NCBI RefSeq assembly: GCF_020564935.1
Contig: NZ_JAJCXB010000015.1
Location: 1 to 64,000 of the forward strand
Source of the DNA: Streptomyces pinistramenti
GTDB taxonomy: Bacteria > Actinomycetota > Actinomycetes > Streptomycetales > Streptomycetaceae
DNA length: 64,000 nucleotides
Direction of reading: 5' to 3'
The position numbers and the translations under genes were made by a program. Each line of letters begins with the position of its first letter. Positions within the stretch are counted from its first letter, which is position 1. Positions 1-64,000 of the stretch are shown in pieces. The notes beneath the pieces were generated by a model. The model did no database searches. It saw only the letters and a list, made by a program, of their open reading frames with translations, and was not told the origin of the DNA.

Positions 1-3
1 CGC

Positions 4-17
4 GGGGGGGCCCCCCC
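4..17 (-). terminator. G7C7 palindrome downstream of pyk
   Basis: A run of seven G followed by seven C forms a perfect palindrome about 35 bases past the pyk stop codon. It has no loop of its own, so it is a weak terminator candidate; it may instead be part of a larger structure outside the window. Confidence 0.3.
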
Positions 18-51
18 ACCGCCGTTGTCCGTCAGCGCCGTCGGCGGGCGG

Positions 52-1476
52 TCAGCTCTCGCCGCCGAGGTGGTGCACCCGCACCATGTTGGTGGTGCCG
101 GGCACGCCGGGGGGCGAACCGGCAGTGATGATCATGGTGTCGCCCTGGCTGTAGCGCTGGAGCTTGAGCAGCTCCGCGTCGACCAGGTCGACCATCGCGT
201 CGGTGTTGTCGACGTGCTGCACGACGAAGGTCTCCACACCCCAGCTCAGCGCGAGCTGGTTGCGGGTGGCCGCGTCGGTGGTGAAGGCCAGGATCGGCTG
301 GGCGGCGCGGTAACGGGAGAGCCGGCGTGCCGTGTCACCGGACTTGGTGAAGGCCACCAGTGCCTTGCCGTTGAGGAAGTCCGCCATCTCGCAGGCCGCG
401 CGGGCCACCGCGCCGCCCTGCGTACGCGGCTTCTTGCCGGGCACCAGCGGCTGGAGCCCCTTGGACAGCAGCTCCTCCTCGGCCGCCTCGACGATCTTCG
501 ACATCGTCTTGACGGTCTCGATCGGGTACTGGCCGACCGAGGACTCCGCGGAGAGCATGACCGCGTCGGCGCCGTCGAGGATGGCGTTGGCGACGTCGGA
601 CGCCTCGGCGCGGGTCGGCCGCGAGTTGGTGATCATCGACTCCATCATCTGGGTCGCCACGATCACCGGCTTGGCGTTCCTGCGGCACATCTCCACCAGG
701 CGCTTCTGCACCATCGGGACCTTCTCCAGCGGGTACTCCACCGCCAGGTCACCACGGGCGACCATGACGGCGTCGAACGCCATCACGACCTCTTCCATGT
801 TGTTGACCGCCTGCGGCTTCTCGACCTTGGCGATCACCGGAACCCGGCGGCCGACCTCGTCCATGACGCGGTGCACGTCCTGGACGTCCTTGGCGTCCCG
901 GACGAAGGACAGCGCCACCATGTCGCAGCCCATGTGCAGGGCGAACTTCAGGTCATCGACGTCCTTCTCGGACAGCGCGGGGACGTTCACCGCGGCGCCG
1001 GGGAGGTTGATGCCCTTGTGGTCGGAGATGACCCCGCCCTCGATGACGATGGTGCGCACCCGCGGGCCGTCGACCTCGACGACCTGGAGGGCCACATTGC
1101 CGTCGTTGATCAGGACCGGGTCGCCCTTGGAGACATCGGCGGGCAGCCCCTTGTAGGTGGTGCCGCAGATGGTCTTGTCGCCGGGGATGTCCTCGGTGGT
1201 GATGACGAACTCGTCGCCGCGCACCAGCTCCACGGGGCCGTCGGCGAAGGTCTCCAGGCGGATCTTGGGGCCCTGGAGGTCGGCCAGCACGCCGACGGCG
1301 CGGCCGGTCTCCTCGGATGCCTTGCGGACGCGGTGGTACCGCTCCTCGTGCTCCGGCTGGGTTCCGTGGCTCATGTTGAAACGGGCCACGTTCATTCCGG
1401 CCTCGATCAGCGTCTTGAGCTGATCGTAGGAGTCGACGGCGGGGCCCAGGGTGCAGACGATTTTCGAACGGCGCAT
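52..1476 (-). CDS. pyk: Pyruvate kinase
   Basis: Cytosolic enzyme of lower glycolysis that converts phosphoenolpyruvate and ADP to pyruvate and ATP. The 474-residue length is normal for a bacterial pyruvate kinase. Family motifs are visible: the N-terminal SKIVCTLGPA strand, ARFNMSHG, the B-domain segment after DLQGPKIR, the active-site stretch IAKVEKPQAV, the metal-binding MVARGDLAVEYP and the substrate loop ATQMMESMI. The chosen ATG (MRRSKIV) matches the usual N-terminus; an in-frame GTG 18 codons upstream would add unrelated residues. It lies 60 bases downstream of ackA and in line with pta, so the three are probably co-transcribed. Departures from the common FNFSHG and KIEN motifs are conservative. 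Identification is firm; allosteric control cannot be read from the sequence. Confidence 0.96.
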   Translation of the reverse strand: MRRSKIVCTLGPAVDSYDQLKTLIEAGMNVARFNMSHGTQPEHEERYHRVRKASEETGRAVGVLADLQGPKIRLETFADGPVELVRGDEFVITTEDIPGDKTICGTTYKGLPADVSKGDPVLINDGNVALQVVEVDGPRVRTIVIEGGVISDHKGINLPGAAVNVPALSEKDVDDLKFALHMGCDMVALSFVRDAKDVQDVHRVMDEVGRRVPVIAKVEKPQAVNNMEEVVMAFDAVMVARGDLAVEYPLEKVPMVQKRLVEMCRRNAKPVIVATQMMESMITNSRPTRAEASDVANAILDGADAVMLSAESSVGQYPIETVKTMSKIVEAAEEELLSKGLQPLVPGKKPRTQGGAVARAACEMADFLNGKALVAFTKSGDTARRLSRYRAAQPILAFTTDAATRNQLALSWGVETFVVQHVDNTDAMVDLVDAELLKLQRYSQGDTMIITAGSPPGVPGTTNMVRVHHLGGES

Positions 1477-1536
1477 GGGCTGAATCCTATCGGTTTGTTT
1501 CGGAGCGGAATATTCCCCCGGGGGAAACACCAGGGA

Positions 1537-2748
1537 CTAGGCGCTGACCAGGGCGTATGTCTGCTGGGCGATCTCCAGCTCCTCGTCGGTGGGCACCACG
1601 GCGACCGCGACCCTGGCGTATTCGGGCGAGATCAGCCGGGGCTCTCCGGACCGCACGGCGTTGAGCGAGGCGTCCACGGCCAGGCCCATCTCCTCCAGGC
1701 CGGCGATGGCGGCCTCCCGCACCGGCGCGGCGTTCTCGCCGACACCCGCGGTGAACGCCACCGCGTCCACCCGGCCGAGGACGGCGCAGTAGGCGCCGAT
1801 GTACTTCTTCAGACGGTGGATGTAGATGTCGAAGGCGAGCTGCGCGCGCGCGTCGCCCGCGTCGATGCGGCGCCTGATCTCCCGCATGTCGTTGTCGCCG
1901 CACAGGCCGACCAGGCCGCTCTTCTTGTTGAGCAGCTCGTCGGTCTCGTCGGCCGACATCCCGGCGACCCGCTTGAGGTGGAAGGTGACCGCCGGGTCGA
2001 TGTCGCCCGAGCGGGTGCCCATGACCAGGCCCTCCAGCGGCGTCAGCCCCATCGACGTCTCCACGCAGCGGCCGCCGGCCACCGCGGAGGCCGAGGCGCC
2101 GTTGCCCAGGTGCAGCACGATCACATTGACCTCGGACGGGTCCTTGCCGAGCAGCGCCGCGGTCTTGCGCGAGACGTACGCGTGCGAGGTGCCGTGGAAG
2201 CCGTAGCGGCGGATGCGGTGCGCGTCGGCGGTCTCCACGTCGATGGCGTAGCGGGCCGCGTACTCCGGCATGGTCGTGTGGAACGCGGTGTCGAAGACGG
2301 CGACCTGCGGCAGGTCGGGGCGGAGTTGCTGGGCCGTCCTGATGCCGGTGATGTTCGCCGGGTTGTGCAGCGGCGCGACCGGCACCAGACGCTCGATCTC
2401 CTTGAGCACCGCGTCGTCGATCACCGTCGGCACGGTGAACTTCAGGCCGCCGTGTACGACCCGGTGCCCGATCGCGGCCAGTTCCGGCGAGTCCAGGCCG
2501 AGGCCGTCGGCGGACAGCTCGTCGGCCACCGCCTTCAGCGCGGACTCGTGGTCGGCTATCGGGCCCTCGGCCTCGCGTACCTCGCCGCCGGTGGCCAGCG
2601 GGGTGTGGGTCAGCCGCGAGGTCGCCTCACCGATGCGCTCGACGAGCCCGGCGGCCAGGCGGGTGCCGTCGGCCATGTCGAGCAGCTGGTATTTCACCGA
2701 CGAGGAGCCGGAGTTGAGGACGAGGACGCGGGAGGCGGTGGCAGTCAT
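1537..2748 (-). CDS. ackA: Acetate kinase
   Basis: Interconverts acetyl phosphate plus ADP and acetate plus ATP, the second step of the Pta-Ack pathway. The 403-residue protein has the family N-terminus VLVLNSGSSSVKYQL, the motif FHTTMPEYAARYAID, the phosphate-binding HLGNGAS segment and GLMMGTRSGD-like motif GLVMGTRSGDIDP. It starts at ATG 2748 and sits 45 bases after the pta stop codon, in the same direction, so it belongs to a pta-ackA-pyk unit. This order places acetyl-CoA overflow next to pyruvate formation. Nothing appears truncated or unusual. Confidence 0.96.
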   Translation of the reverse strand: MTATASRVLVLNSGSSSVKYQLLDMADGTRLAAGLVERIGEATSRLTHTPLATGGEVREAEGPIADHESALKAVADELSADGLGLDSPELAAIGHRVVHGGLKFTVPTVIDDAVLKEIERLVPVAPLHNPANITGIRTAQQLRPDLPQVAVFDTAFHTTMPEYAARYAIDVETADAHRIRRYGFHGTSHAYVSRKTAALLGKDPSEVNVIVLHLGNGASASAVAGGRCVETSMGLTPLEGLVMGTRSGDIDPAVTFHLKRVAGMSADETDELLNKKSGLVGLCGDNDMREIRRRIDAGDARAQLAFDIYIHRLKKYIGAYCAVLGRVDAVAFTAGVGENAAPVREAAIAGLEEMGLAVDASLNAVRSGEPRLISPEYARVAVAVVPTDEELEIAQQTYALVSA

Positions 2749-2793
2749 GGAGGGCTTTCCGGATGGGGTGCAAAGGGTGTGGGGAGGGCGGCG

Positions 2794-4890
2794 TCAGCCG
2801 GCGGTGTGCCCGGCGCCGGGCTGCGCGCCCTGCGCCTGGATGGCCGTGATGGCCACGGTGTTGACGATGTCCTGGACCAGCGCGCCGCGCGACAGGTCGT
2901 TGACGGGCTTGCGCAGGCCCTGCAGGACCGGGCCGACGGCGACCGCGCCGGCCGACCGCTGCACGGCCTTGTAGGTGTTGTTGCCGGTGTTGAGGTCGGG
3001 GAAGATCAGCACGGTGGCCTTCCCCGCGACATCGGATTCGGGGAGCTTGGTCTGCGCGACCGCCGCGTCCACCGCCGCGTCGTACTGGATCGGCCCCTCG
3101 ACCAGCAGGTCGGGACGCCGCTCACGGACCAGCGCGGTGGCCTTGCGGACCTTGTCGACGTCCGCGCCCGAGCCGGAGGTGCCGGTGGAGTACGACAGCA
3201 TCGCGATCCGCGGCTCGACGCCGAACTGGGCGGCGGTGGCGGCCGACTGGATGGCGATGTCGGCGAGCTGCTCGGCGTCCGGATCCGGGTTGACCGCGCA
3301 GTCGCCGTAGACCAGGACCCGGTCGGCCAGGCACATGAAGAAGACCGAGGACACGATCTGGGCACCCGGCTTGGTCTTGATGATCTCGAAGGCGGGGCGG
3401 ATGGTCGCGGCGGTGGAGTGCACGGCGCCGGAGACCATGCCGTCGGCCAGGCCCTCCTGCACCATCAGCGTGCCGAAGTAGGAGACGTCGGCGACCACGT
3501 CGAAGGCCAGCTCGTAGCCGACGCCCTTGTGCGCGCGCAGTTCCGCGTACCGCTCGGCGAACCGCTCGCGCAGCGGGGAGGTCTGCGGGTCGATGATCTG
3601 GGCGCCCGCCAGGTCCATGGACAGCTCGGCGGCGCGCTTGCGGATCGCCTCCTCGTCGCCGAGCAGCGTCAGGTCGCAGACGTCGCGGCGCAGCAGCACA
3701 TCGGCGGCGCGCAGCACCCGCTCCTCGCCGCCCTCGGGCAGTACGACGCGGCGGCGGCCGGCGCGGGAGCGCTCGATCAGCTCGTGCTCGAACATCATCG
3801 GGGTGACCCGGACGGAGCGGGCGACGGAGATGCGGTTCGTCAGCTCGGTGGTGTCCACGTGCCGCTCGAACAGGCCCAGCGCGGTCTCGGCCTTGCGCGG
3901 CGACGCGGCGTTGAGCTTGCCTTCGATGGCGAACAGCTCGCCCGCGGTGGGGAAGGACCCGCCCGGGACCGAGATGACCGGGGTGCCGGGGGCGAGCCGG
4001 CTCGCCAGCGCCATGATGTCGGGCCCGGGGCGCTCGTCGAGGGTGAGGACGACACCGGCGATGGGCGGGGCGCCCGCGCTGTGTGCCGCGAGCGAGCCGA
4101 TGACGAGGTCGGCGCGGTCCCCGGGGGTCACCACGAGGCAGCCGGGGGTCAGCGCCTTGAGGAAGGTCGGCAGCATCGCGCCGCCGAAGACGAAGTCGCG
4201 GGCGTCCCTGGCGAGCCCGGAGTCGTCGCCGAGCAGCACCTCGGCGCCGAGCGTGTGCACGATCTGGGCGACGGTCGGCGCGGACAGCGCGCCGTCCTCG
4301 GGGAGCGCGTAGCAGGGCACCGGAAGCCGGGCGGCGAGGCGCTCGGCGACCGCCTCGCGCAGGCCGGGCGCGACGCGGTTGACGACCAGCGCGACGACAT
4401 CGCAGCCCAGCGAGTCGTAGGCGCGGTAGGCATTGTGGGCCTCGGCGCGTACGGACTCGGCCTCCTGGCCCTGGCCGCCGACGACCGGGATCACCGCGGC
4501 GCCGAACTCGTTGGCGAGCCGGGCGTTGAGGCTCAGCTCGTCCGGCAGGCTGGTGCCCGCGTAGTCCGAGCCGAGCACGAGGACGTACTCGTAGTCCCGT
4601 GCCACCCGGTGGAAGCGATCGACGAGCCGGGAGACCAGTTCGTCGGTGCCCTGCTCGGCCTGGAGGGCTGCGGCCTCGTCGTAGCCGATGCCGTATACGG
4701 AGTCGGCGGGCTGTGTCAGCCGGTAGCGGGCCCGCAGGAGGTCGAACAGCCGGTCGGGTCCGTCGTGGACCAGCGGGCGGAAGACGCCCACCCGGTCGAC
4801 GTGGCGGGTGAGGAGTTCCATGACTCCCAGCTCGATGACCTGGCGGCCGTCGCCGCGGTCGATACCGGTCACGTACACGCTGCGCGTCAC
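2794..4890 (-). CDS. pta: Phosphate acetyltransferase, long form with DRTGG region
   Basis: Converts acetyl-CoA and phosphate to acetyl phosphate and CoA. The 698-residue form is the long actinobacterial and enteric type: an N-terminal P-loop-like domain (residues about 1-200, starting VYVTGIDRGDG), a middle DRTGG-type regulatory region, and a C-terminal catalytic PTA_PTB domain (about 370-690) with VVLPEGGEERVLRAA, MVSGAVHSTAATIRPA, VFFMCLADRVLVYGDCAVNP and FPDLNTGNNTYKA. The GTG at 4890 is preferred because a GGAGAG sequence lies a few bases upstream; ATG 4908 and further upstream starts lack this. It is the first gene of pta-ackA-pyk and is divergent from pfkA across about 230 bases. Confidence 0.94.
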   Translation of the reverse strand: MTRSVYVTGIDRGDGRQVIELGVMELLTRHVDRVGVFRPLVHDGPDRLFDLLRARYRLTQPADSVYGIGYDEAAALQAEQGTDELVSRLVDRFHRVARDYEYVLVLGSDYAGTSLPDELSLNARLANEFGAAVIPVVGGQGQEAESVRAEAHNAYRAYDSLGCDVVALVVNRVAPGLREAVAERLAARLPVPCYALPEDGALSAPTVAQIVHTLGAEVLLGDDSGLARDARDFVFGGAMLPTFLKALTPGCLVVTPGDRADLVIGSLAAHSAGAPPIAGVVLTLDERPGPDIMALASRLAPGTPVISVPGGSFPTAGELFAIEGKLNAASPRKAETALGLFERHVDTTELTNRISVARSVRVTPMMFEHELIERSRAGRRRVVLPEGGEERVLRAADVLLRRDVCDLTLLGDEEAIRKRAAELSMDLAGAQIIDPQTSPLRERFAERYAELRAHKGVGYELAFDVVADVSYFGTLMVQEGLADGMVSGAVHSTAATIRPAFEIIKTKPGAQIVSSVFFMCLADRVLVYGDCAVNPDPDAEQLADIAIQSAATAAQFGVEPRIAMLSYSTGTSGSGADVDKVRKATALVRERRPDLLVEGPIQYDAAVDAAVAQTKLPESDVAGKATVLIFPDLNTGNNTYKAVQRSAGAVAVGPVLQGLRKPVNDLSRGALVQDIVNTVAITAIQAQGAQPGAGHTAG

Positions 4891-4957
4891 GCGTGCTCTC
4901 CGATCCATTCCGTTGCTGGCATGGTCAAATTCAGCCGTTATGGTGAGCTTGCCCCTC

Positions 4958-4986
4958 TTGACAATACCCGCGGCTGTGGATACGTC
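4958..4986 (+). promoter_or_regulatory. Possible pfkA promoter, with a divergent pta promoter sharing the -35 element
   Basis: TTGACA at 4958-4963 is followed after 17 bases by TACGTC at 4981-4986, a fair primary-sigma-factor layout for pfkA. Because TTGACAA reads TTGTCAA on the other strand, a minus-strand promoter for pta could share this hexamer, with a weak -10 (ATAACG or CATAAC) near 4936-4942. This is motif reading only. Confidence 0.4.
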
Positions 4987-5120
4987 GCTCTCCCAGTTTC
5001 CCCGAGACGGCGGCGCCGGAGAGCGCAGGGGTACCGGGCGAGTGAGGGCGGGGCCCACGGCGCCGTGAAACAATCGGACCGGCTCTCACGTCCGACAGCG
5101 AGCACAGGAGACACAGCACG

Positions 5121-6146
5121 ATGCGTATCGGAGTCCTCACCGCAGGCGGCGACTGCCCCGGCCTGAATGCTGTGATCAGGTCCGTCGTCCACCGCGCCCT
5201 GACGGGGCACGACGATGAGGTCATAGGCTTCGAGGACGGATTCGCGGGCCTGCTCGACGGCCGCTTCCGCAAGCTCGACCTCGACGCCGTCAGCGGCATT
5301 CTCGCCCGCGGCGGCACCATCCTCGGCTCGTCCCGGCTGGAGCGCGCCCGGCTCCGCGAAGCCTGCGAGAACGCCAAGGACCACTCCAAGGACTACGGCA
5401 TCGACGTCCTCATCCCGATCGGCGGCGAGGGCACACTCACCGCCGCGCGGATGCTGTCGGACGCCGGGCTGCCGGTCGTCGGCGTCCCCAAGACCATCGA
5501 CAACGACATCTCCTCCACCGACCGCACCTTCGGTTTCGACACCGCGGTCGGCGTCGCCACGGAAGCCATCGACCGGCTCAAGACCACCGCCGAATCGCAT
5601 CAGCGGGTCATGGTCGTCGAGGTCATGGGACGGCACGCCGGCTGGATCGCGCTGGAGTCCGGCATGGCGGGCGGCGCCCACGGCATCTGCCTGCCGGAGC
5701 GCGGATTCGACGTGAACGACCTGGTCACGATGGTCGAGGAGCGCTTCGCCCGCGGCAAGAAGTTCGCCGTCATCTGCGTCGCCGAGGGCGCGCACCCGGC
5801 CGAGGGCTCCATGGACTACAAGAAGGGCGCCATCGACCAGTTCGGCCACGAACGGTTCTCCGGCATCGGCAACGCCCTCGCCGCCGAGCTGGAAAGGCGC
5901 CTCGGCAAGGAGGCCCGCCCGGTCATCCTCGGCCACGTCCAGCGCGGCGGCACCCCCACCGCCTACGACCGTGTGCTCGCCACCCGCTTCGGCTGGCACG
6001 CCGTCGAGGCCGCCCACCGCGGCGACTTCGGCAGGATGACCGCGCTGCGCGGCACGGACATCACGATGGTGCCGCTCGCCGACGCGGTCACCGAACTGAA
6101 GCGGGTGCCCGCGCACCGCATGCACGAGGCCGAGTCGGTCTTCTGA
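5121..6146 (+). CDS. pfkA: 6-phosphofructokinase (group III)
   Basis: Phosphorylates fructose 6-phosphate to fructose 1,6-bisphosphate. The 341 residues carry all landmarks: AGGDCPGLN (8-16), GGEGT (101-105), PKTIDND (123-129, catalytic Asp127), MGRHAGWIA (169-177) and GHVQRGGTPTAYDR (271-284). The numbering matches the E. coli enzyme at the phosphoryl-donor site. Gly104 is the residue that favours ATP, while Lys124 is more typical of pyrophosphate-dependent enzymes; this Gly/Lys pair characterises the mixed group III, whose Streptomyces members are reported to use ATP. An ACAGGAGACACAGC ribosome binding site precedes ATG 5121. It is divergent from pta and convergent with the permease gene, with a strong terminator between. 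Confidence 0.95.
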   Translation: MRIGVLTAGGDCPGLNAVIRSVVHRALTGHDDEVIGFEDGFAGLLDGRFRKLDLDAVSGILARGGTILGSSRLERARLREACENAKDHSKDYGIDVLIPIGGEGTLTAARMLSDAGLPVVGVPKTIDNDISSTDRTFGFDTAVGVATEAIDRLKTTAESHQRVMVVEVMGRHAGWIALESGMAGGAHGICLPERGFDVNDLVTMVEERFARGKKFAVICVAEGAHPAEGSMDYKKGAIDQFGHERFSGIGNALAAELERRLGKEARPVILGHVQRGGTPTAYDRVLATRFGWHAVEAAHRGDFGRMTALRGTDITMVPLADAVTELKRVPAHRMHEAESVF

Positions 6147-6168
6147 GCCCCGGCCCCCCGCAGCAGCA

Positions 6169-6210
6169 CGACGGCGGCGCGCCCCCTGGTGAGGGAGCGC
6201 GCCGCCGTCG
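6169..6210. terminator. Bidirectional terminator between pfkA and the FtsX permease gene
   Basis: A perfect 14-base-pair GC stem (6169-6182 with 6197-6210) lies between two convergent stop codons, with a short inner CCC/GGG stem in the loop. It has no T-run, as is common in high-GC actinomycetes. Confidence 0.75.
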
Positions 6211-6222
6211 GCACACCGGGGC

Positions 6223-8784
6223 TCACTGCGCGCCGATCGCCTCCAGCATGTTCAGCCGGGCCGCCCGGCGGGCCGGCCACAGCGCGGCCAGGATGCCGAC
6301 GATGAGCGCCAGCAGAACGAACAGGCCGAGCCGGTCCCACGGCAGCTTGAGCGCGTACGCGGGGAGCCCGTTGCTCATGATGGAGCCGACGGACCAGGAG
6401 AGGAAGATCCCGACCGCGATGCCGAGGACCGCGCCGAACAGCGAGATGACCACCGACTCCAGGCGCACCATCCGCTTGATGCCGCCGCGGGAGAGCCCGA
6501 TCGCCCGCAGCATCCCGATCTCACGGGTCCGCTCGAAGACCGACATGGCGAGGGTGTTGACGACACCGACGATCGCGATCACCACGGACATCCCGAGCAG
6601 GCCGTAGACCATGTTCACGAGCATCTCGATCGGGCCGGACTGCTCCTTGCGCAGCGCGTCGTGGTCCTGGACCTTCAGCAGCGGACTGTCGCCGAGCGTG
6701 TGGCGGATCTGCCGCTCCAGCGTTTGGGACGTCCCGCCCTTGGCCTTGACCAGCAGCTGGTCGTTCTTCTGCGTCACCAGGTAACGGTCCACCAGGGACG
6801 TGGTGGCCAGCGCCCCGCCGACGATCGTGTTGTCCTCGTAGACGCCGGCGATCTTCAGCCGGGCCTTCGGCTTGTCCTCGTCGAACGTCGCCGTCAGGGT
6901 GTCGCCGGTGTGCCAGCCCTGGCCCTTGGCCGTGCTCTGCGAGACGGCGATACCCCGGGGACCGAGGTCCTGGAGCGCCGTGAACGAACCGCTGGTGAAG
7001 GAGAGCCGGACGACCTTGCCGATCCGGGTGAGGTCGGTGCCGGTCACGTCCGAGAAGCCGTCCGCGGCCTGGAAGCCGGTGGTGCGCAGCGGGACCATCT
7101 GGTCGACGCCCGGGAGCTGCGCGACCTTACGGGACGCAGCGGGGTCAAGACCGGCGAAATTCGTCGTCGCGACCTTGTAGTCGGCGGTCAGCCCGCGGCT
7201 GATCTGGGCGTCCATCGCCTGCTGCACGGAGCTGCCGAGGACCGTCATGCCGGTGATCAGGACGAGACCGATCATCAGCGCCGACGAAGTGGCGGCGGTG
7301 CGCCGCGGGTTGCGCAGCGCGTTCTCCTTCGCCAGCTTGCCGCCGATTCCGAAGAGCCGGACGGTGACCAGGCCGGCCAGGGACACCAGCGGCCGGGACA
7401 GCAGCGGGGCGAGGATCACCGCGCCGGTGATGGTGAGGACGCCGCCCGCCATGGCGACCGGCATGTCCTCGGACGACGTCAGGGTGGAGGCGTAGCACAT
7501 GATCGCCACGCCGAGGCCGCCGATGACGACGCCGAGGGAGTTGCGGATCACCAGGCCGCGCGGCGCGGGCGGCGCCTCGACGGTGTTCAGCGCCTCCACC
7601 GGGGCGATCTTCGCGGCCCTGCGGGACGGCAGCCAGGCGGCCAGGACGGTCACCACGACACCCACGGCCAGCGCGACGCCCACCGTGGCCGGGGTGATGA
7701 TGACCGGACCGCCGGGGAAGCCCGCGCCGTTGGCGTTGAGCACCGCGCGCAGGCCCACCGCGATACCGGTGCCCAGGGCGAAGCCGACGACGGACGAGAC
7801 CAGGCCCAGCAGACCGGCCTCGGCCAGCACCGAGCGGACGACCTGGCGCCGGGAGGCGCCGACCGCACGCAGCAGCGCGATCTCGCGGCTGCGCTGGGAG
7901 ATGAGCATGGTGAAGGTGTTGGCGATGATGAAGATGCCGACGAACAGGGCGATACCGGCGAAGGTCAGCAGCGTCTGGCTCAGCGCCTTGTTCTGGTCCG
8001 CGATCATCCGGGCCTGGTCCGCGGCGAGTTGGGCGCCGCTGATGGCCTCGGCACGGTCCTTGGGCAGCAGCGTACGGATCTTCCCGGTCAGCGCCTGCTG
8101 GTCGGTGCCGGGCTCGGCCGCCACCACCAGCTCGTCGTACTGGCCGGGGTGCAGGTACAGCTTCTGGGCCGTCGCCGTGTCCAGGAGCGCCAGGCTGCCG
8201 CCCGCGGTCACCTGCGGGTCGTCGGTCGAGACGATGCCGACCAGCTTCTTCGTCTGCACCGGCCCGTCGACGGCGAAGCGCACGGTGTCGCCGATCCGGT
8301 AGCCCGCCGCCTTCGCGGTGCCTTCGGCCAGCGCGATCTCGCCGCCGTCCGCCGGGCCGCGGCCCTTGACCAGCGGGTAGCGGCTGTCCTTGCCGTCCTT
8401 GCCCGGCTGGTAGTTGGCGGCGCGGTTCTGCCAGCTGTCGCCGATCGGCTGGTTGTCCTTGTCGGCGAGGGTCGCCCTGCCGGAGACGTCGGCACGTACG
8501 GCACTGACACCGGGCAGCCCGCCGATCCGGTGCGCCAGCGCGTCGTTGAGGGCGGTGGACCGCTTGCCGTCCTCCGGCGGTCCCGGGTTGCCGACGTCGA
8601 CGGCCCGTACGGAGACCGCCACGTCCTTGAGGTTCTTGGCGGAGGCGTTCTTGACGGCTTCGCCGACGGTGTCGCTGAAGACGAGGGTGCCGGCGACGAA
8701 GGCGACGCCGAGCATGACCGCGAGCGCGGTCATCAGCAAACGGGCTTTGTGCGCAAAGACGTTGCGCAATGCGGTACGGAACAT
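6223..8784 (-). CDS. FtsX/MacB-family ABC transporter permease
   Basis: An 853-residue integral membrane permease of the type that pairs with a LolD/MacB-like ATPase and usually exports lipids, peptides or antimicrobials rather than importing. An N-terminal membrane helix (about 17-37) is followed by a large extracytoplasmic domain. Two FtsX domains then follow, each with the signature of three or more helices around SQRSREIALLRAVGAS and ERTREIGMLRAIGLS. Between them are a second extracytoplasmic domain and additional helices, giving about ten in total. The cognate ATPase gene is immediately upstream, 61 bases away. The start at 8784 (MFRTALRNVFAHKARL) matches the usual N-terminus. The substrate cannot be inferred. 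Confidence 0.9.
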   Translation of the reverse strand: MFRTALRNVFAHKARLLMTALAVMLGVAFVAGTLVFSDTVGEAVKNASAKNLKDVAVSVRAVDVGNPGPPEDGKRSTALNDALAHRIGGLPGVSAVRADVSGRATLADKDNQPIGDSWQNRAANYQPGKDGKDSRYPLVKGRGPADGGEIALAEGTAKAAGYRIGDTVRFAVDGPVQTKKLVGIVSTDDPQVTAGGSLALLDTATAQKLYLHPGQYDELVVAAEPGTDQQALTGKIRTLLPKDRAEAISGAQLAADQARMIADQNKALSQTLLTFAGIALFVGIFIIANTFTMLISQRSREIALLRAVGASRRQVVRSVLAEAGLLGLVSSVVGFALGTGIAVGLRAVLNANGAGFPGGPVIITPATVGVALAVGVVVTVLAAWLPSRRAAKIAPVEALNTVEAPPAPRGLVIRNSLGVVIGGLGVAIMCYASTLTSSEDMPVAMAGGVLTITGAVILAPLLSRPLVSLAGLVTVRLFGIGGKLAKENALRNPRRTAATSSALMIGLVLITGMTVLGSSVQQAMDAQISRGLTADYKVATTNFAGLDPAASRKVAQLPGVDQMVPLRTTGFQAADGFSDVTGTDLTRIGKVVRLSFTSGSFTALQDLGPRGIAVSQSTAKGQGWHTGDTLTATFDEDKPKARLKIAGVYEDNTIVGGALATTSLVDRYLVTQKNDQLLVKAKGGTSQTLERQIRHTLGDSPLLKVQDHDALRKEQSGPIEMLVNMVYGLLGMSVVIAIVGVVNTLAMSVFERTREIGMLRAIGLSRGGIKRMVRLESVVISLFGAVLGIAVGIFLSWSVGSIMSNGLPAYALKLPWDRLGLFVLLALIVGILAALWPARRAARLNMLEAIGAQ

Positions 8785-8845
8785 GGTGGTGTCAGTCCTG
8801 GGTCCGGTGGCGCGGATGGGGCGGGTGCGGCGGCGCCGCGCGGGG

Positions 8846-9625
8846 TCAGCTCGTACGGCCCTTGGAGTCGAACATCCGCATCCGGTCCAGGACGGAGTCC
8901 GCGGTCGGCTCGTACAGCTCCTCGACGATCCGGCCGTCGGCGAGGAAGACGACCCGGTCCGCGTACGAGGCGGCGACCGGATCGTGGGTGACCATCACCA
9001 CGGTCTGGCCCATCGCGCGGACCGACTCCCGCAGGAAGCCCAGGACTTCCGCGCCGGAGCGGGAGTCGAGATTGCCGGTCGGCTCGTCCGCGAAGATGAT
9101 CTCCGGCCGGGCGGCCAGCGCCCGCGCGACGGCCACCCGCTGCTGCTGGCCGCCGGAGAGCTGGGCCGGCCGGTGCCCGAGCCGCCCGGACAGGCCGACG
9201 GTCTCGATGACGTTGTGCAGCCACTCGCGGTCGGGCTTGCGGCCCGCGATGTCCATCGGCAGCGTGATGTTCTCCTCGGCGGTCAGCGTCGGCAGCAGGT
9301 TGAACGCCTGGAAGACGAAGCCGATCCGGTCCCTGCGCAGCCGCGTGAGCTGCTTGTCGTTCAGCGAGGCCAGCTCCGCGTCGCCGATCCGCGCCGAGCC
9401 GGACGAGACCGAGTCGAGGCCCGCCATGCAGTGCATCAGCGTGGACTTGCCGGAACCCGAAGGCCCCATGATCGCGGTGAAGCGGCCCTTGCCGAACTCG
9501 ACGGACACCGAGTCCAGCGCCACCACCCGGGTCTCGTTCCGGCCGTAGACCTTGCTGAGATCCGTCGCACGGGCGGCGACGGCCGCGGTGGTGCGGGCGG
9601 GGGTGGGGGCAGCCGCGAAGGACAC
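8846..9625 (-). CDS. ABC transporter ATP-binding protein, MacB/LolD type
   Basis: The 259-residue ATPase partner of the FtsX-type permease downstream. It shows Walker A GPSGSGKST, the Q-loop in GFVFQAFNLLP, the signature LSGGQQQRVAVARAL, Walker B IIFADEPTGNLD and the switch histidine in VMVTHDP. The GTG at 9625 is chosen because AGGAG lies 5 bases upstream; an earlier in-frame start at 9688 would add a basic non-homologous leader. With the permease it forms a two-gene operon. The XRE-type regulator gene lies 165 bases upstream in the same direction and could control it, but no operator is evident. Confidence 0.93.
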   Translation of the reverse strand: MSFAAAPTPARTTAAVAARATDLSKVYGRNETRVVALDSVSVEFGKGRFTAIMGPSGSGKSTLMHCMAGLDSVSSGSARIGDAELASLNDKQLTRLRRDRIGFVFQAFNLLPTLTAEENITLPMDIAGRKPDREWLHNVIETVGLSGRLGHRPAQLSGGQQQRVAVARALAARPEIIFADEPTGNLDSRSGAEVLGFLRESVRAMGQTVVMVTHDPVAASYADRVVFLADGRIVEELYEPTADSVLDRMRMFDSKGRTS

Positions 9626-9790
9626 GGGGACTCCTGGGGAGGGGGAACGGTGATGCCTCAATTGTTGAATGAGCACGTCACCGCGCACGTCACCCCCAGG
9701 GACCGAAAGCCCGACCGGCCGGAAGTGCCACCCGCACCCTCCGGGTCATCCCCTGGGGGGACGGCCGTCCGACCTTCGGCCGACGGCGCG

Positions 9791-10498
9791 TCAGCCTTCG
9801 CCGGTCTCCCCGGCCCGCTCCCAGAAGTGTTCCAGGATGCGGTCGAGGAAGGCGCGGCCGGCCTTGCCCGACGAGGCGGCGCTGCCCCCGCCGCCCCAGT
9901 TGAGCGAGGCGACCATCGTCGACTGGTACGCGTCGTGCAGGTGCTGGAGCACCTCCTGGAGCCGCTCCCTGGGCAGCGGCACGAGCTTGCCGACCGGCCG
10001 GACGTACGGCTGCCAGCGGGCGGTCGCCGCGCTGTGCAGCAGCTCGGCCAGGCGCTCCTCCTGGCCGGTGAAGCGGAGCAGGGCGGGCAGCGGCAGCGAC
10101 AGCGCATCGGCGAGCGCGGCCGCCTGCCGGTCACTGCCCCGCCAGGCGCCGCCCCCCTCCAGCTCACGGTAGGCGGCGGTGTCCATGCCGATCCGCAGTG
10201 CCAGATCCGCGACCGCCAGGCCCCGCGCGAAGCGGTACTCGCGCAGCGTGCCGGGCACGCCGATCAGGTCGGCGGGCGCACACCACAACGCACCGGCCAG
10301 CGCGCTGAGTTCGGCTTCCGTCGGCGAGGTCTCGGCCAGCTCCCAGGAGGCGACGGTGGCCGCCGTCGCCGGGATGCCGTACGCGGCCCGGATGCCGTAC
10401 GCGACGTGTGCGGGGGTCATGCCGAGGCCCTCGCGGAGCCGCCGGGCGGCCTCGGCGTCGAAGGGTGGCCTGCGGGGCTCTTCGGCATGCGTGCTCAC
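9791..10498 (-). CDS. XRE-type helix-turn-helix regulator
   Basis: A 235-residue cytoplasmic protein that appears to contain two related helix-turn-helix units: residues about 15-75 (GLGMTPAHVAYGIRAAYGIPATAATVASWE) and 85-135 (RFARGLAVADLALRIGMDTAAYRELEGG). The C-terminal third (residues about 150-235) is a mixed helical region with no recognised function. It is transcribed ahead of the FtsX-type ABC exporter, which it may regulate. The start is uncertain: GTG 10498 gives an ordinary N-terminus (STHAEEPRRPP), while GTG 10531 would add 11 residues; neither has a clear ribosome binding site. Confidence 0.75.
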   Translation of the reverse strand: MSTHAEEPRRPPFDAEAARRLREGLGMTPAHVAYGIRAAYGIPATAATVASWELAETSPTEAELSALAGALWCAPADLIGVPGTLREYRFARGLAVADLALRIGMDTAAYRELEGGGAWRGSDRQAAALADALSLPLPALLRFTGQEERLAELLHSAATARWQPYVRPVGKLVPLPRERLQEVLQHLHDAYQSTMVASLNWGGGGSAASSGKAGRAFLDRILEHFWERAGETGEG

Positions 10499-10666
10499 CG
10501 GCACACGGTAGGTGACGCCGGATCGCGGCACCTATGGTGCGTACGCCCAAGCGTCAACGTCGTAGGAACGTACGGGCGCAAGGGGCTTTTCGGCCGCGGT
10601 CACGGCGGTATGCGCCCGCCGGGCGGCCCTGCCGCGGCGCCCACGCCGCCGCTCGGGCAACCGCCG

Positions 10667-11347
10667 TCAATGCCCTGACCAGCGGTAACGCAGCTCCGGC
10701 CGGCCGACCTGGCCGTACTGCGGGGCCCGCGCGGCGCGGCCGGCCTCCACGAGATGTTCCAGATAGCGGCGGGCCGTGATCCGGGAGATGCCGACCCCGG
10801 CGGCCGCCTCCGTGGCCGACAGCCCGTCATCGGCGGCGCGCAGCGCATCGGTGACCGCCCGCAGAGTGGCGGCGGTCAGTCCCTTGGGCAGCGCGGCGGG
10901 GCGCGGGGCACGCAGCGCGGCGATTGCCCGGTCCACCTCGTCCTGGCCGCTCGCCTCGCCCGCGGTCGCCCGGAACTCGGCGTAGCGCAGCAGCCGGTCG
11001 CGCAGCGTGGCGAAGGTGAACGGCTTGAGCACGTACTGCACCACCCCCAGCGAGACCCCCTCGCGCACCATCGTCAGATCGCGGGCCGAGGTGACCGCGA
11101 TGATGTCCGCCGCGTGCCCCGCCGCGCGCAGGCTGCGCATCAGCTGGAGGCCGTGCCCGTCCGGCAGGTAGAGGTCGAGCAGCAGCAGGTCGACGGGGTG
11201 GTGGTCGAGGTGGCGGCGCGCGTCGGCGCCGGAGTGCACGGTCCCGGAGACCGTGAAGCCCGGCACCCGCCCGGCGTACAGGGCATGCGCGGCGGCGGCG
11301 ACCGGATCGTCCTCGACGACGAGGACCCGGATAGCGGATGTGGTCAT
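10667..11347 (-). CDS. Response regulator, CitB/DctR family
   Basis: A 226-residue two-component response regulator. The receiver domain (1-125) has acidic residues at EDD (12-14), phospho-acceptor Asp58 in LLLLDLYLPDGHG, and Lys in YVLKPF. The C-terminal part (about 155-226) is a winged-helix-like DNA-binding region with GLSATEAAAGVGISRITARRYLEHL, as in CitB/DcuR/DctR regulators. ATG 11347 follows GGGAGAAGG. The partner kinase gene ends 49 bases upstream, and the likely target, a dicarboxylate symporter gene, is divergent from the kinase. By family analogy it activates carboxylate uptake when the kinase senses its ligand. Confidence 0.9.
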   Translation of the reverse strand: MTTSAIRVLVVEDDPVAAAAHALYAGRVPGFTVSGTVHSGADARRHLDHHPVDLLLLDLYLPDGHGLQLMRSLRAAGHAADIIAVTSARDLTMVREGVSLGVVQYVLKPFTFATLRDRLLRYAEFRATAGEASGQDEVDRAIAALRAPRPAALPKGLTAATLRAVTDALRAADDGLSATEAAAGVGISRITARRYLEHLVEAGRAARAPQYGQVGRPELRYRWSGH

Positions 11348-11396
11348 CGCGGACACCTTCTCCCATTCCCGCGCCCGGCGGGGCCGCACGGCCCGC

Positions 11397-13088
11397 TCAT
11401 GAGACGCCGTCCCGCGATCTGGGCAGCGGGCGCAGCGGCAGCCGCACGGTGAACCGCGCGCCGCCGCCGTCCTCCGCGCCGAGCGTGAGGGTGCCGCCGT
11501 TGCGCCGCACCGCCTGCTGCACGAGCGCCAGGCCGAGGCCGCGCCCGCGGGCCGGCGCTGCGGGCGCCGGGACCTTGGTGGTCCAGCCCCGCCGGAAGAT
11601 CTCGTCGGCCGCCTCATCGCCGATGCCGGGCCCGTTGTCCGCGACGCACAGCAGCAGTTCGCCGGCGTCCGCGTGAGCGGTGACGCGGACCTGCGGCGGC
11701 CCGGCGGCGGGTGTCCTGGGCGGCCCCGCGGCATCGGGGGCCGCCGCGTCGATGGCGTTGTCGATGAGATTGCCCAGCACGGTCACCAGGTCGCGGGCGG
11801 GCAGCCGGGGCGGGATCAGCCCGTCGTCGATCCGGCTGTCGGAGGTCAGCGTCAGCTCGACGCCGTGCTCGTTGGCCTGTGCCGCCTTGCCCAGCAGCAG
11901 CGCGGCGAGCACCGGTTCGGCGACCGCCCCGACGACCTGGTCGGTCAGCGCCTGGGCCAGCTCCAGTTCGGCGGTCGCGAACTCCACGGCCTCGTCGGCG
12001 CGGCCCAGTTCGATCAGCGAGACGACCGTGTGCAGCCGATTGGCGGCCTCGTGCGCCTGCGAACGCAACGCCTCCGCGAAGCCGCGCACCGAGTCCAACT
12101 CGCCGGACAGCGCCTGGAGTTCGGTGTGATCGCGCAGGGTCACGACGCTGCCGCGGTGCTCACCGCCGGAGACCGGCGAGGAGTTGACGACCAGCACCCG
12201 CTCGGCGGTGAGGTGGAGTTCGTCCACCCGCGGCTCGGTGGCGGCCAGCGCCCCGGTCAGCGGCTCCGGCAGCCCCAGCTCCGTCACCGGCCGGCCCACC
12301 GCGTCGTCCGCGAGCCCCAGCAGCTCCCGCCCGCCGTCGTTGATCAGCGCGACCCTGCGCCGCCCGTCGAGCATCAGCAGCCCCTCGCGTACCGCGTGCA
12401 GCGCCGCCTGGTGGTAGTCGTGCATCCGGCTCAGCTCGGCGGCGTTCATCCCGTGCGTGTGCCGCCGCAGCCGCGCGTTGATGACGTACGTGCCGAGCCC
12501 GCCGATGACCAGCGCGGCCGCCGCGACCCCGATCAGCGCGAGCACCTGGTCGCGCAGCTGCTCGCCGATGGACTCGATGGTGATGCCCGAACTGACCAGC
12601 GCCGTGATGCGGTTGCCGTGCTCGGGGTCGCGGACCGGGGCGACGACGCGCACGGACGGGCCCAGCACCCCCATGTGCGTCTCGTGGAACGTCTCGCCGC
12701 GCAGCGCCCGTTCGGTGTGCCCGTAATAGGTCTTACCGATCACCGAAGGTTCGGGGTGTGTCCAGCGGGTGCCGTCGGTGGCCATCACCACGATGAAGTC
12801 GACCCCCGCGTCCCGGCGCAGCCGCTCGGTGTACGGCTGGAGCGAGGCCGTCGGATGCGCACTGCGCGCGGCCGCCACGACCGCGGGCGAATCGGCCACC
12901 GCACAGGTCACCGCCGTGGCCTGCCGCCGCGCGGTCTCCTCCGCCTGGCGCCCCGCGCTGACGTACGCGAAGACCACGCACCCGGCGACGACCACGGTCA
13001 CCAGCAGGACCTGCATCGCGAAGAGCTGCCCGGCGAGGCTGCGCGGGCCGCGCAGCGGGCGCGGCGTACGGGGACGGGGGAGACGCAT
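11397..13088 (-). CDS. Sensor histidine kinase, CitA/DcuS family
   Basis: A 563-residue membrane sensor. Two transmembrane helices (about 23-45 and 183-203) enclose an extracytoplasmic sensing domain of the CitA/DcuS PAS type (FIVVMATDGTRWTHPEPSVIGK). A cytoplasmic PAS domain (about 224-320) follows. The phospho-acceptor is His346 in the SQAHEAANRLHTV box typical of this family, and the C-terminal ATPase domain has NLIDNAIDA, VADNGPGIG and GRGLGLALVQQ. Family members sense C4-dicarboxylates or citrate. The kinase and regulator genes form an operon, divergent from the symporter at 13232. Confidence 0.92.
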   Translation of the reverse strand: MRLPRPRTPRPLRGPRSLAGQLFAMQVLLVTVVVAGCVVFAYVSAGRQAEETARRQATAVTCAVADSPAVVAAARSAHPTASLQPYTERLRRDAGVDFIVVMATDGTRWTHPEPSVIGKTYYGHTERALRGETFHETHMGVLGPSVRVVAPVRDPEHGNRITALVSSGITIESIGEQLRDQVLALIGVAAAALVIGGLGTYVINARLRRHTHGMNAAELSRMHDYHQAALHAVREGLLMLDGRRRVALINDGGRELLGLADDAVGRPVTELGLPEPLTGALAATEPRVDELHLTAERVLVVNSSPVSGGEHRGSVVTLRDHTELQALSGELDSVRGFAEALRSQAHEAANRLHTVVSLIELGRADEAVEFATAELELAQALTDQVVGAVAEPVLAALLLGKAAQANEHGVELTLTSDSRIDDGLIPPRLPARDLVTVLGNLIDNAIDAAAPDAAGPPRTPAAGPPQVRVTAHADAGELLLCVADNGPGIGDEAADEIFRRGWTTKVPAPAAPARGRGLGLALVQQAVRRNGGTLTLGAEDGGGARFTVRLPLRPLPRSRDGVS

Positions 13089-13231
13089 ACATAACAGTCT
13101 GCCCGGTCACTTTTACATGAACGAAACGCACGCAAGGGTGACGGGCGCCACACCCGACGTGCATAGTCGCCGGGACTTGTTGTGTGCCGGAGCCGCAGAT
13201 CAGCGCACAGCCGTAGACCGAGGAGGCAGCC
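13089..13231. promoter_or_regulatory. Divergent promoter region between the sensor kinase and symporter genes
   Basis: This 143-base spacer must carry promoters for both directions and is the likely target of the response regulator. It contains a relatively AT-rich stretch around 13100-13130 (TTTTACATGAACGAAACGC). I see no convincing repeat that would fix a binding site. Confidence 0.4.
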
Positions 13232-14638
13232 GTGGCTGCACAGACCCCACCGTCCCAGGGGACCACCGGCAAGACCGTGCCGAAGAAGCGGGACCGTACC
13301 CACTTCCTCTACATCGCCGTCATCGCCGCCGTCCTGCTCGGCATCGCCGTCGGCTTCGCCGCCCCCGGTGTCGCCGTCGAACTGAAGCCGCTCGGCACCG
13401 GTTTCGTGAACCTCATCAAGATGATGATCTCGCCCGTCATCTTCTGCACCATCGTCCTCGGTGTCGGCTCGGTCCGTAAGGCCGCCAAGGTCGGCGCCGT
13501 CGGTGGCCTGGCACTCGGCTACTTCATGGTGATGTCCACCGTCGCCCTCGCCATCGGCCTGGTCGTCGGCAACATCCTGGAGCCCGGCTCGGGGCTCCAC
13601 CTGACCGAGACCGTCCGGCACGCGGGCCAGGCCCAGACCGAGGGCGGCGGTGAGAGCACGTCGCAATTCCTGCTCGGCATGATCCCGACGACCCTGGTCT
13701 CCGCCTTCACCCAGGGCGAGGTCCTCCAGACGCTCCTGGTGGCCCTGCTGGTCGGCTTCGGCCTCCAGTCGCTGGGCAAGGCGGGCGAGCCGGTGCTGCG
13801 CGGCGTCGGCCACCTCCAGAAGCTGGTCTTCCGGGTGCTCTCGATGATCATGTGGGTGGCGCCGGTGGGTGCCTTCGGAGCCATCGCCGCAGTGGTCGGC
13901 GAGACCGGCGTGGACGCGCTGAAGTCGCTGGCCATCATCATGGTCGGCTTCTACACGACCTGCCTGCTCTTCGTGATCGTCGTACTCGGCGCCCTGCTGC
14001 GGCTGTTCGCCGGCGTCAACATCTTCCTGCTCCTGAAGTACCTGGCGCGCGAGTTCCTGCTGATCCTCTCCACGTCCTCATCGGAGTCCGCACTGCCCCG
14101 GCTGATCGCCAAGATGGAACACCTGGGCGTCAGCAAGCCGGTGGTCGGCATCACCGTCCCCACCGGCTACAGCTTCAACCTCGACGGCACCGCCATCTAC
14201 CTCACCATGTCGTCCCTCTTCGTGGCCGAGGCCATGGGGCAACCGCTGGCGCTCGGCCAGCAGATCTCCCTCCTGGTCTTCATGATCATCGCCTCGAAGG
14301 GCGCGGCCGGCGTCACCGGCGCGGGCCTGGCAACCCTGGCCGGCGGCCTCCAGTCGCACCGCCCCGAACTCGTCGACGGCGTCGGCCTCATCGTCGGCAT
14401 CGACCGCTTCATGAGCGAGGCACGCGCCCTCACCAACTTCGCGGGCAACGCGGTCGCCACCGTCCTGGTGGGCACCTGGACCAAGGAAATCGACAAGTCC
14501 AGGGTCGACGAAGTACTCGCCGGCCGCCTCCCGTTCGACGAAAAGTCCCTCACCGCCGACACCCACGGCGAACCCCCGTCCCACGACACCCCCGACCCGC
14601 AGGACAACAACGGCACCAAGACCCCCGCGGCCGTCTGA
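13232..14638 (+). CDS. C4-dicarboxylate/cation symporter (DAACS family)
   Basis: A 468-residue sodium- or proton-coupled symporter of the dicarboxylate/amino acid:cation family, resembling DctA. It has about eight membrane helices plus two re-entrant loops. Visible motifs include MMISPVIFCTIVLGV near residues 62-76, the serine-rich loop LSTSSSESALPRL, the substrate and cation motif YSFNLDGTAIY, and MIIASKGAAGVTGAG. The GTG start follows AGGAGG. The neighbouring kinase and regulator genes support dicarboxylate transport (succinate, fumarate or malate), but glutamate or aspartate cannot be excluded. The last 40 residues form a hydrophilic tail. Confidence 0.9.
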   Translation: MAAQTPPSQGTTGKTVPKKRDRTHFLYIAVIAAVLLGIAVGFAAPGVAVELKPLGTGFVNLIKMMISPVIFCTIVLGVGSVRKAAKVGAVGGLALGYFMVMSTVALAIGLVVGNILEPGSGLHLTETVRHAGQAQTEGGGESTSQFLLGMIPTTLVSAFTQGEVLQTLLVALLVGFGLQSLGKAGEPVLRGVGHLQKLVFRVLSMIMWVAPVGAFGAIAAVVGETGVDALKSLAIIMVGFYTTCLLFVIVVLGALLRLFAGVNIFLLLKYLAREFLLILSTSSSESALPRLIAKMEHLGVSKPVVGITVPTGYSFNLDGTAIYLTMSSLFVAEAMGQPLALGQQISLLVFMIIASKGAAGVTGAGLATLAGGLQSHRPELVDGVGLIVGIDRFMSEARALTNFAGNAVATVLVGTWTKEIDKSRVDEVLAGRLPFDEKSLTADTHGEPPSHDTPDPQDNNGTKTPAAV

Positions 14639-14646
14639 CCCCCGTA

Positions 14647-14686
14647 CCCCCACACCCCGCCTGTGGGGGCCACCTCACCGGCCCCC
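14647..14686. terminator. Overlapping hairpins after the symporter gene
   Basis: A perfect stem CCCCCACA/TGTGGGGG (14647-14654 with 14662-14669) lies just past the symporter stop. Its right-hand G5 also forms GGGGGCC/GGCCCCC with 14680-14686, so the two hairpins are mutually exclusive. The rest of the 14639-14826 spacer shows nothing else I can support. Confidence 0.6.
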
Positions 14687-14826
14687 ACCCGCGCACGAGC
14701 AGACGGCCGGAGGACGAGGCCCGAAGGGCGGGGTGCGGGGATCACCGGCCCACCCCCACCCCCACCCGCAGCCAACCCACCGGGCCGCCAAGCCTCTCGG
14801 CAGACCAGGGCTCCCGGACGTCCCCG

Positions 14827-15459
14827 TCAGTCCCCCTCCACACCCGCCACCGCACCGGCCAACTCCGCCACCCGCTCCGCCGCCACCCCCACCGTGGCCA
14901 GCACCGCCGCAACCGCCGCAGCCCCCGCCTCCCGAGCCGGGAGCGCGCCGTAGTTCACCGCCTGCGTGATGCCGAACAGCGTGTGCTCATGCAGATGCGC
15001 CAGCGCCAGCGGCGGCAGATCCGTACGGAAACACCCCTCCCGCAGCCCCCGCCCGATCAACTGGGCGGCAGACCGCCGCACCGGCTCCAGCCGCGCCCGG
15101 ATCCCCTCGTCCGTGACGCTGCGCCGGGCGAGCGCGAGCAGCAGCCGGTAGCGGTCGGCGACCTGCCAGACGGCGACGGTGGCGCGGGCCAGCGCGAGAT
15201 CCGCGGGCAGCTCCGGGTCCGTACCGCTGTCGAAGGCCGCCGCGACATCGGCGGTCGCACTGTCGGTCAGCGCCGTGACCAGCGCTTCCCGGCTGGGGAA
15301 GTGCCCGTAGACGGTGCGCCGCACGACGCCTGCGGCCCGCGCGATGCGGTCCATGCTCGCGTCCGGGTCCTGCAGGAGTTCGGTCAGCGCGATGTCCATG
15401 ATCCGCCGCCGGTTGGCGTAGGCGCGGCTGCTGGACGGACTGGACGGACCGGTCGTCAT
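14827..15459 (-). CDS. TetR-family transcriptional repressor
   Basis: A 210-residue regulator with an N-terminal TetR DNA-binding domain (about 14-65) whose helix-turn-helix reads MDRIARAAGVVRRTVYGHFPS, and a variable helical C-terminal ligand domain. ATG 15459 has a near-perfect GGAGGAG ribosome binding site. It is divergent from an MFS efflux gene, with three palindromic operator-like sites in between, the classic layout for a self-regulated drug-efflux repressor. The inducer is unknown; presumably it is a substrate of the pump. Confidence 0.93.
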   Translation of the reverse strand: MTTGPSSPSSSRAYANRRRIMDIALTELLQDPDASMDRIARAAGVVRRTVYGHFPSREALVTALTDSATADVAAAFDSGTDPELPADLALARATVAVWQVADRYRLLLALARRSVTDEGIRARLEPVRRSAAQLIGRGLREGCFRTDLPPLALAHLHEHTLFGITQAVNYGALPAREAGAAAVAAVLATVGVAAERVAELAGAVAGVEGD

Positions 15460-15485
15460 GGGCTCCTCCTCGATGGCACCCCATT

Positions 15486-15547
15486 TTGCACGCCACTGTG
15501 CAATGACATAAATTGCACAGCCTGTGTAATTGCACAGCACTGTGCAA
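15486..15547. promoter_or_regulatory. Three TTGCACAG-type palindromic operators
   Basis: Three tandem inverted repeats lie in the divergent spacer. Site C (15530-15547, TTGCACAG-CA-CTGTGCAA) has perfect 8-base arms. Site B (15513-15529) is TTGCACAG-C-CTGTGTAA with one mismatch. Site A (15486-15503) is TTGCACGC-CA-CTGTGCAA with two. Sites B and C are directly adjacent. The arms fit a TetR-dimer operator and the block overlaps where both promoters must lie. Confidence 0.8.
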
Positions 15548-15567
15548 GATCGTCAAGGTGGAGTGTC

Positions 15568-17313
15568 ATGGGAATGAAGCGGACCAGGACGCCGGTCGAC
15601 ACGGCCGGACCGCCCCACGAGGAGGCCCGACCGCCTCAAGAAGAACACCGGCCACACCCTCGGCCGGCCGACCCCACAGCACCCGCCGACGACTCCGCCC
15701 CGCCCTACCCGAAGCGCTGGTGGGCGCTGGCCGTCCTGTGCCTGAGCCTGCTGATCATCGTGATGGCGAACACCTCGCTCACCGTCGCCGCCCCCGCCAT
15801 GACCGCCGACCTCGGCCTCAGCAGCGCCGACCTGCAATGGGTCATCGACGGCTACACCGTCCCGTACGCGGCGCTGATGCTGCTGCTCGGCGCGATAGGT
15901 GACAAGTACAGCCGCCGCGGCGCCCTCGTCCTCGGCCTGCTGGTCTTCGCCGGCGGCTCGGTGTCCGGCGCCCTCGTGGACAGCTCGGGCGGCGTGATCG
16001 CCTCGCGCGCGGTGATGGGCGTCGGTGCCGCCATGATCATGCCCGCCACCCTCTCGCTGCTGGCCGCCACCTTCCCGCGCCGCGAACGCGCCCTGGCCAT
16101 CACCGTGTGGACCGCCACCGCAGGGCTCGCCATCGCCGTCGGCCCGCTGGTCGCAGGCGCGCTGCTCGAACACCACGCCTGGTCCTCGTCGTTCCTGATC
16201 AACGTGCCGATCGCGCTGTTCGGCATCATCGGCGCGCTCCTGGTGGTCCCGGCATCCAAGGCGGGCCACCGCGAGCGTCTCGACCACATCGGCGGCCTGC
16301 TCTCCGTCGTGTGGACCGGCGCGCTGATCTACATGATCATCCAGGGGCCGCACTTCGGCTGGGGCACCGCCGCCGTCACCGCGGCGGTCGTCGCGGCCGT
16401 CGGACTCCTCTGCTTCATCCTGTGGGAGCTGCGCCACCCCCGCCCGGTGCTCGACGTCCGCCGCTTCGCGCGGCGCGCTTTCGCCGGCTCCAACCTCGCC
16501 GTCGCGCTCTTCTTCCTCGCCGTGTTCGGCGCGTTCTACTACCTCACCCAGCACCTCCAGTTCGTCCTCGGCTACTCGCCGCTGGACACCGGAGTCCGGA
16601 TGCTGCCGCTGGCCGGCGCGGTGTTCGTGGGGGCGGCACTGACCGGCTTCCTGACCCCGCGGCTCGGCATGAAGGTCACCGTCACGGCCGGCATGGTCGG
16701 CGGCACGGTCGCCCTCGCGCTGCTCACCCGGATCGACGCCGGGTCCTCCTACGCCGACCTGGTCGCCCCGCTGATCATCCTGGGCGTGGCCATCGGCCTG
16801 GCGCTGTCCCCGTGCACGGACGCGATCATGGGCGCCTTCCCCGAGGACCAGCTCGGCATCGGCGGCGCCGTCAACGACACCTCCCTCGAACTGGGCGGCT
16901 CCCTCGGCATCGCCATCCTCGGCTCCATCCTGGCCGGCACCTACTCATCAGGACTCGCCGACAGCGCCGCCGCCGCTGCGGCCAAGGGCGGCCCGAAGCT
17001 CCCGGCGGACGCGCTGTCGACCGCACAGGACTCGGTCGGTGCGGGCCTCGCGGTGGCCCAGGAGGTCGGCAAGCAGGCGGCCGCGGGCGCGGCTCCCAAG
17101 ATGGGCGCCGAGCAGGCCAGGGCGTTCGGCATGGAACAGGCGGGCGCGGTCGCCGACGCGGTGCGCGGCGCGTTCGCCGACGCGGTCGCGCACACCAGCC
17201 TGGTGGGCGCCGTCCTGCTCGGCGTCGGCACGGTCGTGGTGGCCGTCCTGCTGCCGCGACGTACCCGCCAGGCGGGATCCGGCACCGGGACGTCCGTCGG
17301 CCCACGCCCCTGA
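15568..17313 (+). CDS. MFS efflux transporter, DHA2 (EmrB/QacA) family
   Basis: A 581-residue drug:proton antiporter with about 14 membrane helices. A Pro/Glu-rich hydrophilic leader (residues 1-45) precedes helix 1 (WWALAVLCLSLLIIVMANTSL). DHA2 landmarks are LQWVIDGYTVPYAALMLLLGAIGDKYSRR (motif A region) and the proline/glycine-rich ATAGLAIAVGPLVAGALL (motif C). Near the C-terminus an Ala/Lys-rich loop (about 470-540) separates the last two helices. ATG 15568 is preferred after GGTGGAG; ATG 15574 is possible. Expression is probably controlled by the divergent TetR repressor. Substrate unknown. Confidence 0.92.
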   Translation: MGMKRTRTPVDTAGPPHEEARPPQEEHRPHPRPADPTAPADDSAPPYPKRWWALAVLCLSLLIIVMANTSLTVAAPAMTADLGLSSADLQWVIDGYTVPYAALMLLLGAIGDKYSRRGALVLGLLVFAGGSVSGALVDSSGGVIASRAVMGVGAAMIMPATLSLLAATFPRRERALAITVWTATAGLAIAVGPLVAGALLEHHAWSSSFLINVPIALFGIIGALLVVPASKAGHRERLDHIGGLLSVVWTGALIYMIIQGPHFGWGTAAVTAAVVAAVGLLCFILWELRHPRPVLDVRRFARRAFAGSNLAVALFFLAVFGAFYYLTQHLQFVLGYSPLDTGVRMLPLAGAVFVGAALTGFLTPRLGMKVTVTAGMVGGTVALALLTRIDAGSSYADLVAPLIILGVAIGLALSPCTDAIMGAFPEDQLGIGGAVNDTSLELGGSLGIAILGSILAGTYSSGLADSAAAAAAKGGPKLPADALSTAQDSVGAGLAVAQEVGKQAAAGAAPKMGAEQARAFGMEQAGAVADAVRGAFADAVAHTSLVGAVLLGVGTVVVAVLLPRRTRQAGSGTGTSVGPRP

Positions 17314-17424
17314 CCTGCGGAGTTCTTCGCGGCCCGAGGATTGTCAGTGCCGCCTGGCACCATGCAGGAGACGGAGAAACACCGGGCGCCGCGGGCAGCG
17401 GCGCGGGCGAACGAGGAGCGGGGC

Positions 17425-17841
17425 ATGGGGACATGGGGGACGAATCCGTTCGGCGGTGATGCCGCGGCGGACTTCGCGGCAAGCCTCGCCGGGCTGCCGG
17501 AGAACCGCCGGCTCTTCGCGGTCCGCACGGCGCTGGCCGAGGCGGCGGAGGAGCGGCGCTACCTGGAGGCACCCGAGGGCGAAGTCGCCGTGGCCGCGGC
17601 CGCGTTGCTCGCCGCCGCCAGGCCCGGTGGCGCTCCCGTCGCCCCGGCGTGCGGCTCCGGTCGCGCGATACCGGAGCCGTCCGACGAACTGGCCGGCCTG
17701 GCGGTGCACGCCCTGGACCGGGTCCTCGCGCCCGACTCCGAACTGGCCGAACTGTGGGACGAGTCCGATGCCGGGCCGGAGTGGCGCGCCTCGGTGGTCG
17801 GCCTGCGCACGGCGCTCGGCCCCGCCGCAGAGCGGGTCTGA
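17425..17841 (+). CDS. DUF4259 domain protein
   Basis: A 138-residue cytoplasmic protein that begins MGTWGTNPFGGDAAADF, the hallmark of DUF4259, a family common in Streptomyces without an assigned function. Conserved helical segments include RYLEAPEGEVAVAAAALLAA and the end DESDAGPEWRASVVGLRTAL. ATG 17425 follows GAGGAG. It is 112 bases past the MFS pump gene and may read through from it, but no functional link is evident. Confidence 0.8.
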   Translation: MGTWGTNPFGGDAAADFAASLAGLPENRRLFAVRTALAEAAEERRYLEAPEGEVAVAAAALLAAARPGGAPVAPACGSGRAIPEPSDELAGLAVHALDRVLAPDSELAELWDESDAGPEWRASVVGLRTALGPAAERV

Positions 17842-17842
17842 G

Positions 17843-17877
17843 GCGGGGCCGGGGCGCGGGCAACGGAGCGGCCCCGC
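17843..17877. terminator. Bidirectional terminator between DUF4259 gene and glgB
   Basis: GCGGGGCC (17843-17850) pairs perfectly with GGCCCCGC (17870-17877) directly after the DUF4259 stop. It lies between two convergent genes. Confidence 0.6.
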
Positions 17878-17940
17878 AGCGGAGTTCGTGGCGGCCCCGT
17901 CACCGGGGGACGCGGGGCACGCGCCGGGGCCGCGCGCCCG

Positions 17941-20382
17941 TCAGGCCGGCCGCAGCCAGAGGGTGGCCAGCGGCGGCAGGACAGGGGTGAGGGAGGCGGC
18001 GCGGCCGTGCCAGGGGACGGGCTCCGGCGCGAGGAGACCGGGGTTGGCGATGCCACTGCCCCCGTAACACGGGGTGTCGGTGTTCAGCACCTCGCGCCAG
18101 GCCGGTACGTCCTCGGGGACGCCGAGGCGGTAGGAGTGCCGGACCACGGGCGAGAAATTGCTGACGGCGAGGAGGGGGGATCCGTCGATGGCGAAGCGGA
18201 GGAAGGCGAAGACGTTGTCGTCGCCTGCGTGCGCATCGATCCAGGAGAAACCGGCCGGATCGGTGTCCCGTTCCCACAACGCGGGAGTGCCGCCGTAGCG
18301 GTGGTTCAGATCGCGGACGAGGTCCCGCACTCCCCGGTGGTCGGGCTCCGCCGCGTACGACGGATCCAGCAGCCACCAGTCGGGACCATGGCTCTCCGCC
18401 CACTCCGCGCCCTGTGCGAACTCCTGCCCCATGAAGAGGAGTTGCTTGCCGGGGTGGGCCCACATGTAGCCGAGGTATGCGCGATGGGTGGCCCGCTGCT
18501 GCCACCAGTCGCCCGGCATCTTGGACACCAGCGAGCGCTTGCCGTGCACGACCTCGTCGTGCGAGATCGGCAGCACATAGTTCTCGGAGTAGGCGTAGAT
18601 CATGGAGAAGGTCATCTCGCCGTGGTGGTACTTGCGGTGCACCGGCTCCTTGGAGACGTAGACGAGGGAGTCGTGCATCCAGCCCATGTTCCACTTCAGC
18701 CCGAAGCCCAGGCCGCCGAACCCGCCGGGCCCCTCATGATGCGTGGCGCGGGTGACGCCGTCCCAGGCCGTGGACTCCTCGGCGATGGTGACCACACCGG
18801 GGCAGCGGCGGTAGACCGTCGCGTTCATCTCCTGGAGGAAGGCGACCGCGTCCAGGTTCTCCCGGCCGCCGCGCTCGTTGGGCGTCCACTCCCCGTCCGC
18901 CCGCGAATAGTCGAGGTAGAGCATCGAGGCCACGGCGTCCACCCGCAGCCCGTCGATGTGGAACTCCTCGCACCAGTACACGGCGTTGGCCACCAGGAAG
19001 TTGCGTACCTCGCTGCGCCCGTAGTCGAACTCCAGCGTGCCCCAGTCCGGGTGCGCGGCCCGCGACGGATCCGCGGGCTCGTACAGCGGCCGCCCGTCGA
19101 ACTCGGCCAGCGCCCAGTCGTCCCGGGGGAAGTGCGCGGGCACCCAGTCCATCAGCACGCCGACACCGGCCCGGTGCAACGCGTCGATCAGGAACCGGAA
19201 GTCGTCCGGGGTGCCCATCCGGGCGGTCGGGGCGAAGAAACCCGTCACCTGATAGCCCCAGGACCCCCCGAAAGGATGCTCGGCGACCGGCATCAGCTCG
19301 ACGTGCGTGAAGCCCAGATCCTTGACGTAGGAAGGGAGTTGAGTGGCGAGCTGGCGGTAGGACAGGCCGGGACGCCAGGAAGGGAGGTGCACTTCGTAGA
19401 CGGAGAACGGCGCCTCGTGGGCAGGCCGCGCGCCGCGCCGGGCCAGCCAGTCCTCGTCCTGCCACGCGTAGCCCGACTCGTCCACGACCGAGGCGTTGGC
19501 GGGCGGGCACTCCGCCCTGCGGGCCATCGGGTCGGCGCGTACGGTCGGCGTCCCGTCCGGCCGGGTGATCCTGAACTTGTACAGCTCGCCGGCGCCGACC
19601 CCGGGCAGGAACAGCTCCCAGACGCCCGACGAGCCCAGCGAGCGCATCGCGAAGGCGGTGCCGTCCCAGTGGTTGAACTCCCCGATGACCTGCACGCCGA
19701 GGGCGTTGGGCGCCCAGAGCGTGAAGCGGGTGCCGGCCCGGCCCTGGTGTTCCATGACGCGGGCGCCGAGCGCGTGCCAGAGCTGTTCGTGCCGGCCCTC
19801 GCTCAGCAGATGCAGATCGAGATCGCCGAGCGCGGGCAGAAAGCGGTACGGATCCCGCACGGTCAGGGTGGTGTCCGCGTACGCGATCTGCAGTTCGTAG
19901 TCCGGGACGGTGCGCAGCGGCAGCACTCCCGCGAACAGCCCGTCACCCTCGGGGCGCAGCGCGGCGCGCAGCCCCTTGCCGACGACGGTCACGCCCTTCG
20001 CATACGGCCGCAGCACCCGGACGAGCACCCCGCCCGGCACCGGATGCGCGCCGAGCAGCCCGTGCGGATCGTGGTGCGCCCCGCCCAGCAGCCGCTCGCG
20101 GTCCTCGTCGGCGAGCGGCTCGGCGGCCCGCACCCCGCGCCCACCGCCCTTCGGCCCGGCAGCAGCGGTCCGTCCCGGCCGGGCAGCGGCCGGAGCCACC
20201 ACGGAATCCGGCACGCTCACCGCGCCCGCGGGCACCTGAGACGAGGAGGAAGCAGAGGAAGCAGAGGAAGCAGAGGAAGCGGGGGAGGCGGAAGAAGCAG
20301 GAGTGGCAGCAGGAGCGGTCGCTTCCGCAGTGGCTGTGGTCGGGGCGGTGGTGCGGCGGCGGGACGGCGGTCGGGCGGTCAC
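17941..20382 (-). CDS. glgB: 1,4-alpha-glucan branching enzyme
   Basis: Introduces alpha-1,6 branches into the linear glucan made by GlgE. The 813-residue GH13 enzyme has a low-complexity Ala/Ser/Thr leader (to about 85), two N-terminal beta-sandwich domains including CBM48 (about 95-285), and the catalytic barrel. Its conserved regions are [18 protein letters not shown] (nucleophile Asp482), VVTIAEES (acid/base Glu near 535) and [12 protein letters not shown]. The GTG at 20382 is chosen because GAGGAGG lies 7-8 bases upstream; an ATG at 20406 would place that site inside the gene. It is the last gene of glgE-treS-mak-glgB. The serine repeat in the leader is encoded by a 9-base tandem repeat. 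Confidence 0.95.
20247..20280. repeat. 9-base tandem repeat inside glgB
   Basis: The unit AGAGGAAGC (phase arbitrary) repeats nearly four times. On the coding strand it encodes a Ser-Ser-Ala pattern in the flexible leader of GlgB, so unit number can change without a frameshift. Confidence 0.7.
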
Positions 20383-20493
20383 GTGGGGGCCTCCTCGGCG
20401 GGGCATCGGTCGGTCGGGACGGTCACCGGTGGTGCGGGGGCAGCCCCCGGCCGGGTATTGCGCCCATCACCTCGCTCACTCCCGCCACCGCCC

Positions 20494-21960
20494 TCACCCC
20501 CACCCGCCGCCTCCCTCCGCCGGCCGGCCGGCCCCCGCTGCCAGGCGGCGGACGGCGGCCATCGGTACGGGGAGCCAGTCGGGCCGGTGGCGGGCCTCGT
20601 AGAGCACTTCGTAGACCGCCTTGTCGGTCTCGTACGCGCGCATCAGCTCGGGTACCGACCAGGGGGCGAGCCCGCCGGCTTCGGCGTATCCCCGGCAGTA
20701 GGCGTCGCGGGTGCGGCGCGCCCACTCCAGCGACCAGGCGTCGCCGCCGGACGGGCCGCTGCGGGCCGCGTAGTCGAAGGAGCGCAGTATCGCCGCGACA
20801 TCGCGCACCGCGGGCTGTGGCCGGCGCCGTTCGGCCAGCGGCCTGGCAGGCTCGCCCTCGAAGTCGATCAGCGACCAGCGACCGTCGCCCGCCGAGCACA
20901 GCGTCTGCCCCAGGTGCAGATCGCCGTGGATGCGCTGGGCGGCCCAGCTTCGCCCGTCGTGCCCGACGGCGGCCAGCGCATCGAACGCGGTGCGCAGCCG
21001 GGCACGGTAGGGCTCCAGGGCGGGCACCGCGCGGACGGTGGTGTCCAGCCGCTCGCTCATTCCGGCAGCGATCGACTCCAGCTGCGGGCGGCCCAGTTCG
21101 GCGGTGGGCAGCGTCTGCGCGAGCGCGGTGTGCACCTCGGCGGTGGCATGGCCGAGAGCCCGCGCGGCAGGGGTGAAGTCGGTGCGGACGGCCAGCGCGG
21201 CGAGCGCCAGCTGCCAGCCGTCGGACGAGTCCTGCAGGTACGGCTGGAGCACCCCGAGCGTGGTCGGCTCGTCGCCGGTCCCCGGAGGCCGGGCCTCGAA
21301 CCAGGCGACGGGCGCGGGAACCCGTGGGCACTTGGCGTCCGCCAGCGCGCGGGGCAGCTCCAGATCCGGGTTGATGCCCGGCGTGATCTGCCGGAACACC
21401 TTGAGAATGAACGTATCTCCAAAGACGAGCGAGGTGTTGGACTGCTCCACGGCGATCGGCCGTCCTGGCAGCCCCGCGGGGATGTCGGCGCCGGCCTCCC
21501 GGCAGAAGTGCAGCGCCCCGAACCGCCCCGGCAACCGCAGACGCTCCAGCAGCAGGCCGCACAGCCGGCCGTCCCGCAGCGCGTCGTACACGGCGCGGCC
21601 ACGGAGCGGGCCGCCGGACGGCCGGCCGATCAGCGCGGGCGCGAGCCGCGACGGCAGCGCCGGGCGGACCCCCAGCAGCAACTGATAGCAGTCGGCCGTG
21701 GCCGACGGCGGCGCGGACTGCCGGGTGCGCACCAGCAGCTGGAGCAGGCCGGGCCCGTTGCCGTCGGCGGTGCACGGCAGCAGCTCGGTCGCGGAGAGCA
21801 GGGTGAGGCCGGTGATCCGCCGTCCCTTGCCGGCGAACCAGCGCTGCCGCGGCACCCAGTCGGCGAGCAGCGGTGCGAGGGAGGGCAGCAGATCGGGTGC
21901 GGAGGTCAGCGGGCGGTCGGCGGCGTTTCCGGTGGCACGGGTCGAGGCGGTGTCCGACAT
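20494..21960 (-). CDS. mak: Maltokinase (Pep2-type)
   Basis: Phosphorylates maltose to alpha-maltose 1-phosphate, the donor for GlgE. The 488-residue protein has an N-terminal cap (with WVPRQRWFAGKGR near residues 35-47) and an aminoglycoside-phosphotransferase-like kinase fold with catalytic RIHGDLHLGQTL and metal-binding LIDFEGEP. ATG 21960 follows a GAAAGGA site. Mak and TreS are often found as a complex or a fusion; here they are separate genes 291 bases apart, with a terminator-like hairpin and a palindromic repeat between them. That makes an internal promoter for mak-glgB likely. Confidence 0.93.
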   Translation of the reverse strand: MSDTASTRATGNAADRPLTSAPDLLPSLAPLLADWVPRQRWFAGKGRRITGLTLLSATELLPCTADGNGPGLLQLLVRTRQSAPPSATADCYQLLLGVRPALPSRLAPALIGRPSGGPLRGRAVYDALRDGRLCGLLLERLRLPGRFGALHFCREAGADIPAGLPGRPIAVEQSNTSLVFGDTFILKVFRQITPGINPDLELPRALADAKCPRVPAPVAWFEARPPGTGDEPTTLGVLQPYLQDSSDGWQLALAALAVRTDFTPAARALGHATAEVHTALAQTLPTAELGRPQLESIAAGMSERLDTTVRAVPALEPYRARLRTAFDALAAVGHDGRSWAAQRIHGDLHLGQTLCSAGDGRWSLIDFEGEPARPLAERRRPQPAVRDVAAILRSFDYAARSGPSGGDAWSLEWARRTRDAYCRGYAEAGGLAPWSVPELMRAYETDKAVYEVLYEARHRPDWLPVPMAAVRRLAAGAGRPAEGGGGWG

Positions 21961-22040
21961 GGCGTCGCGTCCTTTCCCCGGGCACACGACAGGATGCGCA
22001 AAGTGTCCCGGAATGCGGCCTGGTCTGTGCGGCGGCGCGG

Positions 22041-22071
22041 TGGGGGTACCCCCAGACGGAGTCCGGGGCGC
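22041..22071. repeat. Palindromic intergenic repeat between treS and mak
   Basis: GGGGGTACCCCC (22042-22053) is a perfect 12-base palindrome, followed by CCCCCAGACGGAGTCCGGGG, a second imperfect palindrome. Similar GGGGGTACCCCCAGACGGAGTC elements are, as I recall, dispersed in many Streptomyces intergenic regions. Only one copy was noticed in this window. Confidence 0.5.
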
Positions 22072-22182
22072 CGGATGGTGTGCGGACGGCGGCGGTGCGC
22101 GGGCGGGGCGGCGGCCGCTGCTCCCGGGGGCGGTCCGCCCGTGCCGTGACCGGGCCCGGAAGAGCCGCCGCCCGAAAAGGAA

Positions 22183-22215
22183 CGCCCGTACGCGCCGGGT
22201 GGCCGCGTACGGGCG
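22183..22215 (-). terminator. Terminator-like hairpin after treS
   Basis: CGCCCGTACGCG (22183-22194) pairs perfectly with CGCGTACGGGCG (22204-22215) around a 9-base loop. It lies 37 bases past the treS stop. On the minus strand the stem is followed by TTCCTTTT, close to a canonical intrinsic terminator. Confidence 0.7.
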
Positions 22216-22251
22216 GATTTCTCGGTGTCCCGTGCCGGGTGGGGCGGGGCG

Positions 22252-23970
22252 CTATCCGGCGTTCTTGCGCAGCCGGAACCAGTAGAAGCCGTGGCCCGCG
22301 AGGGTCAGCAGGTACGGCAGCTGTCCGATGGCGGGGAAGTGGACCCCGCCGATCAGCTCGACCGGGTGGCGGCCGCTGAATTCCTGGAGGTCCAGCTCCG
22401 TCGGCTGGGCGAAGCGCGAGAAGTTGTGCACGCACAGCACCAGGTCGTCGTCGGCCCCGCCGGCTCCCGGCGACTCGCGCAGGAAGGCCAGGACCGCCGG
22501 GTTGGTGGAGGGGAGTTCGGTGTAGCTGCCGAGGCCGAACGCCGGGTTCTGCTTACGGATCTCGATCATCCGGCGGGTCCAGTGCAGCAGCGAGGAGGGC
22601 GAACTCATCGCGGCCTCGACGTTGGTGACCTGATAGCCGTAGACGGGATCCATGATGGTCGGGAGTGAAAGCCTGCCGGGGTCGCAGGACGAGAATCCGG
22701 CATTGCGGTCCGGCGTCCACTGCATCGGTGTGCGCACCGCGTCGCGGTCGCCCAGCCAGATGTTGTCGCCCATGCCGATTTCGTCGCCGTAATAGAGGAT
22801 CGGCGAGCCGGGCAGGGAGAGCAGCAGGGCCGTGAAGAGTTCGATCTGATTGCGGTCGTTGTCGAGCAGCGGGGCCAGGCGCCGACGGATGCCGATATTG
22901 GCCCGCATGCGCGGGTCCTTGGCGTATTCCGCGTACATGTAGTCGCGCTCTTCGTCGGTCACCATTTCGAGGGTCAGCTCGTCGTGGTTACGCAGGAAGA
23001 TGCCCCATTGGCAGCCGGACGGAATCGCCGGGGTCTTGGCGAGGATTTCCGATACCGGATAGCGGGATTCGCGGCGTACCGCCATGAAGATGCGGGGCAT
23101 GACCGGGAAGTGGAACGCCATGTGGCATTCGTCGCCGCCGACGGAGTAGTCGCCGAAGTAGTCGACGACGTCCTCGGGCCACTGGTTGGCCTCGGCCAGC
23201 AGCACGGTGTCCGGGTAGTGCGCGTCGATCTCGGCGCGCACCCGCTTGAGGAAGCCGTGCGAACGCGGCAGGTTCTCGCAGTTGGTGCCCTCCTCGGCGT
23301 AGAGGTAGGGCACCGCGTCGAGCCGGAAGCCGTCGATGCCGAGGTCGAGCCAGAACCGCAGTGCGGAGATCATCTCCTCCTGGACCGCCGGGTTCTCGTA
23401 ATTGAGATCCGGCTGGTGGGAGAAGAAACGGTGCCAGTAGTACTGCTTGCGCACCGGGTCGAAGGTCCAGTTGGAGGCTTCGGTGTCGACGAAGATGATG
23501 CGTGCGTCGGCGTACTGCTTGTCGTCGTCGGCCCAGACGTAGTAGTCGCCGTACGGCCCTTCCGGGTCGGTACGGGATTCCTGGAACCACGGGTGCTGAT
23601 CGCTGGTGTGGTTCATCACCATGTCGATGATGACGCGCATGCCGCGGTGGTGTGCGGCGTCGACGAATTCCACGAAGTCGGCCAGGTCGCCGAATTCGGG
23701 GAGTACCGATGTGTAGTCGGCGACGTCGTAGCCGCCGTCCCGCAGCGGGGATTTGAAGAACGGCGGGAGCCAGAGGCAGTCCACTCCCAGCCATTGCAGA
23801 TAGTCGAGTTTGGATGTGATGCCCTTGAGGTCGCCTACGCCGTCGCCGTTGCTGTCCTGGAAGGAACGCACCAGGACCTCGTAGAAGACGGCCCGTTTGA
23901 ACCAGTCGGGATCGCGGTCCTTTTCCGGGGTGTCCTCGAATGTGTCGTGCACGGGCTCATTGACGATCAA
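22252..23970 (-). CDS. treS: Trehalose synthase (maltose alpha-D-glucosyltransferase)
   Basis: Reversibly isomerises trehalose and maltose; in the GlgE route it supplies maltose to maltokinase. The 572-residue GH13 enzyme has [20 protein letters not shown] near the start, the region-I motif IDMVMNHTS, nucleophile Asp218 in [10 protein letters not shown], acid/base Glu260 in [11 protein letters not shown] and Asp330 in FLRNHDEL. The start codon is TTG at 23970, overlapping the glgE stop as TTGA, with GGAGGG about 8 bases upstream inside glgE. The N-terminus [20 protein letters not shown] looks like the usual family N-terminus, so the rare start is credible. Translation is likely coupled to glgE. 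Confidence 0.95.
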
Positions 23971-25970
23971 TTGGGTGACCCTCCGATCGGTGAGGACGGT
24001 CGCAGGGACAGCACATGGGCGGGCGCCGGCGAGCGGCCCGGACCAAGGCGTACATAGTTGTCCCTGCCCCAGTGGTAGGTGTCGCCGGTGAGCTCGTCGC
24101 GCACCGGGAAGGATTCGTGCCTGCCGAGGCCGAGTTCCGGCATGTCCAACGACACCGTCGCCTCGTGGGTGTGGTGCGGGTCGAGGTTGATCACGGTCAG
24201 GACGGTGTCCGCTGCACTGCCGTGACCTTCACGTTTGGAGAACGCGAGCACCGAGTCGTGGTCGACGTGATGGAAGTGCAGGGACCGCAGTTGCTGGAGT
24301 GCGGGGTGCCTGCGGCGGATGCGGTTGAGGGTGGTGAGGAGCGGGGCGAGGCTGTGCGGGCCGCGGGCCGCGGCGGCCCAGTCGCGCGGCCGGAGTTCGT
24401 ACTTCTCGGAGTCGAGGTACTCCTCGCTGCCGGGCTCGGCGGGGGTGGCTTCGCACAGCTCGTAGCCGGCGTAGACGCCCCAGGACGGGGAGAGGGTGGC
24501 GGCCAGCACCGCACGGATCTCGAAGGCGGTGCGCCCGCCGCTCTGGAGGTAACCGGGCAGGATGTCGGGGGTGTTGACGAAGAAGTTCGGCCGCAGGTGT
24601 GCGGCGCTGTCCCGGGACAGCTCGGTGAGGTAGTCGGCCAGCTCCTGCTTGGTGTTGCGCCAGGTGAAGTAGGTGTACGACTGGTGGAAGCCGATCTGAG
24701 CGAGGGTGTGCAGCATCGCCGGGCGGGTGAACGCCTCGGCGAGGAAGAGGACGTCGGGGTCGGTGCGGCTGATGTCGCCGAGCACCTTTTCCCAGAACAG
24801 CACCGGTTTGGTGTGCGGATTGTCGACGCGGAAGATGCGGACGCCCTTGGCCATCCAGAAGCGCAGCAGCCGTTCGGTCTCGCGGACCAGGCCACGGAAG
24901 TCGGTGTCGAAGGCGATCGGGTAGATGTCCTGGTACTTCTTCGGCGGGTTCTCGGCGTGCGCGATGGAGCCGTCCGCGCGGTGGTGGAACCACTCGGGGT
25001 GCCGGGTGACCCAGGGGTGGTCGGGCGAGCACTGCAGCGCGAAGTCGAGGGCCACCTCCATCCGCAGGTCGCGGGCGGTGCGGACGAAGTGGTCGAAGTC
25101 CTCGAAGGTGCCGAGGTCCGGGTGGAGCGCGTCGTGGCCACCGTCGGGCGAGCCGATGGCCCAGGGGGAGCCGACGTCGTGCGGGCCCGCGGTCAGGGTG
25201 TTGTTGGGGCCCTTGCGGAAGGAGGTGCCGATGGGGTGCACAGGCGGGAGGTAGACCACGTCGAAGCCCATCGCGGCGACGGCGGGCAGCCGTTCGGCGG
25301 CGGTGCGCAGGGTGCCGCTGGTCTTCGTGCCGTCCGGCGCGGTGGTGGCGCCCTCGGAGCGCGGGAACAGCTCGTACCAGGAGCCGTACAGCGCGCGGCG
25401 GCGCTCGACGACCAGGGGCATCGGGCGGGAGACGGTGAGCAGTTCGCGCAGCGGGTGGCGGCCGAGTGCGGCGGTGACGTCGGGGGCGAGGGCGGCGGCG
25501 AGGCGGGTGGCGGCGGGCAGCGCGGTGTCGCGCAGGGTGTCGACGGCGCCGAGCACCGGCTCGCGTCCTTCGCTCTTGGGGACGTCGCCGGCCGCCCGCT
25601 CCAGGAGGGCCGCGCCCTCGGCGAGGACCGTCTCGGTGTCGATGCCGGCCGGGATCTTGACGGCGGCGTTCCGGTGCCAGGTGGTGACCGGGTCCGACCA
25701 CGCCTCCACGGTGTACGTCCAGCGGCCCTCGACGTCCGGGGCGACCTCGGCGCTCCAGCGGTCGGTGCCGGGGCGGTGTTCGTGCATCGGTGTCCAGGGG
25801 CCGCAGCGGCCTGCGGGGTTGCGCAGGACCACGTTCGCGGCGACCGCGTCGTGGCCCTCGCGGAAGACGCTGGCCGAGACGGCGAAGGTCTCGCCGACCA
25901 CCGCCTTGGCCGGGCGGCGGCCGCAGTCGATCTGCGGGCGGATGTCCAGAACAGGGATGCGACCGATCAT
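23967..25970 (-). CDS. glgE: Alpha-1,4-glucan:maltose-1-phosphate maltosyltransferase
   Basis: Transfers maltosyl units from alpha-maltose 1-phosphate to the non-reducing ends of alpha-1,4-glucan. The 667-residue GH13 subfamily 3 enzyme has an N-terminal beta-sandwich, an inserted helical region (about 115-185), and the barrel with [23 protein letters not shown], nucleophile Asp383 ([12 protein letters not shown]), acid/base Glu412 ([11 protein letters not shown]) and Asp469 ([12 protein letters not shown]). These align with Asp394/Glu423/Asp480 of the well-studied S. coelicolor enzyme at a constant offset of 11 residues. It is the first gene of the operon in this window. No glycogen phosphorylase gene is adjacent on the upstream side. 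Confidence 0.96.
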
Positions 25971-26013
25971 GGGATCACCAGAGAGTTGTCATGTTTTGCA
26001 GAATTTTGTCCTT

Positions 26014-26030
26014 TCTATCCGGTTGATAGA
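26014..26030. promoter_or_regulatory. Inverted repeat in the glgE promoter region
   Basis: TCTATC-N5-GATAGA lies 44 bases upstream of the glgE start, in a clearly AT-richer stretch (25985-26035) that also holds TTTTGCAGAATTTTG. It is a plausible operator or promoter element for the glgE operon; the binding protein is unknown. Confidence 0.4.
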
Positions 26031-26144
26031 GATGTGGCGGGAGGCGGGCATCGGGGGGCCGGTGCCCTTCACTCGGTTGGCGGGCCGGGGCCGGGGCCTT
26101 GCGGGCGGAAGCGGCGAGACGTGCCGAAGGGCGGTGCACGAAAA

Positions 26145-26182
26145 CGGCGGACGGCCGGGGATCTCTCCCCGGCCGTCCGCCG
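26145..26182 (-). terminator. Intrinsic terminator of the first M4 protease gene
   Basis: A perfect 16-base-pair stem (26145-26160 with 26167-26182) closes on a 6-base loop. Reading the minus strand it is followed at once by TTTTCG. This is the strongest intrinsic terminator in the window. Confidence 0.88.
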
Positions 26183-26266
26183 GATCCGGACACCGCCCAC
26201 GCTCCGGGTCACGTCACAGGTACCCCGGAGCGGCCGGCGGTCTTCCGAACGCCGTGGTGTGCAGCG

Positions 26267-27895
26267 TTACTTGACGGCGACGCCGTTCCACGCGGCCTCG
26301 ACACCCTTGACCTCGTCGCTGCCGGCCTTGTACAGGTCGGTGGCGGCCTTGACGGTCGCCTCGCGGGCGGCCTTGTAGTCGGTGTTCGAGGTCATGTACT
26401 CGGTCAGGGCCTTGAACCAGATCTTCTCGGCCTTGTCCCGGCCGATGCCGGTGACCTTCGAGCCGTCGGCCGTCGGGCTGTCGTACTTCACGCCGTTGAT
26501 CTCCTTCGCGCCGCTGCCCTCGGACAGCAGGTAGAAGAAGTGGTTGGCGACGCCCGAGGAGTAGTGCGGGTCGAGGTTGCCGGTGTTGGAGTCCCAGTTG
26601 TCCTGCGACTGGCCGTCCTTGGAGGGCTTGTCCATGTAGCGCAGCGGGGTGCCGTCACCGTTGATGTTGATCTTCTCGCCGATGAGGTAGTCGCCCGGGT
26701 CGGACTTGTTGTTCGCGTAGAACTCGACCGCGGTGCCGAAGATGTCCGATGTGCCCTCGTTGAGGCCGCCGGACTCACCGCTGTAGGTGAGGTTGGCGGT
26801 GGCGGAGGTGACACCGTGCGACATCTCGTGCGCCGCGACGTCGATGGCGGTGAGCGGGGCCTTGTTGCCCTCGCCGTCGCCGTACGTCATGCAGAAGCAG
26901 CTGTCGTCCCAGAAGGCGTTGACGTAGTTGTTGCCGTAGTGGACGCGCGAGGAGGCACCCTTGCCGTCGCCCTTGATGCCGGTGCGGCCGTGCACCTCCT
27001 TGTAGTAGTCCCAGGTCTCGGCCGCGCCGTAGTGCGCGTCGACGGCCGCGGTCTGCGGGTCGTCGGGCTTGCCGGTGCCCCAGTTGTCGTCGTCGTCCGT
27101 GAACGCCTTGCCCTCGCCGTCCTCGGCGTTTTCGAGGTTGGTGGTCTTGTGACCGCCGCGGCCGCCGTCGGTCAGCGTGTAGCCGCTGCCTTCCTTGGTG
27201 GTGCCGAGGTCAACGGTGCCGCTGAACTCGCTCTCGCCCTTGCCGGTGTGGATCTCGTCGTACTGGAACAGCTTCTTGCCGCTGTTGGCGTCGGTGATGA
27301 CGTGCAGCCGGCTGGGGGTGCCGTCCTTCTGCACGCCCTTGACGACCGTGTCGTACGCCAGGACCGGCGAACCGGACGCGGCCCAGACGACCTTCTTCGC
27401 GGCCTGCGCGCCGGTCTGCTTCGCGCTGATCGACTTGGCGGCTGCGCCCTGCGCGCTCTTCGCGGCGGCGGACGCGGCGATCTTCGGCGTGAGGGAGGCG
27501 ACCTTGATGGTCTTGTCGGTCGACTTGGTGGTGCTCTTGACGGCGCCGCCCTTGGCGGTGTGCACGACCATGTCGCCGCCCAGCACCGGCAGTCCGGCGT
27601 AGGTGCGGTCGAAGCGGGTGTGGGTGGTGCCGTCGGCGTCCTTGATGACGTCCTTGACGACCAGCTTCTCCTGCGAGCCCAGGCCCAGGTCCTTCGCGGT
27701 CTGCGCCTTGGTCGCGCTCGCGTCGCGGAGCAGCTCGGCGCGGTGCGACGCGGTGAGCTTCAGGGGGGCGCCGCTCCGGTCGGTCTGCGCGGGCGAGGCG
27801 CCTGCGGTGCCGGCGGTGATGCCGGCGGCGAGCAGGGCCGCGGCGGCGACGACGGCACCGGTAACGCGGGTCTTACGGGATATGCGGGGGGTCAC
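26267..27895 (-). CDS. Secreted neutral zinc metalloprotease, M4 (thermolysin) family
   Basis: A 542-residue extracellular protease made as a preproenzyme. The signal peptide (about 1-34: RISRKTRV, hydrophobic core, AGTAGASPA) is followed by an FTP propeptide (about 45-95), a PepSY-like segment (about 160-215) and the catalytic domain. Zinc ligands are His356 and His360 in HEMSH, with catalytic Glu357, and Glu380 in GGLNEGTSD. A conserved CFC (333-335) is present. GTG 27895 follows AAGGAG; earlier starts would bury the signal peptide. It ends without an added C-terminal domain, unlike its tandem paralogue just upstream, with which it shares long identical stretches around the active site. Confidence 0.94.
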   Translation of the reverse strand: MTPRISRKTRVTGAVVAAAALLAAGITAGTAGASPAQTDRSGAPLKLTASHRAELLRDASATKAQTAKDLGLGSQEKLVVKDVIKDADGTTHTRFDRTYAGLPVLGGDMVVHTAKGGAVKSTTKSTDKTIKVASLTPKIAASAAAKSAQGAAAKSISAKQTGAQAAKKVVWAASGSPVLAYDTVVKGVQKDGTPSRLHVITDANSGKKLFQYDEIHTGKGESEFSGTVDLGTTKEGSGYTLTDGGRGGHKTTNLENAEDGEGKAFTDDDDNWGTGKPDDPQTAAVDAHYGAAETWDYYKEVHGRTGIKGDGKGASSRVHYGNNYVNAFWDDSCFCMTYGDGEGNKAPLTAIDVAAHEMSHGVTSATANLTYSGESGGLNEGTSDIFGTAVEFYANNKSDPGDYLIGEKININGDGTPLRYMDKPSKDGQSQDNWDSNTGNLDPHYSSGVANHFFYLLSEGSGAKEINGVKYDSPTADGSKVTGIGRDKAEKIWFKALTEYMTSNTDYKAAREATVKAATDLYKAGSDEVKGVEAAWNGVAVK

Positions 27896-27909
27896 GCGTG
27901 CTCCTTCAA

Positions 27910-27935
27910 CTTTGCCAAGTGGTGGGGGTGCAAAG
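27910..27935. promoter_or_regulatory. CTTTGC-N14-GCAAAG inverted repeat in the protease leader
   Basis: Six-base inverted arms start directly upstream of the AAGGAG ribosome binding site of the first M4 protease gene. The repeat could fold in the mRNA or bind a regulator, but may be chance. The rest of the 27896-28139 spacer must hold the promoter and shows no clear -35/-10 pair. Confidence 0.25.
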
Positions 27936-28139
27936 CGATGCGGGTGTGACGTGCGTCGGGAAGACTGCCATTCGAACGCGTGCATGTCAGGAGGGCGCGC
28001 GAAGGTTGGCCGAAATTCGTCCGTAGAGAGAAGATCGCTGTCCGTATAACGGAGTCGGGCGCCGCCCCCGATGCTCCGGGAGCGACGCCCAACTCGCTGT
28101 TTGTGCAGTTCAGTTGTGGTGCGATGGCGATCGGGGGTC

Positions 28140-28166
28140 AGGAGTGCCACACCGAAGTGGCCTCCT
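28140..28166 (-). terminator. Terminator of the second M4 protease gene
   Basis: AGGAGTGCCAC (28140-28150) pairs with GTGGCCTCCT (28157-28166), leaving one bulged base, around a 6-base loop. It starts 16 bases past the stop codon. Confidence 0.65.
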
Positions 28167-28181
28167 GGTGCCGTCGCACCG

Positions 28182-30206
28182 TCAGAACGTCAGCTTCCAG
28201 CCGTTGAGCGTGCCGGAGTCGTAGCGGTACAGGTCCTGCACCCGCAGCTTCCAGGTGCCGGCGGCGGCCTGTGACGAGGCGTCGACGGTGTAGGTCTGCT
28301 TGACGTCGGCGGCGCCGTCGGACGTGCTCGCGTTCTTCAGCCGGTAGCTCGAACCGTTCGGTGCGATCAGGTCGATGACCAGGTCACCGCGGTAGGAGTG
28401 GGTGATGTCCACCGACACCTTCAGGGCGTTGGGTGCCTTGCCGGTGTGGGTGACCGTGATCGGCGAGGTCACCGCCGCGCCGCCGTCCGGGATCCGGACC
28501 GCGCCGGTGCTCTCGTAGACCTTGTCGCCGCCGGGGTTGGTGCCGTCGTCGACCCTGGAGCCGACGTTCACCGCGGCCCAGGTGTTGGCGACGGTGTTGT
28601 ACGAGGCACTGCCCTGGCCGAACAGGTCGGCCGCGGCCTTCAGGGTGGCGGTACGGGCCGCCGCGTAGTTGGTGTTGGCGCTCATGTACTGGCTGAGCGC
28701 CTTGAACCACACCTTCTCCGCGTTGGCCCGCCCGATGCCGGGGACCGGCTTGTTGTCGTAGGTCGGGCTGTCGTAGTGGACGCCGTTGATGTCCTTGGCG
28801 CCGCTGCCCTCGGACAGCAGGTAGAAGAAGTGGTTGGCGACGCCGGACGAGTAGTGCACGTCCTTGTTGCCGACGCTGCTCGACCAGTAGTCGGCCGATG
28901 CGCCGTCCTTGGACGGCTTGTCCATGTAGCGCAGCGGGGTGCCGTCGCCGTTGATGTCGATCTTCTCGCCGATGAGGTAGTCGCCCGGGTCCTCGGCGGT
29001 GTTGGAGTAGAACTCCACGGCCGTGCCGAAGATGTCGGACGTCGCCTCGTTCAGGCCGCCGGACTCACCGCTGTAGATGAGCCCCGCGGTCGCCGCGGTC
29101 ACGCCGTGCGACATCTCGTGGCCCGCCACGTCCAGCGCGGTCAGCGGACGGGCGTTGCCGCTGCCGTCGCCGTACGTCATGCAGAAGCAGCTGTCGTCCC
29201 AGAAGGCGTTGACGTAGCTGTTGCCGTAGTGGACACGGGAGTACGCCGCGACGCCGTCGCCGCGGATGCCGGTGCGGCCGTGCACGTTCTTGTAGTAGTC
29301 CCAGGTCTCGGCCGCGCCGTAGGCGGCGTCCACGGCGGCGGTCTGGGCGTTCTGCGGCGTGCCGTCGCCCCAGGTGTCGTCCGCGTCGGTGAAGAGGGTG
29401 CCGGTGCCGGACGAACCGTGGTTGAGGTTGTAGGTCTTGTGCCCGCCGCGGCCGTTGTCGGTCAGCGTGTACGAGGACCCCGAACCGGAGGTCCCCAGCG
29501 TGACCTTGCCGCTGTACTCGCTGTTGCCGATGCCGTTCTCGATGCCCTGGTACTGGAAGATCCGGGCGCCGGTGGTGGCATCGGTGATGACGTGCAGCGC
29601 GTTGGGCGTGCCGTCGTCCTGGAGCCCGCCGACCACGGTCTCGTACGCGAGCCGCGGGGTGCCGTCGGCGGCCCAGACGACCTTGCGCGGCGCCTTGTCG
29701 GCCTTGGTCTTCTCGGAGCCCTGCGCCTGCGCGGACTTGACGGCCTTGGACGCGGCGGCGGACGGCGTGACCTTCGCCGTCGTCGTCGGGACCGTCAGCT
29801 GCGCACGCAGCGGCTTGGTGACGCTCTTGACCGCGCCGGCCTTGCTCTCGTGCACGATCAGGTCGCCGCCGAGCACCGGCAGCCCGGCCCAGGTGCGTGC
29901 GTAGCGGGTGTGGGTGGTGCCGTCGGCGTCCTTCGAGACGTCCTTGACGAGCAGTTTCTCCTGGGCGCCGAGCTTGAGCTGCTCGGCCGTCGTCGCCGTG
30001 GCGGCGCCGGCGTCGCGTATCAACTTGCCGCGCTGGGACGGGGAGAGCGGGGCGGGCAGGGCGCCCGGGGCCGGCTTGGCGTGCGGGGTGCCGGGCTGCG
30101 GTGCGGCTGCCGTGCTGGTGCCGGCCTGTACGCCGACGGCCAGCATCGCCGTGACGGCGACGAGCGCGCCGGTCGCTGCGGCGCGCTGATGGGGGGTGCG
30201 TCTCAC
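28182..30206 (-). CDS. Secreted M4 metalloprotease with C-terminal P domain
   Basis: A 674-residue secreted protease, paralogous to the gene downstream. The signal peptide (about 1-35) is followed by an FTP propeptide (about 52-105), a PepSY-like region and the M4 catalytic domain with HEMSH (His363, Glu364, His367) and GGLNEATSD (Glu387). Residues about 560-674 form an extra jelly-roll of the proprotein-convertase P type (VRIPDGGAAVTSPITVTHTG, HSYRGDLVIDLIAPNGS, GTWKLRVQDLYRYDSGTLNGW), usually a stabilising or substrate-binding module that may be trimmed on maturation. GTG 30206 has GAAGGAG upstream. The two proteases probably arose by tandem duplication, with gain or loss of the P domain. 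Confidence 0.94.
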   Translation of the reverse strand: MRRTPHQRAAATGALVAVTAMLAVGVQAGTSTAAAPQPGTPHAKPAPGALPAPLSPSQRGKLIRDAGAATATTAEQLKLGAQEKLLVKDVSKDADGTTHTRYARTWAGLPVLGGDLIVHESKAGAVKSVTKPLRAQLTVPTTTAKVTPSAAASKAVKSAQAQGSEKTKADKAPRKVVWAADGTPRLAYETVVGGLQDDGTPNALHVITDATTGARIFQYQGIENGIGNSEYSGKVTLGTSGSGSSYTLTDNGRGGHKTYNLNHGSSGTGTLFTDADDTWGDGTPQNAQTAAVDAAYGAAETWDYYKNVHGRTGIRGDGVAAYSRVHYGNSYVNAFWDDSCFCMTYGDGSGNARPLTALDVAGHEMSHGVTAATAGLIYSGESGGLNEATSDIFGTAVEFYSNTAEDPGDYLIGEKIDINGDGTPLRYMDKPSKDGASADYWSSSVGNKDVHYSSGVANHFFYLLSEGSGAKDINGVHYDSPTYDNKPVPGIGRANAEKVWFKALSQYMSANTNYAAARTATLKAAADLFGQGSASYNTVANTWAAVNVGSRVDDGTNPGGDKVYESTGAVRIPDGGAAVTSPITVTHTGKAPNALKVSVDITHSYRGDLVIDLIAPNGSSYRLKNASTSDGAADVKQTYTVDASSQAAAGTWKLRVQDLYRYDSGTLNGWKLTF

Positions 30207-30497
30207 ACTGACTCCTTCTGCGGGGCTGCGGCACGGTGGCCGCTACCGAGGGGGACCGGGCGGCTGGGTGGCCGTCCGGGCAGAGCGAGGCAGAACACAT
30301 GGAGCGTGTGGGGGGAGACGTGGTGCCGACTGCCGCGCGGGGTGAGCTGTGGGGTCCGCGTGGCGGTTGCGGGGAAGAGTGCCACCGTCCCGGCGTTGTT
30401 GTCAGGGTCTCTTCAACTAAATGGCCGGAAACCGTCCGTTGCTCGGAATTCACCTCCGGATTACGGACAGATGACGGGAAAGCGCGGCGGGGGCCCT

Positions 30498-32387
30498 TCA
30501 GGCGTCCGCCGCGGGCCGGTCACCGGCTCCGTGCCAGGAATGCCACAGGGCCGCGTAGGCGCCGCCGGCCGCCACGAGCGCGTCATGGGTGCCGAGTTCG
30601 GCCCGCCGGCCCGCCGCCATGACCGCCACCCGGTCCGCGTCGTGCGCGGTGTGCAGCCGGTGCGCGATGGCGATGACCGTACGGCCCGCCAGCACGGCGG
30701 CCAGCGCGCGCTCGGCGTGCCGGGCGGTCCGCGGATCCAGCAGCGCCGTCGCCTCGTCCAGGATCACCGTGTGCGGATCCGCCAACAGCACCCGCGCCAG
30801 GGCGAGTTGCTGGGACTGCGCACCGTCCGGGCGCAGCCCGCCGGGGCCCAGCTCGGTGTCCAGGCCCGCGGGCAGCCGCGCCGCCCAGTCCGCCCCGACG
30901 GTGGCGAGCGCGGCGTGCAGCTCGGCGTCGGCCGCGGCCGGTGCGCCGATCAGCAGATTCTCCCGGACCGTCCCCAGGAACACATGGTGCTCCTGAGTCA
31001 CCAGGACGACCTGCCGCCGCAGGACTTCGGGAGCCAGCTCGGCGACCGGCACCCCGCCGACCGTCACAGACCCGCCGCACGGCGCGTCGATCCCGGCGAG
31101 CAGCCTGCCCAGCGTGGACTTGCCCGCGCCGGAAGGGCCGACGAGCGCGAGCCGTTCGCCCGGCCGCACGCACAGATCGACCCCGCGCAGTACCTCGTCG
31201 CCAGGCCCGCCGGGATAGGCGTAGCGCACGCCGGTGACGTCGATGCGGCCGGTGGCACCGGGGGAACCGTGCGGTCCGTGGCGGTCGTTGCGGTGACCGT
31301 CGGCGGGGGAGGGCAGCGGGACCTGTGGGGCGGTACGGGGCGGAGCGGTCTCCGAGGCTCCTGTGCCGTCCGTGCCGTCCGTGGTTTCCGTGGCCGCGCC
31401 CAGCCCCTCCACCCGCGCGAACGCGGCGCCGCTGCTCTGGAGTTGCTCGACCCAGAGCAGGACGGTGTCCATCGGCGCCGACACCTGCCGCAGATACAGC
31501 GCGGCCGACACCACCACCCCCAGGCTCACCATCCCGGCGCCGTGCAGCGCCCCGCCCACCAGCAGCACCGCGACGACCGGGACCGTGTACGAGACGTCCA
31601 CCGCGGGAAACACGACGCTGCGCAGGAACAGCGTCCGGATCCGCGTCCGCCGGCAGCGCTCGATGGCCTCCTGGCAGGCCGCCGCGCGGCGCTCCTGCAA
31701 CCCGAGCGCCTCGACGGTCCTGGCGCCCGCCGCCGTCGCCGCGAGCAGCTCGGCGAGCGCCGACTGCGCCGCACCCTCCGCCAGATACGCCTCGCGCGCC
31801 CGGCGCAGATACCAGCGGACCGCGAACCCACTGCCCAGCAGGCCCGCCCCGCACGCGCCGAGCAGCGGATCGAGCAGCACCACCGCACCGAGCAGGAACA
31901 GCACCTGGACCACGGCGACGGACACCTCGGGCGCCGCATCGCGCAGCGTCCTGCCGACGGTGGCGACATCCGTCGTCCCGCGAGCCGTCAGATCCCCGGT
32001 GCCCGCCCGCTCCACGGTCGCCGCGGGCAGCGCCAGCGCCCGGTCGACGAACTCCGTGCGCACCCGGTCCAGCGTCCGCTCGCCGAACCGGTGGCCGACG
32101 TAGCGCGCGTACCGCACCAGCACCAGCTGGGCCAGCGCGCAGCCCAGGATCACCAGCGCCGGCCGGTCCACCGCGCCGACGCCGCCGCCGGCCCGCACCG
32201 CGTCGACGATCCTGCCGAGCAGCCACGGCCCGGCCAGACCCGCGGCCGCGGCCAGCGCGTTCAGGGCGAGCAGCGCGGCGAAGGCACGGCCGTCCCGGCG
32301 GACCAGCCGGAGCGCGGCCCGCCCGGTCCTGCGCGGCCCGGCCACCGGCAGCGCGCCGTCCGGTACGGCCTTGGGGTCTCCGGTCAC
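30498..32387 (-). CDS. ABC exporter subunit with active ATP site
   Basis: A 629-residue half-transporter: an ABC type I exporter membrane domain (about 25-320, six helices) fused to an ATPase domain. Walker A GPSGAGKST (Lys423), Q-loop Gln465, Walker B VILDEATALLD (Asp544, Glu545) and H-loop His576 are all intact. The signature motif is not: LSGGQ is replaced by PDGAQ (520-524). The upstream subunit has the opposite defects, so together they can form exactly one competent ATP site. GTG 32387 overlaps the upstream stop by 4 bases (GTGA) and follows GAGGAGG. A Thr/Gly/His-rich linker (about 330-375) joins the domains. Substrate unknown. Confidence 0.9.
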   Translation of the reverse strand: MTGDPKAVPDGALPVAGPRRTGRAALRLVRRDGRAFAALLALNALAAAAGLAGPWLLGRIVDAVRAGGGVGAVDRPALVILGCALAQLVLVRYARYVGHRFGERTLDRVRTEFVDRALALPAATVERAGTGDLTARGTTDVATVGRTLRDAAPEVSVAVVQVLFLLGAVVLLDPLLGACGAGLLGSGFAVRWYLRRAREAYLAEGAAQSALAELLAATAAGARTVEALGLQERRAAACQEAIERCRRTRIRTLFLRSVVFPAVDVSYTVPVVAVLLVGGALHGAGMVSLGVVVSAALYLRQVSAPMDTVLLWVEQLQSSGAAFARVEGLGAATETTDGTDGTGASETAPPRTAPQVPLPSPADGHRNDRHGPHGSPGATGRIDVTGVRYAYPGGPGDEVLRGVDLCVRPGERLALVGPSGAGKSTLGRLLAGIDAPCGGSVTVGGVPVAELAPEVLRRQVVLVTQEHHVFLGTVRENLLIGAPAAADAELHAALATVGADWAARLPAGLDTELGPGGLRPDGAQSQQLALARVLLADPHTVILDEATALLDPRTARHAERALAAVLAGRTVIAIAHRLHTAHDADRVAVMAAGRRAELGTHDALVAAGGAYAALWHSWHGAGDRPAADA

Positions 32388-34243
32388 CGGGCCTCCTCGG
32401 CCCGTACGCCGTCCACGGCCGGGCCCGCTTCCCGGCCGTCGTCCTCCGGTACGCCTACCTGGCCACTCCGGAGGCCCGCGGCCCCCGGGTCGTCCTCGCC
32501 GCGCGCCACCAGCCTGCGGTATTCCGGCTCCGACGCGAGGAGTTGACGGTGGCTGCCGACCGCCGCGACCCGGCCGCCGACCAGGTGGTACACGGTGTCG
32601 GCGCGGTCGAGCAGCAGCGGCGATGTGCTGGTGACGACGGTCGTGCGGCCCGACCTGGCGGCGTGCAGCCGGGCGGCGACGGCCGCTTCGGTGTGCGCGT
32701 CGACGGCCGATGCCGGTTCCACGGCGAGCAGCACCTCGGGGTCGGCCAGCAGCGCCCGCACCAGCCGGACCCGCTGCCGCTGCCCGCCCGAGAGATTGCG
32801 GCCGCCCGCCGCCACCTGCGCAGTCAGCCCGTCCGGCAGCCCGCGCACGATGTCGTCGGCGACGGCGGTGTGCAGGGCACGGTCCACGGCCGCCGCGTCC
32901 CGCTCGCGCCGTCCGGAGATCACCTCGCGCAGCGTGCCGGCGAACAGCTCCGCCTCGTTGTCGGCGACCAGGATCCGCTCCCGCAGCCGCGCGAGGCCGA
33001 TGCTGTCGAGACGTACCGTGCCCCAGGTGGCGGCCGAGTCCGCGAATCCGCCGAGCCGGTCGATGACCGCGGCCGCATCGGCGGGCCGGTCCGATGCCAG
33101 CGCGGTGAGTGCCCCGGGCACCACCTCGACACCGGACTCCGGATCGTGCAGTGCGGACGGCACCGCGGGGCCGTCCGCCGCGCTGCGGCCGGGCCCGCCG
33201 TCGGCCGGCGGCTCCAGGTCCAGGAAGCGCGTCACGCGGCGGGCGGCGACCAGGCCCCGGGTGACGTCGTAACCCCCTTCGATGAGGAACGACACCGGCG
33301 CCACCAGTGCCGCCGTATAGCCGTACACCGCCACCAACTCGCCCACGCTGAGCGTGCCTTGGGCCGCCATCCGGGCCGCGAGCCAGGCCACGGCGGCGAG
33401 GAACAGGGTCGGCAGGCCCACTCCGAGCGCCTGGATCCAGCTGGTCACCGCGCCGACCCGGTACCCCTCGGCGCGCAGCGCGTCCGACTCCCTGCGGTAC
33501 CGCTCGGCGAACGCCTCCTTGCCGCCGAGGCCGCTCAGCACCCGCAGGCCGCCGACCAGGTCCGTCAGCCGCGCGGCAAGACCGCTCTGACGCTCGCGGT
33601 AGCGGGACTCGGCGCCCTGCAACCGCCCCAGCAGCGGCCCCACCAGCACCGCGAGCAGCGGCACACCCAGCAGCACCAGCGCGGCGAGCAGCCCCGACAC
33701 CGGCAGCAGCAGGGCCGCCACCACCCCGTACGCGAGGACGGCGCCGACGCCGGGGCCGGTGAGCGTCAGCGTCTGACTGATCACGGCGACATCCCCGATG
33801 CCGATCGTGACCACCTCACCCGCCGTCACACTCCGCGGCAGCGCGGCCCCCAGCCGCAGCGTGTGCGCGACGACGACCCGCACCGTACGGAAGGTGGCGT
33901 CCATCCGGATCCGGGTCATGGTGCGGTGCCGCATGATCGCGAGGAAGGCATTCAGCACCCCGGAGGCCAGCAGGACGCCGCTCCAGCCGAGCAGCGGCCC
34001 CGTCCGGCCCGGGGCCAGGCCCTCGTCGATGGCGCGGGAGAGCACGTACGGCGGCACCATCAGCCCGACCATCCACAGGCTGCCGAACGTCGCACCGGCG
34101 GCGACCCGGCGCAGCTGGCTACGGGTCAGCCACCACAGATAGCGCGCGGGGCCGCGACGGTCCGGCACGCCGGGGCCCGCCGTCCCACGGCCGGATGCGG
34201 CCGGCTCCACCGCGTCCCACAGGTCCGAAGCAGGGGCGCACAT
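32384..34243 (-). CDS. ABC exporter subunit with degenerate ATPase domain
   Basis: A 619-residue half-transporter with an exporter-type membrane domain (about 40-325) and an ATPase-like domain that has lost its nucleotide-handling residues. Where Walker A should be there is ASDRPADAA (383-391), with no P-loop lysine. The Q-loop reads ILVADNEAELF without glutamine, Walker B is LLAVEPASAVD with Val in place of the magnesium Asp, and the H-loop histidine is replaced (VVTSTSPL). The signature NLSGGQRQR (483-491) is perfect. Spacing between motifs is normal, so this is not a frameshift. It is expected to work only as a heterodimer with the overlapping downstream gene. Confidence 0.9.
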   Translation of the reverse strand: MCAPASDLWDAVEPAASGRGTAGPGVPDRRGPARYLWWLTRSQLRRVAAGATFGSLWMVGLMVPPYVLSRAIDEGLAPGRTGPLLGWSGVLLASGVLNAFLAIMRHRTMTRIRMDATFRTVRVVVAHTLRLGAALPRSVTAGEVVTIGIGDVAVISQTLTLTGPGVGAVLAYGVVAALLLPVSGLLAALVLLGVPLLAVLVGPLLGRLQGAESRYRERQSGLAARLTDLVGGLRVLSGLGGKEAFAERYRRESDALRAEGYRVGAVTSWIQALGVGLPTLFLAAVAWLAARMAAQGTLSVGELVAVYGYTAALVAPVSFLIEGGYDVTRGLVAARRVTRFLDLEPPADGGPGRSAADGPAVPSALHDPESGVEVVPGALTALASDRPADAAAVIDRLGGFADSAATWGTVRLDSIGLARLRERILVADNEAELFAGTLREVISGRRERDAAAVDRALHTAVADDIVRGLPDGLTAQVAAGGRNLSGGQRQRVRLVRALLADPEVLLAVEPASAVDAHTEAAVAARLHAARSGRTTVVTSTSPLLLDRADTVYHLVGGRVAAVGSHRQLLASEPEYRRLVARGEDDPGAAGLRSGQVGVPEDDGREAGPAVDGVRAEEAR

Positions 34244-34285
34244 GCCCGCACCCTATGCGAGGCGGCCGCGGCGCCGATGGCGACG

Positions 34286-35455
34286 TCAGCGCCTGACGGC
34301 CCGCAGAATCACGAACTTCGGGTCGGACGCGACCACTTCGCAGTTGCCGAAGAGACGGCGCAGCCGTACGTGATAGCCGAGGTGGCGGTTGCCGATGACC
34401 CACAGCTCGCCGCCGGGGCGCAGCGCGGCGCGCGCCCCGCCGAACATGCTGCGGGCGGTCGCGTCGGACGTCGCGCGATGGCTGTGGAACGGCGGATTGT
34501 TGAGCACCAGGTCCACCGAACCGGCCGGCACCTGCGACAGCGCGTCGCCGACGACGAACTCGGCCTTCGCGGTGGCGGGCGCGTTCGCCGCGAAGGTGGC
34601 CCGCGCCGATGCCACGGCCGAGAACGACTCGTCGATGAAGGTCACTTCGGCCTCCGGATCGGCCAGCGCCATCGCGGTACCGACCACGCCGTTGCCGCAG
34701 CCGAGGTCCACCACCCGCCCGGCGCCCCGGCCCGCGGGCAGATGCTCCAGCAGGAAGCGGGTGCCGATGTCGAGACGGTCGGCGCAGAAGATACCGGCGT
34801 GATTGGTGACCGTACGGCCCGAGACGACCCCGACGTCCGCCGGCAGCGGATAGCTGCGCGGCCAGGAGCTGGAGGTGCGGGGGAGGCCGGGATCGGGTGT
34901 GCAGAAGATCAGCCGCGCCTTCTTGGCGGCGAGGGAGGTCCGGGTCGGGCCGAGGATCTGCTCGAACAGCTTCAGGGTCGAGGTGTGGATCTCGGTGACC
35001 ATGCCCGCGCCGACGATGCGGGTGCCGGCGTGCACGGCGGGCGCCAGCCGGCGCAGCTGGTCCTCCAGCAGCGCGAGGCTCTTCGGCACGCGGACCAGCA
35101 GCAGGTCGATCCGCTCCGGCGGAGTGTCCAGCACGGAGTGCAGCCGTACCGCCTCCGGGTCGGCGCCGCTGCGCCGCAGATTCGCCACCGTCGCCCGCTG
35201 CGTGAGGTACGAGTCCGTGATCTGCACCGGGCGCCGGGCGGCCAGCGCGGTGACCAGGGCGCCCCACCGGTCGCCGAGGACGACGGTGGTGCCGGGGGAG
35301 CGGGGGGCGGCCTCGGGCTCGGTATCCGCCTCGGTCTCGGCGAGGTGCTGGAGCAGGTACGCGTCGGCGGCGTCCCAGGCGCGGAGCGTGTCGCGGGGGT
35401 CTTCGGGGAAGCGGGTGAGGTCGAACGCACCCCAGGACGTCGTGAAACGGTTCAT
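34286..35455 (-). CDS. RlmG/RsmC-like rRNA guanine-N2 methyltransferase
   Basis: A 389-residue SAM-dependent methyltransferase. An N-terminal degenerate methyltransferase-like domain (about 1-190) precedes the catalytic Rossmann domain with VVDLGCGNGVVGTAMAL (motif I, about 236-252), FIDESFSAV, VVGDAL and the base-amino-methylating motif NNPPFH. This duplicated architecture and NPPFH motif are typical of RlmG and RsmC, which methylate guanine N2 in 23S or 16S rRNA. Which guanine is targeted cannot be decided here. It lies 42 bases upstream of the exporter pair and may share its transcript. Confidence 0.87.
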   Translation of the reverse strand: MNRFTTSWGAFDLTRFPEDPRDTLRAWDAADAYLLQHLAETEADTEPEAAPRSPGTTVVLGDRWGALVTALAARRPVQITDSYLTQRATVANLRRSGADPEAVRLHSVLDTPPERIDLLLVRVPKSLALLEDQLRRLAPAVHAGTRIVGAGMVTEIHTSTLKLFEQILGPTRTSLAAKKARLIFCTPDPGLPRTSSSWPRSYPLPADVGVVSGRTVTNHAGIFCADRLDIGTRFLLEHLPAGRGAGRVVDLGCGNGVVGTAMALADPEAEVTFIDESFSAVASARATFAANAPATAKAEFVVGDALSQVPAGSVDLVLNNPPFHSHRATSDATARSMFGGARAALRPGGELWVIGNRHLGYHVRLRRLFGNCEVVASDPKFVILRAVRR

Positions 35456-35590
35456 CGTGGGCTCAGGCTAGCCGAGAGCGGGCAGGGCACGCGGCGGGGC
35501 CGCCGGGCCACCGGCCGCCCGAGCGGCGGTTACCGCGGGTGACCTGTGGTGCCCGCGTCGCGGGCCCGGCCGGAGTCGTGCCGCAGGGGC

Positions 35591-36250
35591 TCATTGCCGC
35601 TTTGGTTCATTGCCGCGTTGCGGCTGCGCCGCGGTGAGGGCGCGGACGACGAAGATGCCCGCCAACGCCGCGCCGACGACGGCCGCGTCACCGGCCAGGA
35701 GCAGCGGCGCACCCTCGTAGGCGCGTGCGATGACCTTGTCCGTCGAGTCCGCGTAGTTCGGGCCCAGCCCGCTCAGCCCGGCGAGCCACAGGCCCCACCA
35801 CCAGTTCACGGCGCGCGGCAGCCGCTCCCCGGGGGCGCTCGCGCGGTGGATGTCGGCGACGATGCCGCGGGGCACCCAAAGGTTCATGACGGGCACGATC
35901 CAGCCTGCGTAGACCCATGGCCAGGCGTAGCGCGGCGGCTGCCCCGAGAGGGCGCGGGCGTTGTCCCGTACGCGCCACAGCCAGGCCAGGAAGGCAATCG
36001 CGCAGAGCGCCGTGGCCGCGTCTCCCAGGGCGCTGACGAGGTGGTAGGCGTTCTCCAGGGCGGTCAGCGGGCGGTGCCTGCCGTCGCCCTGGTCCGGCGG
36101 CCCGGAAGCGGGCATCCCGGACCTGGCGAGCTGGAACTGCCACAGTCCTCGGGCCACCCAGGCGGCGGCTGCGAGGGCGAGGGCGGCGACGGCGCAGCGG
36201 GCGGCTCCGCGCACCGGGCGCAGGGAGGGCGACGCTATGTGATCGTTCAC
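35591..36250 (-). CDS. DUF4328 membrane protein
   Basis: A 219-residue integral membrane protein with about four helices (near 20-40, 75-98, 110-135 and 185-207). It carries the DUF4328 pattern: RDNARALSG, RYAWPWVYAGWIVPVMNLWVPRGIVADIHRAS and WWWGLWLAG. The family is widespread in Streptomyces and without a defined function. The GTG at 36250 is chosen from the family-like N-terminus; the ribosome binding site is weak. It is divergent from the DUF899 gene. Confidence 0.78.
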   Translation of the reverse strand: MNDHIASPSLRPVRGAARCAVAALALAAAAWVARGLWQFQLARSGMPASGPPDQGDGRHRPLTALENAYHLVSALGDAATALCAIAFLAWLWRVRDNARALSGQPPRYAWPWVYAGWIVPVMNLWVPRGIVADIHRASAPGERLPRAVNWWWGLWLAGLSGLGPNYADSTDKVIARAYEGAPLLLAGDAAVVGAALAGIFVVRALTAAQPQRGNEPKRQ

Positions 36251-36571
36251 CCGGGCATCCTGGCGCACGGAAGGCCGCGGATGCCAGGCAGGGCTGACGC
36301 AGCCGGCCCATCGGCCGGTTGGTCTGCGTTCGGCTGGAGTGGTCAACTTGCTTGCGGTACCCGTCACGTGATCCTGAGTCATATGAAACTCTGCGGCCGG
36401 CTTCCGGTGTCCGGTGCACCCGGTCCTCCCTGACCTCCCGGCCCACTCGCGGATCGGCACACCGGACGGCCTCCGGTTCAACTGTCGGCGGGCCTCGGAG
36501 CCGCCATAGACTTGAGGGGCTGGTCCGGGGGCACGGGGACCGGAGGGGGACGGCTGCCCCAGGAGGACGCG
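36251..36571. other. Divergent intergenic region, DUF4328 and DUF899 genes
   Basis: This 321-base spacer must contain promoters for both neighbours. A GGTCAA (TTGACC on the minus strand) near 36343 could be a -35 element for the DUF4328 gene, and CATATGAAA near 36382 is the most AT-rich stretch. No RNA gene or repeat was recognised. Confidence 0.4.
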
Positions 36572-37255
36572 ATGTTGCGGCACACCAGACTGGCCGGGGA
36601 ATCGGCGGACTACCTTGCCGCCCGCGAAGAGCTGCGCCGGGCCGAGATCGACCTCATGCGCCACCGCGAGCAGGTCGCGGCCCGGCGGCGGGCACTTCCG
36701 CAGGGGCCGCCCGTCGACGACTACGTCTTCACCGAGGGCCCCGCCGACCTCGACGCAGGCGACACCCCGGTCCGCGAGGTCACCCTGAGCGGGCTGTTCA
36801 CCGCTCCGGACCGCCCGCTGATCGTCTACCACCTGATGTACGGCAAGCTGCAGACCGAGCCCTGCCCGATGTGCACCCTGTGGATCGACGGCTTCAACGG
36901 CATCGCCCACCACGTCGCCCGCAACGCCGACTTCGCCCTCGCCGCTGCCGCGGGCCCGCCCGCCCTGCGGCAGCACGCCCGCCACCGTGGCTGGCACCGG
37001 CTACGGCTCCTGAGCTGCGGCGACAGCACGTTCAAGTACGACCTGGGCAGCGAGGACAAGGACGGCGAGCAGGACTCCGCCGTCTCCGTCTTCACCCGCG
37101 ACGGCGACGGCACGGTCCGCCATCGCTACTCCGCCCACCCGCGCCTGGCCGACGACATCGGTGAGCGCGGCATCGACCTCCTGGCCCCCGTCTGGCACCT
37201 CCTCGACCTGACCCCGCAGGGCCGCGGAGACTGGTACCCGAACCTCGGCCACTGA
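36572..37255 (+). CDS. DUF899 family thioredoxin-fold protein
   Basis: A 227-residue cytoplasmic protein of the DUF899 family, predicted dithiol-disulfide-type proteins with a thioredoxin-like fold. The family opening is visible (REELRRAEIDLMRHREQVAARRRALPQG, then DYVFTEGP). The conserved cysteine pair is in TEPCPMCTLWIDGFNG (CxxC near residue 92). The C-terminal part has DLLAPVWHLLDLTPQGRG. ATG 36572 follows AGGAGGA. The substrate and redox partner are unknown, and nearby genes give no clue. Confidence 0.85.
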   Translation: MLRHTRLAGESADYLAAREELRRAEIDLMRHREQVAARRRALPQGPPVDDYVFTEGPADLDAGDTPVREVTLSGLFTAPDRPLIVYHLMYGKLQTEPCPMCTLWIDGFNGIAHHVARNADFALAAAAGPPALRQHARHRGWHRLRLLSCGDSTFKYDLGSEDKDGEQDSAVSVFTRDGDGTVRHRYSAHPRLADDIGERGIDLLAPVWHLLDLTPQGRGDWYPNLGH

Positions 37256-37329
37256 CCTCCGGCAGCGGTCACCACCCGCAGAGCACGGCCGGCAGCGCGC
37301 ACGGAACGGCGGATCCGGGCCCGGCCCGC

Positions 37330-39231
37330 TCATCCCACGCTGTCCCGCCACACCCGGTGCAGCTCGGCGAAGCGGCCGCGGCCGGCGATCAGGGCGGCCG
37401 GGGGGCCGTCCTCCACGATCCGGCCGTCCGCCATGACCAGCACCCGGTCGGCGATCTCCACCGTCGACAGGCGGTGCGCGATCACCACGGACGTACGGCC
37501 GCGCAGCACGGTGTCCATGGCGCGCTGCACCGCCCGCTCGCCCGGAATGTCCAGCGAGCTGGTCGCCTCGTCCAGGATCAGCACGGCCGGGTCGGCCAGC
37601 AGGGCCCGTGCGAAGGCGACCAGCTGGCGCTGGCCCGCGGAGATCCGGCCGCCGCGCTTGCGGACGTCCGTGTCGTAACCGTCCGGCAGCGCGGCGATGA
37701 AGTCGTGCGCGCCGATCGCCTTGGCGGCCTGCTCGATCTCCGCGCGGCCGGCGTCGGGGCGGCCGATGGCGATGTTGTCGGCGACCGTGCCGGAGAACAG
37801 GAATGCCTCCTGGGTGACCATCACCACGCCACGGCGCAGCTCGGCGGTGGACAACTCCCGCAGGTCGACGCCGTCGAGCAGGACCCGGCCCTCGGTCGGG
37901 TCGTAGAAGCGGGCCAGCAGCTTGGCGAGGGTCGACTTGCCTGCGCCCGTCGATCCCACCACGGCGGTGGTTTCGCCCGCGGCCAGCGTCAGGCCGAGAC
38001 GGGGCAGCACCTCGCCGCCGGTGCGGTAGGCGAAGCGGACGTCCTCGAAGGTGACCGTGCGGCCCGGCCGGCCGGCGGCGACGGTCGGCAGCGAAATCGG
38101 CGCTTCCGGCTCGGGGACGGACGGGCGCTGGGCGAGCAGTCCCGCGATCTTGCCGAGCGAAGCCGCCGCCGACTCATAGGAGTTGAGGAACACGCCCAGC
38201 CGGTCGATGGGGTCGTACAGCCGGCGCAGATACAGCACGGACGCGGCCAGGACACCCAGCGGCAGACCGCCGGCCGCCACGCGGTACGCGCCCCACAGCA
38301 CGATCACGGCGACCGCGGTATTGGCCACCAGACCGGACAGGGCGACATACCGGGCCATCTCCAGGAGCGCGTCGCCGTTGACGCCTTGGTGCCGGCGGTT
38401 CAGCCGGGCGAACTCGGCTTCGTTGGACCGCTCCCGGCGGAACGCCTGCACCGGGCGGATGCCGTTGACCGTCTCCGTGAACTTCACGATGACGGTGGCG
38501 ATGGCCGAGGACTTCGTGCCGTACACCCGCCGGGAACGGCGCCGGAAGGACGCCACGAGAAGGTACAGCGGGCCCGCGGAGACGAGGGCAGCGGCGCCGG
38601 AGCGCCAGTCCAGGTACAGCAGCATCGCGGTGATGTAGACCGTCGACAGGCCGACCGAGATCAGCTCTTCCAGGCCCTCCTCAAGGAGTTCGCGCAGCGA
38701 CTCCACGTCCGTCGTCGCCCGGGAGATCAGCCGGCCGGAGGTGTAGCGCTCGTGGAAATCCAGGCTGAGCACCTGCGCGTGCCGGAAGATCCTGCCGCGC
38801 AGATCGAGCAGGACGTCCTGGCTGAGCCTGGCCGAACGCCGGACGAAGAGGTACTGGAGCCCGCCGGACGCCGCGGCGCACAGCGCGGCTGCCACCGCGA
38901 CGGCGATCAGCGGGCCGGAGTCCTGCGCGCGCAGAGCGGGCACCGCACGGTCGAGCGCGAACGCCACGAGCAGCGGCCCCGCCTGCACCGCGGCCTGCTG
39001 GAGCAGCAGCACCACGGCCGCCGCCCAGACGCGCCGGGTGTGCGGGGCGAGCAGCGAACGCAGCAGGGAGCGCGAGGCGCCATCGGGGGCCGGCAGCACG
39101 TCCCGCTCGAAGGCGTCGCCGGGCGCGGGCCCGGCCGCCGCGCCGGAGGGGCCGCCCGGTGCGGCGGCCGTCGCGGAGACCCGGCCGTCGTCGTGGCGCT
39201 CGGGCGGCAGGTCCGTGGAAGGTGCTGTCAT
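37330..39231 (-). CDS. ABC exporter subunit with canonical Walker motifs
   Basis: A 633-residue half-transporter. After a Pro/Ala-rich leader come the exporter membrane domain (about 55-345) and an ATPase domain with Walker A GSTGAGKST, Q-loop VMVTQEAFLFSG, Walker B VLILDEATSSLD and H-loop VVIAHRLST all intact. Its signature is slightly altered (ISAGQ). The partner gene upstream overlaps it by 4 bases (ATGA) and has LSGGQ, so the competent site is built from this subunit's Walker motifs and the partner's signature. The ATG at 39231 is set by that overlap. Multidrug or lipid export is usual for the family; the substrate here is unknown. Confidence 0.92.
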   Translation of the reverse strand: MTAPSTDLPPERHDDGRVSATAAAPGGPSGAAAGPAPGDAFERDVLPAPDGASRSLLRSLLAPHTRRVWAAAVVLLLQQAAVQAGPLLVAFALDRAVPALRAQDSGPLIAVAVAAALCAAASGGLQYLFVRRSARLSQDVLLDLRGRIFRHAQVLSLDFHERYTSGRLISRATTDVESLRELLEEGLEELISVGLSTVYITAMLLYLDWRSGAAALVSAGPLYLLVASFRRRSRRVYGTKSSAIATVIVKFTETVNGIRPVQAFRRERSNEAEFARLNRRHQGVNGDALLEMARYVALSGLVANTAVAVIVLWGAYRVAAGGLPLGVLAASVLYLRRLYDPIDRLGVFLNSYESAAASLGKIAGLLAQRPSVPEPEAPISLPTVAAGRPGRTVTFEDVRFAYRTGGEVLPRLGLTLAAGETTAVVGSTGAGKSTLAKLLARFYDPTEGRVLLDGVDLRELSTAELRRGVVMVTQEAFLFSGTVADNIAIGRPDAGRAEIEQAAKAIGAHDFIAALPDGYDTDVRKRGGRISAGQRQLVAFARALLADPAVLILDEATSSLDIPGERAVQRAMDTVLRGRTSVVIAHRLSTVEIADRVLVMADGRIVEDGPPAALIAGRGRFAELHRVWRDSVG

Positions 39232-41180
39232 CGGGTGTCGCCTCCGTCGGGCCGCGGTGTTACTCCGCCGGCCGGTGGCGGGCTCCCGACCGGCTCTGTC
39301 TCCCCGGCATCGGCCGGGCCCGGGGCCTCCTCCGCCCGGCGGGCCTCTTCGGCCGCAGGCGAGGCGCCGGACATCAGGGCGGCGTACTCGGGGTGGCTCC
39401 GCAGCAGTTCGTGGTGGGTGCCGACGGCGGTGATCCGGCCGCCGGACAGCAGCGCCACCCGGTCGGCGAGCAGGACCGTGGACGGGCGGTGCGCGACGAC
39501 CAGGGCGGTGGTGGTCGCCAGTACCGTGCGCAGCGCCGCCTCCACCTTCGCCTCGGTGTGCACGTCGAGCGCGGAGAGCGGGTCGTCGAGGATCAGGAAG
39601 CGGGGCCGGCCGGCCACGGCACGGGCCAGCGCGAGCCGCTGCCGCTGGCCGCCCGACAGGCTCAGCCCCTGCTCGCCGACCTGCGTGCCGGGGCCATCGG
39701 GCAGCGCGTCGACGAATCCGTCGGCCTGGGCCACCTCCAACGCGCGGCGCAGATCGGCCTCCTGGAGGTGCTCGCCGCCCATGAGGACGTTCTCCGCCGC
39801 GGTCGCCGAGAACAGCGTCGGCTCCTCGAACGCGACCGACACCAGGGCGCGGGCCTCCTCGCGGGTGAACGTGGTCAGGTCCCGCCCGTCGAGCGTGATC
39901 CGGCCCGCCGTGGCGTCGTACAGCCGCGGCACCAGGGCGGTGAGGGTGGTCTTCCCGCTGCCCGTCGTGCCGACCAGCGCCATCGTCTCGCCGGGCCTGA
40001 CGTGCAGATCGATGCCGCGCAGCGTCGGCGGTGCGTCCCTGGGCGCGTCGGGATACCGGAACTCGACCCCCGCGAACTCCAGCCCGCCCCCGCCGTCGCC
40101 CGCCGTGCGGCCGCGCGCCGTCTCCCCGGCCGCGGCGGCCGGCGCCCGCTCCGGTGCGTCGTCCGCCACCGGCTCGTCCAGCACCTCGAAGTACCGGTCG
40201 GTGGCGGTCGACGCTTCGTTGCTCATCGCCAGCAGGAAGCCGATCGAGTCCACCGGCCAGCGCAGCGCGAGCGCCGTCGACAGGAACGCGACGAGGGTTC
40301 CGGCCGAGAGGCCGCCGTGCGCCACCTGGACCGTGCCCAGCACCAGCGCGGCCCCGATCGCCAGCTCGGGGAGGAAGGTGATGGCTCCCCAGATCGCCGC
40401 CAGCAGCCGGGCCTTGTGGAGTTCGGTCGCCCGTAGCTCGTGGCTCAGCTGCCGGAAGGCGCGGGCCTGGCTGCGGTGGCGCCCGAAGCCCTTCACGACC
40501 CGGATGCCGAGCACGGACTCCTCGATCACCGTCGTCAGATCGCCGACCTGGTCCAGCGCCCGGCGGGCGGCGAGCGCGTACTTCGCCTCGAACACCGAGC
40601 ACACCACCATCAGCGGCAGCACCGGCGCCAGCAGGACCAGCCCGAGCCAGAACTGCTGCGCCAGCAGGATCGCGCAGCCCACCAGGATCGTGACGCTGTT
40701 GACCAGCAGGAACGTCAGCGGGAATGCCAGGAACATGCGCAGCATCTGGAGGTCGGTGGTGGCGCGGGAGAGGATCTGTCCCGAGGACCAGCGGTCGTGG
40801 AAGGCGACCGGAAGACGCTGGACGTGGCGGAACAGGGCCTCGCGCATGGACGCCTCGACCCGGGCCAGCGGCCGGGCCACCAGCCAGCGCCGCAGCCCGA
40901 ACAGGCCCGCCTCGGCGACCCCCAGCAGCAGCAGATATCCGCCGCCCAGCCACGCCCCGCCCGGATCCCCCTCCGCCACCGGGCCGTCCACCAGCCACTT
41001 CAGCACCAGCGGGATGACCAGCGAGATGCACGAGGCGACCACCGCCACCACCGAGGCGGCGGCCAGCCGCCCGCGCACCGGCCGGACGAACGGCCACAGC
41101 CGTAGCAGGGAACGCACGGCGGAGTGCCCGTCGGGCCCGCCGGACGGGGAACGCGTCGGTGTACTCGTTGCAGCAGCCAT
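39228..41180 (-). CDS. ABC exporter subunit with altered catalytic glutamate
   Basis: A 650-residue half-transporter with membrane domain (about 20-310) and ATPase domain. Walker A is GTTGSGKTT, the signature LSGGQRQR and the H-loop VVAHRPST are intact. Walker B reads FLILDDPLSALD, with Asp instead of the catalytic Glu, and the Q-loop glutamine is replaced (VSVAFEEPTLF). Such changes mark the degenerate-site subunit of heterodimeric exporters. ATG 41180 is the likely start although no strong ribosome binding site is seen. It is the first gene of the two-gene unit, divergent from the L,D-transpeptidase gene. Confidence 0.9.
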   Translation of the reverse strand: MAAATSTPTRSPSGGPDGHSAVRSLLRLWPFVRPVRGRLAAASVVAVVASCISLVIPLVLKWLVDGPVAEGDPGGAWLGGGYLLLLGVAEAGLFGLRRWLVARPLARVEASMREALFRHVQRLPVAFHDRWSSGQILSRATTDLQMLRMFLAFPLTFLLVNSVTILVGCAILLAQQFWLGLVLLAPVLPLMVVCSVFEAKYALAARRALDQVGDLTTVIEESVLGIRVVKGFGRHRSQARAFRQLSHELRATELHKARLLAAIWGAITFLPELAIGAALVLGTVQVAHGGLSAGTLVAFLSTALALRWPVDSIGFLLAMSNEASTATDRYFEVLDEPVADDAPERAPAAAAGETARGRTAGDGGGGLEFAGVEFRYPDAPRDAPPTLRGIDLHVRPGETMALVGTTGSGKTTLTALVPRLYDATAGRITLDGRDLTTFTREEARALVSVAFEEPTLFSATAAENVLMGGEHLQEADLRRALEVAQADGFVDALPDGPGTQVGEQGLSLSGGQRQRLALARAVAGRPRFLILDDPLSALDVHTEAKVEAALRTVLATTTALVVAHRPSTVLLADRVALLSGGRITAVGTHHELLRSHPEYAALMSGASPAAEEARRAEEAPGPADAGETEPVGSPPPAGGVTPRPDGGDTR

Positions 41181-41445
41181 CGGGAGTGAGGGTAAGGGCG
41201 ACCACTGACAACGCTCACGTGGTTTTCCGCCGGGCCCGCGACCGCCGCAACAGCGTTCAGAACTCCTGCTGTTCGGCGAGGTGCGCCTCGGCCGGGATGT
41301 GGGCGTATGCGGCATGGCTGAGGCGCAGCTCGCCCGGTGCGCGAGGCGGCGGCGGGCGGCGCGCTTCCGGGTACGCCCGAGCCGCGCGGCATGCCGGGCG
41401 GTCACATACGGTGCGGTGACCGACTCATCCGTCACAATTCGGCAC

Positions 41446-42699
41446 ATGTCCGGTGATAAGAACCGCAACTCCCAGCGCACCGCCCGCCGATCGCCTGCCC
41501 GCTCCACCACGCAGGCCGGGCGCCGCGCCCTCCTCGCCCTGGCGGCCCTGCTCTGCCTGACCGCACTGGCCGGCTGCACGGTCCCTGGCGGGCTGCTCAG
41601 CGGTAAGCCGCCCGGTCCCCGGCACGCGATCGAGGTCGTCCCGGGCGACGGCGCGCACGGCGTACGGGCGGAGGGACGGTTCGAGGTCCGGGTGCCCGCC
41701 GGGCGGCTGCAGCGGGTGGTCGTCAAGCGGGCCGGGGACACCGGGCAGGCGTCCGTCGCGGGCCGGATCTCGCCGGACCGTAAGACCTGGCGGCCATCGG
41801 CAGGGCCGCTGGAGCCCGGTGCGAAGTACACCGTGGACGCGGTGGCGGTGGACGGCAAGGGTCACCGCGCGTCCCGCCACACCACCTTCACCACCTACGT
41901 GTCCCCGAACCGCCTGATCGGCTACTTCACCCCCGAGAACAAGGCCACGGTCGGCACCGGCATGATCGTCTCGCTCCAGTTCAACCGGCCGATCGCGCGC
42001 CGCGCCGTCGTCGAACGGGCCGTCTCGGTCACCGCGGAACCGGACGTGGAGATCGCCGCCCACTGGTTCGGCAACCAGCGGCTGGACTTCCGTCCGCGCG
42101 AGCGCTGGCAGCCGGGCACCGAAGTCACGGTGGACCTCCGGCTGCGCGGGGTGAAGGCGGGCCCCCATGCGTTCGGGACGCAGCAGAAAACCGTCCGCTT
42201 CCGGATCGGCAGGGACCAGACCAGTGTCATCGACGCGGCCACACACACTCTGACGGTCAGCCGCGACGACAAGGTGACGGCCACCCTTCCGGTTACCGCG
42301 GGCGACCGGAAGAACCCCACGTACAACGGGAAGATGGTGATCCTGGAGCGGCACAAGGTGACACGGATGAACAGCAGGACCGTCGGCTTCGGCGGCGAGT
42401 ACGACATCCCGGACGTGCCGCACGCCATGCGGCTGACCCCGTCGGGGACCTTCCTGCACGGCAACTACTGGGCGCCGCCCGAGGTCTTCGGCTGGGACAA
42501 CACCAGCCACGGCTGCGTCGGCCTGCGGGACATCAAGGGCGGCGGGCGGGGCACACCCGCCGGGTGGCTCTTCGCGCAGTCGATGGTCGGCGACATCGTG
42601 GAGGTGCGGAACTCGAAGGACCGCACCGTCGCGCCGGACAACGGGCTCGGCGGCTGGAACATGCCGTGGGAACAGTGGCGCCAGGGGAGCGTGCTGTAG
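41446..42699 (+). CDS. L,D-transpeptidase lipoprotein (first of two)
   Basis: A 417-residue cell-wall enzyme that would form 3-3 cross-links in peptidoglycan. A lipobox LAGC (Cys44) follows a hydrophobic segment, so the protein is probably membrane-anchored outside the cell. Two immunoglobulin-like domains (about 55-250) resemble those of mycobacterial LdtMt2, then the YkuD catalytic domain (about 255-385) with FLHGNYW and the nucleophile Cys357 in SHGCVGL. The C-terminal tail ends WNMPWEQWRQ. ATG 41446 is the start; the next gene encodes a close paralogue in the same direction. Confidence 0.93.
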   Translation: MSGDKNRNSQRTARRSPARSTTQAGRRALLALAALLCLTALAGCTVPGGLLSGKPPGPRHAIEVVPGDGAHGVRAEGRFEVRVPAGRLQRVVVKRAGDTGQASVAGRISPDRKTWRPSAGPLEPGAKYTVDAVAVDGKGHRASRHTTFTTYVSPNRLIGYFTPENKATVGTGMIVSLQFNRPIARRAVVERAVSVTAEPDVEIAAHWFGNQRLDFRPRERWQPGTEVTVDLRLRGVKAGPHAFGTQQKTVRFRIGRDQTSVIDAATHTLTVSRDDKVTATLPVTAGDRKNPTYNGKMVILERHKVTRMNSRTVGFGGEYDIPDVPHAMRLTPSGTFLHGNYWAPPEVFGWDNTSHGCVGLRDIKGGGRGTPAGWLFAQSMVGDIVEVRNSKDRTVAPDNGLGGWNMPWEQWRQGSVL

Positions 42700-43012
42700 C
42701 CGCGTCCGCGCGCTCGCACGACCGCGTCCGGCCGGCCCGTCGGACGTCCCGCCCGCCGCCCGCACGCCCGCCGCCGTTCTGCCGCCCCGCCCCAACCTCC
42801 GCCCGCACGGCCACCTTCCGTGCCGTTACGCACCACCCGCAGCACCAGGAAACGGAACGGTTCCCTCGCCGGGCATCGCACTGTCGGACCGGTGTGGTTA
42901 TCTATCGGCACGCGCGCAGCGGTCCGTCACGCAGGGCGGCAGGCGGCGTGCCGGTAGGCGGTGTTCCGCGCGCGGGGGAGTGCGCGCGGTGCGAGGGGGA
43001 AAGGGGCCAGTC
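42700..43012 (+). other. Spacer between the two L,D-transpeptidase genes
   Basis: This 313-base region separates the two paralogues and probably holds a promoter for the second. The only AT-richer stretch is GTGGTTATCTATCGG near 42894-42908, which could include a -10 element. A small palindrome GGAAC-G-GTTCC sits at 42854-42864. No gene was recognised. Confidence 0.35.
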
Positions 43013-44245
43013 GTGAGTCAGCCGATGGCGAAGGAGCCGGTGCGCCGGCGATGGCCGCGGCGCGGCGGGATACCGCTGGCGCTGTTGCTCGGATCCGTGC
43101 TGCTGGTGACGGCGTGCGGCGGCGGTGCGGCCGACCGGAAGGAGCCGGGCGGCAAGGCGGGGAGCGGCAGGGCCGCCTCGCAGGCGGCCGTGACCGTATC
43201 GCCCGAGGACGGCGCCGACGGCGTCGCCACCAGCGGCGCGCTGAACGTGACGGCCCGGAAGGGCAAGCTCAGATCCGTCAAGGTCAAGGACGACAAGGGC
43301 AACGAGGTCGGCGGCAGGATATCCGGCGACGGCGCGCGGTGGCGGCCCGGCGGCCATCTCGGGGCGTCGACCGAGTACACCGTCGATGCGGTGGCCGTCG
43401 ACAGCCGGGGCCGGGAGTCCGCCGAACACTCCCGCTTCACCACGCTCGTCCCCAAGAACACCTTCATCGGCCGCTACACCCCGGACGGCGGCCGGCGGGT
43501 CGGCGTCGGGATGCCGGTCTCGATCCGCTTCACCCGCGGCATCACCGACCCCGCCGCCGTCGAGAACGCCGTCAAGGTCACCGCCGAGCCGCCCGTCCCG
43601 GTCGAGACCCACTGGTTCGGCAACGACCGCCTGGACTTCCGCCCCGAGACGTACTGGGCGCCGGGCACCAAGGTCACCCTCCGGCTCGCTCTGGACGGCG
43701 TCGAGGGCCGCCCGGGTGTCTACGGCACCCAGGACAAGTCGGTGTCGTTCACGGTCGGCCGCAGCCAGGTGAGCACCGTCGACGCCGCGTCGAAGAAGAT
43801 GACCGTGGTCCGCGACGGCAAGAGGATCAAGACCATCCCGATATCCGCTGGCGCACCGGGCACCGAGACCTACAACGGCCGCATGGTGATCAGCGAGAAG
43901 CTGCCGGTCACCCGGATGAACGGCGACACCGTCGGCTTCGGCGGCCAGTACGACATCAAGGACGTCCCGCACGCCATGCGGCTCAGCACCTCCGGGACGT
44001 TCATCCACGGCAACTACTGGTCGGGCAGAGCGGCGTTCGGCACCCGGAACGCCAGCCACGGCTGCGTGGGACTGTTCGACCAGCGTGGCGGCGGCGACGC
44101 GTCCACCCCCGCGGCCTGGTTCTTCGACCACTCGCTGATAGGCGACGTGGTGATCGTCAAGAACTCGCACGACGAGACGATCCAGCCGGACAACGGCTTC
44201 AGCGACTGGAACCTCTCCTGGAAGCAGTGGAAGGCCGGGCGGTAG
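43013..44245 (+). CDS. L,D-transpeptidase lipoprotein (second of two)
   Basis: A 410-residue paralogue of the preceding gene product. The lipobox is LVTAC (Cys35) after a basic, hydrophobic N-terminus. Two Ig-like domains (about 50-245) precede the YkuD domain with FIHGNYW and nucleophile Cys351 in SHGCVGL, ending in DWNLSWKQWKAG. Both proteins share TVDAVAVD, HWFGN-RLDFRP and VGFGG-YDI, showing a duplication. GTG 43013 has AAGGGG 6 bases upstream; ATG 43025 is an alternative. It is predicted to act in 3-3 cross-linking or in attaching proteins to the wall. Confidence 0.93.
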   Translation: MSQPMAKEPVRRRWPRRGGIPLALLLGSVLLVTACGGGAADRKEPGGKAGSGRAASQAAVTVSPEDGADGVATSGALNVTARKGKLRSVKVKDDKGNEVGGRISGDGARWRPGGHLGASTEYTVDAVAVDSRGRESAEHSRFTTLVPKNTFIGRYTPDGGRRVGVGMPVSIRFTRGITDPAAVENAVKVTAEPPVPVETHWFGNDRLDFRPETYWAPGTKVTLRLALDGVEGRPGVYGTQDKSVSFTVGRSQVSTVDAASKKMTVVRDGKRIKTIPISAGAPGTETYNGRMVISEKLPVTRMNGDTVGFGGQYDIKDVPHAMRLSTSGTFIHGNYWSGRAAFGTRNASHGCVGLFDQRGGGDASTPAAWFFDHSLIGDVVIVKNSHDETIQPDNGFSDWNLSWKQWKAGR

Positions 44246-44323
44246 GACGGCAAGCGGCGCGGCGGCGCGGGGCCGGGCGCCACTGTGACCAAGTGCACCG
44301 CAGCCGCCGCCGTTAACGGCAAC

Positions 44324-44329
44324 TAACCT
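44324..44329 (+). promoter_or_regulatory. Possible -10 box for a leaderless transcript
   Basis: TAACCT fits TANNNT and ends 7 bases before ATG 44337, the spacing expected when transcription starts at the start codon. No ribosome binding site precedes that ATG, and no good -35 element is seen. Confidence 0.45.
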
Positions 44330-44336
44330 TCCCTGC

Positions 44337-45104
44337 ATGACTGTGAACTTCGAGGTCGCCGATGGCGTCGGCACCATCAGCCTGGACCGCCCGCCGATGA
44401 ACGCGCTGGACATCGCCACCCAGGACCGGCTCCGCGAGCTGGCCGATGAGGCCACCCGGCGGGATGACGTGCGCGCCGTCGTGGTGCGCGGCAGCGAGAA
44501 GGTGTTCGCGGCCGGCGCGGACATCAAGGAAATGCAGGACATGGACCACCCGGCCATGATCGTCCGCTCCAAGGCGCTGCAGGACGCGTTCACCGCCGTG
44601 GCCCGCATTCCCAAGCCGGTGGTCGCCGCGGTCACCGGCTACGCGCTGGGCGGCGGCTGCGAGTTGGCGCTCTGCGCCGACTTCCGGATCGCGGCCGACA
44701 ACGCCAAGCTCGGGCAGCCGGAGATCCTGCTCGGCCTCATCCCGGGCGCCGGCGGCACCCAGCGGCTGGCCCGGCTGGTCGGCCCGTCCAAGGCCAAGGA
44801 CCTGATCTTCACCGGCCGTCAGGTCAAGGCCGACGAGGCGCTGAGCATCGGCCTGGTCGACCGGGTGGTACCGGCCGACGAGGTCTTCGAGCAGGCGCAC
44901 GCCTGGGCCGCGCGGCTGGCGAAGGGGCCCGCGCTCGCGCTGCGGGCCGCCAAGGAGGCCGTCGACGGCGGCCTGGAAACGGACCTCGACACCGGCCTGA
45001 CCATCGAACGCACCTGGTTCGCCGGCCTGTTCGCGACCGAGGACCGGGAGACCGGCATGCGCAGCTTCGTCGAAGAGGGGCCGGGAAAGGCCAAGTTCCG
45101 CTGA
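44337..45104 (+). CDS. Enoyl-CoA hydratase/isomerase family protein
   Basis: A 255-residue crotonase-fold protein, probably acting on 2-enoyl-CoA in fatty acid or amino acid degradation. The oxyanion-hole motifs are AAGADIKEM (near 57-65) and ALGGGCELAL (near 102-111). The first catalytic Glu is present in LGQPEILLGLIPGAGGTQRL. At the position of the second (Glu164 of rat liver hydratase) the sequence reads KAKDLIFTG, so Asp replaces Glu; this is common in actinobacterial homologues but leaves the reaction open. The transcript may be leaderless. No other beta-oxidation gene is adjacent. Confidence 0.85.
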   Translation: MTVNFEVADGVGTISLDRPPMNALDIATQDRLRELADEATRRDDVRAVVVRGSEKVFAAGADIKEMQDMDHPAMIVRSKALQDAFTAVARIPKPVVAAVTGYALGGGCELALCADFRIAADNAKLGQPEILLGLIPGAGGTQRLARLVGPSKAKDLIFTGRQVKADEALSIGLVDRVVPADEVFEQAHAWAARLAKGPALALRAAKEAVDGGLETDLDTGLTIERTWFAGLFATEDRETGMRSFVEEGPGKAKFR

Positions 45105-45365
45105 TACGGCCGGTGTTGGTGCCTTTCAGGTTTGGCCGATACCCGGTGCCTCGTGTGAGGGAATCGCGTCAGCCTTAACCGCGCCTTGCGCGCACCTTGT
45201 GCACGGGGCCTGCGCATGCCTGGTAGGCGTGGGATCTTCGCAGGTCGGACCGTGCGCGGCCGAACCTTAACTGCCGCTGGCATATGTCTCGTCGGGGGTC
45301 GCGAACCGGTGATTCCGGGCAGATGATTCTGCCGGTTCCGGCCCCGCGAGGGTCATGCAGCGGCC

Positions 45366-45905
45366 ATGATGGGGGGCATGGCGGGCCTCGAAGGAATGGA
45401 GCAGCCGCGGCCGTGCGGTGACACGGCCGCCGTGCACCGGGGACTCCCGGAAGTGGACAGGGGGGGCGGGGCGCTGCCGGACGCCCTGCACCTCGCGGCA
45501 CTCGAACTGGTCGGTGATCCGACCGTCAGCGAGGTGAGGCTGCCCTCACGCCCCGAATCCGCAGGTACCGCACGCCGGTTGACCCAGTCCGTGCTCCTGG
45601 AGCAGTGGGCCCTGTCGCCGCAGCTCGCCGAGCACGCCGTACTGCTGGTGTCGGAGCTGGTGGGCAACGCCGTACGGCACACCGGGGCGCGCCGGTTCGG
45701 GCTGCGGATGCTCCGGCGGCGCGGCTGGATCCGCATCGAGGTGCGCGATCCGTCCCGGGGGCTGCCCTGTCTGATGCCGGTCCAGGAGATGGACACCAGC
45801 GGGCGCGGCCTCTTCCTCGTCGACAAGCTCTCCGACCGCTGGGGCGTGGACCTGTTGCCGCGCGGCAAGACGACGTGGTTCGAGATGCGGGTCACCGACC
45901 GCTGA
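45366..45905 (+). CDS. Anti-sigma-factor-type ATP-binding protein
   Basis: A 179-residue protein whose C-terminal two-thirds is a HATPase_c_2 domain of the SpoIIAB/RsbW type. The N-box is ELVGNAVRHTGARR, and the G-boxes are EVRDPSRGLPCL and SGRGLFLVDKLSDRWGV. Streptomyces genomes hold dozens of such stand-alone ATPases; some act as anti-sigma factors, most are unstudied. No anti-anti-sigma or sigma gene is adjacent. The start is uncertain: ATG codons at 45366, 45369, 45378 and 45396 are all in frame, and none has a well-spaced ribosome binding site. Confidence 0.82.
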   Translation: MMGGMAGLEGMEQPRPCGDTAAVHRGLPEVDRGGGALPDALHLAALELVGDPTVSEVRLPSRPESAGTARRLTQSVLLEQWALSPQLAEHAVLLVSELVGNAVRHTGARRFGLRMLRRRGWIRIEVRDPSRGLPCLMPVQEMDTSGRGLFLVDKLSDRWGVDLLPRGKTTWFEMRVTDR

Positions 45906-45944
45906 GCGGGGTGGCGCGGGTGCCGTGACAGGGCCGGAAACGGG

Positions 45945-45983
45945 ACTGGGGCCTCCCGCGGGTTGTGCGGGTGAGGCCCCAGT
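45945..45983 (+). terminator. Terminator of the ATP-binding protein gene
   Basis: ACTGGGGCCTC (45945-45955) pairs perfectly with GAGGCCCCAGT (45973-45983), with a further CCGC/GCGG stem inside the loop. It starts 40 bases past the stop codon. Confidence 0.7.
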
Positions 45984-46084
45984 GCCGACCCGCGGCGGAC
46001 GGAAGGGGTGTGTCCGCGGGGTCGTGAACGACCTGGCCCGGGTCAATGGGGGTCGCTGCGGTCGACTATGGCAGGTCGGCCGCC

Positions 46085-46215
46085 AGTTGCCAAAGGGGCA
46101 ACTACGGACAAGGTAGCCGATAATGCATACAATTGGCGCCTGATCCAAGGTGAGGTACGCCACCGGCCTTATAAACGACGGTTGAATAACCGGTTGCATC
46201 GATGGATATGCGGTG
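46085..46215 (+). promoter_or_regulatory. AT-rich regulatory segment with inverted repeats
   Basis: Within the 537-base gene-free stretch 45906-46442, this part is distinctly AT-rich. It opens with AGTTGCC-N5-GGCAACT (46085-46103). CGGACA (46105-46110) and TACAAT (46128-46133), 17 bases apart, could be a promoter. A second small repeat, CGGTT-GAAT-AACCG, lies at 46179-46192. It may drive the redox operon starting at 46443 or a small RNA. The remainder (46216-46442) is GC-rich and featureless to me. Confidence 0.4.
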
Positions 46216-46442
46216 AAGGGGCGGAGTTGGAGCGCTGAGCGGCGGGACTGCGGCGTCCCGTCGGGATGCCGCTCGCCCGGTGGCGCCGGTGTGCCCCGCG
46301 TCCGGTGCCTGCTTCGGACCCGCCCCCGCGGTCCGTAGGATGGGCCGCTCATGCTCCCGTGTGCGGCCGGTGGTTCGCCTGCCGGGGAGCCGGACGGCGG
46401 GCGCCGGGCGACGGCTGCGCGCTGACGGGGAAGGAGGACGCC

Positions 46443-46907
46443 ATGACACACGCACGCCGGCCGGCTGCCGCGATCCTGCTGCTCCTCCTCGCCGTCACCT
46501 TCGGGCCGCTGCTCTGCCGGACCGGCGGCGACCAGGCCGGGAAGGCGGCCCAGGCGACCACCGCGAGCAGCACCTTCGCGGACACCGGCACGGCGGACGC
46601 CGCCGCGGACGGACCGGGCACCGCCACCGGGCCCGTAGGCCCTGCGGCCGGACACCGGGCGGACCGCTTCGCCGTATGGACCGACGTCATCGACGTACCC
46701 AAGCGCTGCTCGGGACAGCACGCGCCCGGCAACGACGAGTCCGCCCCGCTGCCCGCCCCGCACCGCGTCGAACCCCTCGCCCCCGGCACCGCGGGCCCCG
46801 CCCCGATGGCCGTCGACGCGCCCGCGCAGTTCGCGCTGGCCCGGCCGCCCACCGCCGCCGCGGGCGACGCCGACCACTCCACCCTCCTTCCCGTACTGCG
46901 GATTTAG
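46443..46907 (+). CDS. Small secreted protein upstream of dsbA/ccdA-like genes
   Basis: A 154-residue protein of unknown function. An N-terminal signal sequence or anchor (RRPAAAILLLLLAVTFGPLL) is followed by Cys25, which lacks a proper lipobox (PLLC), then an Ala/Thr/Gly-rich extracellular region. One further cysteine (KRCSG, near 89) and a Pro/Ala-rich tail ending STLLPVLRI complete it. AAGGAGGA before ATG 46443 is an excellent ribosome binding site. The thiol oxidoreductase gene starts 103 bases later, so the two-cysteine protein could be its partner or substrate, which is inference. Confidence 0.7.
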   Translation: MTHARRPAAAILLLLLAVTFGPLLCRTGGDQAGKAAQATTASSTFADTGTADAAADGPGTATGPVGPAAGHRADRFAVWTDVIDVPKRCSGQHAPGNDESAPLPAPHRVEPLAPGTAGPAPMAVDAPAQFALARPPTAAAGDADHSTLLPVLRI

Positions 46908-47010
46908 GCCGTTTCCGGGCTCGCCCCGCACCCGCGGGCCACGCCCCGACCGGCCCGGCCGTGCCGCCCCGGCGCCCGGCCTTTCCCCCGAGTACGACTG
47001 GAGCTTTCGC

Positions 47011-47772
47011 ATGCCCACATCCGCCTCTCCCACCCGCAGGTTCGCCGCCGTCGGCGCGGTCATCGCCCTCGTCGTCGCCGTGATCGCCATCGCCGTCGCG
47101 GTCGGCAAGGCTGTCGAGGGCGGCCGCGACACCGGCGAGCCCGAGGCCGCCGCGTCCGTCTCGCAGCAGGAGGACGCAGGACAGCAGAAGATGTACGACC
47201 AGCTCGCAGAGCAGACCAGCAGGCGCCAGGACGGCGACCCGCTGGCGGTCGGCAGGAAAGACGCCCCGGTGGTGCTGGTCGAGTACGCCGACTACCAGTG
47301 CTCGTTCTGCGGGCGCTTCACCCGCGAGACCCAGCCCGGCCTGATCAAGAAGTACGTGGACGCCGGCACGCTGCGCATCGAGTTCCGTAACTTCACCATC
47401 TACGGTGCCGACTCCGAGCGCGCCGCCCGCGCCTCCTGGGCCGCCGGGCAGCAGGGCAGGTTCTGGCAGATGCACGACGAGCTGTACGCCAAGACCCGTA
47501 AGGGCGACGCGCTGGCCGAGGACCGGCTGGTGGAGCTGGCCCGCACCAGCGGGGTCAAGGACATCGACAGGTTCCGCAAGGACCTGGACAGCGAGGCGGC
47601 CAAGCGCGCACAGCAGAAGGACCAGGACGAGGGCTACCGGCTCGGCGTCCAGTCCACCCCGTCGTTCTTGGTCAACGGCCGTCCGGTGGCCGGCGCACAG
47701 TCCACGGAGGTGTTCGGCCGGGCGATCGAGGACGCCGCTGCCGCCGCGAAGGCGAAGGGGTCGGGCAAGTGA
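47011..47772 (+). CDS. DsbA-family thiol:disulfide oxidoreductase, membrane-anchored
   Basis: A 253-residue extracytoplasmic disulfide oxidoreductase. An uncleaved-looking N-terminal helix (about 11-32) anchors it. The DsbA/thioredoxin domain (about 75-245) has active site Cys97-Ser-Phe-Cys100 in YADYQCSFCGRF, and the cis-proline loop is GVQSTPSFLVNG. It probably oxidises or isomerises cysteines of exported proteins. The next gene, a CcdA-like membrane protein, overlaps it by 4 bases (GTGA), so a translationally coupled pair exchanging electrons across the membrane is likely. Confidence 0.92.
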   Translation: MPTSASPTRRFAAVGAVIALVVAVIAIAVAVGKAVEGGRDTGEPEAAASVSQQEDAGQQKMYDQLAEQTSRRQDGDPLAVGRKDAPVVLVEYADYQCSFCGRFTRETQPGLIKKYVDAGTLRIEFRNFTIYGADSERAARASWAAGQQGRFWQMHDELYAKTRKGDALAEDRLVELARTSGVKDIDRFRKDLDSEAAKRAQQKDQDEGYRLGVQSTPSFLVNGRPVAGAQSTEVFGRAIEDAAAAAKAKGSGK

Positions 47773-48662
47773 CCGACATCGGCTACCTCGCCGCCTTCCT
47801 GGGCGGCGTCCTCGCCCTGATCAGCCCGTGCAGCGCCCTGCTGCTGCCCGCCTTCTTCGCGTACTCGCTCGCCAACCCCGGCAAGCTGCTGGCCCGTACC
47901 GGCGTCTTCTACCTGGGGCTCGCCACCACCCTCGTCCCGCTCGGCGCGGCGAGCACGGCCGCCAGCCGGCTGTTCAACGGGCACCGCGATCTGCTGGTCG
48001 CGGTCGGCGGCTGGGTCGTCATCGCGATGGGTGTCGCGCAGATCCTCGGCCTGGGCTTCGCCTCCAAGCGGGCCCAGGCGGCGGCCGCCCGGATCACCCC
48101 GCGCTCGGCCGTCTCGACCTTCCTCCTCGGCTGCGTCTACGGCCTCGCGGGCTTCTGCGCCGGCCCGATCCTCGGCGCGGTGCTGACCGTCACCGCGGTC
48201 AGCGGCTCACCGGTGTACGGCGCCTCGATGCTCGCCGTCTACGCGCTGGGCATGGCGCTGCCGCTGTTCGTCCTCGCACTGCTGTGGGACCGCTTCCGGC
48301 TCGGCAGCCGCGGCTGGCTGCGCGGCCGGGAACTCCGGGCCGGAAGGCTGCGGCTGCACACCACCTCGCTGCTGTCCGGAGTCTTCTTCGTCGGCATCGG
48401 CGTGCTGTTCCTGCTCTTCAACGGGACCAGCGCACTGCCCGGAATCCTGGACGCGGACAGCGAATTCCACGTCGAGGAATGGGTCGCGGGGATCGGGAAC
48501 GCGGTGCCCGACTACGTGCTGATCGCGCTGGCCGCACTGGTCGTCGCCGCGGTGCTCGGACGGATCGCGCTGCGCCCTGAGAAGCCGGGGAAGCCGGGGA
48601 AGCAGATCAGGGAAGGCGGCGATCCGCAGGAGAGCGGGGAGGCCGCGGAGCAGGCGCGGTAA
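47769..48662 (+). CDS. CcdA/DsbD-like membrane electron-transfer protein
   Basis: A 297-residue protein with about six to seven membrane helices. The two redox cysteines typical of CcdA and the DsbD beta-domain are in LISPCSALLLPAFF (helix 1, near residue 21) and LAGFCAGPILGAVL (helix 4). By family it passes reducing power from cytoplasmic thioredoxin to an extracytoplasmic thiol protein, here presumably the DsbA-like protein encoded just upstream. GTG 47769 overlaps the upstream stop. The C-terminus carries a charged tail with an EKPGKPGKQ repeat. A role in cytochrome c maturation is possible, but no cytochrome c biogenesis genes are adjacent. Confidence 0.88.
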   Translation: MTDIGYLAAFLGGVLALISPCSALLLPAFFAYSLANPGKLLARTGVFYLGLATTLVPLGAASTAASRLFNGHRDLLVAVGGWVVIAMGVAQILGLGFASKRAQAAAARITPRSAVSTFLLGCVYGLAGFCAGPILGAVLTVTAVSGSPVYGASMLAVYALGMALPLFVLALLWDRFRLGSRGWLRGRELRAGRLRLHTTSLLSGVFFVGIGVLFLLFNGTSALPGILDADSEFHVEEWVAGIGNAVPDYVLIALAALVVAAVLGRIALRPEKPGKPGKQIREGGDPQESGEAAEQAR

Positions 48663-48691
48663 CGGGGCGCGCCGGGGCCGTCGTCCAGGCT

Positions 48692-48728
48692 CCGACCGGA
48701 GCGGCAGCGGCCGGCCCGCTCCGGTCGG
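48692..48728. terminator. Bidirectional terminator, redox operon and accessory module
   Basis: CCGACCGGAGCGG (48692-48704) pairs perfectly with CCGCTCCGGTCGG (48716-48728) around 11 bases. It lies between the convergent stops at 48662 and 48737. Confidence 0.75.
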
Positions 48729-48736
48729 CGCCCGGC

Positions 48737-49336
48737 TCAGTCCTTGAGGGGGTTGGAGGTCAGATCGATCAGGTTCTTGCGGGGGTCGGACGCGACGAAG
48801 CGGTTGAACTGGGCAAGGCAGGAGAACACCAGGAGACGGCTGACACGGGGGTCGTGCACCGTGACCTCGTAGCCGGAGCGGATTCCGGCACGGCGGGAGA
48901 GCGCGAAACCCTCGGACGCGTCCGACCGGAACCGCAGACGATGTGAGAGGACGTTGTTGACCTGCGCGGCGTCGAAGGCCATCCGCAGCGGGGAAGCGTG
49001 ACGCAGCCGGCTCCCGGCGCCCGCCGGTTCTCCGGCCAGCTCGCCCAGGTCGTGCTGGACGAAGGTCCAGCGGTCCGCGCTGTTCGTGCGGCTCTTGCGC
49101 TCGACGGTGCCCACCGGCGTCCGGTCGGGTAGCCATGCCTTCCATTCGCTGACGAACCCGGCGCACTCCGCCAGCCCCTGCCCGGCCGTCACGGTGTAGG
49201 GGCGTGAGCCCTCGTAGTGCACCTCCCTGTGCATACGGGCCACCGGCTCCCGCTGCCCGTTCACCCGCGCCAGGAAGGTGGTGTGCGAGCGGGCGTATTC
49301 CACTGTGACGGTGAAGGAGCTGAGCGACTGGATCAC
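48737..49336 (-). CDS. Hypothetical protein, possible tubby/LURP-one-like fold
   Basis: A 199-residue protein without a signal peptide or membrane segment. It alternates short strands, such as TVTVEYARSHTTFLARVN, YEGSRPYTVTA, WKAWLPDRTPVGTVERKSR and YEVTVHDPRVSRLLVFSCLAQFN. That pattern is reminiscent of the tubby-like/LURP-one-related beta-barrel, a suggestion I cannot test here. The GTG start at 49336 overlaps the stop of the upstream 94-residue gene (GTGA), so the two are translationally coupled. It is the last gene of the type VII-like module. Confidence 0.6.
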   Translation of the reverse strand: MIQSLSSFTVTVEYARSHTTFLARVNGQREPVARMHREVHYEGSRPYTVTAGQGLAECAGFVSEWKAWLPDRTPVGTVERKSRTNSADRWTFVQHDLGELAGEPAGAGSRLRHASPLRMAFDAAQVNNVLSHRLRFRSDASEGFALSRRAGIRSGYEVTVHDPRVSRLLVFSCLAQFNRFVASDPRKNLIDLTSNPLKD

Positions 49337-49617
49337 GGCCGGCCGCTTCCGGACCGCGGGCCGTTCTGCCGGTCGGCCGCGTCCTCGGTGGCCACCCGGC
49401 TCAGCTTGGCGATGAGGTGCTTGATGTCGTCCACCTCCGAGCCCGCCCGGAGCTGTTCGTAGATCTCTTCGGTCACGGCGTCCTGGCGGGCGGTCTTGCT
49501 CTCCAGCAACTCGTCACCGATCTGGTCCGTGGCCGCGATACGCGCCTCGTCGGCGGGATCCAGCGGTGAACCGGGCGGCTCGGGGTGCTGAGGGTTGACG
49601 GGCCGGTACGACGACAT
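49333..49617 (-). CDS. Small helical hypothetical protein
   Basis: A 94-residue acidic protein. A proline-rich N-terminus (SSYRPVNPQHPEPPGSPLD) is followed by a helical region (about 25-80: ARIAATDQIGDELLESKTAR and EEIYEQLRAGSEVDDIKHLI). I do not recognise a family. ATG 49617 has GGAGGG upstream. It sits 114 bases downstream of the putative type VII substrate gene and overlaps the 199-residue gene, so it probably serves with them, perhaps as a chaperone or immunity-like partner (inference). Confidence 0.6.
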   Translation of the reverse strand: MSSYRPVNPQHPEPPGSPLDPADEARIAATDQIGDELLESKTARQDAVTEEIYEQLRAGSEVDDIKHLIAKLSRVATEDAADRQNGPRSGSGRP

Positions 49618-49731
49618 GGCGCCCTCCAAAAAGGTCGTCAGGGACGGGAAAGGGGTGGCGGGAGAGGGGGAAGACGCAGTGGCAGCGCCTGATCGGGCGT
49701 GGCCGGGCGGGACCGTGACGACAGGACCTGG

Positions 49732-50943
49732 CTAGGCCGCGGGGAGCATACCGATGCGCGCGGCGCCGGCCGCAGGGCTCCAGCCACTGCTCATTTCGAA
49801 CGAGAAGCCGCGCTGCTCCACATCGTCGATCAGGCTGCCCACCGTCGGCATCGGGGAATCCAGCGCCTCGGTCACCTTCTTGACCGCTTCTTCGATTCCC
49901 TTGACGGCCTTTTCGATTCCCTCGTAGATGCCCTCGATGATTTTGATGGCCGTGATGATCTTGCTGACTATCTTGTAGATCTTGTACAGCTTGTAGGCCG
50001 AGTACAGGCCGGCGCCGATGTCCGCCAGCGGGTCCTCGGGGCCGAGGCCGACGGCCTCGATGGCCGCGTCACCGGCGAGCATCTCCGCGCCCTCCTTGGC
50101 GAGTTGCTCGACCTCTTTGTTGATCAGGTCGTCCAGGGCCCGCAGTGCCTGGTGGAGGAGGACGATGACGACGTCGTAGCCGTCCTTGTACGCCTTGGCC
50201 ACGATCTTGGCGGCGTCCCCGACGCCGCCGATACCCATCGTCCACCGGAACAGATAGGAATCGAAGGCCGTTCCCGTATCGCCCTTCCACTCGCTCCCGA
50301 GAGCCCAGGACCCCTTGCGCAGGGTGCCCGCGACCGTGTAGACGGCAGCCCCCAGGCTGTCGTACGCATCGTGGAGGGACATGAGCCGCCCGTAATCACC
50401 GAGGACGGGCTTGAGAAGAAGTTCGATCAGGCTCTGGCCCGTAAGGAAGCTGAATACCTTGTCGGCGGTCTTCAGCTCACTCTTCATTCCCAGCAGCATC
50501 AGCTGGTGGTGGATGTTCTTCGTGGTGGCTTCTTCCGCGTTGACCGGCGCCTTGAGGGACACCGCTTCATCGGTGAAATCAGCGACTTGAGAGGCGCCGG
50601 GAAGGGCGCTGATGTTCGGGAAGTGGGAGATCGCATCCGGGTAAATGGAGTGCAGGTCCGCCATGGTCTGCTGATCGGCTGTGGCGTAGTCGCTGCCCGT
50701 CCGGCGGACCTTGTCCTCGATCACTCCCATTCCCCGGTGGCATTGCGCGAGTTTGCCGGAGAAGTAAAGTGCCGCCTTCGGTACCAGGAGTCGCAACGGC
50801 AGCAGGATCCCCTCCAGGTCATCGTCCTTGCTGCAGTGCTGGTCGCCGTACCGCTGAATGTCGCCGAGGTGACCGGCCTGCTTCGACGTCAGGTCGGCAT
50901 ACTGGTGGAAATTACCCTGGGACGGCGCCTGAAATCCCGACAT
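49732..50943 (-). CDS. Putative type VII (ESX-like) secretion substrate
   Basis: A 403-residue mostly helical protein with no Sec signal peptide. The N-terminal region (about 1-100) ends in VIEDKVRRTGSDYATADQQT, which contains YATAD, matching the YxxxD/E export motif of ESX substrates and resembling EspC-type helical domains. A second element, SEWKGDTGTAFDSYLFRW (near 225), matches the WxG pattern. Near residues 320-365 a long Lys/Ile/Glu-rich amphipathic stretch (KLYKIYKIVSKIITAIKIIE) could be membrane-active. ATG 50943 has GGGGGA upstream. No catalytic toxin domain is recognised and no ESX machinery gene is in the window. Codon use looks less GC-biased than in its neighbours. Confidence 0.6.
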   Translation of the reverse strand: MSGFQAPSQGNFHQYADLTSKQAGHLGDIQRYGDQHCSKDDDLEGILLPLRLLVPKAALYFSGKLAQCHRGMGVIEDKVRRTGSDYATADQQTMADLHSIYPDAISHFPNISALPGASQVADFTDEAVSLKAPVNAEEATTKNIHHQLMLLGMKSELKTADKVFSFLTGQSLIELLLKPVLGDYGRLMSLHDAYDSLGAAVYTVAGTLRKGSWALGSEWKGDTGTAFDSYLFRWTMGIGGVGDAAKIVAKAYKDGYDVVIVLLHQALRALDDLINKEVEQLAKEGAEMLAGDAAIEAVGLGPEDPLADIGAGLYSAYKLYKIYKIVSKIITAIKIIEGIYEGIEKAVKGIEEAVKKVTEALDSPMPTVGSLIDDVEQRGFSFEMSSGWSPAAGAARIGMLPAA

Positions 50944-51075
50944 AAAGGTCCCCCGCGTGGTGTGGTGCTGGTACTCCAGGGGGATGGGCAGGGGCACGTG
51001 CACCCCGTGGCCGCACTGTCATCCCCCTGTGAGTTGAGGCCACGGCGAGAATAGGTGACCCGAGTCGCGGACGGA

Positions 51076-51155
51076 CCACGGTTTGCTTTTGATGAAGTTT
51101 TCGCGTCCAAAAAAATTGCTTAATTATTTCGTTGCTTCTCTTTTGCTTTTTGAGA
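51076..51155 (-). promoter_or_regulatory. AT-rich promoter region with four TTGCTT repeats
   Basis: This roughly 80-base stretch is the most AT-rich in the window. TTGCTT occurs at 51083, 51116, 51132 and 51143, that is AAGCAA in the direction of the downstream gene at 50943. A-tracts (AAAAAAA near 51109-51115) lie between. It probably contains the promoter of the type VII-like module and may bind a nucleoid protein such as Lsr2. Confidence 0.5.
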
Positions 51156-51190
51156 GCGGCCAGGCCGTCGCAGGTACTGCCGTCGGAGTT

Positions 51191-51511
51191 CTAAGCGATG
51201 CGCCGCCGGTGCACATGCGGGTGTGCGTCCGCCCGGCGTCGCCGGTCGTTGCAGAGCAGGCACTTGCCGTAGCCCGGCGGAAGCGGATCCTCCGGGTCGC
51301 CGTACAGCGGATCGACGGCGCCGTGCGGATGGACGGCGCAGCCGGTCGGGCCGTTCTCCTCGCTGAGCGAGCTGGCGGCGGTCAGCGCCTGGCGGAGGAC
51401 GTCGACGAGCTGGTCGGCGTCCCGCCGGGTCGGGGCGGCTTGCAGGGACGAGGCAATGTCGGATGCGGTGGTCAGCGCGGTCCGGAGTTCGCGCAGTTGT
51501 GCGTAACCCAT
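51191..51511 (-). CDS. Small hypothetical protein with Cys/His-rich C-terminus
   Basis: A 106-residue cytoplasmic protein. A helical N-terminal half (YAQLRELRTALTTASDIASS and DQLVDVLRQALTAASSL) precedes a putative metal-binding or redox region with CAVHPHGAVDP and GKCLLCNDRRRR (a CxxC pair), then a His/Arg-rich tail. I do not recognise the family. The start is uncertain: ATG 51511 gives a natural N-terminus, while ATG 51574 would add 21 residues. It lies upstream of the type VII-like module in the same direction, separated by the AT-rich spacer. Confidence 0.5.
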   Translation of the reverse strand: MGYAQLRELRTALTTASDIASSLQAAPTRRDADQLVDVLRQALTAASSLSEENGPTGCAVHPHGAVDPLYGDPEDPLPPGYGKCLLCNDRRRRADAHPHVHRRRIA

Positions 51512-51672
51512 GCCTCGGAGCGTAGGCGGCCCCACTGACAGTTGATCTTCCGATCGCACTTCGCGGCTTCCCATGGCCGCATCCCTGCCCACTCCCGCCG
51601 ACGGATTAGCCCCCGCACGGTGACCGTCGCCTTACCGGCTCATGACAGGTCCGTGCGCGGCCGGCGGGCGCA

Positions 51673-51714
51673 CGCCGACGGGCCCGGGGCGGGGTGCCCG
51701 CGGGCCCGTCGGCG
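51673..51714 (-). terminator. Terminator of nadE
   Basis: CGCCGACGGGCCC (51673-51685) pairs perfectly with GGGCCCGTCGGCG (51702-51714). The hairpin begins 10 bases past the nadE stop codon. Confidence 0.75.
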
Positions 51715-51723
51715 AGTCCGGTG

Positions 51724-52554
51724 TCAGGGGGCGACCGGCAGGGCGCGCTTGTGGCCGGTGAGGCGGTAACGGCGGACGATCGTCTCGAAGGCCGCGTCGG
51801 GCACCGGCCGGCCCACCAGGAAGTCGTCGATCTGGTCGTAGGACACCCCGAGCGCGTCCTCGTCGGGCTTGCCCGGGTCGAGGGTCTCCAGATCGGCCGT
51901 CGGCACCTTTTCGACCAGCTCGGCCGGGGCGCCGAGGGCCGCGGCCACCGCGCGCACCCGGCGCTTGGTCAGCCCGGTCAGCGGGACGACGTCGGCCGCG
52001 CCGTCGCCGAACTTGGTGAAGAAGCCGGAGACCGCCTCGGCCGCGTGGTCGGTGCCCACGACCAGGCCGTCCTGGGCGCCCGCCACCGCGTACTGCGCGA
52101 TCATCCGCTGCCGGGCCTTGACGTTGCCCTGCACGAAGTCCTGGTGATGCGCGTCACGGAACTCCACGCCGCCGTCCAGTGCGGCCGCCAGCGCGGCGTC
52201 GCTCGCCGGCCGGATGTCGACGGTCAGCAGCCGGTCGGCCCGGATGAAGTCCAGTGCCAGCCGGGCGTCCTTCTCGTCGGCCTGCACGCCGTACGGCAGC
52301 CGCATGGCGAAGAACGTCGCGTCGTGCCCGGCGACGCGGGCCCGCTCCACGGCGAGCTGGCAGAGCCGGCCCGCCGTGGTGGAGTCCACGCCGCCGCTTA
52401 TCCCGAGCACCAGTGACCGCAGGCCGGTCGAAGTCAGCCGCTCCGCGAGGAAGGCCACCCGGCGCTCGATCTCCTGCTCGGCGTCGAAGGACGCGGTCAC
52501 CTGGAGATCCCGGGCGATCTCCTGCTGCACGGTCATGGACGCCGGGTCGGTCAC
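51724..52554 (-). CDS. nadE: NH3-dependent NAD+ synthetase
   Basis: Catalyses the last step of NAD+ synthesis, amidating nicotinic acid adenine dinucleotide with ammonia and ATP. The 276-residue protein is the short single-domain type without a glutaminase domain. The PP-loop SGGVDSTT (near 53-60), the segment [20 protein letters not shown] and [24 protein letters not shown], then [16 protein letters not shown] and [19 protein letters not shown] are all diagnostic. GTG 52554 follows AAGGAG; an internal ATG 6 codons later is less well placed. It stands alone between unrelated genes. Confidence 0.95.
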
Positions 52555-52608
52555 GGCTGCTCCTTGTGTCTGGGGTTTCCTCCGGCCGGTGGGCCGGCTA
52601 CGGAAACC

Positions 52609-53163
52609 TTATGACGGGTGCGCCCACTTCTTGAGGGCGGCCTTGTCGGCGAAGGCCCCGACGTTCTTGTCCAGCGGGGAGTCGGTGTACTGGTGGATGC
52701 GCCACTTCGCCTTGATCCTCGGATGCCCCGCGGAGACGTAGTCGGCGATCCACAGGCCGTCGGCGGCGTACGACGTGGTGTCGTGGTTGAGCCAGAAGTC
52801 GCGGTTGCAGTAGAGCATCACGCGGTGCGTCGGGCGGAGCTTCTTCACCTCCAGCAGGAACTGGTCCTTCTGCGCGTTGCTCGCGTACGTCCCGTCGCCG
52901 GTGCGTTCCCAGTCGGCGGCCAGGACGTCGCCCTGGACGGACGCGCACTTCTCGACGAAGTACTTGGCCTGGGCCGCGATGTTCCCGGGCCACAGGAAGT
53001 GGTAGAAGCCGACCACACAGCCCGCCTTGCGGGCCTTGGCGGCCTGCGCGGACTGGTGCGGATTGATGTAGGACCGGCCCTCGGTGGCCTTGACGAACAC
53101 GAAGTCCAGCCCGTCGGTGGAAAACGACGAGTTGTACGAGCTGATATCGACACCGTGCAGCAT
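52609..53163 (-). CDS. GH25 muramidase (lysozyme-like)
   Basis: A 184-residue glycoside hydrolase family 25 domain that would cleave the muramic acid-glucosamine bond of peptidoglycan. Catalytic acids are visible: Asp6 in GVDISSYN, and Asp84 and Glu86 in AADWERTG. The strand RVMLYCNRDFW and ending RIHQYTDSPLD-NVGAFADK also fit. Unlike secreted Streptomyces GH25 enzymes, it starts directly at the catalytic barrel with no signal peptide or wall-binding domain. The ATG at 53163 is the only plausible start. No holin or phage gene is adjacent, so a prophage remnant is not supported. Confidence 0.88.
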   Translation of the reverse strand: MLHGVDISSYNSSFSTDGLDFVFVKATEGRSYINPHQSAQAAKARKAGCVVGFYHFLWPGNIAAQAKYFVEKCASVQGDVLAADWERTGDGTYASNAQKDQFLLEVKKLRPTHRVMLYCNRDFWLNHDTTSYAADGLWIADYVSAGHPRIKAKWRIHQYTDSPLDKNVGAFADKAALKKWAHPS

Positions 53164-53268
53164 GAGCGGCCTCCCGCCGATCGGACCTGCGTTTCCGAAG
53201 CGTCATCTGCGTCCCAGCAGTTCAGCATGGGCACGTCCTGAGACGCCAGATCAGGGTCGTGAAGTTCC

Positions 53269-54609
53269 CTACAGCGAGGGTGTGTTGGTGACGGAGGGGG
53301 CGGTCGGGGCGGACGAGGCACCGGTTGTTCCGCGGACCGCCGGGTCCGCCCCGCGGTGCGCCGCCGGTGCGCCGTTCCCGGGCCGGCGCACGGCGGTGAG
53401 GATCCGGCGCGCCAGGCGCCGTCCGCGCGCGCGGGCCCACCCCAGAACGCGCCGCAGCGCCCGCCGCCTGCGGGTGGACCGCAGTTCCTCGAAGAGGCGC
53501 TGGTAGCGGGCGGCGATCGGCCCGGGGTCGTAGCGCGTCGCGCTGTGCAGCGCGGCGGCGGCCATCCGCCCGCGGCGCTCCGGATCCTCGACCAGCGTGA
53601 GCAGGGCACCGGCCAGCGCCATCCCGTCGCCGCGCGGTACCAGCAGCCCGTCCGTGCCGTCCGTGATGATCTCGGCGGGGCCCAGCGGGCAGTCGGTGCT
53701 GACGACCGGCACGCCGCAGCGCATCGCCTCGACGAGCGTCATGCCGAAGGACTCGGCGTCCGACGCGGAGGCGACGACGGCGGCCTTGGCGAACTCCGCC
53801 TCGATCGGCGAGCGCGGACCGGTCAGCTCCGCCCGGTCGCCGAGGCCGAGTCCGTCGATCAGCTGCTGGAGCCCGGCCCGCTCGGCGCCGCCGCCGTGGA
53901 TCCGCAGGCGCCAGTCCGGGTGCTTGGCCGCGACCGCGGAGAACGCCTCGATCAGCAGGTCGAAACGCTTGCCGGGGACCAGCCGGCCGGCCGCCGCGAT
54001 CACCTTGCCGGTGCCGTCGGACGGCGGGACCTGCGGCGCGGGCACGATGTTGGGCACCGCCTGGATGCGGACGCCGGGCAGCGGCATCCGGGCGCGGTAG
54101 ACCGCGGCGTCCGCCTCGGTGGTGGTGACCACGGCGTCCAGCGTCCGGTAGTGGCGGGCGAGTTCGGCCCGCAGCCGCTTGCCGTGCGCGTCGTGGCGCA
54201 GGTGTTCCTGGGCGATGCGCAGCGCGCGGTGCGGGGCGAAGCGGGCCACGTAGACGTTGATGCCGGGACGGGTGCCGATCACCACGTCCGCGTCGGTGGC
54301 CCGCAGGTGGGCGGCGGCCCGGATGTCGACCAGCCGGCTGTACTGCTCGTACCGCTTCTCGGCCGCGGGGAAGTCGTGCGCGGGCTCGGAGAACCGCGGG
54401 TCCGCCATGTCGTCGCTGCCGACCCGGGTGTCCACCAGCGGGACGAGCCGCACCCGGGGGTCGACGGCGAACCGCGGGACCTCCCGGTGGCGCAGCATCG
54501 AGACGATCTCCACGTCGTGCCGGTCGGCGAGGGCGGCGGCGAGATTGAGCGTGGTGCGGATGGTGCCGCCGATGGCATAGGCGTTGTGCAGCAGGAGGGT
54601 GATCTTCAT
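53269..54609 (-). CDS. GT4-family glycosyltransferase
   Basis: A 446-residue GT-B-fold retaining glycosyltransferase. The N-terminal acceptor domain begins KITLLLHNAYAIGGTIRTTLNLAAALADRHDVEI. The C-terminal donor domain has the GAAGRLVPGKRFDLLIEAF-like segment (IAAAGRLVPGKRFD) and the E-x7-E motif in DAESFGMTLVEAMRCGVPVVST, binding a nucleotide sugar. The last 70 residues are basic then low-complexity (RRRRALRRVLGWARARGRRL), possibly for membrane association. Such stand-alone enzymes may act in wall teichoic acid, exopolysaccharide or glycolipid synthesis; the donor and acceptor cannot be read here. It is divergent from the two-component genes at 54817. Confidence 0.88.
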   Translation of the reverse strand: MKITLLLHNAYAIGGTIRTTLNLAAALADRHDVEIVSMLRHREVPRFAVDPRVRLVPLVDTRVGSDDMADPRFSEPAHDFPAAEKRYEQYSRLVDIRAAAHLRATDADVVIGTRPGINVYVARFAPHRALRIAQEHLRHDAHGKRLRAELARHYRTLDAVVTTTEADAAVYRARMPLPGVRIQAVPNIVPAPQVPPSDGTGKVIAAAGRLVPGKRFDLLIEAFSAVAAKHPDWRLRIHGGGAERAGLQQLIDGLGLGDRAELTGPRSPIEAEFAKAAVVASASDAESFGMTLVEAMRCGVPVVSTDCPLGPAEIITDGTDGLLVPRGDGMALAGALLTLVEDPERRGRMAAAALHSATRYDPGPIAARYQRLFEELRSTRRRRALRRVLGWARARGRRLARRILTAVRRPGNGAPAAHRGADPAVRGTTGASSAPTAPSVTNTPSL

Positions 54610-54816
54610 CCGGTCTTTCCCGGTAGGTACGCCGCGTCTCTCCGGCCGTCCGGCCCGGCGCGGCGGCCGGACGCCCCGGGCCTACCGTCCGGCCCGTGGC
54701 CACGCTGGCGGCACGGGGTAAGCCCGCGGCGTGGTCCGGGTGAGAGCCCGGTAAGAAAGCCGCGGGGGCCCCACGGCCCTGAGCGCCCGACCCACCGGGC
54801 TTGGCAGACTTGCCGG

Positions 54817-55560
54817 GTGACCTACGCCGTACTGCTCGCCGAGGACGACCGCCCGATCCGCACCGCCCTGGAGCGCGCCCTGACGCTGGAGGGCTACCGG
54901 GTGACCGCGGTCGCCGACGGGATCCAGGCACTGGCGGCGGCGCACCGCGAGCGGCCCGACGTCATCCTGCTGGACGTGATGATGCCGGGCATCGACGGGC
55001 TCCAGGTCTGCCAGGTGCTGCGGGCCGAACAGGACCGCACCCCCGTCCTCATGCTCACCGCCCGGGTCGAGACCGCCGACCGGATCGCCGGGCTCGACGC
55101 CGGTGCGGACGACTACGTCGTCAAGCCCTTCGAGGTCGAGGAGGTCTTCGCCCGGCTGCGCGCGCTGCTGCGGCGGACCGCGCCGGACGGCGAGTACGGC
55201 GACCGGGACGGCGCGGCGGCCGACGAGCCGGGCGCCGGGTACGAGCGCGCGGCGGACAGCGGGGTCGTCGAAGCGGCCGACCTGCGGATCGACGGGCCGT
55301 CCCGCAGGGCCTGGCGCGGCGGACGCGAACTGGAGCTGACCCGCACCGAGTTCGAGCTGCTGGAGCTGCTGGTGCGCAACGCCGGCATCGTGCTGGACCA
55401 CTCGACGATCTACGACCGCATCTGGGGCTACGACTTCGGCCCCGGCTCCAAGAACCTCGCGGTGTACGTCGGCTATCTGCGGCGCAAGGTGGACGTGCCG
55501 GGCAGCAGGCCGCTGATCCACACGGTGCGCGGCATCGGATACGTCCTGCGGGAGGACTGA
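54817..55560 (+). CDS. OmpR-family response regulator (MprA/TcrX-like)
   Basis: A 247-residue response regulator. The receiver domain (1-122) has acidic residues at EDD (9-11), phospho-acceptor Asp53 in VILLDVMMPGIDG, and Lys in DYVVKPFE. A Gly/Asp/Ala-rich linker (about 123-150) leads to a winged-helix DNA-binding domain (about 150-247) with LTRTEFELLELLVRNAG, KNLAVYVGYLRRKVD and VRGIGYVLRED. The GTG at 54817 gives the proper N-terminus but has no evident ribosome binding site, so a leaderless transcript is possible. The cognate kinase gene starts 1 base after its stop. Confidence 0.93.
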   Translation: MTYAVLLAEDDRPIRTALERALTLEGYRVTAVADGIQALAAAHRERPDVILLDVMMPGIDGLQVCQVLRAEQDRTPVLMLTARVETADRIAGLDAGADDYVVKPFEVEEVFARLRALLRRTAPDGEYGDRDGAAADEPGAGYERAADSGVVEAADLRIDGPSRRAWRGGRELELTRTEFELLELLVRNAGIVLDHSTIYDRIWGYDFGPGSKNLAVYVGYLRRKVDVPGSRPLIHTVRGIGYVLRED

Positions 55561-55561
55561 G

Positions 55562-57052
55562 GTGGGCACGGGCGGCGGCCGGCCCCGGGCCCGGCCGGGC
55601 CCCTGGCTCCGCCGGCTCCGCGCACGGCTGCGGGACCGTGCGCCGGCCAGTGCGCGCACCTCCTTCGCGGTGACCTTCGCCGCCGGCGCCGCGGCGGTGA
55701 CCGTGCTGGTCGGCGTGCTCAGCTACGACGCCGCGGCGCGGCTGGTGCGGGTGGACGAGAAGTCGGTGTTCTCCGGGGTCGTGGGCGATCTCAGGGACCA
55801 GGTGCGGGAGAAGCCGTTCGGGCCCGCGGACTACACGGCCGCCGACGCGGACCACGACGGCCCGCGGGACGACCTCACCCGGCCGACCCGCACCGACGTC
55901 CAGGTGCTGGACGCGGACGGCCGGACCGTGGACCCGGGGCGCCCGCGGCTCCCGGTCGGCGCGGCGGAACGGAAGCTGGCAGGCGCGGCGCAGGCCGGTC
56001 GGTACGCGGAGCGCGAGGCGACGGCGGGCGGTGACGCGTACCACCTCGCGACGGTCGCGCTCGGCGGCGGGCGCGGCGCGGTACAGGTCGCGCAGAAGTC
56101 CAGCGCTTCCGAAGAGCTGCTGGCCGAACTCCAGCTGCGCACCGCCCTGTTGGCGGCCGCGGTCCTGGTGGTGGCCGGGGCGGCGGGCTGGTGGCTGGCG
56201 CGCCGGATCACCGGCCGGCTGGTCCGGCTCACCTCGGTCGCCGAGAGCGTCGCCGAGCACGGCAGGCTGGACGTGCCGGTGCCGGTCGCAGGACGGGACG
56301 AGGTCGGGCGGCTGGGCCGGGCCTTCGATGACATGCTCGGGCGGCTGGCGCGCTCGGCCTGGGACCAGCAGCGGCTCGCCCAGGACGCGGGCCACGAGCT
56401 GCGGACGCCGCTGACCTCGCTGCGCACCAACATCTCGCTGCTGCACCGCTTCGATGAACTGCCGCCCGCCGCCCGCGAGGAGCTGCTGGCCGACCTGTCG
56501 GGCGAGGCGCGCGAGTTGACCGACCTGGTGAACGAGCTGGTGGACCTGGCGGCCGGCCGTCGGGACGCCGATCCGCTGAGCGAGGTGGGCCTGGCGGACG
56601 TGGCGCAGAAGGCGGCGGCCGCGGCCCGCAGGCGCACCGGCCGGGAGATCACCGTACGCACCGAACACCCCGTGGTGGTCGAGGGCCGCCCGGCCGCGCT
56701 GCACCGGGCCCTGTCCAACCTGCTGGAGAACGCCGCCAAGTTCGACGCGGGCGGGGCGGCGCCGATCGAGGTCGTGGTCACCGGCGACCGGATGGAGGTG
56801 CTCGACCGCGGCCCCGGGATCGCGGACGCGGACCTCTCCCGGGTCTTCGACCGCTTCTACCGTGCGCCGGCCGCCCGCGGGCTGCCCGGCTCGGGACTCG
56901 GCCTCGCCATCGTCCGCGAGATCGCCGCGGCCCACGGCGGCCACGCCTTCGCCGCCCACCGCCCCGGCGGCGGCGCGGTGCTGGGCTTCACCGTCGGCCC
57001 GGGACCGCCGCCGCCGACCGGGAGCGACGCCGCGGATATCCAGGGCGGGTGA
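55562..57052 (+). CDS. Sensor histidine kinase (MprB/TcrY-like)
   Basis: A 496-residue membrane sensor, partner of the response regulator just upstream. Helices at about 33-54 and 193-213 flank an extracytoplasmic sensing domain rich in Asp and Arg. A HAMP domain (about 213-266), the dimerisation domain with His278 in AQDAGHELRTPLTSLR, and the ATPase domain (NLLENAAKFD, DRGPGIADADL, GSGLGLAIVREIA) follow. This matches MprB-type kinases that sense envelope stress in actinobacteria. The signal here is unknown. A GC-rich hairpin follows the stop codon. Confidence 0.93.
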   Translation: MGTGGGRPRARPGPWLRRLRARLRDRAPASARTSFAVTFAAGAAAVTVLVGVLSYDAAARLVRVDEKSVFSGVVGDLRDQVREKPFGPADYTAADADHDGPRDDLTRPTRTDVQVLDADGRTVDPGRPRLPVGAAERKLAGAAQAGRYAEREATAGGDAYHLATVALGGGRGAVQVAQKSSASEELLAELQLRTALLAAAVLVVAGAAGWWLARRITGRLVRLTSVAESVAEHGRLDVPVPVAGRDEVGRLGRAFDDMLGRLARSAWDQQRLAQDAGHELRTPLTSLRTNISLLHRFDELPPAAREELLADLSGEARELTDLVNELVDLAAGRRDADPLSEVGLADVAQKAAAAARRRTGREITVRTEHPVVVEGRPAALHRALSNLLENAAKFDAGGAAPIEVVVTGDRMEVLDRGPGIADADLSRVFDRFYRAPAARGLPGSGLGLAIVREIAAAHGGHAFAAHRPGGGAVLGFTVGPGPPPPTGSDAADIQGG

Positions 57053-57066
57053 CCGGGCGGCCGAAA

Positions 57067-57094
57067 GGGGGCGCCCGCGGCCGCGTGCGCCCCC
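57067..57094 (+). terminator. Hairpin after the histidine kinase gene
   Basis: GGGGGCGC (57067-57074) pairs perfectly with GCGCCCCC (57087-57094) around 12 bases, 15 bases past the stop codon. Confidence 0.6.
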
Positions 57095-57325
57095 TCATGA
57101 CATCACTACGCCCCCGGTCGGAGGGGTTTCGGGCGGCTGCGCGCCGCGCGCCGGTGGCCGAAAACCCATGAGTCGATGACGAACGCTCCAGGTCTTCCCC
57201 CGGTCTTCGCCAAGCGGGCATGGACCGGTGAGTAGGGGAGCACCACTGTGCTGGGTGCCGCCGGACGTGGGGTCCGTACCGGCATCCGCACCGGAAACCA
57301 TCGCACCATCTGGGGGACAGTACCG

Positions 57326-57625
57326 ATGGACATACCCTTCCGCCCCGCCGCCGACCACCCGGAATCACACCGTCCGACACTCACCTCCACCCGCTGCGCC
57401 GCCGCGTCCGCCGAGGACCCGACGCCGTGCGAGGGCCCGCACGCGGCCGCCACGATCGTCTCCGGGGACGGCACGGAGGTGGCCGGCTGTCTGCACCACT
57501 GCGCCCGGCTGCTGGCCGGCCTGGACGGCGGCCGGGTCCACCCCTTCGTACCGGTGGACCATTCCCTGGAGATCTACTCCCGTGCGGGTGAACTCCCGCC
57601 GTTCGCCTGGGAGATAGGCAGGTAG
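57326..57625 (+). CDS. Small hypothetical protein
   Basis: A 99-residue protein, no family recognised. It starts MDIPFRPAADHPE; the middle has three cysteines and several histidines (TPCEGPHAAATIV, VAGCLHHCARLLAGL), then VHPFVPVDHSLEIYSRAGELPPFAWEIGR. ATG 57326 follows GGGGGAC, a reasonable ribosome binding site. A strong terminator lies 14 bases beyond the stop, which supports it as a real transcribed gene. The 273 bases between the kinase stop and this start hold one hairpin and no other gene I can support. Confidence 0.5.
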   Translation: MDIPFRPAADHPESHRPTLTSTRCAAASAEDPTPCEGPHAAATIVSGDGTEVAGCLHHCARLLAGLDGGRVHPFVPVDHSLEIYSRAGELPPFAWEIGR

Positions 57626-57638
57626 CGGCGGCTTCCCG

Positions 57639-57672
57639 CAGGGCGGCGGGGCCGGTGGGCCCCGCCGCCCTG
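57639..57672. terminator. Bidirectional terminator before the MarR gene end
   Basis: A perfect 15-base-pair stem (57639-57653 with 57658-57672) closes on the tetraloop GGTG, between two convergent stop codons. Confidence 0.8.
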
Positions 57673-57694
57673 TCGCTTCCCCCGGCGCCGCGCC

Positions 57695-58159
57695 CTACCG
57701 GCTCGGTGCGGCGGGCCCGGCGGGATGGCGGAGGTCCTCGGCGGCGTTCGAGACGCGCTGGAGCAGGTCAAGGAACACGGTCCGCTCGGCCGGTTCCAGT
57801 GGGGCGAGGAAGACCTGGTTCATCCGGGCGGTGCGCACCGCGAGCTTCTTGTGCACCCGTACGCCCTCGTCGGTGGCGCGTAGCACCGAGCGCCGGCCGT
57901 CGTGCGGATCGCGGACCTTGCCCACCATGCCGCGCGCGACGAGCCGGCGGATCACCTCGGCGATGGTCGACCGGTCCAGGCCGACCCGCTCGCCGACCGT
58001 GCGCTGGTCGAGCCCGTCCTCGTCGACCAGCGCGTTCAGTACGGCGAACTGCGGTGAGGTGACCTCCTCCGAGACGATGGTGTTCCACAGCAGGGTGTGC
58101 GCCTGCTGGAAGCGGCGGGCCAGATGGCCCGGATGGCTGCTGAGGTCGAGCGTGGGCAC
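57695..58159 (-). CDS. MarR-family transcriptional regulator
   Basis: A 154-residue winged-helix regulator. Helical ends flank the DNA-binding core with SPQFAVLNALVDEDGLDQRTVGERVGLDRSTIAEVIRRL and the wing VRDPHDGRRSVLRATDEG. GTG 58159 has GGGGAGGG upstream; GTG 58189 would add ten residues. MarR proteins usually repress a neighbouring efflux or catabolic gene, but none is divergent from it within the short upstream spacer, so its target may lie elsewhere. The spacer 58160-58338 shows nothing definite. Confidence 0.9.
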   Translation of the reverse strand: MPTLDLSSHPGHLARRFQQAHTLLWNTIVSEEVTSPQFAVLNALVDEDGLDQRTVGERVGLDRSTIAEVIRRLVARGMVGKVRDPHDGRRSVLRATDEGVRVHKKLAVRTARMNQVFLAPLEPAERTVFLDLLQRVSNAAEDLRHPAGPAAPSR

Positions 58160-58338
58160 GCCGGGCCCTCCCCGTGATCGTGTGGACACCGTGCGTGTCG
58201 CAGTGATGGACGTTCAGTCTACCGGGGCACATTTCGTGCACGGAGGGACTTGAACCGGGCTACTGGCCGCGACGGAAGTCGACTTGGCGGCAGCTGGTCA
58301 GTGCGCTGAGTAAATAACCGGGCGGTCACGGAACGGCC

Positions 58339-58384
58339 GACGGCCGCAGGCCCGCCCGCCGCGGGGCGGCCCTGCGGCCGTCGT
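58339..58384 (-). terminator. Terminator of sdaA
   Basis: CGACGGCCGCAGG (58339-58351) pairs perfectly with CCTGCGGCCGTCG (58372-58384), with additional GC pairing inside. It lies 22 bases past the sdaA stop codon. Confidence 0.75.
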
Positions 58385-58405
58385 CGAACGCTCCGCCGCC
58401 TGCGG

Positions 58406-59788
<1,383 letters not shown>

Positions 59789-59892
59789 GGTGGCGAACTC
59801 CCTTGTCTGCTCGTGGTGGACGGTGGAGCAATGGGGTGGTTGATACGTTTCTGCGCCGACTGATGAGCGTAACCCGGACCGGGCGCCCGTGG

Positions 59893-61563
59893 TCAGACGG
59901 CAACCGTCGGGCGGTCGTCCTCCGGGGTAACGGGCGGTGCCGCGGCCGCGGGGGCGGCCTCCGGCGGGGCGGCGGCCGCGGGTTCCGCGCCGGCCAGGCC
60001 CGCGTGATGGGCCCGGACCCCGGCGCGTACCGCCCAGAAGTAGAAGGCCACGGCCGAGACGGCGACCAGCGCGATGTCCAGGCCGCCGGGAATGATGCCA
60101 CGGCCGCCGAAGTCCGGGCTGCCCAGCGCGGAGACCAGCGCCATCCACAGCAGGAAGGCGACCATCCACCACGCCGGCGCGAACTGCCCGCGCAGCCGCC
60201 GGCCGGTCCGGCGCAGCACCAGCGCGGCGACGGGCACCGCGATGAGGGTGAGCGCCGCCACCTTGGCGGTGTCCGGCGACCGCGACCAGTACAGCGCGCA
60301 GGCCGCGAAGGCGAAGGTGACCGGGCACAGGACGGCGGCGGCCGGGAGGCGGAACGGGCGCGGCAGATCCGGCTTCGTCCGCCGGAAGACCCCGACCGCG
60401 ACCGGGCCGATCAGATACGAGATGACCATGGCCGCCGAGATCACCCCGGCCAGCGCCTCCCAGCTGTGCCCGACGGTGACCAGCAGCAGGACGGAGAAGC
60501 CGAGGTTGAGCCACATCGCCGGGCGCGCGGTGCCGTACCTGGGGTGCACGGCCGCCAGCTTCTTCGGGAAGAAGCCGGTCTCGGCGATGTTCTGGACCAT
60601 GTAGGAGGCCGAGGCGACGTTGGCGATGTTCGATCCGGCCGGCGAGATGAAGGCGCCGAACTGGAGCATCGTGACGACCCAGTGCAGCATCAGCAGCTTG
60701 GCGAGATCGGCGAACGGCGAACTGAAGTCCACGCCCCGCCAGCCGCCCGCGGTGGTGAGCTGCTCGGGCGGTACGGCGCCCAGGTACGCGGTCTGGAGCG
60801 CCAGGTAGATCACCAGGCCCAGGGCGAGTGCCCCGACCAGTGCGACCGGGATGGCCCGGCCCGGGTTCCTGGCCGCGCCGCCGAGGTTGACCACGGCCTG
60901 GAAGCCGTTGAAGGCGAAGACGACGCCGGACGTGGTGACGGCGGTCAGCACCGCGGACCAGCCGTACGGGGCGAAGCCGCCGTGCGCGGTGAAGTTGGAG
61001 GTGTGGAAGCCGGAGGCGATCAGGGCGGCCACCGCGAGGACCGGGATCACGAACTTGACCAGGGTCAGGACGGTGTTCGCGCGGGCCAGCAGCTGAACCG
61101 ACCAGTAGCAGGTCAGCCACAGTGCGAAGGTCAGGACCAGCGCGACGCCGATGCCCGAAACGGTCAGCTCGTGGCGCTCCCCGTCGACCAGGCCGCGGGC
61201 CCAGCCGAAGCTCCAGGAGGACATGTACTGGGTGGCGGCGATCGACTCGATCGGGATGAGCGAGGCGACGGCGATCCACACCGCCCAGCCGGTGAGGAAG
61301 CCCAGGACGGGCCCGTGCGAGAGATGGCCGTAGCGGGCCATCCCGCCGGGTATCGGGTACGCCGAGCCGACCTCCGCGTACGTCATGGCGATCATGCCGA
61401 TGAGGAGGGCGCCGATCACCCAGGCGGCCAGCGCGGCGGGGCCCGCCACCTGGGCGGCGGTGCCGGCGCCGAAGAGCCAGCCGGAGCCGAAGATCGACCC
61501 GATGCCGATCATGATGAGGGCGAAGAGGCTGAGCCCCTTCCTGTTGCCCGCGCTCATGTCCAT
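59893..61563 (-). CDS. APC-family amino acid permease
   Basis: A 556-residue transporter with about twelve membrane helices. The APC signature lies at the N-terminus ([24 protein letters not shown]), followed by [12 protein letters not shown] and [24 protein letters not shown] in helix 6. The C-terminus ends in an Ala/Pro/Glu-rich tail (about 520-556). Its place between glyA and sdaA suggests serine, glycine or alanine transport, which is inference. The start is uncertain: ATG 61563 or 61557 fit the conserved N-terminus but lack a close ribosome binding site; GTG 61605 has AAGGTGG upstream. Confidence 0.85.
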
Positions 61564-61659
61564 GGAGTGCGTGTGTCCGTCCTCTGTCGCGGAAACCCCC
61601 GTCACCGAGGGCGATACCACCTTATGTGCCGACAAATGCACGGATTGCGGGCAGGCAGA

Positions 61660-61694
61660 CCGCGAGCCCGGGACCAACGGCCCCGGGCTCGCGG
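61660..61694 (-). terminator. Terminator of glyA
   Basis: CCGCGAGCCCGGG (61660-61672) pairs perfectly with CCCGGGCTCGCGG (61682-61694) around 9 bases. It sits between glyA and the permease gene, so the permease and sdaA probably have their own promoter or depend on read-through. Confidence 0.75.
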
Positions 61695-61775
61695 CCCGTT
61701 CACCTTCCGGATGCCGGCGGACCGGCCTCGGGAAGGCTCAGTTCGTGCATCGCGTCACATCGTGGCGCGTGCCCC

Positions 61776-63035
61776 TCAGAGCGAGGGGTAGAGCGGGTAC
61801 TTCTCGGCGAGCGCGGTGACCCGGGCCTTGAGGGACTCGGTGTCGTACGACGGCTTGAGCGCCTCGGCGATGATGTCGGCGACCTCGCGGAAGTCGGCCT
61901 CCTGGAAGCCGCGGGTGGCCAGCGCCGGGGTGCCGATGCGCAGGCCGGAGGTGACCATCGGGGGCCGCGGGTCGTTCGGGACCGCGTTGCGGTTGACCGT
62001 GATGCCGACCTCGTGGAGGCGGTCCTCGGCCTGCTGGCCGTCAAGCCGGCTGTGACGCAGGTCGACGAGGACGAGGTGGACGTCGGTGCCGCCGGACAGG
62101 ACCGAGACGCCGTGCTCGGTGACGTCGTCCTGGACGAGGCGTTCGGCCAGGATGCGGGCACCGTCCAGGGTGCGCTGCTGGCGCTCCTTGAAGTCGTCCG
62201 ATGCGGCGACCTTGAAGGACACCGCCTTCGCCGCGATGACGTGCTCCAGGGGACCGCCCTGCTGGCCCGGGAAGACCGCCGAGTTGATCTTCTTGGCGAG
62301 GTCCTGGGTGGAGAGGATGACGCCGCCGCGGGGGCCGCCGAGGGTCTTGTGGGTGGTGGTGGTCACGACGTGGGCGTGCGGCACGGGCGAGGGGTGCAGG
62401 CCCGCGGCGACCAGACCGGCGAAGTGCGCCATGTCGACCATCAGGTACGCGCCGACCTCGTCCGCGATGCGGCGGAACTCCGCGAAGTCCAGCTGACGCG
62501 GGTAGGCGGACCAGCCGGCCACGATCAGCTTCGGGCGGTGCTCCTTGGCGAGGCGCTCGACCTCTTCCATGTCGACCAGGTTCGACTTCTCGTCGACGTG
62601 GTAGGGGACCACGTTGTAGAGCTTGCCGGAGAAGTTGATCTTCATGCCGTGGGTGAGGTGGCCGCCGTGGGCGAGATTGAGGCCCAGGATGGTGTCGCCC
62701 GGCTTGATGAGGGCGAACATGGCGGCGGCGTTGGCCTGTGCGCCGGAGTGCGGCTGGACGTTGGCGGCCTCGGCGCCGAAGAGCGCCTTGATGCGGTCGA
62801 TGGCGATCTGCTCGACGACGTCGACGTGTTCGCAGCCGCCGTAGTAGCGGCGGCCGGGGTAGCCCTCGGCGTATTTGTTGGTGAGGACGGAGCCCTGGGC
62901 CTCCATGACGGCGACCGGAGCGAAGTTCTCCGAGGCGATCATTTCGAGGGTGGACTGCTGGCGGTGCAGCTCGGCATCGACGGCGGCGGCGACGTCGGGG
63001 TCGAGGTCATGGAGGGAGCTGTTGAGAAGCGACAT
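61776..63035 (-). CDS. glyA: Serine hydroxymethyltransferase
   Basis: PLP enzyme that interconverts serine plus tetrahydrofolate and glycine plus 5,10-methylene-tetrahydrofolate. The 419-residue length is typical. Motifs include [26 protein letters not shown], the substrate and folate region [10 protein letters not shown], and the PLP-lysine loop [18 protein letters not shown] 63035 follows AGGAAAG. It lies 65 bases downstream of gcvH and, with the glycine cleavage proteins, uses the one-carbon unit released from one glycine to turn another into serine. Confidence 0.97.
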
Positions 63036-63100
63036 GAGTCTTTCCTGGGGAGTCAGGGGGCGCGAAGCGCTTCCGGGACGGGCGGGGCGGAGCGGCGTAC

Positions 63101-63478
63101 TCAGCCGGCGGTGAAGGCGGTGTACTCGTCAGCGGAGAGCAGGTCACCCGGCTCGGCGGTGATCTTCACCTTGAACAGCCAGCCGCCCTCGAACGGGGCG
63201 GAGTTCACCAGCGAAGGGTCATCGGTGACGACCTCGTTGACCTCGATGATCTCGCCGTCGACCGGCGCGTAGAGATCGCTGACCGACTTGGTCGACTCCA
63301 GCTCACCGCAGCTCTCGCCCGCCGTGACCGTGGCACCGACCTCAGGAAGCTGCACGAAGACGACATCGCCGAGCGCGTTCGCCGCGTGCTCCGTGATGCC
63401 GACCGTCGAGACGCCGTCCTCGGCGACCGACAGCCACTCGTGCTCCTTGCTGTAGCGCAGCTGCTGGGGGTTGCTCAT
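63101..63478 (-). CDS. gcvH: Glycine cleavage system H protein
   Basis: Lipoyl carrier of the glycine cleavage complex, shuttling the aminomethyl group from the P to the T protein. The 125-residue protein has the typical opening [10 protein letters not shown] and the lipoyl-lysine hairpin [15 protein letters not shown] (Lys64), ending [13 protein letters not shown] 63478 follows CAGGAG. It is between gcvT and glyA on the same strand. Confidence 0.96.
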
Positions 63479-63577
63479 GGGTCGATTCTCCTGTACGCGA
63501 AGGGGTGATCGTGAAAGGGGTCTTGCACAGTGAGACACACGGGGTGCGGCGGCGCCGGGGTGTGCCCCGGGAGCGGG

Positions 63578-64000
63578 CTACTTCTGCCGCTTGTAGAAGG
63601 GCAGCGCGACGACCTCGTACGGCTCGTGGCTGCCGCGGATGTCGACCCTGACGCCCTCGGTGCCCGGCGCGGCGTGCGCGGCGTCGACGTACGCGATGGC
63701 CAGCGGCTTGCCGAGGGTGGGTGACGGCGCTCCGGAGGTGACCTCGCCGATGACCGTGCCCGCCGCGTCGACCACGGGGTAGCCGGCCCGCGGGACGCGG
63801 CGGCCCTCGGCGATCAGGCCCACCAGCTTGCGGGGCGGGGCGGACTCGGCGCGGGCGGCGGCCGCCTCCAGCGCGGCGCGGCCCACGAAGTCACCGCCGT
63901 TGGAGGTCTTCTCGAACTTCACGACCCGTCCGAGGCCCGCGTCGAACGGCGTGGTCGCGGCGGTCAGCTCGTGCCCGTACAGCGGCATGCCCGCCTCCAG
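63578..64000 (-). CDS. gcvT: Aminomethyltransferase (glycine cleavage T protein), C-terminal part
   Basis: Only the last 140 residues are in the window; the gene continues beyond 64000. The fragment begins LEAGMPLYGHELT, the conserved entry to the C-terminal region, and shows KLVGLIAEGRRVPRAGYPV, GEVTSGAPSPTLGKPLAIAYV and the end EVVALPFYKR, all diagnostic. The T protein releases ammonia and forms 5,10-methylene-tetrahydrofolate from the H-bound aminomethyl group. It is the first gene here of gcvT-gcvH-glyA. Any glycine riboswitch would lie upstream, outside the window. Confidence 0.95.
   Translation of the reverse strand: MEAGMPLYGHELTAATTPFDAGLGRVVKFEKTSNGGDFVGRAALEAAAARAESAPPRKLVGLIAEGRRVPRAGYPVVDAAGTVIGEVTSGAPSPTLGKPLAIAYVDAAHAAPGTEGVRVDIRGSHEPYEVVALPFYKRQK

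Follow-up and report, generated by a model that had tools for sequence, protein, structure and literature searches.

Two adjacent genes of Streptomyces pinistramenti encode ABC half-transporters, here called A and B, whose motif losses are complementary. As read from the sequence, one composite ATP site is complete, combining Walker A, Q-loop, Walker B and H-loop of B with SGGQ and D-loop of A, and the opposite site has lost both of its halves, with neither a P-loop nor an A-loop in A and no signature in B. The pair is conserved with this one complete site and thus may run on a single ATP. We consider it likely that A and B form a heterodimeric exporter that uses one ATP and has a nucleotide-free second site, a conclusion reached without binding, ATPase or transport data and without a model of the heterodimer. 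With somewhat less assurance, we regard it as probable that an entire large and ancient clade of actinobacterial ABC exporters operates on just one nucleotide, with one site turned into a nucleotide-free interface and one nucleotide-binding domain (NBD) retained solely to supply its partner with LSGGQ and the D-loop.

Results

The two genes lie on the minus strand of the 64,000-nucleotide stretch of DNA that was analysed (the window). Open reading frames and family profiles identify A (619 residues, positions 32384-34243) and B (629 residues, positions 30498-32387) as half-exporters with a transmembrane domain (TMD) fused to an NBD, the latter lacking its P-loop in A and having intact ATP-binding motifs but no LSGGQ in B. 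Both reading frames are present where the original prediction, which gave no strand, had placed them. They overlap by four bases (GTGA, the start of B and the stop of A) and share a GC3 of 0.919, as in real genes. PF00664 and PF00005 were matched in both halves, with PF00005 barely above the cut-off in A (residues 417-511). Two different fused TMD-NBD halves are encoded together, as in heterodimeric exporters; their physical pairing is inferred.

All motifs described below lie on the minus strand and were assigned by alignment. In A, the Walker A columns are occupied by a pseudo-P-loop, SDRPADAA (positions 33071-33094), the Q-loop Gln is replaced by Asn429 (LVADNEAEL, positions 32945-32971), the Walker B Asp by Val508 (VLLAVEPASAVD, positions 32699-32734) and the H-loop His by Thr540 (TSTSP, positions 32618-32632), whose neighbours Ser541-Pro542 are invariant in a 50-row alignment. 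The signature LSGGQRQR (positions 32771-32794) is intact. The alignment thus bears out the prediction that A has a perfect LSGGQRQR yet none of these four elements. The further statement that A keeps only LSGGQ goes a little too far, since Glu509 and the D-loop Asp515 are also retained in the Walker B/D-loop region; conversely, the losses extend beyond those predicted and include the A-loop. Subunit B likewise has the predicted composition, with an intact Walker A (GPSGAGKST, positions 31113-31139), Q-loop (LVTQE), Walker B (VILDEAT, positions 30747-30767) and H-loop (AHR, positions 30657-30665) but PDGAQ in place of the signature, within RPDGAQSQQ (positions 30807-30833; family consensus approximately L[TDS][PG]AQAQQ). 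A/B therefore displays the complementary motif loss around one site that is known from PDR-type transporters.

In the predicted monomer model of A, a strand (residues 379-384) is followed by a two-residue turn and a helix starting at residue 387, whereas the model of B has a six-residue loop (residues 417-422) at this place. The P-loop of A is thus collapsed in its model, without a phosphate loop. The best Foldseek matches for A included chains of TM287/288, BmrCD, TmrAB and MsRv1273c/72c, and the best structural matches listed were mostly exporters. Sequence matches to solved structures were considered by name only, for the best 60 of 310 in the case of A and the best 60 of 269 in the case of B.

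To follow these features across orthologues, we compiled 148 non-redundant A subunits, comprising that of the window and 147 others from the loci fetched. The 166 A-type rows were reduced to 164 by removing a duplicate of the window (L001) and an intact outgroup (L176_A), and then to 148 by dropping rows of 450 residues or fewer and near-copies. The surveys for A list more matches than the loci taken into the counts, and three weak matches (L065-L067) among the 28 loci of one fetched set were left out. Among the B rows, the outgroups L176, L178 and L179, the duplicate L001 and the broken or short calls L041, L079, L156 and L159 were omitted.

Neither the Walker A Lys nor the H-loop His was present in any A subunit (0/148 each), while SGG and the D-loop Asp were kept in all 148, as was an acid, Glu or Asp, at the catalytic-Glu position. 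The former P-loop columns contain an acidic residue in 144 of the 148 proteins, and 121 have Pro in the column of Gly4; basic residues persist in the P-loop columns of 63 (Arg in 61, Lys in two), never at the position of the Walker Lys. In the A-loop column, 132 proteins have a gap and the remaining 16 have no aromatic residue. However, A-loop loss need not mean nucleotide loss, because a remnant of the A-loop hairpin persists in some deep members (L121, L123, L167) and, in the same alignment, the aromatic residue is already absent from the intact sister L176_A. Subunit B shows the reverse pattern, with the Walker A Lys in 140/140 readable rows (four of 144 are gapped there) and SGG absent from all 83 rows that cover Walker A as well as the H-loop; SGGQ was not found among 112 readable B signatures. 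B's own D-loop Asp has changed to Gly in six of 84 readable rows. In 142 of the 147 non-window loci, the gene for B comes immediately after that for A, on the same strand; the other five lack a usable B (three end too soon, one has a split gene and one fell under the score threshold).

Of 296 genomes drawn from the class, 128 carry A-like genes. A phylum-wide set contributed another 13 A-type homologues, and these also lack the Walker A motif. The finding that would have refuted the original prediction, orthologues of A with an intact Walker A, did not materialize (Lys in 0/148 of those examined); the A-type homologues encountered that do carry one (L176, L191, L195, L197, L198, L200, L202, L203) are subunits of ordinary heterodimers in which Asp replaces the catalytic Glu. 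The host genome contains a second A/B pair (contig C46), again without Walker A, whose A copy has an insert of about 100 residues between pseudo-P-loop and Q-loop; it is not among the 148, its first-look score having fallen under the threshold. The recurrence of the same motif pattern across 148 non-redundant proteins excludes chance or sequencing error, and this invariance (148/148), together with dN/dS, likewise rules out a local pseudogene.

A is under purifying selection. Across 35 ortholog pairs, its X-loop-to-D-loop segment has dN/dS values of 0 to 0.41 (median 0.14), against a TMD median of 0.26. In 33 of these pairs, the dN of this segment is also the lowest among the four segments compared. 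The rest of the NBD is constrained no more than the TMD, and residues 523-583 reach a dN/dS of 1.36 in one pair with a dS of 0.05.

Ancestry was assessed with two TMD trees, both quick, supported by SH-aLRT only and with long outgroup branches, one of them carrying a long-branch warning among the outgroups; the later one included 31 of the 148 A rows and the 13 additional A-type rows. P-loop loss requires a single change (support 98). The P-loop was probably lost once, since the P-loop-less subunits form one clade beside ordinary degenerate-site heterodimers; seven Walker A-bearing A-type homologues fall outside it (L200 was too short and dropped). In the quick tree with midpoint root, intact L176_A groups with the A clade (98) and L176_B with the B clade (85), so that A/B share common descent with degenerate-site heterodimers.

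Discussion

TM287/288, BmrCD, TmrAB and MsRv1273c/72c resemble A/B in consisting of fused TMD-NBD halves with one consensus and one degenerate site, and the sisters of A/B in our trees are also heterodimers, whose A-type subunit has a Walker A, with Asp instead of the catalytic Glu. However, the degenerate sites of TM287/288 (PMC5216877) and MsRv1273c/72c (PMC12038006) keep the P-loop and bind nucleotide, whereas A/B has lost Walker A, usually the A-loop and also the partner's signature. The premise that known heterodimers normally keep Walker A in both subunits agrees with this literature: even the dead site of Pdr5, whose subfamily has been called the most extreme case, holds ATP (PMC8421411). 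A does not conform to this rule, with no Walker A Lys in any of the 148 A subunits and a two-residue turn in the model of the window's A. In its motif distribution, A/B comes close to Pdr5 and the fungal PDR proteins, in which NBD1 keeps the signature but is altered at the Walker A Lys, the Walker B Glu and the H-loop, and NBD2 of Pdr5 is canonical at those motifs but has LNVEQ as its signature (PMC7756269, PMC8421411). Unlike the separate TMD-NBD halves A and B, Pdr5 is one chain with each NBD before its TMD (NBD-TMD-NBD-TMD; PMC7756269), its Walker A is changed by one residue and its inactive site contains ATP (PMC8421411). Another ABC pair lies in the window itself (positions 37330-39231 and 39228-41117), a heterodimer in which the standard criterion, ILDD for ILDE, marks one site as degenerate. 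It differs from A/B in that both subunits have Walker A, the H-loop and a signature (SGGQ or SAGQ); its subunit C1 has Glu at the Q-loop column.

A and B are likely to be the two halves, each with the usual fusion of TMD and NBD, of an obligate heterodimeric exporter that has only one ATP site. ATP would sit on B, held by its A-loop, Walker A, Q-loop, Walker B and H-loop, and be closed in by LSGGQ and D-loop of A, and hydrolysis at this site would drive the switch between inward- and outward-facing states. The opposite site would probably be a permanent, nucleotide-free protein contact, performing the tethering for which known degenerate-site exporters use tightly bound, unhydrolysed ATP. It is inferred that A pairs with B, that each cycle uses one ATP, that the second site is empty and that a small molecule or peptide is exported. 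Weak points are the invariant acid at the catalytic-Glu position of A, which a fully empty site leaves unexplained, and the persistence of basic residues in the P-loop columns of 63 of the 148 proteins.

The invariant acid could instead indicate that nucleotide, or a different ligand, continues to bind at the second site in an atypical manner; binding might be weak, for instance, or the site might be regulatory and held by the AQAQQ helix of B and the retained acid of A. Pdr5 offers a precedent, given that the Walker A Lys, Walker B Glu, H-loop His and signature of its dead site are all replaced (PMC7756269), yet ATP is bound there (PMC8421411). However, for its Walker A the review names only a Lys-to-Cys replacement (PMC7756269), whereas A has neither the Lys nor GxxGxGK, mostly lacks the A-loop, often carries Pro and nearly always an acid in the P-loop columns, and has no phosphate loop in the predicted model. 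We regard such residual binding as unlikely, without dismissing it. Far less plausible is an ATP-gated or ATP-regulated membrane protein comparable to CFTR or SUR, rather than a pump, for which one site would suffice. SUR, like CFTR, is an ABC protein with a degenerate site. The degenerate site of CFTR occurs in a channel (PMC7756269), but A and B have the layout of half-transporters, their listed structural matches are mostly exporters, and several A/B loci adjoin genes that look biosynthetic, as judged from sequence starts without a family search. It is harder still to credit that A is decaying towards a pseudogene while B acts alone or with another half. The ATP-side elements of A do vary freely and the second host copy has acquired its large insert, but SGG and the D-loop Asp are invariant, dN/dS is low and B adjoins A in 142/142 loci with a called B. 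Moreover, no readable B has SGGQ, so B could not complete a canonical site alone.

An affiliation with lanthipeptide exporters was also considered and rejected. LanC-like genes were sought in 61 genomes and matched in 47, and four regions were fetched. In Streptomyces relatives, the RamAB-like ABC genes that neighbour a LanC-like gene encode half exporters, one kind having a degenerate Walker B (LDD). By eye, the halves at L180, L182 and L183 carry a G..G.GK[ST] Walker A, which A does not; the region at L181 gave no ABC match. The RamAB type has an adjoining lanthionine synthetase and an intact Walker A; A lacks Walker A, and the host genome's three LanC-like matches are on contigs other than that of the window (C41).

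In current models, the degenerate site does its work through the ATP bound to it, which acts as a durable glue between the NBDs (PMC7756269, PMC5216877, PMC8421411). If our reading is correct, a widespread and conserved family without a P-loop on the degenerate side would imply that the second nucleotide is not needed for transport, and these natural proteins and their P-loop-bearing sister heterodimers would allow the contribution of degenerate-site ATP to be measured. What would set A/B apart from known degenerate-site exporters, on motif evidence, is a degenerate subunit without any P-loop that is conserved in many actinobacteria. No description of a P-loop-less exporter subunit was found in the listed titles and abstract beginnings of open-licence PubMed Central text, which does not establish its absence from print.

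Seven plasmid records were considered, but their annotation was uninformative. We did not infer a function from the M4 peptidases that neighbour A/B, a mere co-location for which we claim no mechanism.

Complementary motif loss converges on one ATP site

The genes for A (32384-34243) and B (30498-32387) are adjacent on the minus strand, with a GTGA overlap, and, based on their open reading frames and Pfam matches, encode fused TMD-NBD half-exporters of 619 and 629 residues, respectively. In A, the Walker A columns are occupied by SDRPADAA, Asn429, Val508 and Thr540 replace the Q-loop Gln, the Walker B Asp and the H-loop His, and the signature is perfect (LSGGQRQR). Conversely, B contains all ATP-binding motifs and carries RPDGAQSQQ in place of the signature. 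The motif pattern put forward in the original prediction is thus confirmed. Its statement that A keeps only LSGGQ was correct as to the signature itself but slightly too strict, because A also retains Asp515 of the D-loop and, in the position of the catalytic residue, Glu509; neither these residues nor the absence of the A-loop hairpin from A had been recorded. In A subunits, the stretch ahead of the pseudo-P-loop comprises 19 to 29 residues (median 21), compared with 38 in C1, a half-exporter of the window's other ABC pair, 36 in B and 33 in L176_A, the intact A-type subunit of an outgroup heterodimer. The Pfam ABC_tran match on A is restricted to residues 417-511 and barely exceeds the cut-off.

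Since each ATP site joins the Walker side of one subunit to the signature of the other, as described in PMC7756269, the losses in A and B affect the same site. Judged from these motifs, the dimer has one complete site and an opposite site lacking both halves.

In the predicted monomer structure of A (mean pLDDT 89.6), strand 379-384 is followed by only two residues and helix 387-397, whereas the B monomer model (mean pLDDT 87.2) shows strand 412-416, a six-residue loop and helix 423-430; each of the two strands preceding the loop is 3 residues long in A and 8 in B. By Foldseek and VIA-align, A resembles chains of CydDC, TmrAB, MsRv1273c/72c and TM287/288, as well as others at close scores; the best match is CydDC (Z 29.0, rmsd 4.6 over 549 residues).

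Conservation and origin of the P-loop-less subunits

A loci were drawn from the named-genome scan, relatives, the class survey and a set of selected loci, giving 164 A-type rows without the window's duplicate and the intact outgroup, and 148, including the window, once short rows and near-copies were dropped. The survey for orthologues with an intact Walker A, which could have refuted the prediction, instead revealed a conserved loss: the Walker A Lys and the H-loop His are each found in 0/148 A subunits, the Q-loop Gln in two and the Walker B Asp in 26. By contrast, SGG (followed by Gln in 147 cases and Glu in one) and the D-loop Asp are present in all 148; at the catalytic position, 122 subunits have Glu and 26 have Asp. 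Among 144 B rows without near-copies, 140 contain the Walker A Lys, with the remaining four gapped at that column; SGG was absent from all 83 B rows spanning both Walker A and the H-loop, and SGGQ from all 112 with a readable signature. Of the 147 loci outside the window, 142 have B directly after A, and the other five have no usable B call. The pattern reaches far past one genome. An A-like gene is not universal, with matches in 51/61 relatives (E 1e-60), 128/296 genomes of the class (E 1e-50) and 29/296 genomes of the phylum (E 1e-40), some of the last being intact heterodimers. The Streptomyces endophytica record (L041 8036-10434) has its B gene divided between two reading frames, either by a sequencing error or by a real break.

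To keep the lost motifs from driving the topology, trees were built from the transmembrane domains alone, both as quick trees with a midpoint root. All included P-loop-less subunits fall on one side of a single branch, both in the first tree (90/110 rows, support 98) and in the second, based on a mixture model (44/76 rows, support 98.8). Their nearest outsider is L176_A, which has GTTGAGKS, LSGGQ, intact Q- and H-loops and an Asp replacing the catalytic Glu. By its motifs, L176_A is an ordinary degenerate-site subunit. The topology is the same for B-type subunits, whose sister is L176_B (support 85). Given the one-branch placement and this ordinary sister, a single P-loop loss in a classical heterodimer is the most likely origin of the family. 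Walker B varies within it: a widespread Streptomyces group has DE, the window's group has mostly VE, and the deep branch has HD, HE, QD or, in a single case (locus L189), DE.

Selection and proposed mechanism

Pairwise dN/dS values (Nei-Gojobori, 35 pairs) range from 0.12 to 0.46 (median 0.26) for the TMD of A, from 0.17 to 0.58 (0.30) for its NBD, from 0.09 to 0.94 (0.30) between pseudo-P-loop and Q-loop, from 0 to 0.41 (0.14) between X-loop and D-loop, and from 0.11 to 1.36 (0.30) for residues 523-583, where the maximum comes from a pair with a dS of 0.05. Compared with the TMD, P-to-Q and C-terminal segments, the X-loop-to-D-loop segment has the lowest dN/dS in 26/35 pairs, and its dN is lowest in 33/35; the rest of the NBD is no more constrained than the TMD. 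This segment would be the one that A contributes to B.

The A-B pair represents a new form of heterodimeric degenerate-site exporter. Probably, B binds ATP and the signature of A closes the site, while the dead side is held together without nucleotide; operation on one ATP is inferred, not shown. In known exporters, the dead side contains nucleotide in TM287/288 (PMC5216877) and MsRv1273c/72c (PMC12038006), and specifically ATP in Pdr5, whose subfamily is termed the most extreme case of asymmetry (PMC8421411). Pdr5 comes closest to A-B in its pattern of motifs but differs in the ATP bound at its dead site. A nucleotide-free dead side leaves unexplained the invariant acid at the catalytic position of A (148/148). 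Similarly unexplained are Ser541-Pro542, beside the lost H-loop His, which are invariant in a 50-row alignment even though the ATP site is gone.

Genomic neighbourhood and paralogues

Directly downstream of B, on the same strand, Pfam identifies two tandem M4 thermolysin-like peptidase genes (26267-30206), one with a P-domain. Two same-strand genes of this cluster follow A-B in the window and, by sequence clustering, in 10 of 25 named-genome loci; three of these 25 loci (L046, L050, L051) break off before the end of B or no more than about 300 bases from it. Other A-B loci adjoin biosynthetic-looking genes, as judged on sequence starts without a family search. The host genome has another pair on a separate contig (C46:286115-289983), whose A subunit places it in the same clade. 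In this P-loop-less paralogue (L002 1327-3609, G000:C46), the pseudo-P-loop and Q-loop of the NBD are separated by a low-complexity insert about 100 residues long. The window also encodes a further heterodimeric exporter (37330-41117). Both of its halves have Walker A, its Walker B is degenerate in the standard way (ILDD), and C1 has Glu in the column of the Q-loop. The stretch separating the two exporter pairs (34286-37255) contains genes for an MTS-type methyltransferase, a DUF4328 protein and a DUF899 protein.
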